A stretch of DNA of 64,000 bases, taken from assembly GCF_007846095.1 (NCBI RefSeq), contig NZ_VOEI01000005.1:1-64000 (forward strand), written 5' to 3'. Below, one piece after another: positions 1 to 64,000 of the stretch (positions are counted from its first letter, which is position 1; the number at the start of each line of letters is the position of its first letter). This stretch comes from Mucilaginibacter achroorhodeus. GTDB taxonomy: Bacteria; Bacteroidota; Bacteroidia; Sphingobacteriales; Sphingobacteriaceae. Below the pieces are notes generated by a model. The model was given only the letters and a program-made list of their open reading frames with translations. It did not search any database and was not told the DNA's origin. Made by a program: the position numbers and the translations under genes.

Positions 1-264
1 ACGGTATTTGCTCAGATAATTCCGCTTTAACGTAAGGTCATTATTAATGTTCCGCATAACAATATTGCTTTATTCTTTAAAGCTAATTCTGTTACCGAAT
101 TAATTGACCTTTACAATTGCGAGGAGCGACAGCGACGTGGCAATCTTGTAGGCTCAATCAGTTTGCTTGTCCTCTAAGATTGCTTCTCCGCCAACCGGCG
201 GATCGCAATGACATGGAGTTTATTAACTGATCTCCAATCAACCAATCGCCAACTAACTAACCCC
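1..264. other. Intergenic region with a palindromic repeat
   Basis: No convincing gene is seen in this left-edge stretch. The first 110 bases are AT-rich without recognisable motif. Bases 116-209 hold a palindromic repeat described separately, and the rest is a short CA/CT-rich spacer just downstream of the ComF stop codon. A gene truncated by the window edge cannot be excluded. Confidence 0.5.
116..213. repeat. Dispersed palindromic repeat, copy 1 (ATTGCGA family)
   Basis: ATTGCGA at 116-122 is inverted as TCGCAAT at 203-209. The interior carries GAGCGACAGCGACGTGGCAATC and an answering AGATTGC arm, so the element can fold into a long interrupted hairpin. A related copy lies at 1004-1090 on the other side of comF, and shorter relatives occur at 59428-59565. 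It probably belongs to a REP-like intergenic family. It sits downstream of comF and may help end its transcript. Confidence 0.65.
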
Positions 265-963
265 TTACTCCGCGTAAGCGATAGTTGCTATACTTAATTT
301 AAGCCCGAGCACTTTAAGTAGTTCGATACCGCATGCCTCAAGGGTAGAGCCGGTAGTTACAATATCATCAACCAGTAAGATGTGCTTGCCCGCAAGCCGG
401 TCAGAAGAAACTATACTAAAAACATCCTTCATGTTCTCGAACCTGGCAAAGCGCGATTTATGTGTTTGCGTTTTGGTTGCCACCGTCCTAACAAGATTAT
501 CTGTTTCGCATTTACAGCCTAAAGCAGTACTGATGCCTTCTGCAAAGTGCTCACTTTGATTATAGCCCCGTTCTTTTAAGCGTTTTTTATGCAATGGCAC
601 GGGTACTACGTAATCTATATCAGCAAATATTGGATTTTGCTTAAGCTGTCTGCCGGCAATGTCGCCTAACACGTTACCTATCTTGTGCATTCCCTCATAC
701 TTTAATTGATGAACAAGGTTCTGCACCTTACCGCCTTTGTTGAAATAGTATAGCGCATAGGCCGCTTCTATGTTTAGCTTGCCCCAAAATTGTTGGGCTA
801 CAATGTTATCAGGCTGTTGGTGAAAATTGGTTAACGGCAGGTTGTAACGGCAATCGGTACAAATCACATCCTCGCCGTTTACCAAACTTGCGCTGCAAGC
901 CGCACAAAGCTGCGGGAATATCAGCGAAACAAAATCGGACAGGTAGTTACCAAGCAATTGCAT
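265..963 (-). CDS. comF: ComF family phosphoribosyltransferase-like protein
   Basis: The 232-residue protein has the ComF layout: an N-terminal zinc-binding region with two Cys pairs (C20/C23 and C35/C38) and a C-terminal type I phosphoribosyltransferase fold. The PRPP-binding loop is clear in LLVDDIVTTGSTLEA near residue 195. ComF proteins are cytosolic and are linked to natural DNA uptake in some bacteria and to DNA metabolism elsewhere; their exact reaction is poorly defined. The gene stands alone on the minus strand between two copies of the same palindromic repeat, with rlmN upstream on the same strand. The length is normal for the family. The assignment is firm, the cellular role is not. 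Confidence 0.93.
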   Translation of the reverse strand: MQLLGNYLSDFVSLIFPQLCAACSASLVNGEDVICTDCRYNLPLTNFHQQPDNIVAQQFWGKLNIEAAYALYYFNKGGKVQNLVHQLKYEGMHKIGNVLGDIAGRQLKQNPIFADIDYVVPVPLHKKRLKERGYNQSEHFAEGISTALGCKCETDNLVRTVATKTQTHKSRFARFENMKDVFSIVSSDRLAGKHILLVDDIVTTGSTLEACGIELLKVLGLKLSIATIAYAE

Positions 964-1003
964 GTCTTAAGTTAAGGAAATTAAATTGCTTTTTAGTAAG
1001 ACA

Positions 1004-1090
1004 TGTCACTGCGAGGAATGATAGTGATGTGGCAATCTCCACCCGGCAAATAAACGCGAAGAGATTGCAACGCTTTCGCTTGCAATGACA
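1004..1090. repeat. Dispersed palindromic repeat, copy 2 (ATTGCGA family)
   Basis: TGTCACTGCGAGG at 1004-1016 is answered by GCAATGACA ending at 1090. Inside, GTGGCAATCTCC and GAGATTGCAAC form a second inverted pair. It resembles the copy at 116-213 in sequence and hairpin plan. It fills the gap between comF and rlmN. Confidence 0.65.
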
Positions 1091-1122
1091 CACGGATATA
1101 TTCTATTTCCCTCTTCAGGGGT

Positions 1123-2199
1123 TTAGGGGGTTACCGCTTCCTTTTCTTTTTCCTTCTCGTTTATTGCCAACTGTCCGCAAGCTGCATCAATGTCTTTGCC
1201 GCGACTGCGGCGAATATTGGTTGTGATGCCTTGTTTGCGTAAATATTCTGCAAAGGCTTCAATGCGGTCTTCTCCTGCATTAATAAAGTTGGCGAATGAG
1301 ATAGGATTATATTCAATGATATTAACCTTGCACGGCAGGTGCTTGCAAAAACGCGCCAGTTCTTCGGCGTCTTTAAGGGTATCATTAAAGCCATCAAAAA
1401 CAATGTACTCGTAGGTTACCGCGTTTTTAGTTTTGGCGAAGTAATATTTAAGTGCATCGGCCAATGCCTTTAACGAGTTTTGCTCATTAATAGGCATTAT
1501 GGTATTACGTTTTTCGTCGTTAGCGGCATGCAGTGAGAGGGCCAGGTTAAATTTCACTTTATCATCACCCAGTTTGCGTATCATTTTGGCAATGCCTGCG
1601 GTAGAAACAGTGATGCGCTTAGCTGCCATGTTTAAACCATCTTCAGCAGTGATGCGCTCTATTGATTTTAAAACGTTAGCATAGTTAAGCAAAGGCTCGC
1701 CCATACCCATGTATACAATATTTGAAAGGGGGATGCCATAATTTTCGCGGGCCTGCTTATCGATGAGCACAACCTGGTCGTAAATTTCGTCGGGGTTAAG
1801 ATTGCGTTTGCGCTCCATGTAGCCGGTTGCACAAAATTTGCAGGTAAGGCTGCAGCCCACTTGTGACGATACGCAGGCTGTCATCCGTTCAGGTGTCGGA
1901 ATTAAAACACCTTCAATTAAGTGAGCATCATGTAATATAAAGGAATTTTTTATAGTTTTATCAGCACTAATCTGCGAAGAGTTTATTCCAACCTTGTTTA
2001 TTACAAATTTTTCATCCAGTTTAGCGCGAAGTTCTTTTGAAATGTTGCTCATGTGATCAAACGATAAGCACGACTTCTTCCACAACCATTCATAAACTTG
2101 TTTGGCCCTAAAGGGCTTCTCATCCATGTTTATAAAGCGTTGTTGCAGAGCCTCAAGCGTTAAGCTGCGGATGTCTATTTTATCTTTTTTATCACTCAC
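1123..2199 (-). CDS. rlmN: Dual-specificity RNA methyltransferase RlmN (23S rRNA A2503 / tRNA A37)
   Basis: This radical SAM enzyme methylates C2 of adenine 2503 in 23S rRNA and A37 of some tRNAs. The 4Fe-4S cysteines appear as CSLTCKFC, the SAM-binding GMGEPL motif follows, and the second catalytic Cys lies in DAACGQLA near the C-terminus. I place the start at the GTG at 2199, giving 358 residues beginning MSDKKDKIDIRSL. A longer reading to an ATG at 2271 would run across a perfect TACTTTTG promoter box at 2204-2211, and its extra 24 residues look unlike the family. The promoter lies 4 nt before the GTG, so the mRNA is probably leaderless. Function is very secure; the start is well supported. 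Confidence 0.96.
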   Translation of the reverse strand: MSDKKDKIDIRSLTLEALQQRFINMDEKPFRAKQVYEWLWKKSCLSFDHMSNISKELRAKLDEKFVINKVGINSSQISADKTIKNSFILHDAHLIEGVLIPTPERMTACVSSQVGCSLTCKFCATGYMERKRNLNPDEIYDQVVLIDKQARENYGIPLSNIVYMGMGEPLLNYANVLKSIERITAEDGLNMAAKRITVSTAGIAKMIRKLGDDKVKFNLALSLHAANDEKRNTIMPINEQNSLKALADALKYYFAKTKNAVTYEYIVFDGFNDTLKDAEELARFCKHLPCKVNIIEYNPISFANFINAGEDRIEAFAEYLRKQGITTNIRRSRGKDIDAACGQLAINEKEKEKEAVTP

Positions 2200-2203
2200 G
2201 TTA

Positions 2204-2211
2204 CAAAAGTA
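2204..2211 (-). promoter_or_regulatory. -7 promoter box of rlmN
   Basis: TACTTTTG on the minus strand matches the Bacteroidota -7 consensus TAnnTTTG and ends 4 nt before the GTG start of rlmN. That spacing puts transcription initiation at or next to the start codon. Confidence 0.65.
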
Positions 2212-2342
2212 CTTATTTTTAAAAAAATCTGTTCTTAATTTAAAGTCATTCTTTTTCAGGATTAAAAACAATAACTTAAAGTTAATTGTAATTCTTAAAA
2301 AAAATGGTTTTATAGAGACATTGCTGATGCCAAGTTATATTA

Positions 2343-3512
2343 ATGAAAACTTTTAAAGCCGATTACGTTTTCCCCGTAAGTGCCGATCCGATAAAGAATG
2401 GGGTTGTTACTGTGGATGATTATGGGAAAGTCATCTCAGTTAACAACGAAGAAACTGCAGATCCCAATGTTCCTTTTGAAACACTTAGCGGGGTTATCGT
2501 ACCTGGTTTCATTAACACACACTGCCACACTGAACTTTCGCACCTCAAAGATAAAATTGCTCCCGGCAATGGGCTTATCTCCTTTATAAAGGAAATATTA
2601 GCAACCAGAGCTGCCGACCCACAAGCCATTGCTGACGGCGCCAAAGCTGCCGACCAGGAAATGTATGATAATGGCATAGTTGCAGTTGGAGATATTTCAA
2701 ACACTGCAGATACGGTAGAGATGAAGGCCGCCAGCAAAATGTATTACCATACTTTTGTTGAGATACTGGGCTTTATACCGGAAAGGGCCGAACAGGTTTT
2801 TAATAGCGCGCTTGAAACGGCAGAAAAGTTTAAACCACACCCGTCATCGGTTACAGCACATGCGCCATACACGGTATCAAAAGAGCTGTTTAAGCTGATT
2901 AAAAGGTATAGTGATGCGAACGAGAATCTTTTAAGTATTCATAACCAGGAGTGCGAGGACGAGAATAAATTTTATCGCTACAAATTAGGGGGCTTTATAG
3001 ATCTTTACAAGCACCTGAACATTAATATAGATTTCTTTAAGCCCCAGGCACGCAACTCGTTGCAAAGCGTAATACCCCTGCTTACCAATAAGCAGAATAT
3101 TCTGATGGTGCATAATACCTGTACCAATCTTAAAGATATTTACTTTATAAAACGTTTCGATCGCAGGATAAACTGGTGCTTTTGTCCTAACGCCAACCTG
3201 TATATAGAAAAACGCCTGCCGAAGGTGGAGCTATTTGTCAATCAAGACCTTAACATTACTTTGGGTACTGATAGCCTTGCATCAAATACTAAGCTTTGCA
3301 TCCTGAGCGAAATGCGCACGCTACAGCAAAATTTTCCTTCTCTGAGCCTGGAGTTGCTTTTACAATGGGCCACTATCAATGGTGCAGCGTTTTTAGGGAT
3401 CGATAATACCAAGGGCACTATTGAGGCCGGCAAAACACCCGGGCTTAACCTGCTTACAGGTCTTGACGGTTTTAAGATAACCGACGATACCAAAGTGAAG
3501 CGGTTGGTTTAA
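2343..3512 (+). CDS. Amidohydrolase, aminofutalosine-deaminase-like
   Basis: A 389-residue metal-dependent amidohydrolase of the cytosine deaminase/TrzN/MqnX group. Metal ligands appear as H60 and H62 in NTHCHTELSH, a later His in TAHAPYTVS, and the catalytic Asp in GTDSLASN; the usual HxxE region reads SIHNQECEDE. In some Bacteroidota such proteins are named aminofutalosine deaminase family hydrolases (menaquinone synthesis by the futalosine route), but no other mqn gene is in this window, so the substrate is open. It is divergent from rlmN. The fold is sure, the substrate is inference. Confidence 0.85.
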   Translation: MKTFKADYVFPVSADPIKNGVVTVDDYGKVISVNNEETADPNVPFETLSGVIVPGFINTHCHTELSHLKDKIAPGNGLISFIKEILATRAADPQAIADGAKAADQEMYDNGIVAVGDISNTADTVEMKAASKMYYHTFVEILGFIPERAEQVFNSALETAEKFKPHPSSVTAHAPYTVSKELFKLIKRYSDANENLLSIHNQECEDENKFYRYKLGGFIDLYKHLNINIDFFKPQARNSLQSVIPLLTNKQNILMVHNTCTNLKDIYFIKRFDRRINWCFCPNANLYIEKRLPKVELFVNQDLNITLGTDSLASNTKLCILSEMRTLQQNFPSLSLELLLQWATINGAAFLGIDNTKGTIEAGKTPGLNLLTGLDGFKITDDTKVKRLV

Positions 3513-3527
3513 TTCAATTTGAAGATC

Positions 3528-3580
3528 CGTCAATTTGAAAATGAATTTCTGTTTTCAAATAATTACTGATTAATTTGACG
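3528..3580. repeat. Nested AT-rich inverted repeat
   Basis: ATTTGAAAA at 3533-3541 pairs with TTTTCAAAT at 3552-3560, and outside it CGTCAA at 3528-3533 answers TTGACG at 3575-3580. It lies 16 nt after the amidohydrolase stop and could act as its terminator or as an intergenic repeat. It has no clear T tract. Confidence 0.4.
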
Positions 3581-3657
3581 ATTATGGATTTAGATCATGA
3601 CTGTGGAATTACTATGGTCAGGGTAATCTTCAATTTTTAAATCCTCTAATCGAATAC

Positions 3658-3930
3658 ATGAAACACTTGGATATTACTGTTACGGGCAAAGTGCAGGGCG
3701 TGTTTTTCCGAAAATCAACCAAAGCAGTTGCCGACCAGTTAGGTGTGCGTGGCTTTGTACGTAATGAGGCCAACGGCGATGTTTTTATAGCTGCTGAAGC
3801 TGATGATGCAATCCTTGATATGTTTATGGATTGGTGTAACGAAGGCCCCGAGGATGCCAAAGTAACATCCGTAACAACCAATGAGGGCGAAGTGAAAAAC
3901 TATCGTAATTTTGAGGTAGTTAAAAAGTAA
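3658..3930 (+). CDS. acyP: Acylphosphatase
   Basis: A 90-residue acylphosphatase, the usual size, hydrolysing carboxyl-phosphate bonds of small acyl phosphates such as 1,3-bisphosphoglycerate. Both catalytic residues are present: R18 in GKVQGVFFRKS and N36 in RGFVRNEANG. It is a small cytosolic ferredoxin-like alpha/beta protein. A 145-bp AT-rich gap separates it from the amidohydrolase and only 23 nt separate it from the flippase gene, so the latter pair may be cotranscribed. A TAG-free frame and complete motifs indicate an intact gene. Confidence 0.95.
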   Translation: MKHLDITVTGKVQGVFFRKSTKAVADQLGVRGFVRNEANGDVFIAAEADDAILDMFMDWCNEGPEDAKVTSVTTNEGEVKNYRNFEVVKK

Positions 3931-3953
3931 TCTCAAACCACAGCAATCAGAAT

Positions 3954-5438
3954 TTGTCAACCGCTAAAAAATTTGCCGGCCAAACGGCTATATACGGTAC
4001 TACCACAGTTGTACAGCGTTTACTAAGCTCTTTACTTACACCACTGTATACCCGCGCTTATGACCCTAAAGTTTATAGCGTATTTAGTACCCTTTACAGC
4101 TATGCGGCAGTACTGCAAGCCTTGCTGGCTTTTGGCATGGAAACTACTTTTTTCCGTTACCTCAACAAGTACCCCGATCAAAAAAGGCAGGTTTACAATA
4201 ATAGCTTCTGGGTTGTTTTTTTAGTTACAATATTTTTTCTGCTATTTGCTGTTCCGTTTATACATACCATCGCAGGGTTCATAAAAATTGGTGAAAGAAC
4301 TTCGCAAGCCGAGTTTAAACGATATATCAAATACTTCTTATGCATCCTGGTAGTAGACGCCTGGTGCGCTATTCCGTTTGCAAAACTCCGCGCCGACGGC
4401 AGGCCACTTAAATATGGTGTTGCCAAGCTTGTTAATATTTCTGTAATGGTGGGGCTTAACCTCATATTTATTTGGGTGCTGCCATATATTGTTAATCACA
4501 ATATTGCCGGTGCCGAGTGGATAAAAACATGGTTTGTGAAAGGGTGGGTTGGATATGTTTTTATATCAAACCTGGTAGCAAGTATTGTTACGCTGTTATT
4601 ACTGCTGCCAGAGCTGCTAAAATTGCAATTGAGCTTTGATAAGGTGATGTTTAAAAACATGTTTGCCTACAGCTGGCCTGTAATGATAGCCGGATTATCC
4701 TACATCGTTAACGAAAATTTTGACAAGATACTTTTAGGCAAATTACTACCTGCCAACATCAGCGAACAGGAAGTTGGTATTTACTCGGCCTGCGCGCGCA
4801 TCTCAGTTTTCCTTAGCTTGTTCAACCAGGCCTTTCGGATGGGGGCCGAGCCATTCTTTTTTAGCCATGCTAAGAATAAAAATGCAGGCTACACCTACGC
4901 TAAAATAATGGACTATTTTGTGATAACCATGTGCCTAATGTTCCTTGGGGTGGTTGCAAATATTCAGATCCTCAAACATTATGTAAATAACCCGGCCTAT
5001 TGGGTAGGTTTAGGGGTTGTGCCGCCCCTTTTGTTGGGTTATGTTAGCCTGGGCATTTATACCAACCTTTCTATATGGTACAAACTGTCAGACCAAACCC
5101 GTTACGGGCTTTATATTTCCGGTATCGGCGCAGTGTTAACCATCGTTCTGAACGTTATTTTTATCCCCATATATAGTTACATGGCATCAGCGTGGATCTC
5201 GCTGGCTGCTTACGCAAGTATGATGATAATGTCATACATATGGGGGCAAAAGAATTATCCTATACCATATAATTTAAAGAAGAACGTCGCTTATATCGTT
5301 ATTTCAATAGTGCTGGTTTATCTTTCGTTCAGCGTATTTCACCGCAATATATTTATAGGTAACGGGTTATTATTATTGTTTGGCTTGGGCACTTTATATG
5401 CCGAGCGCAACCAATTAAAAGCTATATTGAAACGGTAA
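3954..5438 (+). CDS. Polysaccharide biosynthesis flippase (MOP/Wzx-like)
   Basis: A 494-residue integral membrane protein with about a dozen to fourteen hydrophobic helices, of the oligosaccharide flippase/PST branch of the MOP superfamily, which turns lipid-linked sugars across the inner membrane. The N-terminus STAKKFAGQTAIYGTTT followed by LTPLYTRAYDP is characteristic. No ATG is near; the natural start is TTG at 3954, which gives the usual family N-terminus. No glycosyltransferases surround it, so its substrate is unknown. It lies 16 nt before the TPR gene. Confidence 0.88.
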   Translation: MSTAKKFAGQTAIYGTTTVVQRLLSSLLTPLYTRAYDPKVYSVFSTLYSYAAVLQALLAFGMETTFFRYLNKYPDQKRQVYNNSFWVVFLVTIFFLLFAVPFIHTIAGFIKIGERTSQAEFKRYIKYFLCILVVDAWCAIPFAKLRADGRPLKYGVAKLVNISVMVGLNLIFIWVLPYIVNHNIAGAEWIKTWFVKGWVGYVFISNLVASIVTLLLLLPELLKLQLSFDKVMFKNMFAYSWPVMIAGLSYIVNENFDKILLGKLLPANISEQEVGIYSACARISVFLSLFNQAFRMGAEPFFFSHAKNKNAGYTYAKIMDYFVITMCLMFLGVVANIQILKHYVNNPAYWVGLGVVPPLLLGYVSLGIYTNLSIWYKLSDQTRYGLYISGIGAVLTIVLNVIFIPIYSYMASAWISLAAYASMMIMSYIWGQKNYPIPYNLKKNVAYIVISIVLVYLSFSVFHRNIFIGNGLLLLFGLGTLYAERNQLKAILKR

Positions 5439-5454
5439 CAATCGTACGTAACAA

Positions 5455-7170
5455 ATGAAGTTTGCAGCATTACTAACATTGGCCACGGCGTTTGCCGGCA
5501 GCTGCCTTGCTCAAAATAACAAGGCTGCGGTGTCCCGGCCTATGAGCCAGGCGGATAGTGGTATGGTGAAACAACTTTTTTTCACGGCGCTGCGCGAGAA
5601 AACCATCGACAATAAGAAACAAGCTTACGACCTTTTTAACCGCGTTTTACAGATAGACCCGGCTAACGATGCCAGTATGTTTGAGCTGGCCAACCTGGAG
5701 CAATTACAAAACAACAGCGCCGCTGCAGAAAGTTTATTAGAACGCGCCGTTACAGTAAACAAAGATAACGAATGGTATTGGCTGGCGCTGGCAGGCCTTT
5801 ATGAGAAAAATAACGAGCTGACCAAGTTAGAGAATGCGCTTACAGAGCTTATCCGGCTCAATCCGGACAGATCTGAATATTACTACGGCAAAGCCAATGC
5901 CTTTTACCTGGAAAAAAGGTATGATGAAGCCCTTAAACTATACGATAAAGTTCAGGAGCTTTCTGGCCAAAGTGATGAACTGGCATTAAGCAGGCAAAAG
6001 ATCTATCTGCGCCAGGGCGATGTTAAAAAAGCCGCCTCCGCTTTAGACCAGCTGATAGCTTCTAACCCAACGCAGGTAAGGTATTACCTGGCGCAGGCAG
6101 AGATATACAGCTCAAACAGTCAGCCGGACAAGGCTATTGAACTCTTACAGAAAGCAAAAAAAATTGACCCTGATAATGGTTTGGTGCATCTGGCCCTTGC
6201 TGATATTTACCGTGAACAGAACAAGCCCGAAGCCAGTTACGATGAACTGGAACTGGCTTTTGCCAACCCGGATGTTGACATAGATCAAAAGCTGCGGATC
6301 GTAATGGGTTATGTTCCCAAATTTCCAGAGCCTAACGCTCAAGCCAGCGCCCTGCAGTTAAGTAAAGTGATGGTTACGGCCCATCCATCGGATGTTAAGG
6401 CTTACGCCATCTATGGTGATATGCTTTTGCAAAACCGCAAACTTACCGAGGCAAAAGAAGCTTACAAAAAAGCAGTAGCGCTTGACCCTAAAGCATACAA
6501 CATACAGGAGCAGTTGGTACGTATCCAGCTTTCGCAAGGCGATTTTGATGCCGCAATAAAGGATGGCGAAAACTCATTATCTATGTTCCCTAACCAGGCC
6601 TGGATGAATTACATGGTTGGTGAAGCCTGGCAGCAGAAAAAGAACCATGCAAAGGCCATTAGCTATCTAAGAAATGCTACCATGCTTGAGGCAGAGGATA
6701 AAAGCCTGCTAACGCAAAGTTATTCTGCCTTAGGCGATGCTTACCATGCTATGGGTGATATCAAAAATTCAGATACGGCCTATGAAAAGGCTTTGAGCAT
6801 AGACCCGGATAACGCCTACACGCTGAACAATTATGCCTATTATTTGTCGTTAAGGAACGAGCAGTTAGACAAGGCAGCGCAGATGTCTAAGCGTAGTAAT
6901 GAACTGATACCTAACACGGCATCTTTTGAAGATACCTACGCCTGGATATTATTTAAACAGAAAAACTACACCGGGGCTAAACTTTGGATAGAAAAGTCTA
7001 TCAAAAGTGATAAAGGTGCCAGTGCTACCAAAGTTGAGCACTATGGCGACATATTATTTTTTACAGGTGATGTTAACGGTGCCGTTGAAAACTGGAAAAA
7101 AGCTAAACAGCTTGGCACTAACTCGCCTTTGTTACAAAGAAAGATAGATGAGAAAAAATATTCTGAATAG
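5455..7170 (+). CDS. Exported tetratricopeptide-repeat protein
   Basis: A 571-residue protein with a Sec signal peptide (MKFAALLTLATAFAGSCLAQ) and roughly a dozen TPR units from about residue 40 to the end, visible as repeated A..dP.n.. helical pairs such as AIELLQKAKKIDPDNGLVHL. It is probably a periplasmic or outer-membrane-facing scaffold. Its 3' end overlaps the DUF4292 lipoprotein gene by 23 bp, indicating translational coupling, and an EnvC-like gene follows. This trio recurs in Bacteroidota and suggests an envelope assembly role, which is inference. Confidence 0.88.
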   Translation: MKFAALLTLATAFAGSCLAQNNKAAVSRPMSQADSGMVKQLFFTALREKTIDNKKQAYDLFNRVLQIDPANDASMFELANLEQLQNNSAAAESLLERAVTVNKDNEWYWLALAGLYEKNNELTKLENALTELIRLNPDRSEYYYGKANAFYLEKRYDEALKLYDKVQELSGQSDELALSRQKIYLRQGDVKKAASALDQLIASNPTQVRYYLAQAEIYSSNSQPDKAIELLQKAKKIDPDNGLVHLALADIYREQNKPEASYDELELAFANPDVDIDQKLRIVMGYVPKFPEPNAQASALQLSKVMVTAHPSDVKAYAIYGDMLLQNRKLTEAKEAYKKAVALDPKAYNIQEQLVRIQLSQGDFDAAIKDGENSLSMFPNQAWMNYMVGEAWQQKKNHAKAISYLRNATMLEAEDKSLLTQSYSALGDAYHAMGDIKNSDTAYEKALSIDPDNAYTLNNYAYYLSLRNEQLDKAAQMSKRSNELIPNTASFEDTYAWILFKQKNYTGAKLWIEKSIKSDKGASATKVEHYGDILFFTGDVNGAVENWKKAKQLGTNSPLLQRKIDEKKYSE

Positions 7171-7945
7171 TTTAGCCATTATCTGCACAATTGCGGTGTT
7201 ATCGGCATGTAAATCAAAAAAATTAACGCAAGTTGCACGGCCCGCCACTGCCGATTCTTCAGCAACGGTCAAATCTAACTCGGTGCGGGAAAAAATTTCG
7301 GCCATCCGCTCAAAGCAGGTAAGTTTCAATACGTTCACGGGCAAAGCTAAAACCAAATTGGATATTAACGGTAAGGGAAATGATGTTACGCTGAACATCC
7401 GTATTAACCGCGATCAAAAAATATGGATCTCTATAACCGCTATTGCCGGCATTGAAGTAGCGCGTGCACAGATAACCCCTGATAGTATACAGGTGATAAA
7501 CCGCTTGCAAAGTGTGTATCTTAAAAAGCCTTTCAGCTACATTTACCAGTTTGCCGGCAGGCAGGTAAATTTTAAAACCGTGCAGGCATTGCTGATAGGT
7601 AATGCCATACCCGAAACCTTGAACGAACAGGCAGATATCACTGTAGAAGGTAACAATACTGTTATTAATGGCACGCTGCAAAGCGTTGTTTACAAGCTCT
7701 TGTTAGGTGCCGATCTTAAGGTTACGCAGACCAACCTTACTAACCAGGCAGCCCGCCAAACGCTGCAAGTTACTAACAATGTGTTTATACAGGAGAACGG
7801 TCGCATTATTCCATCACAGATAGATATTCAGTCGACCGCTGGCGATAAGCAGATCAAGGCCAATCTTAAATACAATACAGTAGAGTTTGATAAGCCGCTC
7901 GAATATCCGTTTAGTATCCCAAAAAGTTACGAACCTGCTAATTAA
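7148..7945 (+). CDS. DUF4292 family lipoprotein
   Basis: A 265-residue predicted lipoprotein: the N-terminus MRKNILNSLAIICTIAVLSAC ends in a lipobox with lipidated C21. The mature part is a beta-rich DUF4292 domain with regions such as FTGKAKTKLDI and NIRINRDQKIWISI, reminiscent of LolA/LolB-like folds (inference). The start lies inside the last 23 bp of the TPR gene in another frame. It probably sits on the periplasmic face of a membrane. No enzymatic residues are evident. Confidence 0.87.
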   Translation: MRKNILNSLAIICTIAVLSACKSKKLTQVARPATADSSATVKSNSVREKISAIRSKQVSFNTFTGKAKTKLDINGKGNDVTLNIRINRDQKIWISITAIAGIEVARAQITPDSIQVINRLQSVYLKKPFSYIYQFAGRQVNFKTVQALLIGNAIPETLNEQADITVEGNNTVINGTLQSVVYKLLLGADLKVTQTNLTNQAARQTLQVTNNVFIQENGRIIPSQIDIQSTAGDKQIKANLKYNTVEFDKPLEYPFSIPKSYEPAN

Positions 7946-7949
7946 ATTA

Positions 7950-7957
7950 TATTTTTG
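7950..7957 (+). promoter_or_regulatory. -7 promoter box of the EnvC-like gene
   Basis: TATTTTTG matches TAnnTTTG exactly. It begins 5 nt after the DUF4292 stop codon (TAA ending 7945) and ends 4 nt before the ATG at 7962, so the EnvC-like gene likely has its own leaderless transcript in addition to read-through. Confidence 0.6.
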
Positions 7958-7961
7958 GTGG

Positions 7962-9257
7962 ATGAAATTTTTTAAAGCTGTACTTTTTCTGATCTGCGTG
8001 CTTGGTTTAAGCAGCGCGTTTGCGCAAAGCAGCGCCGAACTTAAACGCCGCCGCGAAAAGTTGAATGACGAATTAGACCAACTTAACCGCGAGTATCAGG
8101 AAACGGCCAGCAACAAAAAGGTATCATTAAAGCAATTGAATATTTTAAAAGCACAAATAAACCTGCGTGAAGAAAAGATAGTCAACATCAATTCTGAGGT
8201 AAGAAATTTAGATAACCAGATCTCTCAGAGCAATAATACCGTACGTAGTTTACAAAGCCAGTTAGACCAGCTAAAGAAAGAGTATGCCGGCATGGTGCTT
8301 TTTGCTTACCGTAATCAAAGCGCGTACAATAAACTGATGTTCATATTTGCAGCAAAAGATTTTAACCAGGCCTATCGCAGGCTTAAATACCTGCAGCAGT
8401 TTGGTACATACCGCGAACGCCAGGCTGGCTACATTCAGGGCACCCAGCGGGATCTGCACGTAAAGATCAATGAGCTTGACCGGGATAAAAAGGAAAAGAA
8501 TAACCTGCTAGCTAACCAGGAAAAGGAGAAGGATGAGTTAGGGAAGGCCAAAAACACGCAGGTAAAAGTAATTAGCGATATATCGAAGCAGCAGGGTGCC
8601 ATTAAACAGCAACAGCGTGATGTACGTAAACGTATTGCACAAACTAACCGAGCCATTACTAATGCCATTGCCCGTGAGATTGAGATTGCAAGGCGGGAGG
8701 CAGAGGAAAAAGCCCGTGCAGAAGCACGTGCTGCAGCGGCAAGGGCCAAAGCAGAAAATCGGGAACCGGCTGCTCCGTCAAAAACCGCCATTACCAAATC
8801 ATCAACCAATAGCCAGGTGCTGAACGCTACGCCCGAAGCAGCAAGGTTATCAAATGACTTTTTGGGCAACCGGGGTCGTCTGCCATGGCCTGTAGCCAAC
8901 GGACAGTTGCTGCATGGTTTTGGTACTTACACGGATGCCGATGGTATACGCAGCGAAAGCAGCGGTTATGAGATACGTACTGCCGCCAATGCGCCGGTAA
9001 GGGCTGTATTTGAAGGTGAAGTACGAGCTATACAGGATGTTGCCGGTGCGTACACGGTAATTTTAAGGCATGGTGAGTATTTTACATCTTATTCAAACCT
9101 CAGGTCGGTATCAGTAAGCGTTGGCCAAAAGGTTTCAACTAAGCAAACTTTGGGTACCGCAGCTACCGATCCGTCGACCGGAGATCCTACTGTATCATTT
9201 ACCTTAAGTAAGAGCAGAGATTTTCAAAATCCTAAATCTTGGCTTGCCGATAATTAG
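7962..9257 (+). CDS. EnvC-like murein hydrolase activator (degenerate M23 domain)
   Basis: The 431-residue product starts with a signal peptide (MKFFKAVLFLICVLGLSSAFAQ). A long charged coiled coil covers about residues 24-260, a linker rich in Ala, Arg and Glu follows, and the C-terminal third is a LytM/M23 fold (GYEIRTAANAPVRAVFEGEV, VILRHGEYFTSYSNL). The zinc ligands of active M23 peptidases are missing: the HxxxD motif reads as SSGYEI and the HxH motif is absent, as in EnvC. It should bind and switch on an amidase during septum splitting. A 25-residue upstream extension is possible but would lie inside DUF4292 and before the promoter. Confidence 0.9.
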   Translation: MKFFKAVLFLICVLGLSSAFAQSSAELKRRREKLNDELDQLNREYQETASNKKVSLKQLNILKAQINLREEKIVNINSEVRNLDNQISQSNNTVRSLQSQLDQLKKEYAGMVLFAYRNQSAYNKLMFIFAAKDFNQAYRRLKYLQQFGTYRERQAGYIQGTQRDLHVKINELDRDKKEKNNLLANQEKEKDELGKAKNTQVKVISDISKQQGAIKQQQRDVRKRIAQTNRAITNAIAREIEIARREAEEKARAEARAAAARAKAENREPAAPSKTAITKSSTNSQVLNATPEAARLSNDFLGNRGRLPWPVANGQLLHGFGTYTDADGIRSESSGYEIRTAANAPVRAVFEGEVRAIQDVAGAYTVILRHGEYFTSYSNLRSVSVSVGQKVSTKQTLGTAATDPSTGDPTVSFTLSKSRDFQNPKSWLADN

Positions 9258-9292
9258 TTTTAAATTACCGCGTTAAGCTTATACTACTATTG

Positions 9293-9300
9293 TATATTTG
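9293..9300 (+). promoter_or_regulatory. -7 promoter box of the tatA pair
   Basis: TATATTTG is a perfect TAnnTTTG match 19 nt before the first tatA start codon. Confidence 0.6.
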
Positions 9301-9319
9301 TAAACTTTAATTACAGAAA

Positions 9320-9814
9320 ATGTTAAGTTTTGTTCCCTTGTTTTTAAATATCGGTACCCCTGAAATGATATTGATATTATTTGTGGCACTGATGCTTTTT
9401 GGTGGTAATAAACTGCCTGAGCTTGCACGCGGTTTAGGTAAAGGTATCCGCGAGTTTAAAGATGCATCTGAGGATGTTAAGCGCGAAATAAATAACCAGA
9501 TCAATAATTACGAAGACAAAAAGACGGTTGAAAAACCGGCAATAACGGCCGAAGAGGAAAACAATACGGCGGCTAATTATAAGCCATACGAGCCTGTTGA
9601 GGGCGCTATATCAGCATACACCGGGCACTCGGCTACAGATGCTATTGAAGAACATACAGAGGAACATAAAATAGAAGGATCAACCCCGGCTGCTGATGCT
9701 ACTTTTGAGAACGAGACTGAAATTAAACCGGTTGCAGAAGCAAAACCTGCAAGCCACATCAACTTAACTAAACCTGAAGAAGTAGCTGCTGAAAAGAGAA
9801 CTACTGAAGAGTAA
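9320..9814 (+). CDS. Twin-arginine translocase TatA/TatE family subunit, long form
   Basis: A 164-residue TatA/Hcf106 protein. The single N-terminal membrane helix (MILILFVALMLFGGNKLPEL) is followed by the FGGNKLPELARGLGKG hinge and an amphipathic helix (REFKDASEDVKREI). After residue 65 comes an acidic, low-complexity tail of about 100 residues absent from the neighbouring paralog, probably cytoplasmic and disordered. TatA-type proteins form the pore of the folded-protein exporter. TatC is not in this window. Its partner lies 35 bp downstream. Confidence 0.93.
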   Translation: MLSFVPLFLNIGTPEMILILFVALMLFGGNKLPELARGLGKGIREFKDASEDVKREINNQINNYEDKKTVEKPAITAEEENNTAANYKPYEPVEGAISAYTGHSATDAIEEHTEEHKIEGSTPAADATFENETEIKPVAEAKPASHINLTKPEEVAAEKRTTEE

Positions 9815-9849
9815 TACATAGAAAATATTAATTAATTAAACTTAAAATC

Positions 9850-10038
9850 ATGGGTGGATTAGGCGCACCAGAAATCATTCTGATCATTATTGCGATATTG
9901 ATCTTGTTCGGCGGTAAAAAAATACCTGAACTAATGCGAGGCTTAGGTAAGGGTGTTAAAGAATTTAAAGACGCACAGAACGGCGAAAGCACAAGTACTA
10001 CAACTACAACAAACAACGAAGAAAAACCTAAGGTTTAA
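9850..10038 (+). CDS. tatA: Twin-arginine translocase TatA/TatE family subunit, short form
   Basis: A 62-residue minimal TatA: membrane helix [19 protein letters not shown], hinge with [17 protein letters not shown], then a short Ser/Thr-rich tail. It is a tandem paralog of the preceding gene, probably cotranscribed and closed by the strong terminator at 10083-10122. The Tat pathway is directly relevant to ActB at the right end of the window, which carries a twin-arginine motif. Confidence 0.94.
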
Positions 10039-10082
10039 TCCTGCCGTTGCTATTGATAAAGGCGGCAAAACCGCTATTACTG

Positions 10083-10125
10083 AACTTATCTGTTGAAAAT
10101 TTTAAGCTTCAACAGATAAGTTTTT
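10083..10125 (+). terminator. Rho-independent terminator after the tatA pair
   Basis: AACTTATCTGTTGA at 10083-10096 pairs perfectly with TCAACAGATAAGTT at 10109-10122 and runs into TTTTT. It separates the tat genes from gatA. Confidence 0.85.
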
Positions 10126-10138
10126 CTATTTTAGGCCC

Positions 10139-11566
10139 ATGGCTAAAAAGTATCACTCTTACAGTGACATTAAGAGCGGGTTACAAAGCGGAGACGTTAC
10201 CGTTGAGCAGTTGGTTAAGCAGTACCTTCAGCAAATAAATACAAATACCCATCTAAACGTATTCAATGAAGTTTTTGGTGACGAAGCACTTGCTCAGGCA
10301 AAGGCACTTGATGTACGTTTAAAAAATAATGAACCGGTTGGCAAGCTTGCGGGTATGGTTATCGGTATTAAAGATAACATTTGCTATAAAGATCATAAGG
10401 TTACTGCCTCTTCTAAGATATTAGAGAATTTTACTTCCATATACTCCGCAACTATTGTAGAACGTTTACTGGCAGAGGATGCCATTATCATAGGCCGTTG
10501 CAACTGCGATGAGTTTGCCATGGGTGCATCAAATGAGAACTCGTACTTTGGCCCGGTTAAAAACTTCGCTGATGAAACACGTGTGGGTGGCGGCTCATCG
10601 GGTGGTTCTGCAGTTGCTGTGCAGGCAGGTATGTGCCACGCTGCCATAGGTACCGATACAGGCGGCTCCGTTAGGCAGCCTGCTTCATTCTGTGGTGTGA
10701 TAGGCTTAAAACCTACTTACGGCCGCATATCAAGGCATGGTATTATCAGCTATGCTTCATCGTTTGACCAGGTTGGGCCCATCACGCAATCAGTAGAAGA
10801 TGCTGCATTACTGTTAGAGGTAATGGCCGGACCTGATGAATACGATGCTACCCTTGCCAACCAACCGGTACCTGCCGCGAATGAACTAAAGCCTGAAGCA
10901 CGTCAAAAGCGCATAGCCTACCTGCAAGAAGCTTTAACAAGTCCTGGTGTTGATGCTGATGTGAAAGGTACACTTTCAACTTACATAGATAAGCTACGTG
11001 CTGATGGACACATCGTAAAACCGATCTCTTTTGAGTTGCTCGATTACCTGGTGCCTACGTACTACATCTTAGCAATGGCCGAGGCTTCATCAAACCTGGC
11101 TCGTTATGATGGTGTGCACTACGGTTACCGTAGTCCCAATGCTACAGATCTGGTTTCTACCTATAAAAAATCGCGTTATGAAGGATTTGGTAAAGAAGTT
11201 AAACGTCGTATTATGTTAGGTACTTTTGTGCTTAGCGCAGGTTATTATGATGCTTATTACGCAAAAGCCCAAAGGGTTAGGCGCCTGATACAGGACAAGA
11301 CCAACGAAATACTGAACGATTTTGATTTTATCCTGACACCCACCGCGCCCGAGCCTGCCTTTGCTTTAGGGTTAAAGGAGAAAGACCCTGTAGTTACCTA
11401 TCTATATGATATATTCACAGTGCAGGCCTCGCTGGCCGGATTGCCCGCAATATCTTTACCGGCAGGTAATAACGGTAAAGGTTTGCCGTTAGGTTTACAA
11501 TTGCTCACCAAAAAATTTGGCGAAACTGAACTGTTAAATTTTTCGGAATATTTCTTAAAGCTATAG
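10139..11566 (+). CDS. gatA: Asp-tRNA(Asn)/Glu-tRNA(Gln) amidotransferase subunit A
   Basis: A 475-residue amidase-signature enzyme. The catalytic triad is complete: K78 in GIKDN, the cis-Ser at S153 in GGGSSGGSA, and the nucleophile S177 in GTDTGGSVRQP. GatA releases ammonia from glutamine for GatB to amidate mischarged tRNA. Length and C-terminal signature (AGLPAISLPAG, GLPLGLQLL) match GatA rather than general amidases. GatB and GatC are not adjacent, as is common in this phylum. The start is 17 nt after the terminator of the tat genes. Confidence 0.95.
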   Translation: MAKKYHSYSDIKSGLQSGDVTVEQLVKQYLQQINTNTHLNVFNEVFGDEALAQAKALDVRLKNNEPVGKLAGMVIGIKDNICYKDHKVTASSKILENFTSIYSATIVERLLAEDAIIIGRCNCDEFAMGASNENSYFGPVKNFADETRVGGGSSGGSAVAVQAGMCHAAIGTDTGGSVRQPASFCGVIGLKPTYGRISRHGIISYASSFDQVGPITQSVEDAALLLEVMAGPDEYDATLANQPVPAANELKPEARQKRIAYLQEALTSPGVDADVKGTLSTYIDKLRADGHIVKPISFELLDYLVPTYYILAMAEASSNLARYDGVHYGYRSPNATDLVSTYKKSRYEGFGKEVKRRIMLGTFVLSAGYYDAYYAKAQRVRRLIQDKTNEILNDFDFILTPTAPEPAFALGLKEKDPVVTYLYDIFTVQASLAGLPAISLPAGNNGKGLPLGLQLLTKKFGETELLNFSEYFLKL

Positions 11567-11622
11567 CCGATTAATATATTAGTAAATAATTCTCGGGTGA
11601 CTTTCTGAGGATACCCTAAAAT

Positions 11623-12846
11623 ATGAAGAAACTGCTTACTTTTTTTGCCTGCGTTTTACTGGCGCATGCAGTTAAAGCCCAGGCTGCCATGCAGCAGGAT
11701 ACCAATGTTACCGCACCTGAGTTGCAAGCACCGGTATCTATATACAACAATGTCATTTTTAAACGCCGGTTAGATTCTATCCAAAAAGAAGTACCGCTTG
11801 ATTATAATGGTTACGTACAGGCCTATATTGATCTCTACAGCAGACGAAGAGATGAAATGGGCAAAATGATTGGTTTATCCAGGTATTACTTCCCTATTTA
11901 TGAAAAGGCATTTGCTGATGCCGGTATCCCTGACGAGATCAAATATCTTTCAATAGTGGAGTCCGCCCTTAACCCTAACGCCATATCTAAAGTTGGTGCT
12001 GCGGGGCCTTGGCAGTTTATGTCAGAAACGGCAAAGATGTACGGTTTGGCCATGACGGAGTACGTTGATGAGCGCCGCGACCCGGTACAGGCCAGCAATG
12101 CAGCCGCGGCTTACCTTAAAGATGCCTATATGCAGTTTGGCGACTGGCTGCTGGCTATAGCATCATATAATTGCGGCAAAAGCAATGTGCAGCACGCATT
12201 AGAACGTACCGGCGCACATGATTACTGGTCAATCCGCGATCAATTGCCTCCGGAGACCCGAGGATATGTTCCCGCTTTCATCGCAGTTAATTATGTGATG
12301 AAATATCACAAGTATCATTACATAACACCGCAAAGCGCAGGTTTGGCCATTATTACAGATACGGTAATGACAAGCAAATTTGTTGCGCTTAGTCGCGTGG
12401 CGCAAGCGCTTGGCATGCCGATTAAAGATCTTGCAGCCCTAAATCCATCTTACCGCCAGCAGATAGTTAACGGCTCCGCCACCAATTTACGCAGGATAGT
12501 AGTCCCCAAGCTTAATAAACAACAAAGTGACATTTTGCATACTGCCATCAACGATATAACTGCGCCTGTACGCCCGTTAAGGCCTATGCAATATGCAGCT
12601 ATTAATCCACCGCCTGATTTGCCTGCAAGGCCATACATGGCTAACGCTGCACAACAAGCATACGTGGTAAATGGTGCTGCTATTACGCCAACCATACACG
12701 TTACCAAAAAGGGGGAAACCTTATCTACCATAGCAAGCATGTTTAACGTAAAGGTTGAGCAATTGATGCAGTGGAACAAACAGTTAGGTGGCAATGCGAA
12801 CTTACCACTGCTGCCCGGATTAACGGTGAACATTGGTAACGGCTGA
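11623..12846 (+). CDS. Lytic transglycosylase with SLT and LysM domains (MltD-like)
   Basis: A 407-residue exported protein: signal peptide MKKLLTFFACVLLAHAVKAQ, then a family 1 SLT domain at about 85-220 with the catalytic E113 in SIVESALNPNAIS and the GPWQFM motif, then a C-terminal LysM at about 357-404 (KKGETLSTIASMFNV). It cleaves glycan strands of peptidoglycan to anhydromuropeptides in the periplasm. Family members often have two or more LysM repeats; here one is clear, and a degenerate one may sit near residue 250. It follows gatA by 56 bp. Confidence 0.92.
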   Translation: MKKLLTFFACVLLAHAVKAQAAMQQDTNVTAPELQAPVSIYNNVIFKRRLDSIQKEVPLDYNGYVQAYIDLYSRRRDEMGKMIGLSRYYFPIYEKAFADAGIPDEIKYLSIVESALNPNAISKVGAAGPWQFMSETAKMYGLAMTEYVDERRDPVQASNAAAAYLKDAYMQFGDWLLAIASYNCGKSNVQHALERTGAHDYWSIRDQLPPETRGYVPAFIAVNYVMKYHKYHYITPQSAGLAIITDTVMTSKFVALSRVAQALGMPIKDLAALNPSYRQQIVNGSATNLRRIVVPKLNKQQSDILHTAINDITAPVRPLRPMQYAAINPPPDLPARPYMANAAQQAYVVNGAAITPTIHVTKKGETLSTIASMFNVKVEQLMQWNKQLGGNANLPLLPGLTVNIGNG

Positions 12847-12923
12847 TAGAACCTGCGTACCTGCGTTTAATTTAAAGTGCCTTAACCTTAGCCTTTTTGT
12901 TGGCTCTTCAGGAAAAGTAATTG

Positions 12924-12931
12924 TAATTTTG
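12924..12931 (+). promoter_or_regulatory. -7 promoter box of the malic enzyme gene
   Basis: TAATTTTG is a perfect TAnnTTTG match 23 nt before the ATG at 12955. Confidence 0.55.
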
Positions 12932-12954
12932 GGGGCTTCAACAAAAGAAAGAAC

Positions 12955-15252
12955 ATGAACAAACCAAATCGTAAGCAGGATGCCCTTAACTACCACGCTA
13001 AAGGCCGCCCCGGTAAAATACAGGTAGTTCCTACAAAGCCTACAAATTCTCAACGCGATCTTACGCTGGCCTATTCGCCGGGCGTTGCAGAACCCTGCCG
13101 CGAAATAGCCAACAATGTTGACGATGTATATAAATATACTGCCAAAGGTAACCTGGTTGCGGTTATAAGTAATGGTACTGCGGTGCTTGGCCTGGGCAAC
13201 ATAGGCCCGGAAGCCAGTAAGCCGGTGATGGAGGGTAAAGGCCTTTTATTTAAAATATATGCCGATATTGATGTGTTTGACCTTGAGGTGAATGCTAAAT
13301 CGGTAGATGATTTTGTGAACATTGTTAAAGCGCTTGAGCCAACCTTTGGCGGCGTTAACCTCGAAGATATATCAGCCCCAACTTGTTTTGAGATAGAGCG
13401 CAGGCTAAAGGCCGAGATGAATATCCCGGTAATGCATGACGACCAGCATGGTACTGCCATTATATCAGGCGCAGCCCTGATGAATGCCTGTGAGATACAA
13501 GGCAAAAAGCTGGATAAGATAAAATTAGTAGTGAACGGTGCCGGTGCTGCAGCGGTTTCATGTACCAAAATGTACCTGTCTTTAGGTGTTAAGAAAGAAA
13601 ACCTGGTGATGTTTGACATCAATGGTTTGATAACCCCAGAGCGTACCGACCTGGATGATATAAGACTGGAGTTTGCCACTAATCGTAAAGATATCACTAC
13701 CCTTGCGGAGGCCATGAAAGGTGCCGACGTGTTTATCGGCTTATCTGCCGGTAATGTGGTAACTGCTGATATGCTGGTGAGCATGGCTAAAAACCCCATA
13801 GTTTTTGCAATGGCTAACCCCGAACCGGAGATAAACTATGATGTAGCAACGGCTGCCCGTAAGGACATCATCATGGCTACCGGCCGTTCAGATTTCCCTA
13901 ATCAGGTGAATAATGTGTTGGGCTTCCCATACATCTTCCGTGGTGCTTTAGACGTACGTGCTACTGCAATCAATGAGGAGATGAAGATCGCCGCTGTTAA
14001 AGCTATTGCAGAGATGGCTAAAAAACCGGTACCGGAAGCCGTTAACCTGGCCTACAACATCACCAACCTTAAATTCGGCAAAGATTATATTATTCCTAAA
14101 CCGATGGATCAGCGTTTGATCACGGAGGTATCATCAGCGGTAGCAAAAGCAGCCATTGAATCAGGTGTTGCTCGCAAGATCATTACCGATTGGGATGCTT
14201 ACAACGAGGAATTGATATCCCGCCTGGGCAGCAATAATAAACTGCTGCGCGATATGACCAACCAGGCTAAACAGGATCCTAAACGTGTGGTATTTGCCGA
14301 GGCTGATAATTACAAGATATTACGTGCGGCGCAAATAGTAAAAGAAGAAAAGATCGCTACGCCTATATTGTTGGGTAATGAAGAACGTATTCGCCAGATC
14401 ATGCGCGAAACCGAGCTTGACCTTGGTGACGTTGAGATCATCGACCCTAAGAAACATACTGCCCGTTCTGAAGAGTACATGAATTTTCTGTTCAAAAAAC
14501 GCCAGCGCCGTGGCGTTACTTCATTCGAGGCCAAAAAAATGATCACCGACCGTAACTACTACGGTGCTTGCATGGTGCAGTTTGGCGAGGCCGACGCATT
14601 GATTTCGGGTTTAACCAAGAACTATGCCTCAACCGTTAAACCTGCCTTACAGATCATCGGTATTGAGGAAGGGATTAGCCGCGTAGCGGGCATGTACCTG
14701 ATGATTACGCCAAAAGGTCCATTTTTTTTCGGAGATACTACAGTTAATATAAACCCTACGGCCCAAGAACTCGTAGACATAACCGTGTTGATAGAGAAAT
14801 CGGTTAGGCAGTTGAATATCCAACCCCGCGTTGCGATATTATCATATTCAAATTTTGGCTCAAACGATGGCGAATTGCCGGAAAAAACACGCGCGGCAGT
14901 TAAGATATTACATGATAAATACCCGGATATGGTAGTAGATGGTGAGATGCAGGCAAACTTTGCGCTTAATCCGGCGCTGCTTGCCGATAACTTTCCATTC
15001 TCAACGCTTAACGGAAAGCCGGCAAATACGCTTATCTTCCCCACACTGGAATCAGGCAATATTGCCTACAAACTGATGCAGGAGATTGGTGGTGCCGAAG
15101 CAGTTGGCCCTATCCTGTTGGGTTTGAAGAAACCCGTTCACGTATTGCAGTTAGGTAGCTCGGTACGCGAAATTGTAAACATGGTTACCATCGCCGTTAT
15201 AGATGCGCAAATAAAATGTGCCGCAATGGAAGCCAAAACAAAAAAGAAATAA
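12955..15252 (+). CDS. maeB: NADP-dependent malic enzyme with C-terminal phosphotransacetylase-like domain
   Basis: The 765-residue MaeB-type fusion oxidatively decarboxylates malate to pyruvate with NADP. The malic enzyme part (about 1-425) shows Y40 in AYSPGVAEP, the substrate Lys in EGKGLLFK, the metal-binding HDDQHGTAI and the nucleotide motif NGAGAAAVSC. Residues from about 430 to the end resemble phosphate acetyltransferase (DPKRVVFAEADNYKIL onward); in MaeB this part is thought to regulate by binding acetyl-CoA rather than catalyse. The length is standard. ruvA follows after 11 bp. Confidence 0.95.
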   Translation: MNKPNRKQDALNYHAKGRPGKIQVVPTKPTNSQRDLTLAYSPGVAEPCREIANNVDDVYKYTAKGNLVAVISNGTAVLGLGNIGPEASKPVMEGKGLLFKIYADIDVFDLEVNAKSVDDFVNIVKALEPTFGGVNLEDISAPTCFEIERRLKAEMNIPVMHDDQHGTAIISGAALMNACEIQGKKLDKIKLVVNGAGAAAVSCTKMYLSLGVKKENLVMFDINGLITPERTDLDDIRLEFATNRKDITTLAEAMKGADVFIGLSAGNVVTADMLVSMAKNPIVFAMANPEPEINYDVATAARKDIIMATGRSDFPNQVNNVLGFPYIFRGALDVRATAINEEMKIAAVKAIAEMAKKPVPEAVNLAYNITNLKFGKDYIIPKPMDQRLITEVSSAVAKAAIESGVARKIITDWDAYNEELISRLGSNNKLLRDMTNQAKQDPKRVVFAEADNYKILRAAQIVKEEKIATPILLGNEERIRQIMRETELDLGDVEIIDPKKHTARSEEYMNFLFKKRQRRGVTSFEAKKMITDRNYYGACMVQFGEADALISGLTKNYASTVKPALQIIGIEEGISRVAGMYLMITPKGPFFFGDTTVNINPTAQELVDITVLIEKSVRQLNIQPRVAILSYSNFGSNDGELPEKTRAAVKILHDKYPDMVVDGEMQANFALNPALLADNFPFSTLNGKPANTLIFPTLESGNIAYKLMQEIGGAEAVGPILLGLKKPVHVLQLGSSVREIVNMVTIAVIDAQIKCAAMEAKTKKK

Positions 15253-15263
15253 TCTGAATAAAC

Positions 15264-15848
15264 ATGTACGACTATATTGATGGTAAACTGGCGTTTAAAA
15301 GCGCAGCTTATGTGGTGATTGATGCAGGTGGGGTTGGTTACCAGATCAATATATCGTTAAACACTTACTCGCTGCTCGGCGAGGGTGAACGTTGCAAGTT
15401 ATACACCTGGCTGCACGTTAAAGAAGATGCACATACACTTTATGGTTTTGCCGATGCAGGAGAGCGTAAGCTTTTCCTGCATCTGGTTTCCATATCAGGC
15501 ATTGGCCCAAATACTGCACGGATGATGCTATCGTCCATAACCCCGGCAGAGATACAACAAGCCATTGTACAAGGCAACGTGGCGCTGATAAAAAGCATTA
15601 AAGGCATCGGCCCAAAATCTGCCCAACGTATTATTTTAGAATTACAAGACAAGCTTAAAAAAGAAGGTCCGGATACATTGACTTCCATTGTGGTATCAAA
15701 AACAGCAAAAGACGAAGCGCTTTCTGCATTGGTTACCCTTGGTTTTGCACGCAACGCAGCAGAGAAGGTTCTGGATCAGGAGATAAGCAAAAATACAGGA
15801 GTTTTAACTGTAGAGCAACTTATCAAATACGCGCTTAAGAACTTATAA
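15264..15848 (+). CDS. ruvA: Holliday junction branch migration protein RuvA
   Basis: A 194-residue RuvA of normal length with the N-terminal OB fold (MYDYIDGKLAFKS), the central double helix-hairpin-helix (SGIGPNTARMML and IKGIGPKSAQRIILEL) and the flexible C-terminal RuvB-binding domain (DEALSALVTLGFARNAAEKV). It tetramerises on four-way DNA junctions and loads the RuvB motor. It is tucked between maeB (11 bp) and sprA (21 bp), suggesting a shared transcript. The ruvA-sprA adjacency is common in Bacteroidota. Confidence 0.97.
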   Translation: MYDYIDGKLAFKSAAYVVIDAGGVGYQINISLNTYSLLGEGERCKLYTWLHVKEDAHTLYGFADAGERKLFLHLVSISGIGPNTARMMLSSITPAEIQQAIVQGNVALIKSIKGIGPKSAQRIILELQDKLKKEGPDTLTSIVVSKTAKDEALSALVTLGFARNAAEKVLDQEISKNTGVLTVEQLIKYALKNL

Positions 15849-15869
15849 TTACTGATTTAATAAACAAAC

Positions 15870-18800
15870 TTGGTTAAACTTTTTACTACTAAGCTTTTTG
15901 TAGTTATACTCTTTGTATCTGCTTTAAGCGGGGTAGGGAAGCTATATGCACAGCAAATACCTGTGCAACAGACAAATCAGGTTCCAAACCAGCTGCCTAA
16001 TCAGTATCCGGCACAGCAAGGGCAGCAGCAATACCCAACACAGCAAGGCCAGCAGTTCCCAAACAGGCAGGTACAATATCCCAACCAGCAAAACCCTAAC
16101 CAGCCGCAGCAACAGCCGTTTAACCAACAACCGCGGCCCGGGCAAACGCCGGTGCAGGCACAACCCCAGTCCAATACAACAGGCCAACCCTTACGCGCAG
16201 ATACTGGTTATAAACCCGGCCCTGTTAAACTGCGTGAGCCAACCACAAAGCGTGAGCGTTCGGGGCTGTTTTTTAAAGACCCGCCCGGCCTGGTACGAAC
16301 GGTGGAGTACGACCCCGCAACCAACCGTTACATTTTGTATGAAAAGTTAGGTAACCTTAATTACCGCGCTCCCCAGTACCTAACCTTTAGCGAATATATG
16401 CTGCTGCAGCAACGCAGTGTAAGGCGCGATTATTTTCAGCAATTATCAGATAATTACGCTTTTGAGTCGGAGCAGCCGGGCTTTATTCCGCAAATGCGTG
16501 TGCGCAGCAGAACCTTTGAGCAGATCTTTGGCAGTTCAGTTATCAATATCCGTCCGCAGGGATCAGCAGAAGTGATTTTGGCCGGGCAGATCAATAAGAA
16601 TGAGAACCCGCTTTTTAATACCCGCCAGCGTAACCAGTTCAACTTTAATTTCGATCAGCGTATACAACTGAACGTTACCGGTGACATCGGTGATAAACTG
16701 AAGATCACCACCAACTATAATACGCAGGCACAATTCCAGTTTGAAAACCAGATCAAACTGGATTACACCGGTCACCCGGATGAGATCATCCAGAAAGTTG
16801 AAGCCGGTACTGTAAGCATGCCATTGAATACCACACTTATCACCGGTAGCCAGGCGTTGTTCGGGGTGAAGACGAAACTAAAATTCGGCCGGTTAGATGT
16901 TACAAGTATCTTTTCGCAGCAACGTTCGCAGTCAAGAAACATTACCATTACCAATGGTTCTCAGCAGGGAAATATCTCTATAACCGCTGCAGATTATGAG
17001 GCGAACAAGCACTACTTTCTATCGCAGTACTTCCGCAACAATTATAATCGCGCGCTGGCCAATATTCCTATCATCAGCTCAAACATCACCATTACCAAAA
17101 TTGAGGTATGGACAACCAACCGTACCAGCGTAACTACCGATTCGCGCGATATATTGGCTTTCCTTGACCTGGGCGAGAACAGGCCTTACAACCCGCAGTT
17201 TAGCGGTGCAGGACAGAGCGGCTACCCCGCAGGCTTCCAGGGGCCGGGCTTTACGCAGCAGTCTAACAACCTCCTAACGAATATCCCCGCAGGTGCGCGT
17301 AATACCAATTCAAACGATATTGCTACCTACTTCCGAGCAACAGGCGGTACAGATAATTACGCAAAGCTCACCTACGCCCGTAAGTTAAAGGATAATGAGT
17401 TTACACTGCATCCGCAATTGGGTTACCTATCCCTAAATTATCCGCTAAATAATGATGAAGTATTGGCCGTGGCATACCAATACACCGTAAATGGCGTGCA
17501 ATATCAGGTGGGTGAGTTTAGTAGCGACAGACCGGTGAATACCGCAACGCCGCAGGTATTGTACACCAAGCTTTTAAAGAATGAGCTGTTAAAAACCAGC
17601 TTGCCGACCTGGGACCTGATGATGAAAAACATCTACTCGTTAGGAGCAAGCCAGATAAGCCCAACCAACTTTAAGCTGAACATTACCCGTTTGGATGATA
17701 AATCGGGCATTGAAAAGATAGGCATTGACGAGGGGACCAACACCAAAGGCAAACGCTGGCTGCAGATAACAGGCTTAGACAACCTTAATCAGCAAAATGA
17801 TAAAAGCCCCGATGGCTTTTTTGATTTTTTGGAAGGAATAACTATCGATTCGCAGAACGGGCGCATCATGTTCCCAACGGTTGAACCTTTCGGCAGCGAC
17901 CTTGCCAGGCAGTTTACCCCGGCCGAAGGCGACCTTAATACCCGCTACGTTTACCAACCGCTGTATGATTCAACCAAGGTTATTGCGCAGCAGTTGTTCC
18001 CAAAGCTTAATCGTTATCTCATCAAAGGAACTTACACGGGGCAAAATGGGTCGGAGTACCAGCTAAATGCTGTGAATGTTCCGCAAGGTTCCGTGGTGGT
18101 AACGGCAGGCAACCTGCGTTTACAGGAAGGTACGGATTATACTATCGATTACAGTTCCGGCCGGTTGAGGATGCTTAACCAGGCTTTGTTGCAATCGGGC
18201 CAGCCCATCAACATCAAGCTTGAGAATAACGAGCTTTTTGGCGTGCAACAGAAGTCTCTCTGGGGTACCCGGTTAGATTATCATGCAAGTCCTAAGCTTG
18301 CCTTGGGTGCTACCTTAATGCATTTAACAGAGCAGCCGCTCAATCAGAACGAGATAGTTGGGCAGGAGTCCATATCAAATAGCATATGGGGCTTTGATGC
18401 CAACTACAGTTCCGAATCAAGGTTCCTGACCCGGTTGGTGGATAAAATCCCTTTCATCAATACCAAAGCGCCATCAACCATTAACTTCAGCGGCGAGTTT
18501 GCACAGTTAAGGCCGGGAAGCCCCGGTGCACTTAATTTTGCCGGATCAAAAAATGGTACATCATACCTGGATGATTTTGAGAACAGCCGCACGGTAATAG
18601 ATATAAAGGGCGCTTTGAACTGGCAGCTTTCGGGCACGCCGCAAATGTTTTCGGAGAGTAATCTATTTAATGACCTTAGTTACGGTTACAACCGCGCGAG
18701 GCTGGCTTATTATAATATCGACCCCATATTTTATGTGAACTCCGGTAACATACCTGTATCAAGAAGCGATCTCTCTAACCATTACGTAAGGCAGGTTTTA

Positions 18801-21800
18801 GAGCAGGAGGTGTTCCCCTTTAAGCAATCTACTACCGGGCAGCCAATCAGTTTGGCAACGCTTAACATGGCGTTCTATCCAACCGTTCGTGGTCCGTACA
18901 ACTACACTACAACAGGCCTTAATACTGACGGTACCTTACAAAACCCGCGTAGCAGGTGGGGCGGTATGTTCAGAAAATTAGAAACTAACGATTTCCAGGC
19001 ACTCAACGTAGGCTATATCGAGTTCTGGATGCTTGATCCGTTTATTTATAAACCTAACTCGACCGGTGGCGATCTGTATTTTAACTTAGGTAGTGTATCT
19101 GAAGACATTTTGAAGGACGGCCGTAAGAGTTTGGAAAATGCTTTGCCGGTTGATGGCATAACTGCTGATAAGGTTGACGAGACCAACTGGGGCCGGGTAT
19201 CAAAACTGCAGCCGGTTGTAAATGCCTTTGACAACGACCCTAATAACCGCCGCCTGCAGGATATTGGTTTAGATGGTTTAAATGATGCCGACGAAAAAAC
19301 AAAGTTTGCACCCATGCTGCAGCAAACGCAAGGTGTGTTGAACCCACAAGCAGCACAAATTTTAAACGCCGACCCATCATCAGATAACTATCAGTACTAC
19401 CAGGGTGCCGCTTTAGACCAGGCCCGTGCGGGCATATTAGAGCGATACAGCAAGTACAACGGTACCGAAGGTAACTCAAAAACTGCAGAGCAATCACAGG
19501 CGGAATTAGGTATTCAAACCTCCGCATCAACTTCACTGCCGGATGGTGAGGACATCAACCGCGACAACAATATGAGTCAGGCTGACGAGTATTATCAGTA
19601 CCGCGTGTCTATCCGCCCGCAGGACATGGTGGTTGGCCAAAACTTTATCAATGACAAAATTACCGCAAACGTAAAACTGCCGAACGGCGAAACACAATCA
19701 GTTACCTGGTACCAGTTCCGCGTACCTATTACCGAATACAGCAGCAAAGTGGGCAACATCCAGGATTTTAAGGCCATCCGTTTCATGCGGATGTTCATGA
19801 CAAACTTTGCCGATACTGCCGTACTGCGCTTTGCAACGTTGCAATTGGCCAGTAGTGAGTGGCGTACCTTTAACGCAGAGAATAACCCGCTTAACGTTAT
19901 TGCCGACCCTGCAATACCCAACCCGGTAAACGATGGGTCTATGCTTGATGTGCAGGCTGTAAACATTGAGGAGAACGGTAACCGCACACCGATACCTTAT
20001 GTAGTGCCGCCGGGCATCAATCGCCAGCGCAACTATAATAACCTGCAAACTGATACCAAGCTTAACGAGCAGTCGCTGTCGTTAAACGTGACCAACCTGC
20101 GCGATGGTTATTCGCGGGCTGCTTTCAGGACATTCTACAATGATCTGCGCTCTTACAAACGCGTACAGATGTTTATTCATGCCGAAGGCGACCAGCTTAA
20201 AAATAATGACCTGAATGCCTTTGTACGTTTGGGCGTTGATTACCAGGATAACTATTATGAGTACGAGTTGCCGCTTGCCATTACCACACCCGGCACCCGC
20301 GACCCCGGCGCTATATGGCCATCGGTAAACGAGTTGAATCTTGAACTATCGATATTAACCGATGCAAAGCTGGCACGCAACAATGCAAAGCTCAACGGGC
20401 AACCGTGGCCCTTCACTGTGCCGTTTGTTTACACTGATGGCGCTAACAAGGTTACCATTAAAGGCCAGCCCGATCTGAGCCGCCTGCGTACCATTATGCT
20501 GGGTGTACGTAACCCATACAGGGGCAGTGGCCTTGGGGGGGATGATGGGTTAAATAAAACCGGCACCGTTTGGTTTGATGAATTAAGATTAACAGACTTT
20601 GACCAGCGCGGCGGTTGGGCAGCTACGGCGCGTATGGATGCGGCGCTGGCAGATTTTGCCAACATCACCGTGTCCGGCAGCAAAAGCACCATAGGCTTCG
20701 GTACGTTAGATTCTCGCGTAAGCGACAGAAACCGCAGCGATAATCAGATCATAGATGCATCGGCTAGTGTGGAGTTAGGTAAGTTTTTCCCGGAGAAAAG
20801 CGGCATCCGCATACCTGCTTATGTAAACATATCCACCCAAAAAAGCACGCCGCAGTACGACCCTGGTATGCCCGATGTGGAATTAAAGAAATCTTTAGCA
20901 GCTGCGCAAACCAGCCAGGCTCGTGATTCTATCAAGCGGGTATCAGAAGATTTTACCGTTCGTAAGAGCATTAATTTGACCAACGTGCATAAAGAGCGTA
21001 CCGACCCATCGGCGCCGGTACACGTTTGGGATGTAGAGAACTTTGCTGCCACCTACGCCTATACCGAGTATAACCATCACGATTTTATTGTGGAGAACGA
21101 TATGGCTAAAACCTACCGGGTAGCTTTAAATTATAACTACGTTAATGAGCCTAAGTTTATAACACCTTTTGCCAAGATCATCAAAAGTAATATGCTTGCG
21201 TTGGCGCGCGATTTCAATTTCAGTATCCTGCCATCAAGGCTAAATTTCAGTATTAATTTTGACAGGTTCTATTCTGAGAACACCCTGCGCAATAATGACC
21301 CGAACAATTTCATCCCTATACCAACATCATTCAATAAAAACTTTAACATCACCCGGGTTTATGGTATCGGCTGGAATTTATCTAAGTCCTTGTCGCTGGA
21401 TATAGATGCAACAAACCTATCGGTAGTGGATGAACCGATGGGCCGCATAACTGGCTTAAAGCGCGATACGCTATGGGACAACCTGATGAAACTGGGCCGA
21501 ACGGTTAATTACAATCACACCATCAATATTAATTACACCACGCCAATAAACAAAATACCTGGCCTGGAGTGGACAGCCTTAACCGCCCGTTACAGTACTA
21601 ACTTCAACTGGCAATCGCAGCCAACATTTGCCATTAATAACCCAACTTATGATGTAGGTAACAGCATCCAAAACGCCCGCACTATCCAATTGAACCCCAA
21701 TCTTAACTTTGCTAATTTTTATAATAAGTTCCGCGGTTTAAGGCGTGGCAGGGATGATAAGCAAAATGTTGGGAGTATATTTATGGGACTGCTCACCAGT

Positions 21801-23129
21801 GTTAAAAACATTAGTGGGTCATACACCCGTACCGAAGGCACTTTCTTACCCGGCTACCTGCCAAAATCAAACCTTTTTGGGCAGGATCTTAGCTACGATG
21901 CACCGGGCTTAGGCTTTTTGCTGGGCAGCCAAACAGATATACGCGGCCGAGCCATTGCAAGCGGCTGGATAACAACTGATACATTACAGAACCAGTTGTT
22001 TGTAAAATCATTTAACGAGGATATCCAACTTCGCAGCGTTATTGAGCCGCTGCCCGATCTGCGGATAGAGTTACGGGCATTCCGTACGCAGGACAGAAAC
22101 TACCAAACCCAGTTTAAATATCTGCAAAGCACGGGGCAGATAGAAAATTTAAGTCCGGTAACGTCGGGTACATACAGCGTTTCATTCCTGTCAATAGGCA
22201 CAGCGTTCGCTAAAGGTGGCGACGTGGACAGGAATTCGCCTGCGTTCCAAAAGTTCTTAGATAACCGGGCGGTTATATCCCAACGATTGGCGCAGCAAAA
22301 TCCCAATTCTACAGGTAATAAAAATGGCTACGCCGATGGTTACGGGCCAAATGCGCAGAACGTTTTAGTGCCCGCGTTTTTGGCAGCATACACGGGTAAA
22401 GATGCAAGCTCGGTTAACCTAACGCAATTCCCTAAAATACCAATACCCAATTGGGATATTAAATACAGCGGGCTTGCACGGTTACCGTTGTTTAATGAGT
22501 TGTTTGAGTCTATCGATCTGCGGCATGTGTACCGATCATCCTATAACGTAAGCGCGTATACCACACTGCTGCAGTATCAGGAAATTGCAGGCCATAGCGT
22601 AACCCGTGATGCCAACCAAGACTTTTTGCCGTACTACCAGTTCTCACAAGTAAGTATTCTTGAATCTTTCCTGCCGTTATTGGGCGCAGACATCCGCTTC
22701 AAAAACAGCATGACGGCTAATGTGGAATTTAGCAAGAACCGCTTCCTTAATTTAAGTATGCTTAACAGTCAGTTAGCCCAGCAGGATGAAAATATTATTG
22801 TGCTTGGATTTGGTTACCGGCCGAAGAACTTTCACATGCCATGGGGATTATTCGGGACAGGCAACCGAGATAACAACGATGTAAACTTTAAATTGGATGT
22901 GGCCATACGTGATAAAAAGCTGGTGATTTACCGTGCAGATGTGCCGGGGGCCGAGGTTTCATCGGGCGCCAAAAATATCACGCTACGTCCTTCTATCGAC
23001 TATGTGATCAACCAGCGCTTTAACCTCAATCTATTTTACGATAGCAACATTACAAAGCCATACACTTCGCAGGCATTTACAACGGCGTTCACCAATTTTG
23101 GCGTTAACTTAAAGCTGTTGCTGCAGTAG
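15870..23129 (+). CDS. sprA: Type IX secretion system outer-membrane translocon SprA (Sov)
   Basis: At 2419 residues this is the giant outer-membrane barrel that forms the T9SS export channel; it is needed for secretion of proteins with C-terminal T9SS signals and for gliding in species that glide. The N-terminus MVKLFTTKLFVVILFVSALSG is a signal peptide starting at a TTG codon. Residues about 28-105 are Gln/Pro/Asn-rich low complexity, longer than I would expect. The rest has repeated beta-rich modules, for example FNFNFDQRIQLNVTGDIGDK near 250 and the LARDFNFSILPSRLNFSINF strands near 1780. It ends NFGVNLKLLLQ. No other T9SS genes are in the window. Confidence 0.96.
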   Translation: MVKLFTTKLFVVILFVSALSGVGKLYAQQIPVQQTNQVPNQLPNQYPAQQGQQQYPTQQGQQFPNRQVQYPNQQNPNQPQQQPFNQQPRPGQTPVQAQPQSNTTGQPLRADTGYKPGPVKLREPTTKRERSGLFFKDPPGLVRTVEYDPATNRYILYEKLGNLNYRAPQYLTFSEYMLLQQRSVRRDYFQQLSDNYAFESEQPGFIPQMRVRSRTFEQIFGSSVINIRPQGSAEVILAGQINKNENPLFNTRQRNQFNFNFDQRIQLNVTGDIGDKLKITTNYNTQAQFQFENQIKLDYTGHPDEIIQKVEAGTVSMPLNTTLITGSQALFGVKTKLKFGRLDVTSIFSQQRSQSRNITITNGSQQGNISITAADYEANKHYFLSQYFRNNYNRALANIPIISSNITITKIEVWTTNRTSVTTDSRDILAFLDLGENRPYNPQFSGAGQSGYPAGFQGPGFTQQSNNLLTNIPAGARNTNSNDIATYFRATGGTDNYAKLTYARKLKDNEFTLHPQLGYLSLNYPLNNDEVLAVAYQYTVNGVQYQVGEFSSDRPVNTATPQVLYTKLLKNELLKTSLPTWDLMMKNIYSLGASQISPTNFKLNITRLDDKSGIEKIGIDEGTNTKGKRWLQITGLDNLNQQNDKSPDGFFDFLEGITIDSQNGRIMFPTVEPFGSDLARQFTPAEGDLNTRYVYQPLYDSTKVIAQQLFPKLNRYLIKGTYTGQNGSEYQLNAVNVPQGSVVVTAGNLRLQEGTDYTIDYSSGRLRMLNQALLQSGQPINIKLENNELFGVQQKSLWGTRLDYHASPKLALGATLMHLTEQPLNQNEIVGQESISNSIWGFDANYSSESRFLTRLVDKIPFINTKAPSTINFSGEFAQLRPGSPGALNFAGSKNGTSYLDDFENSRTVIDIKGALNWQLSGTPQMFSESNLFNDLSYGYNRARLAYYNIDPIFYVNSGNIPVSRSDLSNHYVRQVLEQEVFPFKQSTTGQPISLATLNMAFYPTVRGPYNYTTTGLNTDGTLQNPRSRWGGMFRKLETNDFQALNVGYIEFWMLDPFIYKPNSTGGDLYFNLGSVSEDILKDGRKSLENALPVDGITADKVDETNWGRVSKLQPVVNAFDNDPNNRRLQDIGLDGLNDADEKTKFAPMLQQTQGVLNPQAAQILNADPSSDNYQYYQGAALDQARAGILERYSKYNGTEGNSKTAEQSQAELGIQTSASTSLPDGEDINRDNNMSQADEYYQYRVSIRPQDMVVGQNFINDKITANVKLPNGETQSVTWYQFRVPITEYSSKVGNIQDFKAIRFMRMFMTNFADTAVLRFATLQLASSEWRTFNAENNPLNVIADPAIPNPVNDGSMLDVQAVNIEENGNRTPIPYVVPPGINRQRNYNNLQTDTKLNEQSLSLNVTNLRDGYSRAAFRTFYNDLRSYKRVQMFIHAEGDQLKNNDLNAFVRLGVDYQDNYYEYELPLAITTPGTRDPGAIWPSVNELNLELSILTDAKLARNNAKLNGQPWPFTVPFVYTDGANKVTIKGQPDLSRLRTIMLGVRNPYRGSGLGGDDGLNKTGTVWFDELRLTDFDQRGGWAATARMDAALADFANITVSGSKSTIGFGTLDSRVSDRNRSDNQIIDASASVELGKFFPEKSGIRIPAYVNISTQKSTPQYDPGMPDVELKKSLAAAQTSQARDSIKRVSEDFTVRKSINLTNVHKERTDPSAPVHVWDVENFAATYAYTEYNHHDFIVENDMAKTYRVALNYNYVNEPKFITPFAKIIKSNMLALARDFNFSILPSRLNFSINFDRFYSENTLRNNDPNNFIPIPTSFNKNFNITRVYGIGWNLSKSLSLDIDATNLSVVDEPMGRITGLKRDTLWDNLMKLGRTVNYNHTININYTTPINKIPGLEWTALTARYSTNFNWQSQPTFAINNPTYDVGNSIQNARTIQLNPNLNFANFYNKFRGLRRGRDDKQNVGSIFMGLLTSVKNISGSYTRTEGTFLPGYLPKSNLFGQDLSYDAPGLGFLLGSQTDIRGRAIASGWITTDTLQNQLFVKSFNEDIQLRSVIEPLPDLRIELRAFRTQDRNYQTQFKYLQSTGQIENLSPVTSGTYSVSFLSIGTAFAKGGDVDRNSPAFQKFLDNRAVISQRLAQQNPNSTGNKNGYADGYGPNAQNVLVPAFLAAYTGKDASSVNLTQFPKIPIPNWDIKYSGLARLPLFNELFESIDLRHVYRSSYNVSAYTTLLQYQEIAGHSVTRDANQDFLPYYQFSQVSILESFLPLLGADIRFKNSMTANVEFSKNRFLNLSMLNSQLAQQDENIIVLGFGYRPKNFHMPWGLFGTGNRDNNDVNFKLDVAIRDKKLVIYRADVPGAEVSSGAKNITLRPSIDYVINQRFNLNLFYDSNITKPYTSQAFTTAFTNFGVNLKLLLQ

Positions 23130-23196
23130 CCATTTCTATGGATATTAAAATCATGCGTTATCAAAAACCTTAAATGTGCATGCATGTTGTAAGAAC

Positions 23197-23664
23197 ATGC
23201 AAAGTTACAGGAAACCGGTTTGGCAAACCATAGGCTTAGGGGCAGTGGCGGGGATGCGTGCAAGTGCTGCGCCTACGCTGGCAAGTTATTATTATCATGA
23301 TGGCGCTTCGCCGCTTTTGCCTTTCGGGGTTTTTAGGTTCATTCAATCGCCGATTAACAGCGTTGCTTCCAAATTGATCGTTTTGGCTGAAGACAAAAAG
23401 CCGATTTTAAAAAAACCTTCGCTAAACCAATTGGCTTTAAATGTGATGTCCGGCGCGTTGGCAGGCGCAACCATATTCCGCAAGAACAAACAAAGCATGG
23501 TTAACGGGATGCTTATTGGTGGTGCAGCGGCTTTGGTAACATCTGTGGCGGGCTTCTACCTTAAAAATTATGCGGAACGTTTTCCTGAGATCACATCGCC
23601 TTTAAGTGATGCTTTCCAGGATGCCTTCAGAGCAAGCAGTGGCGTTGCGCTTAGCAAACGATAA
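23197..23664 (+). CDS. DUF4126-family membrane protein
   Basis: A small protein of 155 residues, counting from the ATG at 23197 (MQSYRKPVWQTIG); a longer reading from 23176 adds seven unlikely residues. It shows the family-like AGMRASAAPTLASYY start, a hydrophobic glycine/alanine-rich middle (NVMSGALAGATIF, GMLIGGAAALVTSVAGFYL) and no catalytic motif. It probably sits in the inner membrane with two or three helices. It follows sprA by 67 bp, but a T9SS link is only positional. Function unknown. Confidence 0.75.
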   Translation: MQSYRKPVWQTIGLGAVAGMRASAAPTLASYYYHDGASPLLPFGVFRFIQSPINSVASKLIVLAEDKKPILKKPSLNQLALNVMSGALAGATIFRKNKQSMVNGMLIGGAAALVTSVAGFYLKNYAERFPEITSPLSDAFQDAFRASSGVALSKR

Positions 23665-24066
23665 TACTGCAAGATGGGGCCTGTTGCCTTTTCTCTCGTA
23701 GTAATACCTGGTATTTTTAAGGCAGTCGTTTAAATAAGCGGTTAACTCAAATTTTCGTGAACCTATATGTTCCGGCGAGGGGTATAAAGGGACATGTATA
23801 TCATACTGTGCATAAGTAAATGCGTTGTTGAGCAAATAAAAAACAATAATAGTAGACCCTTCATGTCATAAAACTATATAAATGGCTGGCCCCATTTAAA
23901 CTTTTGTGACTATATTTAACTTAAATTAACATCTACTTACTAATAGTAAAGGTTTCTTATTGCCTGTAAATAAGCAGTAGATAGCATTACTCTTTTCGGG
24001 GATACTATTATGCCGCTATATCAAAAATTATCGGTAATTTTGAATACCCTTACTAACTATAATTAG
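23665..24066. other. 402-bp intergenic region
   Basis: No gene is supported; reading frames are short and interrupted. The right half is AT-rich and contains a perfect -7 promoter box at 24035-24042 serving the sigma-like gene. The left half after 23664 has no obvious hairpin with a T tract. Confidence 0.5.
24035..24042 (+). promoter_or_regulatory. -7 promoter box of the sigma-like gene
   Basis: TAATTTTG matches TAnnTTTG and lies 24 nt before the TTG start at 24067. Confidence 0.55.
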
Positions 24067-24552
24067 TTGATTTTGAGAGACCAGCTAACATACAAACAAG
24101 CGTCGTTACCATCTTTAAAACAGGCAGCTCACGAATTATATCATAATTATGGAGCTATGCTGCTTGGGTATATTATGGAGGTAGTAAAAAACCGATCCGT
24201 GGCAGAAGGCTACCTTACCGACGTATTTTCGAGCCTCAATATAAACGATTTAGGTAAAATTACAGCCGACGGGCAAGGAAGCACTTATTGCCGCCTGCAA
24301 CAGCACACACGCAGTAAACTTACATCGTTTATTAACGCGGTAGATGATTGTCCGGATTCGCCTGTATCTAAAATATCAGGTCAGAACAAGATCATCAGCC
24401 AGATGAACGATGAGCAACAAACCGTTTTTTGCGGCGTTCATTATCATGGTAAAAGTGTGGCAATATTGAGCCGTGAGTTAAACAAAAGCAGCGACGAGAT
24501 AAAGCAGATTTTAAAGCAATCGTTCAACATAATCAGGAGCAACCGTAAATGA
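24067..24552 (+). CDS. Divergent ECF sigma-factor-like protein
   Basis: A 161-residue protein resembling an ECF sigma factor. Region 2 is recognisable at about 24-58 (LYHNYGAMLLGYIMEVVKN then AEGYLTDVF), and region 4 at about 112-158 (MNDEQQTVFCGVHYHGKSVAILSRELN with a following helix). Conserved aromatic and basic residues of promoter-melting region 2.3 look reduced, so it may be a weak or specialised sigma factor. The start is TTG at 24067 (a second in-frame TTG lies 6 nt on). Its stop overlaps the next ATG as ATGA, the usual sigma/anti-sigma coupling. Sigma identity is likely but not certain. Confidence 0.72.
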   Translation: MILRDQLTYKQASLPSLKQAAHELYHNYGAMLLGYIMEVVKNRSVAEGYLTDVFSSLNINDLGKITADGQGSTYCRLQQHTRSKLTSFINAVDDCPDSPVSKISGQNKIISQMNDEQQTVFCGVHYHGKSVAILSRELNKSSDEIKQILKQSFNIIRSNRK

Positions 24553-25046
24553 TACATCAGTACATTAACAGCGGCATTTTAGAAGCCTATGTAACAGGTT
24601 CTGCATCGGAGACCGAGGTAGAGGAGTTGCTACGCATGAAAGCCAGGCATCCTGAGGTGAATATCGCCTTGCAGGAGCTTGAAGCTGATATGGAATTTTT
24701 GGCCGGTAGGATGGCTGTTATGCCACCTGCGCGTACCTGGGACAAGATTTCTGATGAGATAGATGAGATCATGTTGCGCGAGAAAAAGGAGGTGAGTAAG
24801 TTTAGGCCGGCAAACCAACCAACCGAAGAGACTATACCCCCTGCTGGCCCAACCTATATAGAGGTTGAAGGGGCATCAAGCCACATGCGTATACACAAGG
24901 CGTGGAGGTGGGTGTTTGCTGCCGTGTTTGTGTTGGGCAAGATATTCTTAGCTTTTGCCATCTATTTTTATTTGGAAAACAGGCAAGCCCAAACTCAACT
25001 TAACGAGTTAAAGACGGAGATACAGCAGTTAAAGGGCAAACATTAA
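24549..25046 (+). CDS. Anti-sigma-factor-like single-pass membrane protein lacking a sensor domain
   Basis: A 165-residue protein coupled by a 4-bp overlap to the sigma-like gene. Residues 1-80 resemble the N-terminal sigma-binding zinc-less anti-sigma domain of RskA-type proteins (ILEAYVTGSASETEVEELL, PPARTWDKISDEI). One membrane helix lies near 117-141 (AWRWVFAAVFVLGKIFLAF). Only about 24 residues, a short leucine-zipper-like coil, lie beyond it, where typical anti-sigma proteins have a domain of 100 or more residues. The topology predicts the sigma-binding part in the cytoplasm. Role inferred from pairing and architecture. Confidence 0.75.
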   Translation: MIHQYINSGILEAYVTGSASETEVEELLRMKARHPEVNIALQELEADMEFLAGRMAVMPPARTWDKISDEIDEIMLREKKEVSKFRPANQPTEETIPPAGPTYIEVEGASSHMRIHKAWRWVFAAVFVLGKIFLAFAIYFYLENRQAQTQLNELKTEIQQLKGKH

Positions 25047-25110
25047 GTGTTTGAACGCATTTATTTTTCAATTTTTTTTAAACTTTCCCCACTCCGAATA
25101 GTTGTTTTTT

Positions 25111-25118
25111 AAAGGAGG
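25111..25118 (+). promoter_or_regulatory. Strong Shine-Dalgarno site AAAGGAGG
   Basis: AAAGGAGG is an almost full anti-16S match, 10 nt before the ATG at 25129. Strong SD sites are rare in Bacteroidota, where the 16S 3' end is normally hidden by ribosomal proteins, so it marks this start as unusual. Confidence 0.75.
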
Positions 25119-25128
25119 TTAATCACAC

Positions 25129-25287
25129 ATGGCAACATCACAGGAAAAAAACGAAGCGCAAGGTGAAGAAAAGGAAAGAGAGGAAAATTCCGATAAAAAA
25201 CTGGAAACGGAAATGCCCCTGAGTGAAAAAGATGAGGTGAAAAAAGCAGAGCATCAAACTAATAAGGATGCTGAAAAAAATCAATAA
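25129..25287 (+). CDS. Small highly charged protein, 52 residues
   Basis: A 52-codon gene beginning MATSQEKNEAQGEEK and ending with TAA at 25287. The product is almost entirely Glu, Lys, Asp, Asn and Gln with no hydrophobic core, so it should be disordered. Support for a real gene is the AAAGGAGG site, the stop-free frame ended by a strong terminator at 25294, and its position 82 bp after the anti-sigma-like gene. Similar small charged proteins accompany stress regulation in some bacteria, which is only analogy. I do not recognise the family. Confidence 0.68.
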   Translation: MATSQEKNEAQGEEKEREENSDKKLETEMPLSEKDEVKKAEHQTNKDAEKNQ

Positions 25288-25293
25288 ATAACA

Positions 25294-25321
25294 AAGTCCC
25301 GGGCCAAAAAGTCCGGGACTT
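25294..25321. terminator. Bidirectional terminator
   Basis: AAGTCCCGG at 25294-25302 pairs with CCGGGACTT at 25313-25321 around a 10-nt loop. It lies between the small charged gene and the convergent histidine kinase and could serve both. Confidence 0.85.
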
Positions 25322-25339
25322 ATTATTTATTAAGCGTAG

Positions 25340-27523
25340 TTAATTTAACATTACAGCGGCTCCTGTGAGAGCAGCGGTAACGTTGTCTATCAGGTTTTGT
25401 TCAGTAAATGGTTTAAGTATCACACCGTTTATACCTACTGACAGGTACTTGTCGCGGTCTTCCTTCAAAACATTGGCCGTTAATGCGAGAATGGGCAGAT
25501 CAGCCTTTTCCTGGTTGATATTTGCACGTATCAATTGTGTAAGTTCCATACCACCCATTTCAGGCATTTCAATATCTGTTAACACTGCGTCGTAATGGTT
25601 ATCTTCAAAGAGCTGCAATGCTTCACGGCCGTTTACAGCAACATCAAACGTAACGTTCCATTTTTTAAGGATGGTGCTTACTAAAAGCACGTTAAATTTG
25701 TTATCTTCTGCTATTAAAAGGTGTTTGCCTGCTATTACCTCGCGCGGATTAAGTTTAACCACCGGCTTTGCTTCCGTAATGCATTCTGTTTCCGTAACAA
25801 CATCCAGCGGTAACTTAAAACTGAAGACAGATCCCTTGCCCGGTTTGCTTGTTACCTTAATGCTTCCGCCCTGCAACTCAACTATCTTTTTACAAATGGC
25901 AAGTCCTAAGCCTGTACCGCCGTAGTTAGCAGCTTTTTGGGCAGCTGCTACTTGAGAGAATTCTTCAAAGATTAATGGGAGGTGTTCTTTATCTATACCC
26001 AGGCCGGTATCTTTTACCTGTACGTTCAGTACCCTTTGCCCAGGGTTCTCCTTGGTAAGGAATGCCTTTATGGTAACGCCGCCGGCAGGGGTAAATTTGA
26101 TAGCATTGCTGGTAAGGTTCATGATCACCTGCTTAAGCCTGAAATAATCGCCGGTAAGGCAAAAATCGGGATTAAACTCAATATCGTGTTTTAGGTATAT
26201 GTTCTTCTTAGCGGCCTGTACCTGCATACTGGTCACAATTTCATTTATGGCATCATAAGGTTTCAAGGGCTGATGCTCAAAATTCATTTTGCCGGTCTCG
26301 TATTTAGAGAAATCAAGAATCTCGTTCACTACCTCAAGCAGCATTTTTGATGAACTGCGTATCGCGTTGGTCTGTTCTATTTGCGTTTCGTCTAATCGGC
26401 TTTGGGTAAGTTGTTCAGAAAAACCGATGATGGAATTAAGCGGCGTACGGATCTCATGGCTCATGGCCGCAAGGAAGCGGCTTTTTTGTAAAGCGTATTT
26501 CTCTGCCATTTCGCTGTGCAATACCATTTCTTCCTCGTTGCGGAATATCTTCCAGATATTGTAAAGGATGATAACAACAACGGTGGTCATTAGCAGGAAA
26601 ATTGCCCCTGTTAACTTTCTGAACTCATACATTACCGTAGCCAGATTCGAGTTCAATTCTTTTTTACTGCCGGCGATATATTGGTTCTCTGCTGTTTTAT
26701 ACTTTTTTAAACTGTTGATGATCTGGCTTATTAACCTGTTGTTTATCTCCAGCATCTGGCGCTCAGAATCACGCAGTTTGTTGTTGGCTTCAGATATTTT
26801 GCTATAATACTTATCATACTCCTGGGCCACCTTGGGTGTGGCAACCATAGTGGTGATAACCGTATCGGTACGCTTTTCTACCAGTACGGGGGCGGGTTTA
26901 TTTGTCTGATCAGTTTTCTTTTTACCTCCGAATACAGAAAATAGCCTTCCAAAGAACTTTTTCTTTTTTTCAGGAGCTGCCGCCACAGTCGTTTTAATGG
27001 TATCTATTTTAATATTCGTTTTTATCCGCCTGATCACCGGTTGCTTAACCAGCTTTTTATCGCGGGTTTGCATGGCGGTATTGATAAGCTTTGCCGAATT
27101 GATCAAACTATCAGACAACGTCATCAGCCTTACGTAGTTAGTAGCACTATTTGCCTTCGCGTTTATCAACGCCTTTAGTGCACTATCTTCTTCTGTGTAA
27201 GTTGTGTTTTTATCATTGTAGTTCATTTTGGCGATAATTGCCCTAACGTTTTTGATCTGCCTGGAAAACTCTTTAGAGTAATATTTTTTACCGGTAAGTG
27301 CAAACATACGGCTGTTGTTATCTGCACTGTAAAGCTCAACTATGCAGCTATCTATGAGGGTGGAGTTCTCTCTGGCAGCAACCATCTTCTGGAAATTGGA
27401 ACGCAACTTTTCGGCTTTACTGTAATGGAGATAGAGGTAAAAAGCACCACCGAATAAAACAACAATCAGCATTACTATGGTGAGGTAACGCAGAATGGGT
27501 ATCTTTTTTACATTAGAAAACAT
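25340..27523 (-). CDS. Hybrid sensor histidine kinase with receiver domain
   Basis: The 727-residue hybrid kinase has a membrane helix at about 12-33, a periplasmic sensor region of roughly 270 residues, a second helix at about 304-326, HisKA with phospho-acceptor H356 (MSHEIRTPLN), an HATPase_c domain (DTGLGIDKE, GGTGLGLAICKKIV) and a C-terminal receiver with D650 in LTDIEMPEMGG. No HAMP or PAS linker is seen. The sensor region contains a Lys-rich amphipathic stretch (EKKKKFFGRLFSVFGGKKK, 185-203) that is odd for an extracytoplasmic domain. No partner regulator lies directly adjacent. The ligand is unknown. Confidence 0.92.
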   Translation of the reverse strand: MFSNVKKIPILRYLTIVMLIVVLFGGAFYLYLHYSKAEKLRSNFQKMVAARENSTLIDSCIVELYSADNNSRMFALTGKKYYSKEFSRQIKNVRAIIAKMNYNDKNTTYTEEDSALKALINAKANSATNYVRLMTLSDSLINSAKLINTAMQTRDKKLVKQPVIRRIKTNIKIDTIKTTVAAAPEKKKKFFGRLFSVFGGKKKTDQTNKPAPVLVEKRTDTVITTMVATPKVAQEYDKYYSKISEANNKLRDSERQMLEINNRLISQIINSLKKYKTAENQYIAGSKKELNSNLATVMYEFRKLTGAIFLLMTTVVVIILYNIWKIFRNEEEMVLHSEMAEKYALQKSRFLAAMSHEIRTPLNSIIGFSEQLTQSRLDETQIEQTNAIRSSSKMLLEVVNEILDFSKYETGKMNFEHQPLKPYDAINEIVTSMQVQAAKKNIYLKHDIEFNPDFCLTGDYFRLKQVIMNLTSNAIKFTPAGGVTIKAFLTKENPGQRVLNVQVKDTGLGIDKEHLPLIFEEFSQVAAAQKAANYGGTGLGLAICKKIVELQGGSIKVTSKPGKGSVFSFKLPLDVVTETECITEAKPVVKLNPREVIAGKHLLIAEDNKFNVLLVSTILKKWNVTFDVAVNGREALQLFEDNHYDAVLTDIEMPEMGGMELTQLIRANINQEKADLPILALTANVLKEDRDKYLSVGINGVILKPFTEQNLIDNVTAALTGAAVMLN

Positions 27524-27532
27524 ATGGTAGCT

Positions 27533-27578
27533 AACACTTGAACTTCAATTGGGGGAAACTGTTATTTGTACAAGTGTT
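27533..27578. promoter_or_regulatory. 8-bp inverted repeat upstream of the histidine kinase
   Basis: AACACTTG at 27533-27540 is inverted as CAAGTGTT at 27571-27578, 10 nt upstream of the kinase start. It could be an operator or a 5'-leader hairpin; neither is proven. Confidence 0.35.
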
Positions 27579-27739
27579 GGCAAGCCAAATGCCATGGAAG
27601 ATATTATTCTTATATGGAATACGTTTTTTGGGCCAAGGTGTAAATTACATCATTAACGCTAACAACGTTCAACCGTGCTGTTTAAAAATGTAGGCACTTT
27701 TAAGTTTTTTTTGAACGCTTAGAAGTATCTATCAACTAT

Positions 27740-28963
27740 TTAATGTGTAACAAAGCCCGTATCACTCGCTGTAACAGGCTTTTTGATATTCCGTTTACCG
27801 ATGAGCAATACGATGAATCCCATTCCTGATGCTGCCAGCATCAATAGCGCCATTGGTATCGCCGATTGCGCTTTGAACATACTTACGCCAATGGACACAA
27901 GCGAGCCTACACTCATTTGAAAAGCACCCATAAGTGCTGACGCTGAACCCGCATTTTTTTCAAACGGCGCCAAGGACAAGGCAGAGGTGTTCGGACTGAT
28001 TAGGCCTACACAGCAAAGCACGATAAATATCATGAAGATAGTGCCTACCAACCCCAACCAACCCTGGCTGGCAGCCAATACAAATAAAGCAGATGCACTT
28101 ACCATAATGATCAATGCTACCTGTACCACCTGCCTGCTATCATATCTTTTGATCAAGGCAGTATTTAACTGACTTGAGCCGATGAACCCTACAGATAGCA
28201 AGGCGAATATCCAACCGTAAACTTTACCGCTTACTTTAAATACATCCATAAACACCAGCGGCGAGGCCGATACATAAGCAAACAATCCTGAAAAGGCTAT
28301 ACCACCCGCAATGGCATACGTGTAAAACTGTGGCTCTTTTAGCACGGTTAAAAAGCCGTTGATGATGGGCTTAGGTTTAAGCGAGTAATTCGGATCGGGC
28401 TTGTAGCTCTCCGGTAGCAGAAAAATAACAGCCAGGGTAATGAGCAGGGATAAGACAGCCAGTATGAGGAAGATAATATGCCAGCTAAAACTGGTTGTAA
28501 TATACCCACCCACGGTTGGCGCTATCATGGGCGATGCGCCCAGGATAAGGATAAGCAGCGCAAATACTTTAGCGTTGTCTTTTACAGGAAACAGGTCGCG
28601 TACCATGGCTATGGAAGCCACGGTTGCCGCACAACTACCCAGCGCCTGGAAAAACCGGGTAACTATCAGCATCTCAATACTATCCGAGTAATAACATGCC
28701 AGCGATGCGATGATGTACAAAGCTAAGCCGAAGTACAACGGTTTTTTACGGCCATATTTATCCAGTAGTGGGCCGTATAACAATTGCCCTGCAGATATAC
28801 CGATGAAAAAACTGGAGAGCGATAGGGCTACCTTTTCAGTAGTGGTATTAAGCGATTTGGCAATGTCTGGGAAACCCGGCAGGTACATATCAATTGAGAA
28901 CGGGGCAAGCGCGGTAAGCGAACCCAAAACCATTACCGAGGTGAAATAACGTTTACTGGTCAT
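27740..28963 (-). CDS. Bcr/CflA-type multidrug efflux MFS transporter
   Basis: A 407-residue major facilitator with twelve predicted helices. The first segment (MVLGSLTALAPFSIDMYLPGFPDI) and the motif A loop (LYGPLLDKYGRKKPL) are typical of the Bcr/CflA DHA1 drug exporters; the motif C-like MAPTVGGYI segment also fits antiporters. It moves small toxic compounds out of the cytoplasm with protons. It is a lone gene with no adjacent regulator. Substrate is not predictable from sequence. Confidence 0.9.
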   Translation of the reverse strand: MTSKRYFTSVMVLGSLTALAPFSIDMYLPGFPDIAKSLNTTTEKVALSLSSFFIGISAGQLLYGPLLDKYGRKKPLYFGLALYIIASLACYYSDSIEMLIVTRFFQALGSCAATVASIAMVRDLFPVKDNAKVFALLILILGASPMIAPTVGGYITTSFSWHIIFLILAVLSLLITLAVIFLLPESYKPDPNYSLKPKPIINGFLTVLKEPQFYTYAIAGGIAFSGLFAYVSASPLVFMDVFKVSGKVYGWIFALLSVGFIGSSQLNTALIKRYDSRQVVQVALIIMVSASALFVLAASQGWLGLVGTIFMIFIVLCCVGLISPNTSALSLAPFEKNAGSASALMGAFQMSVGSLVSIGVSMFKAQSAIPMALLMLAASGMGFIVLLIGKRNIKKPVTASDTGFVTH

Positions 28964-29081
28964 ATATCAACGCAAAGGAAATCATTAATAGTTGCTTATG
29001 ATCTTCAAATTCAAAATTATACAATGAGGTGATTTTAATTTATTTCATACATTAGACAATCGCTGGCCCGCCCGCCTGCAA

Positions 29082-30416
29082 TTGGTAAACCACTCTTATA
29101 CGCCTATGCTGGTTATTTTAATTTGTATAATATTATTGATCTTATTGGTAAGCTGGGGAAAGGTAAATCCCTTTCTGGCCTTTTTGCTGGTATCTATTGC
29201 TGCCGGTTTAATGTTGGGTATCCCGGTAAATAAGATCACCACATCTATACAAAAGGGTATAGGCGATATCCTTGGCGGCCTGGTGATCATTATTTGCCTA
29301 GGCGCTATGCTGGGCAAACTGGTAGCTGCGAGTGGTGCCGCACAACAAATAGCAGGTGCGCTGGTGCGCTTGGTGGGCGAAAAATATATTCAATGGGCGC
29401 TGGTTGCAGCCGGTTTTATCATTGGCATTCCGCTGTTTTACGGGATAGGTTTTGTGCTGATGGTTCCGCTAATATTTTCTGTGGTGTATAAGTATAAACT
29501 GCCTGCAGTGTTTATCGGCCTTCCCATGATCGCGTCATTATCAGTAACGCACGGCTTTTTACCACCGCATCCGTCGCCATCGGCTTTGGTCGTTCTGTTC
29601 CATGCCAACATGGCTACCACTTTTATTTATGGGTTATCTATAGCAATACCTGCCATTATTTTAGCGGGGCCGGTGTTCGCGCGCTTCCTTAAGCGCATCC
29701 CGTCAGAACCATTGGCTACCTTTCGTGCCGAAGAACTGCCTGATGAAAAATTGCCCGGGACATTTATAAGCTTTTTCACCGCCTTACTGCCCGTAATTCT
29801 ACTAATGCTTACCGCATTTTTTCCTTACCTGGGCATCAAAAATGCAACCGCGCTAAAAGTAATGGCATTTGTTGGCGACCCATCAATTGTAATGCTGATA
29901 GCGCTTTTAGTTGCCACTTATACACTCGGCACGCGGCAGGGCATGAGCATGGCAACCATATCCATCCATTTTACGGATGCCGTTAAAGACATCGCATTGA
30001 TCTTATTGATCACAGCAGGCTCCGGTGCGTTTAAAGAAGTTTTGGTTGCCAGCGGGGTTGATAAAGAAATAGCAGGCAGCCTTCGCTCGTTTAATATGCC
30101 GCCGCTGGTACTGGGTTGGCTTATCGCAGCTATCATTCGTATCAGTTTAGGCTCAGCAACGGTAGCCGGTTTAACCGCGGCAGGCATTGTAAGCGGCCTG
30201 GTGGTATCAGAGCATGTAGACCCTAACCTGATGGTGCTCGCCATTGGTGCAGGCAGCCTGGCCTTTTCACATGTTAATGATTCCGGATTTTGGCTTTTTA
30301 AGGAATATTTTAACCTCAGCATGAAAGATACTTTTAAGTCATGGTCTATGATGGAAAGTCTGGTTTCTGTAATAGGGTTGGCCGGGGTATTAGTGATCAA
30401 CTTAGTTATCAAATAA
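29082..30416 (+). CDS. GntP family gluconate/hydroxyacid permease
   Basis: A 444-residue GntP-type H+ symporter with about twelve to fourteen hydrophobic helices; recognisable segments are VNPFLAFLLVSIAAGL near the start, GIPLFYGIGFVLMVPL and the ATVAGLTAAGIV region. These carriers import gluconate or related sugar acids. The start is TTG at 29082 or ATG at 29106; the shorter form loses only eight residues. The stop overlaps the following hydrolase start as TAATG, so the two are translationally coupled. No gluconate kinase is adjacent, so the substrate is unproven. Confidence 0.88.
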   Translation: MVNHSYTPMLVILICIILLILLVSWGKVNPFLAFLLVSIAAGLMLGIPVNKITTSIQKGIGDILGGLVIIICLGAMLGKLVAASGAAQQIAGALVRLVGEKYIQWALVAAGFIIGIPLFYGIGFVLMVPLIFSVVYKYKLPAVFIGLPMIASLSVTHGFLPPHPSPSALVVLFHANMATTFIYGLSIAIPAIILAGPVFARFLKRIPSEPLATFRAEELPDEKLPGTFISFFTALLPVILLMLTAFFPYLGIKNATALKVMAFVGDPSIVMLIALLVATYTLGTRQGMSMATISIHFTDAVKDIALILLITAGSGAFKEVLVASGVDKEIAGSLRSFNMPPLVLGWLIAAIIRISLGSATVAGLTAAGIVSGLVVSEHVDPNLMVLAIGAGSLAFSHVNDSGFWLFKEYFNLSMKDTFKSWSMMESLVSVIGLAGVLVINLVIK

Positions 30417-31216
30417 TGGTGTTAAAAAGATATTTAATATTAGTGATGCTATGTATCTGCGGCACACTAAAGGCCCAGACTGAAGAAGGTAGTTTATTTA
30501 ACTCCTTTGACGGAACCAAAATATATTACGAAGTAACAGGCAACGGTTACCCGGTTATATTGGTACATGGCTTTACCAATAACAGCCAAAGCTGGAAACA
30601 TGGCTGCCTTTATCCGGCCTTAATCAAGCAAGGATACAAAGTGATCATCCTCGACCAGCGAGGTAATGGCCGGTCTGATAAACCGCATACTGATGCTGCA
30701 TATGCCAAAGATGCCGAGGCTAAAGACATCATGGGGCTTGCATCGCTCCTAAAGTTGAAGCAATATTTTATTGTGGGCTATTCGCGTGGATCTATCATCA
30801 CATCGCGCGTGATGGTGCTTGATAAGCGCGTTAAAAAAGCAGTGATGGGCGGTATGGGCGCCGACTACACTAACCCAAACTGGCCAAGAAGGGTGCATGC
30901 TTACGAAGCGCTTGCAGGTGATACCACGCATCATGATGTGGATGAGATGATGGCCTGGATACACAAGAACAACTTTGATGATGAGTCGTTAAAACTACAG
31001 CAGAAACACCAGCCATCAACCAGCCCGGTCGAGTTGGCCCGCGTTAAAATACCTGTGCTATTGATAGATGGGACCGAGGACAAAACCAATGGTGACGTAC
31101 ATGAGTTGCAAAAACTGATCCCTGGTTCTGCCTATGCAGAAGTACCCGGTAACCATAATACTGCAGGTAATACTGAACAGTTTGCAGAATCTATTATCAG
31201 GTTTCTGAAGCAGTAA
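30416..31216 (+). CDS. Exported alpha/beta hydrolase
   Basis: A 266-residue alpha/beta hydrolase starting at the ATG at 30416, overlapping the GntP stop by one base. A signal peptide (MVLKRYLILVMLCICGTLKAQ) sends it to the periplasm. The oxyanion His-Gly appears in VILVHGFTNNS, the nucleophile in VGYSRGSII, the acid in LLIDGTEDK and the catalytic His in PGNHNTAGN. Coupling to a sugar-acid permease suggests it releases an acid that the permease imports, for example from an ester or lactone, but this is inference. A longer reading from 30341 is unlikely. Confidence 0.87.
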   Translation: MVLKRYLILVMLCICGTLKAQTEEGSLFNSFDGTKIYYEVTGNGYPVILVHGFTNNSQSWKHGCLYPALIKQGYKVIILDQRGNGRSDKPHTDAAYAKDAEAKDIMGLASLLKLKQYFIVGYSRGSIITSRVMVLDKRVKKAVMGGMGADYTNPNWPRRVHAYEALAGDTTHHDVDEMMAWIHKNNFDDESLKLQQKHQPSTSPVELARVKIPVLLIDGTEDKTNGDVHELQKLIPGSAYAEVPGNHNTAGNTEQFAESIIRFLKQ

Positions 31217-31277
31217 CAGTCAATTTTAGTATTGGCTTACAATTTGTAGGGCTTTTTGCGATACAAATTATTTAACT

Positions 31278-31586
31278 ATGAAAAGGATAACCATATTATG
31301 TTCAATGATGCTAGCATTTATGCTCAGTTTCAATTTAAATGCCGAAGCGCAAATTAGTAAACAAGGTAAAGGTGCCATTATTGGCGGTGCTGGTGGTGCC
31401 GTTGCAGGTGCACTTATAGGTAAAAGCGTTGGTGGTGCCGTTATTGGTGGTGCCATTGGTGCAGGTGGCGGTTACATTATTGGTAACGAAGCCCGTAAAC
31501 GCGAAGAAAAACGCAGGCGTGCTGCTTACCTTGAGCGCCGCCGTGCATGGAAAAGAGCTCACCCGGGTAAAGCATACCCATATTAA
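31278..31586 (+). CDS. Glycine-zipper protein, secreted or envelope associated
   Basis: A 102-residue protein with a signal peptide ending near NAEAQ. The middle (about 32-68) is a glycine-zipper block, with GGAGGAVAGALIGKSVGG and GAIGAGGGYIIG, which should insert into or lie on a membrane. The C-terminus is a very basic helix (KREEKRRRAAYLERRRAWKR). Glycine-zipper proteins of this size are common envelope or stress proteins. A strong terminator follows at 31608. Function otherwise unknown. Confidence 0.85.
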   Translation: MKRITILCSMMLAFMLSFNLNAEAQISKQGKGAIIGGAGGAVAGALIGKSVGGAVIGGAIGAGGGYIIGNEARKREEKRRRAAYLERRRAWKRAHPGKAYPY

Positions 31587-31607
31587 TAGAACTACATTAG
31601 ATAACGA

Positions 31608-31637
31608 AACCCTTTGCATTAGCAAAGGGTTTTTTTT
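31608..31637 (+). terminator. Terminator of the glycine-zipper gene
   Basis: AACCCTTTGC at 31608-31617 pairs with GCAAAGGGTT at 31622-31631 around a 4-nt loop, then TTTTTT. Confidence 0.9.
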
Positions 31638-31751
31638 GTGCCTGTAACTATTGATTATCAGTAGTTTTTATAGTTATTACCGCTAAAAGTCACCTTTATG
31701 TTACCGCAGCGTAATTGTTTGGTGTGCAACATTTATATATTTAATATTAAG

Positions 31752-31759
31752 TATATTTG
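31752..31759 (+). promoter_or_regulatory. -7 promoter box of the receiver gene
   Basis: TATATTTG is a perfect TAnnTTTG match 113 nt before the ATG at 31873, implying a 5' leader of about 100 nt. Confidence 0.5.
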
Positions 31760-31872
31760 CAAAGCGTCATTTTAGCCGTTACCTCATATAATTTAAACAG
31801 TTTTTCAGCGTTTTTAGAGGCGTGTAAATACTTAAATACCTAAGAAAAACAGAATTGATTAAAACCCCTATA

Positions 31873-32235
31873 ATGGTAAAGCGTATTTTAGTATTAGACG
31901 ATAACCAGGACATCCTCGAGGTGGTGCATGAAACCCTTACATACGAAAACTTTGAGGTAAAAAGTATTACCCGTGGTATTGATGTAATGCCCCTTGTTGA
32001 AGAATTTAATCCCGACCTGGTTATTCTGGATTACCGTGTGGCAGGAGCCAATGGCGGTGAGATCTGTCAGGCCATCAAAGCACACCCTAAATTTGGTGAT
32101 GTGCCCGTTATTATTTTCTCAGCTTATGTAAACCACTCGGCAGACCTGTTTGCCTATGGTTGTGATGCTATCATCAACAAACCGTTTGACCTTACAGAAC
32201 TGGTTGAAAAAGTAAACGGCCTGATAAAAAATTAA
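31873..32235 (+). CDS. Stand-alone response regulator receiver
   Basis: A 120-residue single-domain CheY-like receiver. Acidic pocket D9/D10 (LVLDDNQD), phosphorylation site D53 (LVILDYRV), conserved Thr/Ser in IIFSAY and Lys in INKPFD are all present. I use the ATG at 31873 (MVKRILVLDD); a TTG 18 nt earlier is possible. No output domain follows, so it probably works in phosphorelay with a kinase elsewhere. It is closed by a terminator shared with convergent ilvE. Confidence 0.93.
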   Translation: MVKRILVLDDNQDILEVVHETLTYENFEVKSITRGIDVMPLVEEFNPDLVILDYRVAGANGGEICQAIKAHPKFGDVPVIIFSAYVNHSADLFAYGCDAIINKPFDLTELVEKVNGLIKN

Positions 32236-32252
32236 GTACAAATCCCTTAAAG

Positions 32253-32286
32253 AAAAAGCCCCGTATCATTTGATATGGGGCTTTTT
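32253..32286. terminator. Bidirectional terminator between receiver and ilvE
   Basis: AAAAAGCCCCGTATCA at 32253-32268 pairs with TGATATGGGGCTTTTT at 32271-32286 (one G-T wobble). A- and T-rich flanks on each side suit termination in both directions. Confidence 0.9.
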
Positions 32287-32335
32287 GCTTTTAGTTTATC
32301 CACTACGTTTTCCGCAATGACGTTCGGTTCGTGTT

Positions 32336-33403
32336 TTACACAATATAATTCCAACCGTGTGTATCCTCGCCACGGCCGTATTTGATGGCATCCATGGTTT
32401 TAAATATTTTGTTAGAGAACTCGCGTGAGGCAGGGTCGCTAAGGAAGTATTCTTCGCCATCTACCACAAATGAAGCAACGGGAGCAATGGTAGCAGCAGT
32501 GCCGGCGCCAAAGGCATCAGTAAGTTTACCGTTTTTAGCACCTTCTGCCAGTTCAGCAACTGATAATTTACGTTCTTCAACGTCAATACCCCAATCTTTA
32601 GCCAAAGCTATAACCGTATCGCGGGTTACACCGTCAAGAATGGTGTCTTTAGCCTCAGCAGTTACCAGTTTGCCATCAAGAAGAAACATGGCGTTTGCAG
32701 CCCCCATTTCTTCAACATATTTATGCTCTTTGGCGTCCGTCCATATCAGTTGGTCAAAACCTTCTTCGGCAGCTTTGCGGCCCGGAAGCATTGATGCAGC
32801 GTAATTACCGGCCGCTTTTGCATAACCCATACCACCTTCGGCAGCGCGGGTATAATGTGTTTCAATTTTAACACGAAGCGGTTTTGAAAAGTACGGGCCA
32901 ACTGGGCCAACCAGCACAACGTATTTGTAAGTTGCCGATGGTGTTACACCTAAATACGGATCGGTAGCGAACATGAACGGACGAATGTACATGGCATGGT
33001 TCTCTTTAGCCGGGATCCACTCACGGTCAAGATCAACCAATGCGGCAATGCTTTGTACAAAAACATCCTCAGGTATTGTTGGCATACAAAGGCGCTCTGC
33101 AGATTTGTTGAAACGAATAGCATTTTTATCCGGGCGGAAGATAGATACGGTACCATCTTCGTGCTTATAAGCCTTTATACCTTCAAAAAATGCCTGGCCA
33201 TAATGCAAAGCAGAAATAGCCGGACTCATAGCAATAGGGCCGTATGGAACGATCTCAAAATTTTTCCATTCGCCGTCGGCGTAATCAGCCACCAGCATAT
33301 GGTCAGAGAATACTTTACCAAACGGCAGGTTGTCAAAATCGGTCTCCGCTAAGCGCGAATGAGCGGTTTTTGTTATTTTGATATCCAGTGTATCAGTGGT
33401 CAT
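32336..33403 (-). CDS. ilvE: Branched-chain amino acid aminotransferase
   Basis: A 355-residue PLP fold-type IV transaminase, the eukaryote-like long BCAT form, that makes and breaks Val, Leu and Ile. The Schiff-base Lys is K196 in GGMGYAKAAGNYAAS, and the EEMGAANAMF block and the TRDTVI phosphate loop are in place. Start region (HYGQAFFEGIKAYK) is standard. It converges with the receiver gene across a terminator. kynA lies 158 bp upstream on the same strand; a link between branched-chain and tryptophan metabolism is only positional. Confidence 0.96.
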   Translation of the reverse strand: MTTDTLDIKITKTAHSRLAETDFDNLPFGKVFSDHMLVADYADGEWKNFEIVPYGPIAMSPAISALHYGQAFFEGIKAYKHEDGTVSIFRPDKNAIRFNKSAERLCMPTIPEDVFVQSIAALVDLDREWIPAKENHAMYIRPFMFATDPYLGVTPSATYKYVVLVGPVGPYFSKPLRVKIETHYTRAAEGGMGYAKAAGNYAASMLPGRKAAEEGFDQLIWTDAKEHKYVEEMGAANAMFLLDGKLVTAEAKDTILDGVTRDTVIALAKDWGIDVEERKLSVAELAEGAKNGKLTDAFGAGTAATIAPVASFVVDGEEYFLSDPASREFSNKIFKTMDAIKYGRGEDTHGWNYIV

Positions 33404-33561
33404 GGCAGTAAATTTTAACAGAAAATGCCAAGATAGGGATTTTAAAATTAAACATTGGGAAAGCGGCTACCATGAAATTATTGGCATCAATTTAACTTAC
33501 ACCGGAATGACTAATAGAAAATCAATCTTGCCAACTGCGAAATCAAGACTGCAAACTAACT

Positions 33562-34515
33562 TTATAGCTCGCTCACCACTTTATCAACCCATCCTTTACC
33601 CCATTCGGTTATTTCCTGTTCGCTCCATAATGATGGATAAAAAATGCGCTTCTGGAAACGCGGCGGCAGGTATTTTTGCCAGTTGGTGCCGCCTGTGGCC
33701 TTAATTTCTTCGGGCTCGCGGTGCAGGTAGCGCACGGCAGATTTGTAATGACTTAGCGGCCAGTTCACGTTTACATTGATATCCAGCTGGCGTAATTGTT
33801 CCTCAAGGGCCTTGGTGTTTTCGCCTTTAGCTTGCATTTGGCGGAGAAGGCTATTGAAGTTAGTATTACGTACTGATTTGCCTAATTGGATAAATGTTTT
33901 GGCGTATTTCTTCTCGAATTGGTTTAGCGTGAGTGTTTTCTTACCTGTAGATAGTTCGGTAGCGCCGTATTTCCAGTAGATCTGCTCAAATTGCTCTTCT
34001 ACGGACGCGTTACTCAACTCATCGTGATGATGCGGTGCCACAAGGTTTATAAAATCAGTAGCATGAATTTCGATCATTCGGTACTGCCCGCTCTGGAAAC
34101 CGCTGGCAGGCAGCAACGACATCCTGAACTGCAGGAATTGCACTTTCTCCATGCCATCCACCATGATCTCGAAGGAATTGGTAAGCGCTTCAAAATAGCG
34201 GTTAATGCGTTTTACGCGGGCGGTGAAGAAATCAATGGTAAGGTTTTCCGCTTCGGCGATTTGCTTGCACTCATGTAACGAGAGCTTAAAATACAGCTCC
34301 GTTATCTGGTGGTACATAATGAATATCTCCTCATCCGGGAACTGCGTTTTAGGACTTTGCAGGCTCAGCAACGTATCCAGGTGAATGTAATCCCAATACG
34401 TTAAAAAATCAGCATGCAGCAGGCCATCGAGGTAGGAGGTCATGTCCTGGCCCATGGCATCATATTTTTCCTGCAGCAGGTTTAACCTTTTTTCAATTTC
34501 GGGCGAGATACTCAT
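33562..34515 (-). CDS. kynA: Tryptophan 2,3-dioxygenase family protein
   Basis: The 317-residue product opens the tryptophan indole ring to N-formylkynurenine using haem. Family signatures are LTYWDYIHLDTLLSLQ, the distal His in MYHQITELYFKL and LPASGFQSGQYRMIE. I set the start at the ATG at 34515 (MSISPEIEKRL). A longer frame exists, but a perfect TATCTTTG box at 34521-34528 lies between the two starts, 5 nt from this ATG. No other kynurenine-pathway gene is in view. The haem proximal His could not be pinned with certainty. Confidence 0.92.
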   Translation of the reverse strand: MSISPEIEKRLNLLQEKYDAMGQDMTSYLDGLLHADFLTYWDYIHLDTLLSLQSPKTQFPDEEIFIMYHQITELYFKLSLHECKQIAEAENLTIDFFTARVKRINRYFEALTNSFEIMVDGMEKVQFLQFRMSLLPASGFQSGQYRMIEIHATDFINLVAPHHHDELSNASVEEQFEQIYWKYGATELSTGKKTLTLNQFEKKYAKTFIQLGKSVRNTNFNSLLRQMQAKGENTKALEEQLRQLDINVNVNWPLSHYKSAVRYLHREPEEIKATGGTNWQKYLPPRFQKRIFYPSLWSEQEITEWGKGWVDKVVSEL

Positions 34516-34520
34516 GTGTG

Positions 34521-34528
34521 CAAAGATA
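34521..34528 (-). promoter_or_regulatory. -7 promoter box of kynA
   Basis: TATCTTTG on the minus strand ends 5 nt before the kynA ATG, indicating a leaderless or nearly leaderless transcript. Confidence 0.65.
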
Positions 34529-34534
34529 GGACTT

Positions 34535-34625
34535 AAGTCAAAACTCAAAATTCAAAAGTAAAAAGGCTTCAAAGTCAATCATTAATATTTTTTGGTTTTG
34601 ACATTTGAATTTTTACTTTTGACTT
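34535..34625. repeat. 30-bp imperfect inverted repeat
   Basis: The 30-nt arms 34535-34564 and 34596-34625 match as inverted copies at 26 of 30 positions (AAGTCAAAA/TTTTGACTT ends). It lies in the divergent gap between kynA and the ClC gene and resembles the small AT-rich repeat at 3528-3580. Confidence 0.65.
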
Positions 34626-34719
34626 ATTCACAAAAGGCAATGGTGTTCTGCCTATTTGAACCGCTGCAAAGCTGATGACGCCTACTCAAATGGATTTTTT
34701 ATTTATTTGCTTGTAGGCT

Positions 34720-36036
34720 ATGTTCAAAAATATCATCTCAAAACAGTTAAATCTTTTAAGTTACCTGGTACGGTGGACGCTGATCAGTATCCCTTTGGCT
34801 GTTGCCGTTGGCAGCGCCGTGGCGTTTTTTCTGTGGCTGCTTAGCTGGGCCACGCATTTCAGGTTTGGGCACAGCTGGTTGCTTTACCTTTTGCCGTTAG
34901 CAGCTATAGCCATCCATCTTCTCTATAAATGGTATGGCAAAAGTGCTGAGCGTGGGAATAACCTCATTATCGACGAGATACACCAGCCGGGAGCAGGCGT
35001 GCCCAAACGTATGGCGCCGCTCATTTTGATCACTACAGTCATTACGCATTTATTCGGCGGCTCCGCGGGTCGCGAGGGTACGGCTGTTCAAATAGGTGGC
35101 AGCCTGGCCAATTTATTCGGCTCCTGGTTTAAGGTCAGCGAGGCTGATAAAAAGCTGGTATTGACAGCAGGTGTTGCAGCCGGGTTTGGAGCCGTTTTTG
35201 GTACGCCGCTTACGGGCACCATCTTCGCGCTGGAGGTTATTGCCATTGGCCGGATCCAATATAATGCACTGCTGCCATGCCTGATAGCGGCCCTTGTCGG
35301 TGATGTTACCGTATCTGCCTGGGGTGTGCATCATACGCAATACCATATTGATGTAGTAAACGCAGGCAGTGATCTCTACGGTAAGCATTTACCCTTAAGT
35401 TTCATGTTGCTGGGAAAGGTTATTTTATCTTCTGCCATGTTTGGCCTGGTGTCAATGGCGTTTGCAAAAGGTGTGCATCTGGTTAAGAATACAGCCCTTA
35501 AATTAGTGAAGATCAACTGGCTTATTCCGGCTTTGGGCGGCGTAATTATCATTGCCTTAACCTTTGCGTTGGGCAAGCCGGATTATCTTGGTCTGGGTGT
35601 CGAGGCTGAATATCCCGGCGCGGTTACCATTGTTTCTGCATTTAAACATGGCGGAGCAGATGCATTGAGCTGGCTATGGAAACTTATTTACACATCCATA
35701 ACCCTTGGCACAGGTTTTAAAGGGGGAGAGGTTACACCCTTGTTTTATATTGGTGCTACATTAGGTAATACACTTGCCGATATATTGAACGCACCGGTAA
35801 GCCTTTTTGCAGCCCTTGGCTTTATTGCAGTTTTTGCGGGCGCTACCAATACGCCGCTGGCATGCACGCTGATGGGGATAGAGCTATTTGGAGGGGAGTA
35901 TGCCATTTTTTTTGCGGTGTCCTGCTTTACGGCCTATTTCTTCAGCGGCGAGCAAGGTATTTACTCCGCGCAACGAAACGAGAGTTCAAAGTTAGGCGGC
36001 TATAGAAACAGGTTGTTTTCCAAATACAAATTTTAG
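34720..36036 (+). CDS. ClC-type chloride channel/transporter
   Basis: A 438-residue ClC family membrane protein. The selectivity-filter regions are recognisable: GAGVP at 91-95 (usually GSGIP), GREGTAVQ with the gating glutamate E119 (usually GREGP), and the GGEVTPLFYIGA segment (usually GxFxP). No CBS domains follow, as in many bacterial ClC proteins. The deviations from the canonical filter make anion preference uncertain. The start ATG at 34720 yields a plausible cytoplasmic N-terminus before the first helix. It lies 66 bp before the UspA gene. Confidence 0.9.
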   Translation: MFKNIISKQLNLLSYLVRWTLISIPLAVAVGSAVAFFLWLLSWATHFRFGHSWLLYLLPLAAIAIHLLYKWYGKSAERGNNLIIDEIHQPGAGVPKRMAPLILITTVITHLFGGSAGREGTAVQIGGSLANLFGSWFKVSEADKKLVLTAGVAAGFGAVFGTPLTGTIFALEVIAIGRIQYNALLPCLIAALVGDVTVSAWGVHHTQYHIDVVNAGSDLYGKHLPLSFMLLGKVILSSAMFGLVSMAFAKGVHLVKNTALKLVKINWLIPALGGVIIIALTFALGKPDYLGLGVEAEYPGAVTIVSAFKHGGADALSWLWKLIYTSITLGTGFKGGEVTPLFYIGATLGNTLADILNAPVSLFAALGFIAVFAGATNTPLACTLMGIELFGGEYAIFFAVSCFTAYFFSGEQGIYSAQRNESSKLGGYRNRLFSKYKF

Positions 36037-36102
36037 TGCTGCATCAGCCAAACATATTTACTTCTAATTGCTTTTAGAGTTAATTCTTAATCTCTGAAAA
36101 AC

Positions 36103-36582
36103 ATGAAGATCAGCCGTATTTTGATCGGTATAGATGACAGCAAATATGCTGAGTACGCAACCAGCTATGGCTTTGATTTAGCTAAAAATTTTAACGCTCA
36201 CGTTGGGCTGGTGCATATTGTAGAACCTGCTATTAGTCCGGATACCGGCAGCGGTGCCGATAACCTGATGGGTATGCCATTGCCTACGGCAGATTACAAT
36301 GATGCTACGGTTATGGAGATACAGCGCGAACATGCTGATAACATCATCCACCAAACCATAGCAAAATATGGTAAAGGAGTAGAGATAACCCATTTTAACG
36401 AATTCGGCTCAACTGCTGACGGGATCCTCAATTGCAGCGAAGAGTTTAAGGCCGACCTGATCGTGATAGGTACGCACAGCCGTTCGGGTATCGACAGGCT
36501 GTTGATGGGCAGTGTAGCCGAAACGGTTATCCGTAACGCAAAGGTACCTGTATTGGTAGTGCCATTAGGGGAGAAGGATTAG
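36103..36582 (+). CDS. Universal stress protein, UspA family
   Basis: A 159-residue single Usp domain. It starts ISRILIGIDDSKYAEYA and ends with the ATP-binding signature GTHSRSGIDRLLMGSVAE and VPVLVVPL. The G-x2-G-x9-G-S/T pattern suggests it binds ATP. Such proteins are cytosolic stress-linked regulators. It may be cotranscribed with the upstream ClC channel. The long repeat region downstream separates it from convergent serB-like. Confidence 0.92.
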   Translation: MKISRILIGIDDSKYAEYATSYGFDLAKNFNAHVGLVHIVEPAISPDTGSGADNLMGMPLPTADYNDATVMEIQREHADNIIHQTIAKYGKGVEITHFNEFGSTADGILNCSEEFKADLIVIGTHSRSGIDRLLMGSVAETVIRNAKVPVLVVPLGEKD

Positions 36583-36598
36583 CTTACTTTGAACGCTA

Positions 36599-37006
36599 TT
36601 ACTTTTTGCTTGATCAAAAAGTAACCAAAAAATCAAGTCAGCAAAGATGCTTCTTTCCCGCACGAGGCCTTTGCCTGCAAGCAGTCAGAACCACGGGCTG
36701 CAAAATCTTGCCGCCACTTCGTTCGCTCACGCCATCGCTTCAGGCAAGTATTGCTATGCCCTTGCCATCGCACAAGGCCACCATTGTTCTGCCCGCTTTC
36801 GCCAGAAGCTTTTTTGCTGACGAAAAGAACAGAAAGAAAAATACAGTTTGATTATAGAGATGAACCCAACGTAACCGACCAAATGCTGCATAGCGTAACG
36901 TGCGGATAGCACAGGCATTGGTAAAGCAGAAACAATTTAGCGCGTTACCGTAGCAGCGAGTTTTTTCTTTGGTTACTTTCTTTTTTGCGGAAACAAAGAA
37001 AGTAAC
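36599..37006. repeat. 408-bp intergenic repeat block bounded by hairpins
   Basis: The 518-bp gap between uspA and the serB-like gene has no credible gene. The block is bounded by two hairpins: TTACTTTTTG/CAAAAAGTAA at 36599-36624 (perfect, 6-nt loop) and GTTACTTTCTTT/AAAGAAAGTAAC at 36972-37006. The interior reads like a non-coding mobile or REP-type element with a GC-richer core than its surroundings. I believe similar blocks are scattered in Sphingobacteriaceae genomes, but that is recollection. Confidence 0.55.
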
Positions 37007-37100
37007 ATCCACTGACGATAACGTCAATACAACCATTCCTAACGAAGAAATAATCATTAGGTTGTTGCCACTCTGCAATAGCAATGACAAATCCACGAGA

Positions 37101-38414
37101 TTAGTACAGCAGCCTAAATTTTATAGTATGCTCAATAGCCTTTAACTCATTAAGCACCTGCGTATCGTAACCGGCGTCAACGTCGGTAATTACATAACCA
37201 ATTTGCGGATTGGTTACCAGGAATTCGCCCACAATATTAATGTTATGGTTGGCAAACACTTCATTTATTTGTGCTAATATACCCGGCACGTTCTTGTGGA
37301 TATGTATAAGGCGGTGAGCGTTGTTAATGCGGGGTGGCTGCAGATCAGGGAAATTGCAGCTCATATGGGTTTTCCCCTCGTTCATAAAAGCAATAACCCG
37401 CTTAGGTATAAAGTCGGCATTGCGGGGGTTCTGCTTGTAATCATCAAAAATGATGATGCCTTTTTGGCCCGCGACCTCGGCCAATTTTTTGCTGGCTACC
37501 TTACCAAAACAACCAATAACTTTTAATCTGCCGGCGTGTTCCAATTGCTCAATGGTGGGTTGATGATGATCGTCACAAAAAAGCACACCTGCTTCTTCCA
37601 GGTATTTATCCTCAATGGTAGGCTGGTGGCGTATGTTGTAGCCTTCGCGTTTCATTTGGCTTAGGGCCTCCTCATCTATATCGCCTACCACCAAACATTT
37701 AATGCGGTTTTTAGGGTACGAGATAGCACGCGGCAGTTTGTTAATGTACAGGAATTCATCAAAGCTCGGTGTAATGTGGTCCGCTTTTTCTGCCACCGAT
37801 TTACGTTCAATGTTCTCTGTAAAGGCAAAGAACTTTTTGATCATGCCCGACTCTTTTAACTGAAAATCAGAATAGCCATCACCAATGCCGTAAATGTCGC
37901 CTTGCAAATTAAGCTCTTTAAGCAACTTCACCTTGCCGCCCTCTTGCGAAAGCGGGTTTTCTTTATCGTAGCCTATGATGTTTCCCTCGTCATCAAATAC
38001 AAAGGTATTGGCATAAATATTCTCTTTTTTGATATGGTACTCGGTAACAACCGGCGTGATAAACTCCTTAAACCCGCCCGAAACGATCAGCACTTCATCC
38101 TGGTGTTTTTTAAAGAAAACGGTATTGCGCGAAAATGACGTAGATACCTTCTTTTTTAAATGGCTGATGAGCATTTTAAGATGCTCGCGGTTGGCGCAAA
38201 GTAACTTTACCCTTTGCTGCAAACTTTCCGTAAACGACAGGCGACCTTCCATTGATGCATTGGTAAGGTCTTCAATCTGTTTATAGATGTCCTCGCGGTG
38301 CGGATGGTTTTTTAGCGAAATACGGGCTAACTCATCCAATGCCTCCACCTGGGTAAAGGTGCTGTCGAAATCTATGATAAAGTATTGCTCAGTTTTTTCA
38401 GGCTGCGACGTCAT
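37101..38414 (-). CDS. SerB-like HAD phosphatase fused to a deleted PGDH and ACT domain
   Basis: The 437-residue protein has three parts. Residues about 10-220 are a HAD-IB phosphoserine phosphatase with motif I DFDSTFTQVEA, LIVSGGFKEF and GIGDGYSD. Residues about 237-330 match the N-terminal substrate-binding part of D-3-phosphoglycerate dehydrogenase (IKCLVVGDIDEEAL, LKVIGCFGKV). Residues about 355-437 are the ACT domain (RLIHIHKNVPGILAQINEVF). The NAD-binding Rossmann core, about 170 residues, is absent, and the joint falls near FIPKRVIAFMNEGKTHMS. I start at the ATG at 38414, 4 nt after a CATTTTTG box. Probable serine-biosynthesis phosphatase regulated by ACT ligand. Confidence 0.86.
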   Translation of the reverse strand: MTSQPEKTEQYFIIDFDSTFTQVEALDELARISLKNHPHREDIYKQIEDLTNASMEGRLSFTESLQQRVKLLCANREHLKMLISHLKKKVSTSFSRNTVFFKKHQDEVLIVSGGFKEFITPVVTEYHIKKENIYANTFVFDDEGNIIGYDKENPLSQEGGKVKLLKELNLQGDIYGIGDGYSDFQLKESGMIKKFFAFTENIERKSVAEKADHITPSFDEFLYINKLPRAISYPKNRIKCLVVGDIDEEALSQMKREGYNIRHQPTIEDKYLEEAGVLFCDDHHQPTIEQLEHAGRLKVIGCFGKVASKKLAEVAGQKGIIIFDDYKQNPRNADFIPKRVIAFMNEGKTHMSCNFPDLQPPRINNAHRLIHIHKNVPGILAQINEVFANHNINIVGEFLVTNPQIGYVITDVDAGYDTQVLNELKAIEHTIKFRLLY

Positions 38415-38525
38415 AGCGCAAAAATGCAATTTTTAGTCTACCTTTTTAATAGAAATTTGATAAAAGCAACAGGGCTCAGCTCCTTTCTGCTGCAGGAAGC
38501 AAAAAGGGTAAAAAACAAAAAACAA

Positions 38526-38583
38526 ACCCCTCTTTTCGCGCAGCGAAGAGAGGGGTTACGAGCGTAGCGATGTCTGGGTGAGT
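38526..38583. repeat. ACTCACCC-family palindromic element, copy 1
   Basis: A CCCCTCTTTTCGC/GCGAAGAGAGGGG hairpin at 38527-38554 is followed by GAGCGTAGCGATGTCTGGG and GGGTGAGT at 38576-38583. The same modules, in the opposite order and strand, occur at 55729-55841. It lies in the gap before the SDR gene. Confidence 0.65.
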
Positions 38584-38633
38584 AAACTTTACGTGCTAAA
38601 TAATATTAGCACTGCAGCTTTTGCATCGAACGT

Positions 38634-39530
38634 TTATTTAAAATAGATACCTGCTTCCAGGTCTTCTAAAAGCTTAGGCCCTGTCGGGTCCCAGCCCAAG
38701 GTTTCGCTTGTAATTTGGTGGGATGTAGGGTTATCTAATGTTACAAAGTGTTTCATCCAGCCGAAATGTTCTGTAGCCTCATCACCGGTTTTTGATACTA
38801 CCGGCAGGTTCAAATGGCGGCCTATTACCTCTGCAATATCTTTCAACTGTACACCTTCTTCTGATGATGCATGATAATTTACATCATCAGCCGCTTTCTC
38901 TAAAGCCAATACGTAAAGCCTGGCAGCATCAAGGCGGTGCACGCCTGTCCAGCGGTTGGTGCCACCGTCAACATAGGCCGATACGCCTTTTTCTTTTGCC
39001 AGTCTTACCAGCATCGGTACAAAACCATGATGGTCGCCCTCGCCGTGCACAGATGGTGATAAACGCACGATGGAAACTTTTATACTTTTTTTGGCAGCTG
39101 CACGGGCAGCATCCTCAGTTGCTACGCGAGGAAATTGCTCTGCCGTAAAAGATGGCTGCTTATCTTCAGTTGCCAAACCATTGCCCGATAACAGGGCTGT
39201 GCCTGAGGTAATGATGAAAGGGCGGTTTGAGCCCTCCAATACCGAAGCAATAGCTTCTATAACCCTGCGGTCTAACTCGCAGCTGGCTTTAAAATTTGAA
39301 AAATCATGTACAAAGCCGCAATGGATAACGGCATCGGCGGCGGCAGCGCCTGCCTTTACGCTCTCAATATCTTCAAGTGAACCGCGATGCACATCAGCAC
39401 CTGCATTGGCAACAGCCTGTGCAGCTTCATCTGAACGGGCAAAACCAAGTACCTGGTGCCCTGCTTTTATTAACTCCCTGATAACGGCTGAGCCTACAAA
39501 GCCCGAAGCGCCGGTGACAAATACTCTCAT
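38634..39530 (-). CDS. NAD-dependent epimerase/reductase, atypical SDR
   Basis: A 298-residue extended/atypical SDR. The Rossmann glycine motif is at the start (MRVFVTGASGFVGSAVI), the NNAG-equivalent is weak, and SGTALLSG carries the catalytic Ser region. The active-site Tyr-Lys pair is not in its usual form after TALL, as in other atypical families. Its substrate is not predictable. It is 89 bp downstream of a Crp-like regulator on the same strand, which may control it. Confidence 0.83.
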   Translation of the reverse strand: MRVFVTGASGFVGSAVIRELIKAGHQVLGFARSDEAAQAVANAGADVHRGSLEDIESVKAGAAAADAVIHCGFVHDFSNFKASCELDRRVIEAIASVLEGSNRPFIITSGTALLSGNGLATEDKQPSFTAEQFPRVATEDAARAAAKKSIKVSIVRLSPSVHGEGDHHGFVPMLVRLAKEKGVSAYVDGGTNRWTGVHRLDAARLYVLALEKAADDVNYHASSEEGVQLKDIAEVIGRHLNLPVVSKTGDEATEHFGWMKHFVTLDNPTSHQITSETLGWDPTGPKLLEDLEAGIYFK

Positions 39531-39619
39531 TGTTAATGTGTTATTTTATAAGTAAATCAATAACACAAATGTCTATAACGGTGCCCCCTAAAAAGAGGAC
39601 ATTTGTCCCTATTTTATCT

Positions 39620-40198
39620 TTATCGTTTTACCTGCGCATGCCTTACCCGTGTTAGTGTTTTAAGCGATACACCCAGATAGGAAGCCACCATGTGCAGCGG
39701 TATCCGGTTAAAAATATCGGGGTAGGTACGCACAAAATCATCATAACGTTCTTCAACGGTGGCGCTCATGGTGTTAAACACACGTTCGCGTGTCATGGCC
39801 AGGTTACGGGAGATGATATTTTCACTGTAAACTTTCAATTTTGGGATGGCTACAGAAAGGGACACAAAATCGCGTTTGGCCCAAAGCAGCAGGTGAGCAT
39901 CTTCTACGGCTTCAATATTGTAAAGTGTTGGTGTGGCATTGTTAAGGCTTTCAGGTTCTGTCATCCAATGATATTCGGGCGCAAAATACATGTTATGCTC
40001 GCCTCCGTCATCGCGGGTGCGGTATAGCCTAAGCATGCCTTCAAGTATGAATATTTTATGGCGGCATATCTCACCGGCCTGCAACAGCATATCTTTACGG
40101 CGCACCTTCTTTTCAGTAGCTACCGATAACATCAAGCCGATCTCTTCATCGTTAAGGTTGATGTATTCCTTTGCGTAATCCCTGAAGTTATTCATCAT
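39620..40198 (-). CDS. Crp/Fnr-type transcriptional regulator (first of a divergent pair)
   Basis: A 192-residue Crp-like protein with an N-terminal cupin cNMP-type beta roll (about 30-115, KDMLLQAGEICRHKIFILEGM) and a C-terminal HTH (MVASYLGVSLKTLTRVRH). The cyclic-nucleotide phosphate-binding FGExAL motif is not seen, so it is unlikely to bind cAMP. It faces a paralog across a 57-bp-to-84-bp gap, and an SDR gene lies downstream. A second ATG three bases in is equally possible as start. Confidence 0.88.
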   Translation of the reverse strand: MMNNFRDYAKEYINLNDEEIGLMLSVATEKKVRRKDMLLQAGEICRHKIFILEGMLRLYRTRDDGGEHNMYFAPEYHWMTEPESLNNATPTLYNIEAVEDAHLLLWAKRDFVSLSVAIPKLKVYSENIISRNLAMTRERVFNTMSATVEERYDDFVRTYPDIFNRIPLHMVASYLGVSLKTLTRVRHAQVKR

Positions 40199-40269
40199 GT
40201 CAAAAATAACGAAAATGCTGATTTAATGTTGGCTAACAAGATCATTACCTTAAGTTGTATTTCATTAAA

Positions 40270-40277
40270 TATATTTG
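40270..40277 (+). promoter_or_regulatory. -7 promoter box of the second Crp-like gene
   Basis: TATATTTG is a perfect TAnnTTTG match ending 4 nt before the ATG at 40282. Confidence 0.65.
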
Positions 40278-40281
40278 TTTT

Positions 40282-40854
40282 ATGGGTAACGCGCTAATCA
40301 ATTTTTTGCAGCAACATCGGTTTTTTACCAAGGAAGAAGAGGACACTATTAAGGGTGCTTTTGAAACCAGAAGTTACCATGAAGGTGATCATCTGTCAGA
40401 CGTGGGCAAAATTTGCCGGGAGTTATTCTTTATTTGTGACGGCATACTTCGTATCACTTCTGTAAACCAAAAAGGTGTTGAGCTCACTCATTTTTTTCTT
40501 AAGGAAGGCTCATTCTGCACAATTCTGTACAGCTTTAACAATCATAAGCCCGCAGATGAGGGCATCCAGGCTGCATGCGATACAGAGGTGTTAGCCATTA
40601 ATAAAGACCAATTGACAATACTTTTTGCAAAGCTGCCGGGCTTGAAAGAGCTGATAGACCGTGTTACGCAGGAAAAACTGCTTGAGAAAATAAAAACACG
40701 TAATGCATTTTTGGGCGAGGAGTCTGATGCGCGTTACCAGCTCTTTTTAAAACAGCAGCCTGATGTTGCAAAACGTGTTGCGCTAAAGGATATCGCAAGC
40801 TATTTGGGTATTACACCGCAATCTTTAAGCCGTATCAGAAGAAATAGTAAATAA
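40282..40854 (+). CDS. Crp/Fnr-type transcriptional regulator (second of a divergent pair)
   Basis: A 190-residue Crp-like regulator starting MGNALINFLQQH. It has the beta-roll sensor (YHEGDHLSDVGKICRELFFI) and a C-terminal HTH with IASYLGITPQSLSRIRR, no cAMP-binding FGE motif. A nine-residue longer reading from 40255 is possible, but the TATATTTG box lies inside that extension, favouring the ATG at 40282. An SDR gene with a catalytic-site change starts 80 bp downstream and is the likely target. Confidence 0.89.
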   Translation: MGNALINFLQQHRFFTKEEEDTIKGAFETRSYHEGDHLSDVGKICRELFFICDGILRITSVNQKGVELTHFFLKEGSFCTILYSFNNHKPADEGIQAACDTEVLAINKDQLTILFAKLPGLKELIDRVTQEKLLEKIKTRNAFLGEESDARYQLFLKQQPDVAKRVALKDIASYLGITPQSLSRIRRNSK

Positions 40855-40934
40855 GCTTACTATCTTTTATTACCATATGTTAAGTGTTTTAACTGCTGCA
40901 GCGGCAGAACTTTGTGTCCATAATTTAAAAGATC

Positions 40935-41669
40935 ATGGAAAACAAATTGAACAGCCTTACAGGAAAAAAAGTAATTATTTTAGGCGGTAGTAAAGGTATA
41001 GGTTTCTCCACAGCAGAGCTGGCCGCACGGGAAGGTGCTGAGGTAATTATTGTATCAAGCAATCAGCAGCGCATTGATGCAGCGCTAAGCAAACTACCGG
41101 CAACTGCAACCGGCCACGTTGTTGATTTAAGCATTCACCAAAATATTAGCGATTTTTTTGATACCATTGGCACATTTGATCATTTAGTATATACTGCAGG
41201 TGAGAATCTTAAACTTAATGTAATAGCAGAAACAGACATAGCATTAGCACAACAATTTTTCAATATCCGTTATTGGAGTGCTTTTGCTGCTGTTAAATAT
41301 GCATCAAGGCGCATTAATGCAGGTGGATCGATCACCTTAACCAGCGGCAATGCCGGGGCAAGGCCAAGTGCAGGATGGGGCGTTGCATCAAGCATTTGTG
41401 GCTGTGTTGAAGGGTTTACGCGTGCAATGGCGGTTGAACTTGCACCTATACGTGTTAATTGCGTTACCCCCGGTGTAGTAAAAACCAATTTATGGGATGG
41501 CATACCCGAGGCAGATCGCATTGCAATGTATATAAACTTTTCTAAAACTTTGTTAGTTGGCCGCGTTGCAGATGCGGATGAAATTGCGCTTACCTACGTT
41601 TACTTAATGAAACAACAATATGTTACAGGCCAAAGCCTTGTAGTTGATGGTGGGGGTGTGCTTGTTTAG
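40935..41669 (+). CDS. SDR family protein with altered YxxxK site
   Basis: A 244-residue classical-length SDR. The cofactor motif LGGSKGIGFSTAE and the Ser-containing SITLTSGNAGA are normal. The YxxxK catalytic pair is replaced: the aligned segment GWGVASSICGCVEGF puts A151 and C155 where Tyr and Lys should be, and the downstream RVNCVTPGVV is retained. So it may bind NAD(P) without normal reductase chemistry, or use another acid. It lies 80 bp after a Crp-like gene. Confidence 0.86.
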   Translation: MENKLNSLTGKKVIILGGSKGIGFSTAELAAREGAEVIIVSSNQQRIDAALSKLPATATGHVVDLSIHQNISDFFDTIGTFDHLVYTAGENLKLNVIAETDIALAQQFFNIRYWSAFAAVKYASRRINAGGSITLTSGNAGARPSAGWGVASSICGCVEGFTRAMAVELAPIRVNCVTPGVVKTNLWDGIPEADRIAMYINFSKTLLVGRVADADEIALTYVYLMKQQYVTGQSLVVDGGGVLV

Positions 41670-41765
41670 AAAAATTTAACAGCGCTTGCAACAAAGTTTA
41701 TGGCAGCGGTTTAAAACTCTTTACTGATCATCATAGTTATATCAGTTCACATCAACTGTAACACT

Positions 41766-42536
41766 ATGAGATCGATTTGGAAGGGTTCATTAGGCTTTGG
41801 GCTGGTTAGTATACCGGTGAAGCTTTTTTCGGCAGTGCAAACCACATCGCTTGATTTTGATATGCTTGATGGGCGCGACCACGAGCGTATACGCTACCAG
41901 CGCGTTAACGAGAAAACCCACAAAGAGGTCCCTTACGATAAGATAGTAAAGGGTTATAAACTTAATGATGACTATGTAATAATGGATGATGCCGACTTTG
42001 AGGCGGCCGCCCCGGAGAAAAGCAAGGTGATAGAAATTGAAAGCTTTGTTGACATTGATGAAGTGAACCCGATGTTCTACGAAACATCCTACTACACCGA
42101 GCCGGATACTAAAAACAACAAAGCTTACGCGTTATTGATACAGGCCTTAAAACAATCGGGCAAAGCGGGGCTGGCGCGGTTTGTTTTACGTAGTACCGAA
42201 AGCCTTTGCATTGTGCACCCGGTAGAGAACGTGCTGGTGGTTACCCGCATCCGTTTTGGCCAGCAGATACGCAGTACCGAAGACCTTAACCTGGCTGATG
42301 ATGTTAAAGTGAGCAAAAAAGAGCTTGACATGGGCCTTGCGCTGATAAAGCAATACGCAGAGAAATTTGATGTTTCTAAATTTAAGGATGAGTATACCGG
42401 CGAATTGCTAAACATCATCAAGCAGAAATCTAAAGGCAAGCGGGCAACCATTAAAAAACTTAAACCGCATAAAACAAAAAGTAACGATCTGTATGATCAG
42501 TTAATGCAAAGTTTGCAAACGAAAAAGGGTGCTTAG
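41766..42536 (+). CDS. ku: Non-homologous end joining protein Ku
   Basis: A 256-residue bacterial Ku homodimer subunit with the classic start MRSIWKGSLGFGLVSIPVKL. The central beta barrel and ring are present through ARFVLRSTESLCIVHPVENVL; the C-terminal basic tail (KSKGKRATIKKLKPHK) is short. Ku binds DNA ends and recruits LigD for end joining. LigD is not in this window, although in Bacteroidota it is often elsewhere. Confidence 0.96.
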   Translation: MRSIWKGSLGFGLVSIPVKLFSAVQTTSLDFDMLDGRDHERIRYQRVNEKTHKEVPYDKIVKGYKLNDDYVIMDDADFEAAAPEKSKVIEIESFVDIDEVNPMFYETSYYTEPDTKNNKAYALLIQALKQSGKAGLARFVLRSTESLCIVHPVENVLVVTRIRFGQQIRSTEDLNLADDVKVSKKELDMGLALIKQYAEKFDVSKFKDEYTGELLNIIKQKSKGKRATIKKLKPHKTKSNDLYDQLMQSLQTKKGA

Positions 42537-42588
42537 ATCTTCTATGGTTTTTTTATCTTTATGACGAGCTAAACCAACTATATCACAA

Positions 42589-43272
42589 TTGAAAAAGTAC
42601 CTTTTATCCATCCTGTCGATACTTACCCTTTCTTACAGCGCCTGTAAACAAGATACAGCAGAGCTTGAAGCATTACGCCTTAAAATAGAGAACAAAAAAA
42701 ACGGAGGTGGGGGCAGCAATGATAGTTATTTACCAACCACTAAAGGAAGTTCATGGACCTATCAAAGTGACATGACGGGTAGCACCGAACTATCCACATC
42801 TTATCTTACCGGTGCCATCACATCTATAAACGGGCAAAATTATTATGAGCTAAAAACCACCGCATTGGGCAAAGAAAGCATTGGTTATTATTTTGTGAAG
42901 GATAAAAAATATAAAGTGAGATCCGCTACGGTTGAATCAAGCACCATGTTAGAGTTTTTTATCTTTGATGATAATTTACCTGTTGGTGGTGAGTGGGTAG
43001 CGACAATGACAGCTGATGGTTCGGTTAACGGGGTGCCGGGCCGTACCAAAAACAAGATCATTGAATCGGGCATTACGAAAACCGTGCTCAATAAAACCTA
43101 CAAAAACGTTGTTCATACGCACATCATTGTACAATATGACCTTGGTAGCGGATTTCAGAACTTTGTAGATTACGATTTCTACCTTGCTAAGGGTATAGGG
43201 GTTATAGAAACGGATACTAATTTCGGAACTTACAAAACCGCATCTTACTTATCTGATTACAGTATAAAGTAG
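42589..43272 (+). CDS. Predicted lipoprotein of unknown function
   Basis: A 227-residue lipoprotein, starting at TTG (42589), with the lipobox TLSYSACKQ and lipidated Cys19. A Gly-rich linker (GGGGSND) leads to a beta-rich domain (SSWTYQSDMTG, YDFYLAKGIGVIETDT), typical of small Bacteroidota lipoproteins on the outer surface or outer-membrane periplasmic leaflet. No catalytic motif is seen. It lies 52 bp after ku, but no functional link is known. Confidence 0.8.
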   Translation: MKKYLLSILSILTLSYSACKQDTAELEALRLKIENKKNGGGGSNDSYLPTTKGSSWTYQSDMTGSTELSTSYLTGAITSINGQNYYELKTTALGKESIGYYFVKDKKYKVRSATVESSTMLEFFIFDDNLPVGGEWVATMTADGSVNGVPGRTKNKIIESGITKTVLNKTYKNVVHTHIIVQYDLGSGFQNFVDYDFYLAKGIGVIETDTNFGTYKTASYLSDYSIK

Positions 43273-43432
43273 CATTAAAAGGTAACATATGACGGCTATC
43301 GGTATAGCCCGGCAGCTATTTTTTGTAATTATTAAACGATTGTGTATAATCTTTTTTGTAATTTTTTTAATTTGAAATTAATCGTGGCATAGTGGTTGCA
43401 ATGATATCATAAACATCATAAAAACTACCATT

Positions 43433-43894
43433 ATGGAAACTACAACAGAAAAATCAGTAGAAGTATTAAACGATTTAATAGAAATTAATAACGACCGTAT
43501 TGATGGTTTTACCCGCGCATCAAAAGACTTAGGTGAAGGCGATTTAGATCTGAAAGCGGTATTTGATAAATTTGCAAGCGATAGCCGTAAAAACGTGCAA
43601 GAGCTAAGTGCAGCAGTGGGCCAGTTAGGCGGCGAATTAGAAACAGGTAATTCTGTAAGCGGTACATTACACCGCGCATGGATAGATGTTAAAGCTACCT
43701 TTAGTGGCCATGATCGTAAAGCGATCTTAGATGAGTGCGAGCGCGGTGAAGATGCTATTAAAAAAGCATACCAGGATGCATTATCAGAAGATAATGGCTT
43801 ATCACCACAATTCTCAGAATTGTTAACCCGCCAGCAACAAGATATCAATGAAGGCCACGATAGCATCAAAGCGCTACGTGATATGCATTCATAA
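43433..43894 (+). CDS. PA2169-type four-helix-bundle protein (DUF2383)
   Basis: A 153-residue soluble helical protein starting METTTEKSVEVLNDLIEINND. The N-terminal helix pair and the C-terminal YQDALSEDNGLS and LLTRQQQDINEGHDSIK helices fit the PA2169/DUF2383 family, a ferritin-like bundle with no clear metal ligands. Homologs often occur in stress gene sets, and ku and desaturase neighbours fit this loosely. It ends at a perfect terminator. Confidence 0.88.
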   Translation: METTTEKSVEVLNDLIEINNDRIDGFTRASKDLGEGDLDLKAVFDKFASDSRKNVQELSAAVGQLGGELETGNSVSGTLHRAWIDVKATFSGHDRKAILDECERGEDAIKKAYQDALSEDNGLSPQFSELLTRQQQDINEGHDSIKALRDMHS

Positions 43895-43918
43895 CCAAGA
43901 CAAATAATTTGTAATCAT

Positions 43919-43949
43919 AAAGAGCTGCCTGTAAAACGGGCAGCTCTTT
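43919..43949 (+). terminator. Terminator of the PA2169-type gene
   Basis: AAAGAGCTGCC at 43919-43929 pairs with GGCAGCTCTTT at 43939-43949, followed by a T-rich stretch. Confidence 0.9.
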
Positions 43950-43989
43950 GTTTTTTGGCTTTTTTAGAAGTACTTAGGGCATTATGTTG

Positions 43990-43997
43990 TACCTTTG
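43990..43997 (+). promoter_or_regulatory. -7 promoter box of the desaturase
   Basis: TACCTTTG is a perfect TAnnTTTG match 36 nt upstream of the GTG start at 44034. Confidence 0.55.
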
Positions 43998-44033
43998 CGG
44001 TCTTAATTAATAACCCTGATAATTTAATCCATC

Positions 44034-44768
44034 GTGATCATCTTAATATTTTTTCTTGCCCACTGGTTCTTGTCCCTGTTCTTTCAAACCTTTTTTCTGC
44101 ACAGGTATGCATCTCATAAAATGTTTACCACGCACAAGGTCTTTGAACGCATTTTTTACGTAATGACCTACGTTTTCCAAGGATCGTCATACTTAAACCC
44201 GCGTGCCTATGCCATTATGCACCGGGAGCATCATGCCTACAGCGACACCGAGAAAGACCCGCACTCACCACACTTTTTTAAGGATGTTTTCCAGATGATG
44301 TGGTATACTGCGCAAACTTACAAAATGCACGAGCGCCGTTTAAAAGAGCCTGAGGAGCGTTTTAGAGGTAATTATCCCGAGTGGAAATTTCTTGATGTAA
44401 TTGCTTCTTCGATGGTATCACGCATTGTTTTCGGTTTACTTTATGTTGCCTTTTATGTAGAGTTTGCAACAGCCTGGTGGATGTTCCTTTTGCTGCCTAT
44501 CCATTTTTTAATGGGCCCATTGCACGGCGCAATTGTTAACTGGTGCGGGCACAAGTACGGTTACTCAAATTTTGATAATAATGATAAATCAAAAAACACC
44601 ACACCGTTTGATTTTTTGATGTTAGGCGAGTTATTCCAAAATAACCACCATAAACGCCCAAACAGTGCAAACTTTGGCGCTAAATGGTATGAGATAGATC
44701 CTGTGTACCCGGTAATGAAACTAATGCACTGGGCCAAGATCATTAAATTGAGAAAAGCATACGCATAG
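44034..44768 (+). CDS. Fatty acid desaturase (acyl-CoA/acyl-lipid type)
   Basis: A 244-residue membrane desaturase introducing a double bond into an acyl chain with a di-iron centre. The three histidine boxes are present: HRYASH, HREHHA and NNHHKRP, and a GHKYG segment sits between. Four to five hydrophobic helices flank them. The start is a GTG at 44034 giving MIILIFFLAHWFLS; the frame has no ATG earlier. Cold adaptation or lipid remodelling is the likely role. A terminator follows. Confidence 0.92.
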   Translation: MIILIFFLAHWFLSLFFQTFFLHRYASHKMFTTHKVFERIFYVMTYVFQGSSYLNPRAYAIMHREHHAYSDTEKDPHSPHFFKDVFQMMWYTAQTYKMHERRLKEPEERFRGNYPEWKFLDVIASSMVSRIVFGLLYVAFYVEFATAWWMFLLLPIHFLMGPLHGAIVNWCGHKYGYSNFDNNDKSKNTTPFDFLMLGELFQNNHHKRPNSANFGAKWYEIDPVYPVMKLMHWAKIIKLRKAYA

Positions 44769-44787
44769 TTAAGCTGAAAGAGAACTG

Positions 44788-44820
44788 AAGGCGAAAGGTG
44801 ATGAACTTTTCGCCTTTTTT
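44788..44820 (+). terminator. Terminator of the desaturase gene
   Basis: AAGGCGAAA at 44788-44796 pairs with TTTCGCCTT at 44808-44816 and runs into TTTTTT. Confidence 0.85.
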
Positions 44821-44891
44821 GTTTTAGAATCACTGAGCTGTTTAACAGGTGTATACACGGAGAAATCCCCACACAAATGCCATTTGGATGT

Positions 44892-46238
44892 TTAGATCCT
44901 CTGCCGTGCTTTCAACTCCAGGTAGCGGTTAACAGTATTCACGGTTAGGTTTTGCGGAGCGGTTAAAATAGACTGTATGCCATGACGGGCCAGTTCACGC
45001 ACGATAAGTTTTTTATCGTAAGCAAACTTTTCGGCAATGGTTTTTACGTAGATGCCTTCAACGTCTTTGGCAGGCTCTTCGGTAAGTTGTTTGAGCTCGG
45101 TGTTCTCAAAAAACACAACCAGCAATAAGTGGTAACGGGCAATGCGTTTAAGAAAGGGCAGTTGCCGCTGCAGGGCACTCATGCTTTCAAAATTGGTGAA
45201 GAAAACGATGAGGCTGCGTTGCTTTATCACATTGCGAACGGTTGCATACAGCGCTTCCATGTTTGCCTCGAGATAACGTGTCTTCTCTTTATAAAGCACC
45301 TCTAAAATTCTGTTGATTTGTGCATGGCGCCTATCAGCAGGAATAACAGAGCCGACCTTTTCAGAGAGTGTGATCAACCCGGCTTTATCCTCTTTTAGCA
45401 ACGCAATGTTCGATAATACCAGGCTGGCATTTATGGCATAATCGAGCAGGCTTAACCCATCAAAAGGCATTTTCATAGCGCGCGATTTATCTATCACACA
45501 GTAAACCTGTTGTGATTTTTCATCGGTATAAAAATTGGTCATCAAGCTGCCATGGCGGGCTGTAGCTTTCCAGTTTACAGATCTTACATCATCACCCGCT
45601 ACATAAGGCTTTATCTGCTCAAACTCCATACTCTGCCCAAGGCGGCGGATCTTTTTGATACCGATCTCATTGAGCCGGTTTGATATAGCCATCAATTCAT
45701 ACTTGCGCATCTGCAAAAATGATGGATACACCGGCAGTACTTCCGGCTGGTCAAAATTAAAACGGCGGCTTACCAAACCCAATGCAGATTGCACAAACAC
45801 CCTTAAGCTGCCAAATTCATATTCGCCGCGTTTAACAGGTCTCAGGTTATACCGGATAAGTTTTCTTTCGCCGGGCTGCAAAGCTGTTTTGAACCAAACA
45901 TCGCGTTTCTGAAATTGTACTGGTATCTCATCAATGATCCCGGCCGACACCTTAAAAGGATAACGGCTTTCGATGTGTATAGTTATCTCGTTCTCGTCGC
46001 TATTGCTCAATCTTTCCGGCGAAAGGCGTTTGGCCAATATCGATTTGGATGAACGATAAAGCATGATGAGATCTGTAAGTATCAGCAATATCAGCAGCAG
46101 AAAAGCTACTTCGGGCACTAACCCCACCCATGAAAAAAAGAAGGACAATAGATATAGCAACGCACAGATTCCCAAACCGACGAATAGTCGCCCGGTCAAG
46201 AAGAGGTTGATATAAAACAGATTAAAAACTTTTTTCAC
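44892..46238 (-). CDS. DUF58 domain protein (vWA-like, MoxR partner)
   Basis: A 448-residue protein with two N-terminal membrane helices (about 10-60) followed by a beta domain and the DUF58 core (GDDVRSVNWKATARHGS at about 215) and a vWA-like part (VYCVIDKSRAMKMPFDGLS). DUF58 proteins work with MoxR AAA ATPases as chaperone-like complexes. It is the last gene of the minus-strand operon, 4 nt after moxR. Confidence 0.93.
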   Translation of the reverse strand: MKKVFNLFYINLFLTGRLFVGLGICALLYLLSFFFSWVGLVPEVAFLLLILLILTDLIMLYRSSKSILAKRLSPERLSNSDENEITIHIESRYPFKVSAGIIDEIPVQFQKRDVWFKTALQPGERKLIRYNLRPVKRGEYEFGSLRVFVQSALGLVSRRFNFDQPEVLPVYPSFLQMRKYELMAISNRLNEIGIKKIRRLGQSMEFEQIKPYVAGDDVRSVNWKATARHGSLMTNFYTDEKSQQVYCVIDKSRAMKMPFDGLSLLDYAINASLVLSNIALLKEDKAGLITLSEKVGSVIPADRRHAQINRILEVLYKEKTRYLEANMEALYATVRNVIKQRSLIVFFTNFESMSALQRQLPFLKRIARYHLLLVVFFENTELKQLTEEPAKDVEGIYVKTIAEKFAYDKKLIVRELARHGIQSILTAPQNLTVNTVNRYLELKARQRI

Positions 46239-46242
46239 CCGC

Positions 46243-47220
46243 TTAACGTGGTATTTCTATTTTTTGAATGATCTGTGCAATAACATCGTCGGCGGTAAGG
46301 CCTTCCATTTCTTTATCTGGAGTTAGCATAACGCGATGACGTAGTACCGGAGTTGCAACCTTAACAATATCATCAGGAGTTACAAAATCGCGACCGGCAA
46401 TGGCTGCAACGGCTTTTGCTGCATTAACTACCGCTAATGATGCCCGTGGGGAACCGCCAAGATAGAGTGATTTATTATTACGTGTTTCGTGAATAATGCG
46501 CGCTGTAAAGGCAATTATCTTTTCCTCTACATGCAACCCGCGGACTGTTTGCCTTAACGCAACAATATCTGCGCCTTGTAACACCGCGTTGATGTGCTCG
46601 AGCTGGTCGGCAGTTTTTTGCTGATGCTGGCGGCTGATGATTGAGATCTCCTCCTCAAGAGAAGGATAGCTGATATCGATCTTAAACAGAAAACGATCCA
46701 GTTGTGCCTCAGGCAGGCGATAAGTGCCTTCCTGCTCAACCGGGTTTTGGGTGGCTAAAACAATAAAAGGTTCATCCATTTTGTAAAGCTCGCCATCCAT
46801 AGTGATCTGCCGCTCTTCCATCACCTCAAACAAGGCCGATTGTGTTTTTGCAGGCGCACGGTTTATCTCGTCAATTAAAATGATGTTACCGAAAATTGGC
46901 CCGCGCTTATACTCAAACTCTCCTGTTTTGGTATTGAATACAGAGGTTCCCAAAACATCAGAAGGCATCAGATCGGGCGTAAACTGTATGCGCGAGTATT
47001 GGGCATCTATCGACTTTGCAACCAGCTTTGCAGTAAGGGTTTTGGCAACACCGGGTACCCCTTCTATCAGGATGTGGCCATCTGCCAGTATACCGGCAAT
47101 GATCAGCTCTATAACGTGCTGCTGCCCTACAATGATCTGCGCAAGCGAAGCTTTTATATTTTCAACGGCTGCATTTAATTTGCTAAGATCTGTCCGTTGT
47201 TCAAAGTTTTCATTTTCCAT
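46243..47220 (-). CDS. MoxR-type AAA+ ATPase
   Basis: A 325-residue MoxR ATPase with Walker A GVPGVAKT (54-61), Walker B IILIDEINRA, sensor 1 LATQNPVEQEGTY and the C-terminal lid ending in TADDVIAQIIQKIEIPR. It remodels or activates vWA-domain partners, here the DUF58 protein downstream. It overlaps DUF4350 by 11 bp on the same strand, strongly suggesting cotranslation. Confidence 0.95.
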   Translation of the reverse strand: MENENFEQRTDLSKLNAAVENIKASLAQIIVGQQHVIELIIAGILADGHILIEGVPGVAKTLTAKLVAKSIDAQYSRIQFTPDLMPSDVLGTSVFNTKTGEFEYKRGPIFGNIILIDEINRAPAKTQSALFEVMEERQITMDGELYKMDEPFIVLATQNPVEQEGTYRLPEAQLDRFLFKIDISYPSLEEEISIISRQHQQKTADQLEHINAVLQGADIVALRQTVRGLHVEEKIIAFTARIIHETRNNKSLYLGGSPRASLAVVNAAKAVAAIAGRDFVTPDDIVKVATPVLRHRVMLTPDKEMEGLTADDVIAQIIQKIEIPR

Positions 47221-48397
47221 ATGATGGTGCGGTTTGGCTGTAAAATTTCTCCATTAATCTGTTTATTTCAATAAGTTCGGCATCTGATACTTTTGTCTGG
47301 TGCAACACAAAGCGCATATGGTTGATAAGATCATGGCCCAGCTTTTCGTCTACACCGGTTTTCTTTATAAAAACGTTCAGAAAATCATTATCAAACGTGC
47401 CGGTTTTTAAGTTGTAAGTATTGCGCAGGTGTTCTAAAAAATAGGTGATCTTTTTAACGGCTATGTCGGTATTATCGCGCTGCTCGTAATACAGGTTGCC
47501 TACCACAGTGACAAAGCCTAAGGTGGCATTCTTTAAAGGATCAACAACAGGTATGGGGCGTTGCCTGCGTTTGATGTTGTACAAAACAAACAGCAGGGTA
47601 GCCGCCAGGCTGATGTAGTAGGCCCATTGCAGGCCGGGATGCCTGAAGAATACCCGCATGGGCGATTCGTCTTCCAAAATGTCGCCGTTCTGATATTGGT
47701 CCCAATAAATATGGTCAGAAGTAGGAATGTAGGATAAAACCCTGTCTGCAAATGCTGCACCACCGGGTTTAACCATGCAGTAATTGGTAAGCAACTGCGG
47801 GTTGGCCATTACCAACAAACTGCCCTTGCCAAAATTGTATTTAAGATAGGTAGCGTGTTTGTAGTTGTTTTGTGCAAGAACTACAGCTTTTGTGGTGTCA
47901 AATGACGAAAAGTATTGTGTGGCTGTAAACTTATCTGTTTTAAGGTCTGCGGCTTGTTTGATCTTTGGATTGGTAAAATTTACAGATGGATTTTTCTTAT
48001 CAAACTCATAGCCGGTGTTCACCTTAAGCGAATCAGTAAGTGCGCCATCCCAATTCAAAGCCGATATAAATACCGTATTGCCGGCGCTAATGTACTTTAA
48101 TAGCGCTTTAGTGTCTGTTTTGTTGAAACTGGCAGTTTTGGCAATAATGATGTAGTTGCCGCTTTGTAAAGAAGAATCGGTAAACACATCATAAGGCGAT
48201 TGGTTGGTACGCTTGATTGTTGCATCCGGAAAAATATCCTTGACCCTGTCAAAAAGAATAAAATTACCAAACGGTGCTTTGCTGTTGTAACGCAGATCAA
48301 CCTGCCAGTTAATAGGGGCCGGTTTATTATATTCTGCCACCAGGTAAACAGTTAGCAGCACCAATATGCCGATGATGTAGAATTTAAGATCTTTCAT
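47210..48397 (-). CDS. DUF4350 domain membrane protein
   Basis: A 395-residue protein with an N-terminal membrane helix (about 6-22), a periplasmic DUF4350 domain (APFGNFILFDRVKDIF, GKGSLLVMANPQLLTNY) resembling class I glutamine-amidotransferase-like folds without catalytic Cys, a second helix (AYYISLAATLLFVLYNI, about 260-277) and a helical cytoplasmic tail. It overlaps the following DUF4129 gene by 4 bp. Role in the MoxR module is unknown. Confidence 0.88.
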   Translation of the reverse strand: MKDLKFYIIGILVLLTVYLVAEYNKPAPINWQVDLRYNSKAPFGNFILFDRVKDIFPDATIKRTNQSPYDVFTDSSLQSGNYIIIAKTASFNKTDTKALLKYISAGNTVFISALNWDGALTDSLKVNTGYEFDKKNPSVNFTNPKIKQAADLKTDKFTATQYFSSFDTTKAVVLAQNNYKHATYLKYNFGKGSLLVMANPQLLTNYCMVKPGGAAFADRVLSYIPTSDHIYWDQYQNGDILEDESPMRVFFRHPGLQWAYYISLAATLLFVLYNIKRRQRPIPVVDPLKNATLGFVTVVGNLYYEQRDNTDIAVKKITYFLEHLRNTYNLKTGTFDNDFLNVFIKKTGVDEKLGHDLINHMRFVLHQTKVSDAELIEINRLMEKFYSQTAPSYGK

Positions 48398-49134
48398 GGT
48401 CGGCCTCCTTTAAAATCAGCAAACAGTTTGGTGATTTGGCTATAACCGCTTCCGGTCACAGCGAAATCGCCGTACCAAACATATTCAAACTGCCGGGTAA
48501 TGTTTTTGAAAGGGCCTTGCGCAGGGTTATTGTTCAACTCCTGTACATAGGCCTGGTTAGTTTTATTAGGCTGCCAGTCTATTAAATTATTATCGCTTAA
48601 TTGCTTAAGAGCCCTTAAGTATAGCAGCCGCACAGCAAGTTTGTAGTTACCTGCAGAAGCAGCTGTCTCAATATCTTTTTCAAAATCTATCTCGTGTATA
48701 TTCTCGTCAAGTTCGGTATAAGCTATACCTGCTTTACGTGCCCCTTTGCGGAAGATATTGATATCGATACCGGCAGATTTAAGTATTACCAGTATCAATG
48801 CGGCAATGCCGCCTATCATTATTATGTATTTTATTAGCACCCCTGCCCATTTCCAAAAATTGGAATAGCCGGTTTTGGTTTTACCCCAATCAAACAAACT
48901 CCAGAACCATCGCCAAAATCTTGTCCATAAAGATGGGCCGCTATAATCATCTTTGTAAATAAACTCCTTTTGTTTTTTGTAGTTATTGATAGCTGCTGTA
49001 TCTATATGTCGCAACGTAACAGATGCAGTATCCAACCTTATTACAGCCGGTACCTTTTTGGCCGCAATAGTATCGGGCTTAGCATTAGCTATTGAAGCGG
49101 TTAGTAAGAGAAAGATAAGGAGCAGGTAACGCAT
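48394..49134 (-). CDS. DUF4129 domain membrane protein
   Basis: A 246-residue protein: signal peptide or anchor (MRYLLLIFLLLTASIANAKP), an aromatic segment SLWTRFWRWFWSLFDWGK, one membrane helix near 100-120 and a cytoplasmic DUF4129 region (NYKLAVRLLYLRALKQLSD, QFEYVWYGDFAV). DUF4129 proteins accompany MoxR/DUF58 in many phyla. It overlaps DUF4350 by 4 bp and the upstream gene by 1 bp. Confidence 0.88.
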   Translation of the reverse strand: MRYLLLIFLLLTASIANAKPDTIAAKKVPAVIRLDTASVTLRHIDTAAINNYKKQKEFIYKDDYSGPSLWTRFWRWFWSLFDWGKTKTGYSNFWKWAGVLIKYIIMIGGIAALILVILKSAGIDINIFRKGARKAGIAYTELDENIHEIDFEKDIETAASAGNYKLAVRLLYLRALKQLSDNNLIDWQPNKTNQAYVQELNNNPAQGPFKNITRQFEYVWYGDFAVTGSGYSQITKLFADFKGGRP

Positions 49135-50033
49135 TAGTATTCTTCTGCCGGCAAGTTATCGTTGTTACTGTTAGTTCCCAGGTTATTGATACGCTCTAAT
49201 AAGCTGGTGCCCTCTTTACTTTCTGATAAGTTGTAATAGCACAGGCCAAGCGTAACCATTGGCACTATGTAGCAAACTAAACTTATCATCTGTAAGGCAA
49301 CTGTTACGATGGGTGTAATAATGCCGAAGTTATTTAAGGCGGTTGTGGGCCTTAATAGTGTTGCCGATATGCCCAGGAAAGCCGCAGGCAATGATATGGC
49401 CATTACTATGAAATACATAATTATCCATGATACCAAAATTGCGCCCGCAGTTAGCCACCAATTATTCCGTATCAGCTGAAAACTGCGATTGAAGGAATAT
49501 CCAAAACTTCCGTTTTCCATGATCATGATAGGAAAGATAATACCAAATATTGGGAAAAGGTATATACCCGGAATAATGCAAAGCGCAAAACCGATGATCA
49601 ATAATACCGTTATTACTAAGGTTGCCAGGATGGTTCTGCCAAAATAGTATTTCACGTAACCCCATACCTCCGCACTTGTTGGTTTGATGTTGCCTTTTTG
49701 CTTGTAGAGCGCCATGTAGCCGATGATGCTTAACACGCTTAATGCACTACCAATTATCATCAACCCCATGCCTGCAAAATACTTTACACCAAATAAGTTG
49801 AGTTTATCAAAACTATTATAGGTTGCCGGCCCCTCCTGTCCAAAGCTTGATGCTGCATTAACCATTTGGTATTGCTGCATAGCAATCAGCGCTGCACCTG
49901 CAAAATACACCACACCACAAAACAGGTACAGGTTTTTCACAAGGTCTTTAAAGTTCTGTTTGATAAAGGTGAAGGTATCGTTAATGATCTCACCAAAATC
50001 TCGGGTTTTGGCTAATTCAATTTTCGGTTGCAT
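49134..50033 (-). CDS. Multi-pass membrane protein (glycerophosphoryl-diester-phosphodiesterase-membrane-like)
   Basis: A 299-residue protein with about six hydrophobic helices and a soluble N-terminus (DFGEIINDTFTFIKQNF) resembling membrane domains adjacent to SpoIIM-type proteins. It has no phosphodiesterase active site. It overlaps DUF4129 by 1 bp and the SpoIIM gene by 17 bp, so it belongs to the same operon. Function unknown. Confidence 0.8.
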   Translation of the reverse strand: MQPKIELAKTRDFGEIINDTFTFIKQNFKDLVKNLYLFCGVVYFAGAALIAMQQYQMVNAASSFGQEGPATYNSFDKLNLFGVKYFAGMGLMIIGSALSVLSIIGYMALYKQKGNIKPTSAEVWGYVKYYFGRTILATLVITVLLIIGFALCIIPGIYLFPIFGIIFPIMIMENGSFGYSFNRSFQLIRNNWWLTAGAILVSWIIMYFIVMAISLPAAFLGISATLLRPTTALNNFGIITPIVTVALQMISLVCYIVPMVTLGLCYYNLSESKEGTSLLERINNLGTNSNNDNLPAEEY

Positions 50034-50976
50034 GTTTAGTTTGTTTATAGATCTTATTAGGGTAAAGTACCACGTACCAAATTAAAAATAAAAGGGATGC
50101 TGCAAGGATGCCCGAACTAAGCCATACGGGCATTTCGGTATGGCGGGTTACAAAGCCTTCAAAAAATGCGGCCACAATAAATATAGGCACCAGGCCTATC
50201 GCTATTTTCATCCCCTCGGATGCACCTTTTTTAAGCGACTCCAATCTTCCGAAGGTTTTAGGGAATAAAAAGCTGTTGCCCATTACCATCCCTGCTGCGC
50301 CTGCAATAACTATCGCAGCTATCTCCAGCGTACCGTGTATCCATATTACTAATACAGATTGCATGCCCAGGCCCTTACTAAAAAAGAAGTATTGGAACGA
50401 ACCCAGCATAAGCCCGTTGCGGAAAAGGAAATAGATGGTACCAACAGAGCAAAGTATACCGCTTGCAAATGTAACCAGCGATACGTAGATGTTGTTAATG
50501 GCGATGCTTGCAAACATCATCGCTTCTGAGCCCTGCTTGTAAACACCAAACGGGTCGCCTTTGGCAATGTTCTCATTGGTCATATCCACATAGCCATCCC
50601 CCATGATCAGCCTTACAAAATTGGTGTCATATTTTGCAGAAAGAGCGCCCATCAGGCAAAACGTTATAAAAAATATAAAGGCATACAATAACTGCCGCTG
50701 ATGCTTTTTGAAAAGCAAGGGTAACTCCAGCCGCCAAAAGGTAACAAAGCGGTTGCTGTTCTCGCGCTTGTTCTTGTAAATAGATTGATGGAATTTTGAC
50801 GCCAGCCCGTTCAGATAGGCGGTTGTTTTTGATTTGGGATAAAAGGTTTTTGAATATGCCAGGTCATCCGTTATCTGGATAAAACTATCGGCAAGTTCGT
50901 CGGGCGTTTTTTGGGTCGATTCTTCAAAGCGCGCCCATTTATCGGCATTTTGTTTTACAAATAAGGGTTCGCGCAT
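50017..50976 (-). CDS. SpoIIM-family membrane protein, first gene of the MoxR operon
   Basis: A 319-residue SpoIIM family protein (DUF95) starting at the ATG at 50976 (MREPLFVKQNADKWARFEE). An N-terminal cytoplasmic helix region of about 90 residues is followed by five to six membrane helices, with GSFQYFFFSKGLGMQSVLVIW typical of the family. A longer reading to 51036 is unlikely. It opens a six-gene minus-strand operon with five overlaps or gaps of at most 4 nt. The RDD gene is divergent 91 bp away. Confidence 0.88.
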   Translation of the reverse strand: MREPLFVKQNADKWARFEESTQKTPDELADSFIQITDDLAYSKTFYPKSKTTAYLNGLASKFHQSIYKNKRENSNRFVTFWRLELPLLFKKHQRQLLYAFIFFITFCLMGALSAKYDTNFVRLIMGDGYVDMTNENIAKGDPFGVYKQGSEAMMFASIAINNIYVSLVTFASGILCSVGTIYFLFRNGLMLGSFQYFFFSKGLGMQSVLVIWIHGTLEIAAIVIAGAAGMVMGNSFLFPKTFGRLESLKKGASEGMKIAIGLVPIFIVAAFFEGFVTRHTEMPVWLSSGILAASLLFLIWYVVLYPNKIYKQTKHATEN

Positions 50977-51067
50977 TGGGTGATGGTCAGGGTTTTTACA
51001 GGACGGTAAATTAATCACAAAAGTTTTATAATTCAACTTAATTTATGCAATTTGAGAAGATAATTTT

Positions 51068-51817
51068 ATGAATACCGTAACCGTTACCACAGCCCAGAAT
51101 ATTGATATTGACTACGAGCTTGCCGGCCTCGGCGAGCGGATAGTTGCCCGCATTATCGACCTCGCCATTTTTGGATTCGTTTTCTTTTTTGTAATGATAA
51201 CCGGTATTGCATCTGGCTTATCAGATCTTTCAAATGGCGTTTTGCTCATCATCTACGGCGCTTTATTTGTGTTTTATGATCTTATATGTGAGTTGAGCAT
51301 GAACGGCCAGTCCATCGGTAAAAAGGTGATGAAGATACGTGTGATAAGTGCCGATGGTGCCCGACCAAGACTGGGGCAGTACCTGCTGCGCTGGTTAATG
51401 CGGATAGTTGATTTTGGTATTGGCGGCGGTGTTATTGCGCTGATAGCAGCTGCGGTAAGCGAGAAAGGGCAACGTCTTGGTGATATGACGGCCAATACTA
51501 TTTTGGTTCGCACTGTTCCGCGTACGGATGCCAGCAAGATTGCCTTTAAGCCTTCTGATCTATCTTATGAGCCTGTTTTTAAAGAAGCATCGCAACTAAC
51601 AGACCGTGATGTTGAACTCATAAATGAGGTGATATCAGCCTACGTTAAAACTAAGAACAGCGTTATTGTTTACAACATGGCCAGCAAACTTAAAGAGCAT
51701 CTTGGCGTGCAGCCGCCGCAGGGAATGAATGATATGCAGTTTCTGCAAACTTTGCTGCGCGATTACACTCATTTGATAGCAGCGTCTGATACAGATTACA
51801 GATCAGTAATGTCTTAA
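51068..51817 (+). CDS. RDD family membrane protein
   Basis: A 249-residue RDD protein with three hydrophobic helices; the family Arg and Asp residues are in ARIIDLAIFGFVFFF and SEKGQRLGDMTANTILV. Beyond residue 160 comes a soluble helical tail (TDRDVELINEVISAYV). It is divergent from the SpoIIM gene and is the usual companion of this MoxR cluster in Bacteroidota. Transport of small solutes or ions is suspected for some RDD proteins. Confidence 0.9.
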   Translation: MNTVTVTTAQNIDIDYELAGLGERIVARIIDLAIFGFVFFFVMITGIASGLSDLSNGVLLIIYGALFVFYDLICELSMNGQSIGKKVMKIRVISADGARPRLGQYLLRWLMRIVDFGIGGGVIALIAAAVSEKGQRLGDMTANTILVRTVPRTDASKIAFKPSDLSYEPVFKEASQLTDRDVELINEVISAYVKTKNSVIVYNMASKLKEHLGVQPPQGMNDMQFLQTLLRDYTHLIAASDTDYRSVMS

Positions 51818-51822
51818 TATTC

Positions 51823-52149
51823 TTACAAACCGGCTATCTTGATAACATAGCTTACCAGTATAATGCTGCCCGTGATCATGAATAGTGTTTTTTTGATAAC
51901 TGCCGATGGTTTGTCCAGTTTATATATGCTATCTGCAAGCCACCACAAGGCGGTAAGCAGTATTGGTATCGCCGGAGGATATAAAGAAAAGCTTTCGTGA
52001 AGGTTGCCCTTCAACAGCGCTACAACGGCACGCTGAAAACCGCATCCGGGGCAATCAATACCGGTTAAGTATTTGAACGGACAAGGAAGTAAATGACCCT
52101 GCAGCCAGTTGATGAACAACAAACTGCAGGGTATATTTTGCAAAGCCAT
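51823..52149 (-). CDS. DUF2752 small membrane protein
   Basis: A 108-residue protein with the DUF2752 signature CPFKYLTGIDCPGCGFQRA (three Cys) and two or three membrane helices. Function unknown; the Cys cluster suggests metal or thiol chemistry, unproven. It follows the DUF5684-like gene by one base and is convergent with the RDD gene, with only 5 bp between stops. Confidence 0.85.
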   Translation of the reverse strand: MALQNIPCSLLFINWLQGHLLPCPFKYLTGIDCPGCGFQRAVVALLKGNLHESFSLYPPAIPILLTALWWLADSIYKLDKPSAVIKKTLFMITGSIILVSYVIKIAGL

Positions 52150-52150
52150 A

Positions 52151-52615
52151 TTAAACTTGCGAAGGTGGTGGCGGATTAAAAGGATCGCGGTAATCTATCC
52201 CAGGATCGTATGGCCTGAAACCAGCCATGCCTAAACCAGCAGGGCCAAGGTAGCGGTAACTACCAAAGCCGAGGATCGGATAGAAAATCATAGGTAAAAA
52301 TATCAGTCCTATAGTGAAGCCTTCAGACTGCCCAAAGCTTTTGCTGAGCAGGTTTATCATCCATACGGCAAACACAATGTTTACGCAAGGGATCAGCAGC
52401 ATCAATAGCCACCACATTGGCTTGCCAATGATCTCGAGCATAACAATTATATTGTATATGGGAATGATGGAAGCCCAGCCTGGTTTGCCGGCTTTTTCAT
52501 AAACCTTCCACATGCCAATAACACTAATGAGCCAAACAATTAAAGCAGGGATAGCCAACATTCCTAAGAATGCACCAATGACGTACCCGGATTGATACGC
52601 GTCGTAATTTTCCAT
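52151..52615 (-). CDS. DUF5684-like membrane protein
   Basis: A 154-residue protein with four hydrophobic segments and the motif KVYEKAGKPGWASIIPIYN, typical of DUF5684 proteins of Bacteroidota and others. A Pro/Gly-rich tail follows (FNPPPPSQV). It forms a two-gene unit with the DUF2752 gene. Function unknown. Confidence 0.8.
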   Translation of the reverse strand: MENYDAYQSGYVIGAFLGMLAIPALIVWLISVIGMWKVYEKAGKPGWASIIPIYNIIVMLEIIGKPMWWLLMLLIPCVNIVFAVWMINLLSKSFGQSEGFTIGLIFLPMIFYPILGFGSYRYLGPAGLGMAGFRPYDPGIDYRDPFNPPPPSQV

Positions 52616-52705
52616 TTGTGATTTTGAGTTTTAAGTGTGCCTCAAATTATCAAATAATTAGTAAACACGGCCCTTTTACAGAAAAATAATCTGTTTTTAA
52701 TTCAC

Positions 52706-52713
52706 TAATTTTG
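52706..52713 (+). promoter_or_regulatory. -7 promoter box of sdaA
   Basis: TAATTTTG ends 4 nt before the ATG at 52718, implying a leaderless transcript. Confidence 0.65.
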
Positions 52714-52717
52714 GCTC

Positions 52718-54148
52718 ATGCAGCAACGCGAGCAGATCTCCGTATTCGATATGTTTAAGATTGGCATCGGGCCATCAAGTTCGCATACGCTTGGCCCCTG
52801 GCGGGCGGCACAGCAGTTTGTTAATTTGCTTAAAGATCGGGAAGCGTTAGACGACGTAGTGCAGCTACAAATACTACTATACGGATCGCTTGCCAAAACA
52901 GGAAAAGGCCACGGCACAGATATAGCTATTTTACTTGGCCTAAGCGGGGACGACCCCGTTACTTTTGAGGTTGATAAAATAAATACGAAAATTGCCGATA
53001 TCACCAACTCTCATAAGCTGGATTTAGGTGGATTACGCTATATAGATTTTTCCGTTGCTAATGATCTGCTGTATCTTTTTGCCGAGAGCCTGCCCTTTCA
53101 CCCAAATGGTGTTACTTTCCAGGCATTCTTAAAAGATGAGACTGCAATTTCTGGTACTTACTATTCCATTGGCGGCGGCTTTGTAGTTAAAGAGGGTGAA
53201 CAAAGCACCCACAGAACAGAGGTTGACCTGCCTTTCCCTATAGATACTGCCGGCGACCTGTTACACTGGTGCCGCAAAACCGGCCTCAAAATTTCTGAGG
53301 TGGTTATGGAAAATGAGCTTGCCTGGCGCAGCGAACATGAGACCCGTAAAAGCGTGCTCGATATTTTCCGCGTGATGCAGGAATGTATGTACCGTGGCTG
53401 CCATACTGCGGGTTACCTGCCCGGCGGTTTAAATGTTGCCCGCCGTGCATCTAAATTAAACAAGCGCCTTGTAAAAGGTATAGCTTATAACGATTATAAT
53501 AGCTGGGTTGATGCCATGCGTCAAACCGGCCATGGTTTCCAAAATATACTGGATTGGGTAAGCTGTTTTGCTTTAGCCATTAACGAGGAGAATGCCTCAT
53601 TTGGCAGGGTGGTAACGGCACCAACCAACGGTGCCGCAGGTGTTATCCCTGCAGTGCTACAATACTTTATCTCGTTTTGCGATGGCTTTAGCGAGGAAAA
53701 GATCATCCAGTTTTTGTTTGTTGCATCAGAAATAGGCAGCATCTTTAAAAAGGGTGCAACCATTTCGGCAGCAATGGGAGGTTGCCAGGCAGAGATCGGT
53801 GTATCATCGGCCATGGCTGCAGCAGCACTGACCGAGTGCCTTGGCGGCAGCCAGCGCCAGGTATTAATGGCAGCCGAAATTGCCATGGAGCATCACCTCG
53901 GCATGACCTGCGACCCTATTGGTGGACTAGTACAGGTTCCTTGTATCGAACGCAATACAATGGGCGCTATTAAAGCCATTACCGCCAGTCAGCTTGCCCT
54001 GCAAAGCAATCCGGATAAAGCCAAAGTGAGTCTGGATGCTGTTGTTAAAACCATGTGGCAAACCGCCCAGGACATGAACTCCAAATATAAAGAAACCGCC
54101 GACGGTGGTCTGGCGATCAATATCCCGATAAGCTTGCCGGAGTGTTAG
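52718..54148 (+). CDS. sdaA: L-serine ammonia-lyase, iron-sulfur type
   Basis: A 476-residue single-chain L-serine dehydratase, converting serine to pyruvate and ammonia. The N-terminal beta half starts [20 protein letters not shown], a signature of the family; the C-terminal alpha half carries the 4Fe-4S ligands in [14 protein letters not shown] and [14 protein letters not shown]. The cluster is oxygen sensitive in homologs. Serine degradation here contrasts with the serine-synthesis-like gene at 37.1 kb. Confidence 0.96.
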
Positions 54149-54158
54149 GGGGTATTGT

Positions 54159-54716
54159 TTAAGCTATTTGTTTAATGATCTTGGCGGGTATACCGCCTAC
54201 GATGGTATCATCCGGTACGTCGCGAGAGACAACCGCACCTGCGGCTACCACAGAATTTTTTCCTATGGTTACACCGGGTAGTATAGTGGCAGCCGCCCCT
54301 ATCCATGCATTGCGTTTTATTAAGATAGGCTTGCATGTCAGGTTCCTTCTTTCAGAAGGTTCCAGAGGGTGGTTTTCTGTGATAAGATTTACTTTGGGCC
54401 CTATAAGAACATCGTCTTCAATAGTTATGCCTCCGAGGTCAAGAAATGAGCAAGCATGATTAATGAAGACGTTTTTACCGATAGTTGTGAAACGGCCGAA
54501 ATTTATGTAAAGTGGGGCGAATATAGCGGTACTCGGATCAATTACCGTACCTGTGATCTCACTTAAAATTTTTCGCACTTCGTTAATATCTTTGGCGCTG
54601 TTCAACAAAGGCATTAAAGCAAGGGTTTTACCTACTATCTGGTTAATTTCCTCAAATTGAGGCTCGTTAAGCCTTACTATTTCTCCTGCTTTGAGCCTTT
54701 CAAAAATATGCATCAT
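54159..54716 (-). CDS. Sugar O-acetyltransferase, MAA/NodL-like hexapeptide repeat
   Basis: A 185-residue left-handed beta-helix acetyltransferase. Hexapeptide repeats run from about 85 to 170 (DDVLIGPKVNLIT, IGAAATILPGVTIGKNSVVAA), the catalytic His lies in ITENHPLEP, and an N-terminal maltose acetyltransferase-like helical part precedes. Substrate is unknown. It overlaps no neighbour; stops of sdaA and this gene are 10 bp apart. A second in-frame Met follows the first. Confidence 0.88.
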   Translation of the reverse strand: MMHIFERLKAGEIVRLNEPQFEEINQIVGKTLALMPLLNSAKDINEVRKILSEITGTVIDPSTAIFAPLYINFGRFTTIGKNVFINHACSFLDLGGITIEDDVLIGPKVNLITENHPLEPSERRNLTCKPILIKRNAWIGAAATILPGVTIGKNSVVAAGAVVSRDVPDDTIVGGIPAKIIKQIA

Positions 54717-54720
54717 TTCT

Positions 54721-55644
54721 TTAGTATTCTAATTTCACCAACCATCCATTGTCATCCATCCAAACTTTTGCCCAATCGAACCATTTGGCTTTACTTTTTG
54801 GATTATTTAGGCCAAAACCATGGCCGCCTTTTGGGAACAGGTGCATTTCTGCCGGTACTTTGTTTTGGAGGAGCGACTGATACATCATTAAACCATTTTC
54901 CACTGGTACCACATCATCATCCTCCGCGAAAACGATAAACGTTGGTGGCGTGTTGGGTGTAACTTGCTTCTCGTTAGAGTACAGGTCTATTTGATCCTGG
55001 CTTGCATCTTTTCCAATCAGATTTTCGCGCGAGCCTACGTGCGCTTTAGAACCGAAAGTGATAACCGGGTATATCAGCATCATAAAATCCGGTCGAACGC
55101 TGATGTTATCTTTATTGTTGATAACTACTTTGTCAAAATGTGTACCTTCAGTTGAGGTCAGGTGCCCGCCGGCCGAAAAACCCATAATTCCGATCCTGTT
55201 CGGGTTTATGCCCCATTTGGCAGCACCTTGTCTAACTATTTGAATAGCTCGCTGGGCATCCTGCAACGGACCGATGCTTTTATCGGTCATGATGCTGTCG
55301 CTGGGCAGTCGGTATTTGAGTACGAATGCCGTTACACCTATTTTGTTAAACTCCTGCGCAACGGCTGATCCCTCGTGCGCTGAAGCCAGGCCTGCATAAC
55401 CGCCACCCGGGCATATCACAACAGCAGTACCATTGGCAGTACCTTTGGCCGGCAGGTAAGGGGTAAGGGTTGGTATGCTCACTTTTGCTATCCACGACCG
55501 CTGGTCGATAGTTTCTTTGTACGTTGCCGGTGTTGGCTTTGAATTAGGAACGCCGTTAGGATATAATGGCAGCGGAGTTTGTTGCTGTGCAAATGCAGTT
55601 AGCGTGGATGCTGTAAAAAGCAAAGCAGTCAAAAAGTTTTTCAT
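54721..55644 (-). CDS. Exported alpha/beta hydrolase (acetyl-esterase/xylanase-related)
   Basis: A 307-residue enzyme from the ATG at 55644 (MKNFLTALLFTASTLTAFAQ, signal peptide). The oxyanion-hole region CPGGGYAGLA, nucleophile motif MGFSAGGHL, acid EDDDVVP and His in KGGHGFGL match BD-FAE/acetyl-xylan-esterase-like hydrolases. A 10-residue upstream extension is possible. It lies 5 nt upstream of the acetyltransferase gene, so the two may be one operon: an esterase and an O-acetyltransferase together suggest turnover of acetylated sugars (inference). Confidence 0.88.
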   Translation of the reverse strand: MKNFLTALLFTASTLTAFAQQQTPLPLYPNGVPNSKPTPATYKETIDQRSWIAKVSIPTLTPYLPAKGTANGTAVVICPGGGYAGLASAHEGSAVAQEFNKIGVTAFVLKYRLPSDSIMTDKSIGPLQDAQRAIQIVRQGAAKWGINPNRIGIMGFSAGGHLTSTEGTHFDKVVINNKDNISVRPDFMMLIYPVITFGSKAHVGSRENLIGKDASQDQIDLYSNEKQVTPNTPPTFIVFAEDDDVVPVENGLMMYQSLLQNKVPAEMHLFPKGGHGFGLNNPKSKAKWFDWAKVWMDDNGWLVKLEY

Positions 55645-55686
55645 TACTAAATAATTGGCAAAAGCAAGATACACATCTGCTAACGA

Positions 55687-55717
55687 AAAACGATACTACG
55701 GTTTGCAGTATCGTTTT
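55687..55717 (-). terminator. Hairpin terminator downstream of prfB
   Basis: AAAACGATACT at 55687-55697 pairs with AGTATCGTTTT at 55707-55717; on the minus strand a TTTTTCG run follows. It lies 144 bp after the prfB stop with a repeat between. Confidence 0.75.
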
Positions 55718-55728
55718 AAAAATATTTT

Positions 55729-55841
55729 ACTCACCCCGACAGCGCTACGCTTGTCGACCCTCTCTTAGCTATGCGAAAAGAGGGTTAGAAAAGTAGTAAA
55801 AAGAACACCTCTTTGCGAAGCAGAGAGGTAAACGGGTGAGT
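55729..55841. repeat. ACTCACCC-family palindromic element, copy 2
   Basis: ACTCACCC at 55729-55736 is inverted as GGGTGAGT at 55834-55841. Inside lie two hairpins (CCCTCTCTT/AAAAGAGGG and CCTCTTTGC/GCAGAGAGG). The GACAGCGCTACGCTTG part corresponds to the reverse complement of the 38.5-kb copy. Confidence 0.7.
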
Positions 55842-55860
55842 CAATTTCTCAGAGGCCTGA

Positions 55861-56950
55861 TTATTTACTTCCGCCGAATTCCATCAAATAAGCTTTCAGA
55901 AATTCATCAAGTTCGCCATCAAGTACGGCTTGTGCGTTTGATGTTTCGTGGTCGGTGCGCAGGTCTTTCACTAATTTGTATGGATGTAACACATAGTTAC
56001 GGATCTGGCTGCCCCACTCAATTTTCTTTTTGTTACCCTCTATTGCGTTTGTGGTTTCCTGGCGTTTACGCATCTCTATCTCATACAATTGAGATTTTAA
56101 TAAACGCATTGCGTTATCCTTATTCTGCAATTGCGAGCGCGATTCCTGGTTTTTGATAATGATACCCGATGGTTTGTGGTAAAGACGAACAGCAGTTTCA
56201 ACCTTGTTCACGTTTTGTCCACCGGCACCACCAGAACGGAAGGTTTCAAACTCTATATCGGCCGGGTTTATCTCTATTTCAATAGTATCATCAACTAACG
56301 GGTATACATATACTGATGCAAACGAAGTATGGCGCTTGGCGTTGGCATCAAACGGAGAAACGCGTACCAGGCGGTGTACACCGTTTTCGCCTTTTAAGTA
56401 TCCGTAAGCAAAATCACCCTCAAACTGCAGGGTAACGGTTTTAACACCGGCCACGTCACCTTCCTGGTAGTCCTGTTCGGTAACTTTGTAGCCATTTTTT
56501 TCGCCCCACATAATGTACATACGCATCAGCATGCTGGCCCAGTCGCAGCTTTCGGTACCACCGGCACCCGCTGTTATCTGTAGTACGGCATTTAACTGGT
56601 CTTCTTCGGCACTGAGCATGTTCTTGAATTCCAGCTCTTCAACGGCGGTAACGGCGCTATCAAACTGCTCTTTCATTTCACCCTCGCTGGCATCGCCGGC
56701 CTGGTAAAACTCAAACAGTACATTAGTGTCTTCAACAATTGATGATACCTTTTTAAAAGCATCGGTCCAAACCTTTTTGGTTTTGATAGAAGCAAGTACT
56801 TTTTCTGCTTCTTTAGGATGGTCCCAAAAGTTTGGGCCTATGGTTATATCCTGTTCTTTCTGCATCGCATCGAGTTTGGTATCGATGTCAAAGATGCCTC
56901 CTCAGGGACGTTACTCTGTCCCTTAAATCCTGGATGTTTTCTTTAGTCAT
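55861..56950 (-). CDS. prfB: Peptide chain release factor 2 with programmed +1 frameshift
   Basis: RF2 recognises UGA and UAA stops and releases the peptide. The coding sequence starts at the ATG at 56950 ([20 protein letters not shown]) and meets an in-frame TGA at 56890-56888; skipping one base at CTT TGA C continues in the +1 frame as [18 protein letters not shown]. An AGGAGG (56902-56897) stimulates the shift, exactly as in E. coli. The full product is about 362 residues. The GGQ motif is in [13 protein letters not shown] and the SPF tripeptide in [11 protein letters not shown]. This feature spans both frames. Confidence 0.97.
56888..56902 (-). promoter_or_regulatory. Programmed frameshift site of prfB
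   Basis: On the minus strand the order is AGGAGG, three bases, CTT, TGA, C. The stop slows RF2-poor ribosomes and the AGGAGG pairs with 16S rRNA to push the +1 shift. It is autoregulatory: low RF2 gives more RF2. Confidence 0.93.
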
Positions 56951-56955
56951 AAAGG

Positions 56956-56963
56956 CAAATATA
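56956..56963 (-). promoter_or_regulatory. -7 promoter box of prfB
   Basis: TATATTTG on the minus strand ends 5 nt before the prfB ATG, implying a leaderless transcript. Confidence 0.65.
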
Positions 56964-57047
56964 AGAAAATGATAGGGGTAAAAATAAAAAGGCTTAAATC
57001 GCAATTAGCAACTTAAGCCCTCTTAAAAACTCTTTAACTTAATTTGG

Positions 57048-57485
57048 TTATGCCATGCGCAATTGTTGTAACAGCGGCGCAATGTTCATGTTACCACTAA
57101 GTTTGGTAACCATGGCACTTAAGCTAAAGTCGTTATTATTCTCCTCCAGTTTCGATTGTTTTATCATTTCCTGCATTACCGGTGGTATAAGGCTATGTGC
57201 AATTTCTGCAGCCTTTTCAGCAGTAAGGTTATAAAAATGATTAAGCTTATTAGTGAAGCGGTTAACTGCGCTATCAATAAGTGGGTTCTCATAAATACCG
57301 GGATATTGAAAATATTTCACCAGGTCTTTTAGCTTACCGCTATCCAATTGGTTTTTCAAAACTTCAATGATTGAGCTTGAGGCATCGTTCATCACAGCAT
57401 CCCGGTCTTTTTCCTGAATTTCAGGATTGTTAATAACAGCCGTACCGGCGTTATTTTTTACAAGCATAAAGAGTTTTTCAAACAT
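57048..57485 (-). CDS. Conserved hypothetical helical protein
   Basis: A 145-residue protein from the ATG at 57485 (MFEKLFMLVKNNAGTAV). It is mostly helical and soluble, with no membrane helix, and repeated polar helices (NPEIQEKDRDAVMNDASSS, NRFTNKLNHFYNLTAEKAAE) and a small Met/Leu-rich C-terminus. I do not recognise the family confidently; it resembles small DUF proteins of Bacteroidota. A longer reading from 57584 adds an unlikely hydrophobic prefix. It is divergent from pgi. Confidence 0.75.
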   Translation of the reverse strand: MFEKLFMLVKNNAGTAVINNPEIQEKDRDAVMNDASSSIIEVLKNQLDSGKLKDLVKYFQYPGIYENPLIDSAVNRFTNKLNHFYNLTAEKAAEIAHSLIPPVMQEMIKQSKLEENNNDFSLSAMVTKLSGNMNIAPLLQQLRMA

Positions 57486-57691
57486 GGCTTTGTGTGTTAA
57501 TAGGAGATTTATAAAATCATTACAATTTCTTAATCTCATTAAAAATAGGTCAAAAATGCTGCCATACACAAGGGTTTGAGACAAGCAGGTGCGGAATATT
57601 TTATAAAAATGACAAACACATAGTGTGTTAACATCACACTAAGACTGCCACAATTATGTAAGCTTTAGGGCTAACTTAAAACTTTGATTAG

Positions 57692-59383
<1,692 letters not shown>

Positions 59384-59427
59384 AACCCTTCAGCCCCCTG
59401 AAGGCGGTGTAGAAGTAAGAATTACGT

Positions 59428-59520
59428 TGTCATTTCGAACGAGCGACAGCGAGGAGAACTCTTCTAAAAGCGACAATTACAGCGTAGAAGATTTCTCCTC
59501 GTACCTCGTTCGAAATGACA
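59428..59520. repeat. Perfect-ended 93-nt palindromic repeat
   Basis: TGTCATTTCGAACGAG at 59428-59443 is perfectly inverted as CTCGTTCGAAATGACA at 59505-59520, and inner arms GAGGAGAACTCTTCTA and TAGAAGATTTCTCCTC pair too. It can form one long hairpin between the convergent pgi and BamA-like genes, acting as a terminator for both. Related in core sequence to the ATTGCGA family. Confidence 0.8.
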
Positions 59521-59536
59521 TTGTTATACCAGCCCC

Positions 59537-59565
59537 GTCATTGCCACGCTATCGCTCGCAATGAC
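59537..59565. repeat. Short GTCATTGC palindrome
   Basis: GTCATTGC at 59537-59544 pairs with GCAATGAC at 59558-59565. It is the short form of the repeat seen at 116-213 and 1004-1090. Confidence 0.75.
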
Positions 59566-59574
59566 AAGTTTTTT

Positions 59575-60711
59575 CTAAAACGCTTCTCCCAATCCAACGT
59601 AGAAGCCGCTTTGCCTGCTTTCGCCGGGGCGTTTCTCGCCAACGCCATAGTCAACGCGTACGCTTAAGCCTTTTTGTACATCAAAGAAATAGCGGAGGCC
59701 GCCACCGTAGTTGGGTTTAAGTTGATTGATATCGAAGTCCTGATGAAAAACCTCGCCGGTACCCGCGAAGCCGACGATACCGAAACGTTCGGTAAAGCGG
59801 TAACGTAATTCGGTTTGTCCGGCAAGGTAATTACGATCGCGGAAACGGCCGTTGTAATAACCACGCATCATTTCATCGCTACCCATGGAAGGCAACAGGT
59901 AAAACGGAGAAGAACTGCCGGTTAAGTTTTGGCTCTGCACGTTAAACCCTAAAACCAGCTTTTTACCCAGACTGAAAAACTGAGCTATCTCCATATTCAG
60001 TAAACCACCGTGGTAGCCGCTGCTGGCCCCGATGCCATTCATGTAATTGAAGTAGCTGGTAAACAGCGTTCCCTTTGTAGTGTAGGTGTTGTTGTTCCTG
60101 TTATCGAATATTAAAGTTGGCCCAACGTACAGGATGTTGCCTCCGCCTTTGCCCTCAATTGTTGGGTCGGTATTGTAGATGCCGCCAGCCTCTTTATCAG
60201 TAAAGCGATAATAATAGCCGCCACCAACAAGGCCCGCATAAATGTGATTGGTCAGCTTTTTCTCGGCTGTGAAAGTAATTCTCAAACGTTTCTGTCCAAG
60301 GCGGTCAGCATCTGTGTCGCGGGTGTTGTTGCCAATACCATAAAAATCGAACGGAAAGTTGATATAGTTAATAGCGCCTGTAAAGTGGTAGCGGTTGCCG
60401 GGTGTCCAATAACTGCTGCTCAGGTTTAACCGGCTTTGGCCCTTGGTGGTAATGGTTGCGTAGGCAAATATGTTCGAAATGCGTGTGTAAGTGCTTGTTG
60501 TATCGGTATAAAAAGAATACAGGCCCGAGCCGCCGACTTCCAAGCCGGTCTCCGGGGCCGAGCTTAACACCGGCAGTAATACAAAGCTTGGCCGTTTGGT
60601 GGTATCTTTCTCAAAATACATGCGGCGGATAAATTTAGGCAGCAGGTGTGTTTGCGCAAAAGCCGGGGCAAAAAGCAGGGCGAAAACTATAGTTGTAAGC
60701 TGTTTTTTCAT
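59575..60711 (-). CDS. BamA/TamA-type outer-membrane beta-barrel without POTRA domains
   Basis: A 378-residue exported protein: signal peptide MKKQLTTIVFALLFAPAFAQ then a short periplasmic stretch and about 16 antiparallel strands of a Omp85/surface-antigen barrel (GLEVGGSGLYSFYTDT, AGQTELRYRFTERFGIVGFAG) ending in Phe (VGLGEAF), the outer-membrane signal. POTRA repeats expected in BamA are missing, so it is a POTRA-less Omp85-like porin or patatin-linked barrel. Function uncertain. Confidence 0.88.
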   Translation of the reverse strand: MKKQLTTIVFALLFAPAFAQTHLLPKFIRRMYFEKDTTKRPSFVLLPVLSSAPETGLEVGGSGLYSFYTDTTSTYTRISNIFAYATITTKGQSRLNLSSSYWTPGNRYHFTGAINYINFPFDFYGIGNNTRDTDADRLGQKRLRITFTAEKKLTNHIYAGLVGGGYYYRFTDKEAGGIYNTDPTIEGKGGGNILYVGPTLIFDNRNNNTYTTKGTLFTSYFNYMNGIGASSGYHGGLLNMEIAQFFSLGKKLVLGFNVQSQNLTGSSSPFYLLPSMGSDEMMRGYYNGRFRDRNYLAGQTELRYRFTERFGIVGFAGTGEVFHQDFDINQLKPNYGGGLRYFFDVQKGLSVRVDYGVGEKRPGESRQSGFYVGLGEAF

Positions 60712-60793
60712 GAAGTATAATGCCGTAAAGGTAAATGTTAAGGCATTGTTTCGGCTGATTTTAAATTTAAAATTCAGGTGTGGCCAAAATAGC

Positions 60794-60801
60794 TACTTTT
60801 G
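60794..60801 (+). promoter_or_regulatory. -7 promoter box of the DHS-like gene
   Basis: TACTTTTG, a perfect TAnnTTTG, 22 nt before the ATG at 60824. Confidence 0.6.
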
Positions 60802-60823
60802 CAAAATAATTTAGAGGAATAAA

Positions 60824-61804
60824 ATGAGTATAGCAAAAGGCCCGATTTCTCAGTTTATCGAGAAAAACTACCTGCATTTTAACGCAGCAGCTTTGGTGGA
60901 TGCAGCCAAAGGTTACGAAACCCACCTTACCGAAGGCGGAAAAATGATGGTTACACTTGCCGGCGCCATGAGCACCGCTGAGTTAGGTATTTCGCTTGCC
61001 GAAATGATACGCCAGGGAAAGATTGATATTATCTCTTGTACAGGTGCCAACCTTGAAGAAGATATCATGAACCTTGTAGCACACTCGCACTACAAGCGTG
61101 TGCCAAACTACCGTGATCTTAGTCCGCAGGATGAGTGGGACCTGTTAGAGAACCACTATAACCGCGTAACCGATACCTGTATACCAGAGGAAGAAGCGTT
61201 CCGCCGTTTGCAAAAACACATCCATAAAATTTGGAAAGATGCCGATAACGCAGGTGAGCGTTATTTTCCGCATGAGTACATGTATAAGATATTGCTAAGC
61301 GGCGAGCTGGAGCAATATTATGAAATAGATCCTAAAAACTCATGGATGCTGGCCGCTGCAGAGCGTAACCTGCCGATTGTGGTGCCGGGATGGGAAGATT
61401 CAACCATGGGTAACATTTTTGCATCATACGTTATTAAGAACGAGATAAAAGCAACCACCATGAAAAGCGGTATCGAATACATGGCCTGGCTGGCTGACTG
61501 GTATGTAAAAAATTCAGAGGGAAAAGGTATAGGTTTCTTCCAGATAGGTGGTGGTATAGCCGGCGATTTCCCTATTTGCGTGGTGCCAATGCTTTACCAG
61601 GATATGGAGATGGAAAACATCCCATTCTGGAGCTATTTCTGCCAGATATCCGATTCAACCACCTCTTACGGCTCATACTCAGGCGCTGTTCCCAACGAGA
61701 AGATAACATGGGGTAAACTGGATATAGATACGCCTAAATTTATTGTAGAAAGTGATGCTACTATTGTAGCGCCGCTGATCTTTGCCTGGATACTGGGGCA
61801 ATAA
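60824..61804 (+). CDS. Deoxyhypusine-synthase family protein
   Basis: A 326-residue homolog of deoxyhypusine synthase, which in eukaryotes and archaea moves the aminobutyl group of spermidine to eIF5A. The NAD-fold motifs (TGANLEEDIMNLVAHS, GGGIAGDFP) and the lysine intermediate are kept: K298 in ITWGKLDID aligns with human K329 in SWGKI. Bacteria have no eIF5A, so this member probably makes homospermidine or a related polyamine (inference). The length is normal. An AGAGGA purine run precedes the ATG. Confidence 0.9.
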   Translation: MSIAKGPISQFIEKNYLHFNAAALVDAAKGYETHLTEGGKMMVTLAGAMSTAELGISLAEMIRQGKIDIISCTGANLEEDIMNLVAHSHYKRVPNYRDLSPQDEWDLLENHYNRVTDTCIPEEEAFRRLQKHIHKIWKDADNAGERYFPHEYMYKILLSGELEQYYEIDPKNSWMLAAAERNLPIVVPGWEDSTMGNIFASYVIKNEIKATTMKSGIEYMAWLADWYVKNSEGKGIGFFQIGGGIAGDFPICVVPMLYQDMEMENIPFWSYFCQISDSTTSYGSYSGAVPNEKITWGKLDIDTPKFIVESDATIVAPLIFAWILGQ

Positions 61805-61823
61805 TTTAAAAATGATATAAATG

Positions 61824-61857
61824 CAACAAAGCCCTTAAATTTTTGAGGGCTTTGTTG
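61824..61857 (+). terminator. Terminator of the DHS-like gene
   Basis: CAACAAAGCCCT (61824-61835) pairs perfectly with AGGGCTTTGTTG (61846-61857). Confidence 0.85.
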
Positions 61858-62132
61858 TTGAATAAGTTTTAAAGTATCAGATTTTCATTCCCTGGTGTTT
61901 AAAACAAATTGACAGGAGTTGTTATTTGTATTCGTCGGACTATCCTTTTACAGATAATAAAATTATTCCCCATTAAATAAAACGGGTGCTAACACTAAAT
62001 TTTTTGATTATAAATCAACTACATAGCAAAAAACCTTTTTTAGCAAATTTTAAGGGGTTTTAAGTCCAATTTAGAACGATTATAAATTATATATTGCTGT
62101 CATTAAATTGTCAGCGATAGTGTATAAAGTTA

Positions 62133-62140
62133 TACTTTTG
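62133..62140 (+). promoter_or_regulatory. -7 promoter box of the alternative complex III operon
   Basis: TACTTTTG, a perfect TAnnTTTG, ends 81 nt before the actA ATG, giving a leader of about 75-80 nt. Confidence 0.6.
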
Positions 62141-62221
62141 TGCCTGAAAAAGTGGCTAAAACATACATCACAACTACGGTTTAACACTTAAAATAAAAAT
62201 TATTTAGCATAAATACACTTT

Positions 62222-63493
62222 ATGAGAAATATCTCATTGATTCTTAAACAGTTTACAAGGTCGGTTTTACTGGTTACCGGTTTGGTTGCCGCGGGTTTTA
62301 ATGCCCATGCGCAGGCAGATGCTGCAAAAGGTGAAGCTATATTTAAAGCCAAGTGTACGGCATGTCACAAAATAGACGTGCGTATGACCGGCCCGGCCTT
62401 AGGTCCGCAGCTTACGCAAGAAACTGACGACGCTTACTTAACCAAATGGATACAGAACAGCCAGGCACTTGTTGCAGCTAAAAATCCTAAAGCTGTTAAG
62501 ATCTTCAACGAATTTAACCAGGTTCCGATGACCTCGTTTGAAGACCTTAGCGATGCTGATGTAGGTAACGTACTGACTTATGTGCGTACTACGTGGAAAA
62601 CTATGCAGGCTGATACTGCTAAGAAGCCAGCCGGTGGCGAAACAACAGAAGATAAAGGCCCAAGCTCTGTTATCGTTTGGGGTTTACTTGGTGTGATTGC
62701 CATTGCATTCATCGTTATCCTTGTTTTAAATAAAGTTATCGGCACACTTGAGCGCTTGTTGCTTAATAAAGGTGGTGTTGCTTTAGTTGATGAAGATGCC
62801 GAAGAAGAAAAGGTAAAAGCAGACCGTGCAGCAATTTTCAAAAAGCTGATCAAAAACAAAAAACTGGTATTCTTTATAGTGGTTTGCGGTACTATTGCTT
62901 TAGGTAGCTGGCAGTGGGTAACACTTTGGAATACTAACGTTCACCAAGGTTATCAGCCGGTACAGCCAATTAAATACTCGCACGAGTTGCACGCAGGTGT
63001 AATGAAAATTGAGTGTCAATATTGTCACGTAGCTGCATTTAAAGGTAAAAATGCTTCGATCCCTTCATTGAACATTTGTATGAACTGTCACAAATCGGTT
63101 AAAACCGAATCGCCAGAGATCCACAAGATCTATGACGCATTGGGTTACGATCCAAACACAGCTAAATACGATAGCACTAAAGCTAAACCTATCCAATGGG
63201 TTCGTATCCACAACCTGCCGGATCTGGCTTACTTTAACCACTCGCAGCACGTTAAGGTTGGCGGTATCAAATGCCAAACTTGTCACGGTCAGGTTCAGGA
63301 GATGAAAGAGGTTTATCAATACTCTCCACTAACCATGAAATGGTGTATCCAGTGCCACAGACGTACAGAGGTTAACGGTAAAGGCAATGCTTACTACGAT
63401 AGCATACTTGCTGCTCATGACAAGATCAAGAAAGGCGAGAAAGTTACTGCAGCAGTATTGGGCGGTATCGAGTGTGCTAAGTGTCACTATTAA
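62222..63493 (+). CDS. actA: Alternative complex III subunit ActA, multihaem cytochrome c
   Basis: A 423-residue multihaem protein. After a signal peptide (MRNISLILKQFTRSVL... cleaved near NAHAQ) comes a mono-haem cytochrome c domain with CTACH at 45-49, a membrane helix at about 150-170, a second helix at about 214-232, then five CxxCH motifs at C265, C286, C351, C375 and C418. Six haems in total. ActA takes electrons from the quinol-oxidising part of ACIII and passes them to the oxidase. actB follows after 38 bp. Confidence 0.95.
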   Translation: MRNISLILKQFTRSVLLVTGLVAAGFNAHAQADAAKGEAIFKAKCTACHKIDVRMTGPALGPQLTQETDDAYLTKWIQNSQALVAAKNPKAVKIFNEFNQVPMTSFEDLSDADVGNVLTYVRTTWKTMQADTAKKPAGGETTEDKGPSSVIVWGLLGVIAIAFIVILVLNKVIGTLERLLLNKGGVALVDEDAEEEKVKADRAAIFKKLIKNKKLVFFIVVCGTIALGSWQWVTLWNTNVHQGYQPVQPIKYSHELHAGVMKIECQYCHVAAFKGKNASIPSLNICMNCHKSVKTESPEIHKIYDALGYDPNTAKYDSTKAKPIQWVRIHNLPDLAYFNHSQHVKVGGIKCQTCHGQVQEMKEVYQYSPLTMKWCIQCHRRTEVNGKGNAYYDSILAAHDKIKKGEKVTAAVLGGIECAKCHY

Positions 63494-63531
63494 TATTATC
63501 AAGAACGTACATTACAGTTTATATAACTTAA

Positions 63532-64000
63532 ATGGATAGCAATAAAAAATACTGGAAAGGTTTAGAAGAACTAAACAGAACCCCAGAATTTGTTGAGAAA
63601 AATAAACACGAATTTGCTGAGCCTATTCCTATCGAGGAAGTGCTTAGTGGTGGTGGCTTATCAGCAAAAACACCTCGCCGCGATTTCTTAAAAGCTTTAG
63701 GTTTTGGTATGGGTGCCGTTACTTTAGCAGCGTGCCAGAAAGTACCTGTACACAAATCGATCCCTTACCTGATCAAACCTGAAGAGGTTACACCAGGTGT
63801 GGCTAACTATTATACCTCTACCTTTGAAGGTAATGCCATTTTGGTTAAGACCCGCGAAGGCCGCCCTATTAAAGTAGAAGGTAACCCTAACGACCTGCTT
63901 GGTAAAGGTGGTTTAAGTGCACAGGCACAAGCATCAGTACTTGACCTGTATGACACCAACCGCATTCAGGACCCTATGTTAAATGGTTCTACCAGTGGTT
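63532..64000 (+). CDS. actB: Alternative complex III subunit ActB, 5' part
   Basis: The first 156 codons of ActB, a molybdopterin-oxidoreductase-like subunit, cut by the window end. The start MDSNKKYWKGLEELNRTPEF precedes a twin-arginine signal at R49-R50 in TPRRDFLKALGFGMGAV followed by a lipobox-like LAAC68. Downstream segments VKTREGRPIKVEGNPND and NRIQDP match the family. It is part of the quinol:electron-acceptor complex. The Tat motif lies unusually far in, as in known ActB proteins. Confidence 0.93.
   Translation, partial: MDSNKKYWKGLEELNRTPEFVEKNKHEFAEPIPIEEVLSGGGLSAKTPRRDFLKALGFGMGAVTLAACQKVPVHKSIPYLIKPEEVTPGVANYYTSTFEGNAILVKTREGRPIKVEGNPNDLLGKGGLSAQAQASVLDLYDTNRIQDPMLNGSTSG

Follow-up and report, generated by a model that had tools for sequence, protein, structure and literature searches.

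To our knowledge, autoregulation of rpsU is the only well-established use of Shine-Dalgarno (SD) pairing in Bacteroidota. On the transcriptional side, ECF sigma promoters carry GAAC or AAAC at −35 and GTT or CGT at −10, with transcription starting 7–9 nt after the −10 block, and among small hydrophilic stress proteins the hydrophilin- or CsbD-like proteins are familiar examples. In the rpsU system of Bacteroidota, where SDs are mostly avoided, one gene with a short leader carries a strong, extended SD that pairs with the 16S tail (McNutt et al. 2023, PMC9976891). In that study, rpsU is by set criteria the clear strongest SD gene in nearly all Sphingobacteriales, exceptional extended pairing of the rpsU type amounts to 9 to 13 pairs and −14 to −21 kcal/mol, and a later criterion places exceptional SDs below −13 (PMC9976891). 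For SD genes overall, a survey gives 1% in Pedobacter cryoconitis and 2% in Sphingobacterium mizutaii (PMC10783764).

Here we describe a small gene from a 64,000-nucleotide stretch of Mucilaginibacter DNA (the window), located in contig 10 of 14 of a 4.28 Mb genome. It resembles rpsU as a single gene whose short predicted leader carries a strong SD complementary to the 16S tail, within a lineage where SDs are mostly avoided; unlike rpsU, it encodes a non-ribosomal protein, forms 9 pairs rather than the 12 of rpsU in the same genome, carries its SD in some lineages only and has no known feedback logic. With ECF sigma-dependent promoters it shares two short blocks separated by 16–17 nt and suitably placed relative to the start codon, although a wider regulon was not found in its own genome and the promoter class is read from sequence. 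The product resembles small hydrophilic stress proteins in being small, highly charged and, by prediction, mostly disordered, but it matches no curated model and contains one glycine only. Our preferred reading, which we regard as evenly balanced, is that the gene forms a one-gene unit in which an ECF-type promoter is joined by a lineage-specific SD acting as a second, translational input. The features of the locus are as follows.

24067–24552, + strand: degenerate ECF sigma-like gene, likely start TTG 24073; a neighbour, probably not the controller
24549–25046, + strand: gene for an anti-sigma-like protein, neighbour of the small gene
25079–25083, + strand: −35-like element TAAAC of a putative ECF-type promoter, from pattern match and leader alignment
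25100–25103, + strand: −10-like element AGTT, 16 nt after TAAAC and 25 nt before the ATG
25111–25119, + strand: Shine-Dalgarno sequence AAAGGAGGT, forming 9 pairs with the 16S tail, −13.1 kcal/mol, left unpaired in the predicted fold
25129–25287, + strand: gene for the small charged protein of 52 aa, ATG 25129, stop 25285–25287, core LETEMPLSEKDEVKKAE, predicted helix 33–50
25294–25321, between two convergent genes, no strand assigned: intrinsic terminator, scanned on the + strand, with 11 pairs and a T-rich tail on +
25340–27523, − strand: hybrid histidine kinase/response regulator, convergent neighbour of the small gene

The small gene, its product and its neighbours

The first-pass annotation of the window had called a small charged gene of 52 residues at 25129, and this gene is real, being encoded in 50 of the 120 genomes searched (its own included), all of the same genus. 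A family-wide profile search of 201 genomes recovered it in 42, representing 6 of 25 genera, and 31 of the 34 named loci with the gene belong to Mucilaginibacter, the same-genus G057 (contig of L003 and L070) among them. Half of the residues of the protein are charged and its pI is 4.7. Among orthologs, the core around PLSEKDEVKKAE, LxTExPLSEKDEVKKAE, is nearly fixed and the N-terminal part is variable; M1, P30, E33, D35, E36, K38, A40 and E41 are shared by all of 29 sequences. Compared with the two nearest relatives, L003 and L072, the core protein is identical while synonymous sites differ.

Searches of the window protein against Pfam, NCBIfam and PHROGs returned no match, no relative of the family profile was found among PDB chains, and DUF3914 was matched weakly (E 0.087) by one of 29 family members; this is a conserved small-protein family that is nameless in the libraries searched. 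A structure model built from 29 rows contained one helix, at residues 33–50, with the remainder at low confidence (mean pLDDT 72.4, pTM 0.32), and the protein is predicted to be largely disordered with a conserved C-terminal helix. Our best guess at a role, which is a prediction, would be that of a hydrophilic protein induced by stress, whose helix would bind a partner. In M. aurantiaciroseus, locus L068 (~3896–4132, in the same genome as L177) has part of an anti-sigma-like N-terminus fused to the small-protein core, and the membrane part and the leader are gone.

The small gene and the convergent histidine kinase had been said to share a terminator, and a hairpin scan confirmed one at 25294–25321, whose opposite side is T-rich as well by eye. 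The label of a sigma/anti-sigma pair for the genes upstream was fair but weak, as both ORFs fall under curated cut-offs: the sigma-like ORF scored 21.8 bits against a Pfam cut-off of 24.1, and the best anti-sigma model gave the anti-sigma-like ORF 32.1 against a cut-off of 100. By eye, TTG 24073 as the apparent start of the sigma-like gene is common to 11 of 13 aligned relatives.

The Shine-Dalgarno sequence among orthologs

The SD had been reported 10 nt before the ATG, and it stands there: in the local sequence TTTTTTAAAGGAGGTTAATCACACATGGCA, read at the SD and start of the small gene, 10 nt separate the end of AGGAGG from ATG 25129. AAAGGAGG covers the 8 nt at 25111–25118, and T25119 adds the ninth pair. 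Two exact patterns found no 16S tail in the own assembly; in two other genomes of the genus the tail is GGAATACCTCCTTTCTGGAG, which fits the SD and against which pairing energies were computed. The window leader pairs with it at −13.1 kcal/mol over 9 pairs and at correct spacing, as a strong SD does; set against the published 9 to 13 pairs and −14 to −21 kcal/mol, obtained with a different energy program, these values are borderline for extended pairing. In the same genome, rpsU reaches −18.7 over the same stretch and −21.9 over a wider one that takes in the full rpsU SD, and the small-gene SD is close in strength to that of hpf (−12.2).

At −9 kcal/mol, SDs were not enriched in the own genome: 13 of 363 genes had one, compared with 16 of 363 for mock sites. 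The arrangement AAAGGAGG-N4-14-ATG occurred 33 times against 14 for a reversed-pattern control, a modest excess in which one repeat supplies part of the 33. Strong SDs thus being not generally enriched, it is conservation, and not strength alone, that distinguishes the family.

After duplicate removal, 64 loci yielded 52 distinct ortholog leaders, and omission of the fused gene L068 left 51 for the SD count, with starts shifted by hand for L072, L073, L077, L080, L084 and L087. These leaders fall into two sets: 12 have energies of −9.1 kcal/mol or lower and 39 have energies of −4.8 or higher, leaving an empty gap in between. On a tree of 34 rows built on neighbouring proteins, in which many data are missing and 13 of 31 inner branches are open, the window falls within a clade of 11 rows with support of 99/99, in which 8 of the 10 readable leaders carry the SD and the window's sisters, L003 and L072, are without it. 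Parsimony requires four changes of SD state over 33 tree rows, as a raw count. Across the 8 clade leaders with an SD, the five GGAGG columns are invariant, as is the A of the −10 block, while most columns on either side of GGAGG vary. Further orthologs carried an SD in 4 of 15 cases, two of the four in another genus. This further set came from 30 profile-search loci, of which 9 had been counted before, and 6 of the remaining 21 rows repeated counted genomes; the starts of L182 and L185, used as called, are probably too early.

With 12 of 51 and then 4 of 15 further orthologs carrying it, the SD does not show the order-wide conservation seen in rpsU. By the first-pass annotation, absence of the SD from homologs in related genomes would speak against its proposal; the outcome is mixed, as the two nearest relatives lack the SD but the other readable clade members and some more distant lineages have it. 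The orthologs, with 12 of 51 at −9.1 or lower, compare with 8 of 220 leader-type control genes of the own genome and 0 of 159 from relatives at or below −9, these controls coming from a rough gene caller (ORFs of at least 110 aa, first ATG), and conservation at this level argues that the SD is more than a chance match. The SD of the small gene is real and kept in a clade, and its pattern of columns and states points to a lineage-specific element that, within the window's clade, selection maintains at the start site.

The putative upstream promoter

A two-block element upstream of the SD, absent from the first-pass annotation, is better conserved across orthologs than the SD itself. The exact form (T/G)AAAC-N16/17-AGTT was found within 90 nt in 25 of 52 orthologs, counted with unshifted starts, against 0 of 583 control genes (0 of 363 own, 0 of 220 from relatives). 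About half of the orthologs are without an exact match, and the exact form occurs in SD-less orthologs too. In the 12 SD-bearing leaders the distance from the element to the ATG is 21–27 nt (read by eye in L073), with GGTT replacing AGTT in L005 and L011. Two SD-bearing orthologs from the sister genus gave no promoter match within 80 nt, and one of these, L176, reads GAAAC-N16-CGTT by eye. The family thus has conserved −35 and −10 blocks at fixed spacing upstream, as ECF targets do, and we take (T/G)AAAC...AGTT of the small gene to be the ECF sigma promoter form. With a transcription start 7–9 nt after AGTT, the leader would be ~18 nt long and would place the SD at the 5' end of the mRNA.

Eight strict two-block matches occur in the 64-kb window, and only that at 25079 is linked to a start. 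Searching the own genome with up to 3 mismatches gave 60 sites against 77 in the control, with no excess, and a stricter pattern gave 3 against 6. We read 33 of these 63 own-genome sites, one of them the site of the small gene itself. Of the other 32, 19 fall entirely within an ORF of at least 100 aa, 9 straddle an ORF edge and 4 are outside; three of the 32 (L113, L123 and L126, with three mismatches each) are situated within 100 nt before an ORF. A separate look at nine promoter-like sites gave the same picture. No second clear promoter of the ECF-type pattern was found in the own genome, and the ECF reading therefore draws on the small-gene family only. A wider own-genome regulon of this promoter was discarded as a candidate, since pattern counts do not exceed controls.

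Rival readings, bS21 and hpf

The small gene had been proposed as a stress output of the adjacent sigma-like operon, a reading that we find quite improbable, although 11 of 34 named loci have the sigma-like/anti-sigma-like pair immediately before the small gene, and 33 of 40 genomes chosen for containing the small gene also contain the sigma-like gene. The other 7 genomes lack the sigma-like gene; three of them (G067, G022 and G042) keep the exact promoter, and in G006 (88% complete) it differs by a single change. It was not found in G009 (58% complete) nor, by the same test, in G182 and G139 (another genus), G182 reading GAAAC-N16-CGTT by eye. Because genomes lacking the sigma-like gene keep the promoter, the neighbour is not needed to maintain it. 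Moreover, the sigma-like gene itself is preceded in most aligned relatives (by eye) by a TAnnTTTG-type promoter, a housekeeping-type motif, unlike that of the small gene. The sigma-like domain is also degenerate, and elsewhere the two genes lie on separate contigs or far apart, so that the neighbouring sigma-like gene is, on comparative grounds, an unlikely controller.

For the SD, a functionless chance match would fit its absence from the nearest relatives and the parity of SD and mock SD at −9, but the same GGAGG at the same place in 8 members of the clade whose flanking sequence has diverged, the clear separation of ortholog energies and the few state changes on the tree make it very improbable; conservation largely refutes it. 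We take more seriously, without holding it probable, that the SD acts as an ordinary booster of the start site of a first gene whose leader is very short, serving normal ribosomes or working through a lack of local structure, with no bS21 sensing. The predicted leader is indeed very short, the SD is unpaired in the predicted fold, and strong SDs also stand on some operon genes and on rpsB of the own genome, so that some SD use may be routine in the order. SD-less orthologs with equally short leaders exist, however, and in wild-type F. johnsoniae a tuf reporter with the strong SD AGGAGGU gave somewhat lower output than one without it (PMC9976891).

Our preferred reading, of an ECF-type promoter with a translational input, would run as follows. 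The small gene, found in Mucilaginibacter and some related genera, would be a one-gene transcription unit with a dedicated TAAAC-N16-AGTT promoter, read, to go by its sequence, by a sigma factor probably other than the neighbour. The short mRNA leader would begin at or just before the SD, which in the window's clade would most likely provide the second, translational input: by analogy with the F. johnsoniae reporters, normal ribosomes, with their 16S tail held by bS21, bS18 and bS6, would use it weakly, and free-tail ribosomes would use it better. Since gene and promoter persist without it, the SD would be an optional add-on. Counted against this explanation are the missing SD in L003, L072 and 39 of 51 orthologs, and an SD much weaker than that of rpsU in the same genome.

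PMC9976891 describes a more than two-fold rise of the tuf reporter with AGGAGGU in a bS21 delta-C strain, and since strong-SD reporters respond to bS21 loss in this way, control of the small gene by free 16S tails or bS21 is possible by analogy. The own genome has components that bS21-linked control requires, namely an extended SD of 12 bp on rpsU and, in bS21, Tyr at residue 54, the residue mutated in the F. johnsoniae study (PMC9976891); the link to the small gene we infer. In a survey of 30 genomes picked by choice, rpsU was readable in 29, with an SD at or below −19.5 in all 29, and residue 54 was Tyr in 29 of 29 readable genomes. hpf was readable in 27 of the 30, and its SD was at or below −10.3 in 27 of 27, whether the small-gene SD was present or not. 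At L132 (G000:C1:459165-460737) the order is rpsU, XerC-like recombinase, hpf, with the hpf SD AAAAAGGAGG 4 nt before the ATG, and Pfam confirms the HPF, bS21 and intervening recombinase families. The main text of PMC9976891 contains no occurrence of 'hpf', 'hibernation' is absent from the main text of PMC10783764 in the parts covered, and the titles and abstract openings searched contained nothing on the small gene or the hpf SD.

A broader proposal, speculative and in our estimation unlikely, is that bS21-short ribosomes of Sphingobacteriaceae read a strong-SD set comprising rpsU, hpf from the same operon and, in some lineages, this small stress-type protein, which together would form a translational regulon sensing ribosome completeness; rpsU would then serve to restore bS21, and hpf to park incomplete ribosomes. 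A non-ribosomal family that has retained its SD in one clade but not in a sister branch, where it was lost, is a natural experiment, in which the same gene and promoter with and without an SD could show whether free 16S tails steer other mRNAs, and the conserved hpf SD extends the same question to ribosome hibernation.

rpsB (L188, G000:C13:136000-140000; Pfam Ribosomal_S2) also starts behind AAAGGAGG, in agreement with the list of SD-bearing ribosomal genes in PMC9976891. Within the window, a second start behind AAAGGAGG lies at 48395–48411 on the − strand and belongs to a 395-aa protein, with a 4-nt overlap between its start and the gene before it. Finally, L032, L041, L048, L057 and L060 share the same AAAGGAGGCTATCATGAATG repeat ~100 bases from five contig ends, which is perhaps the element that broke the assembly.
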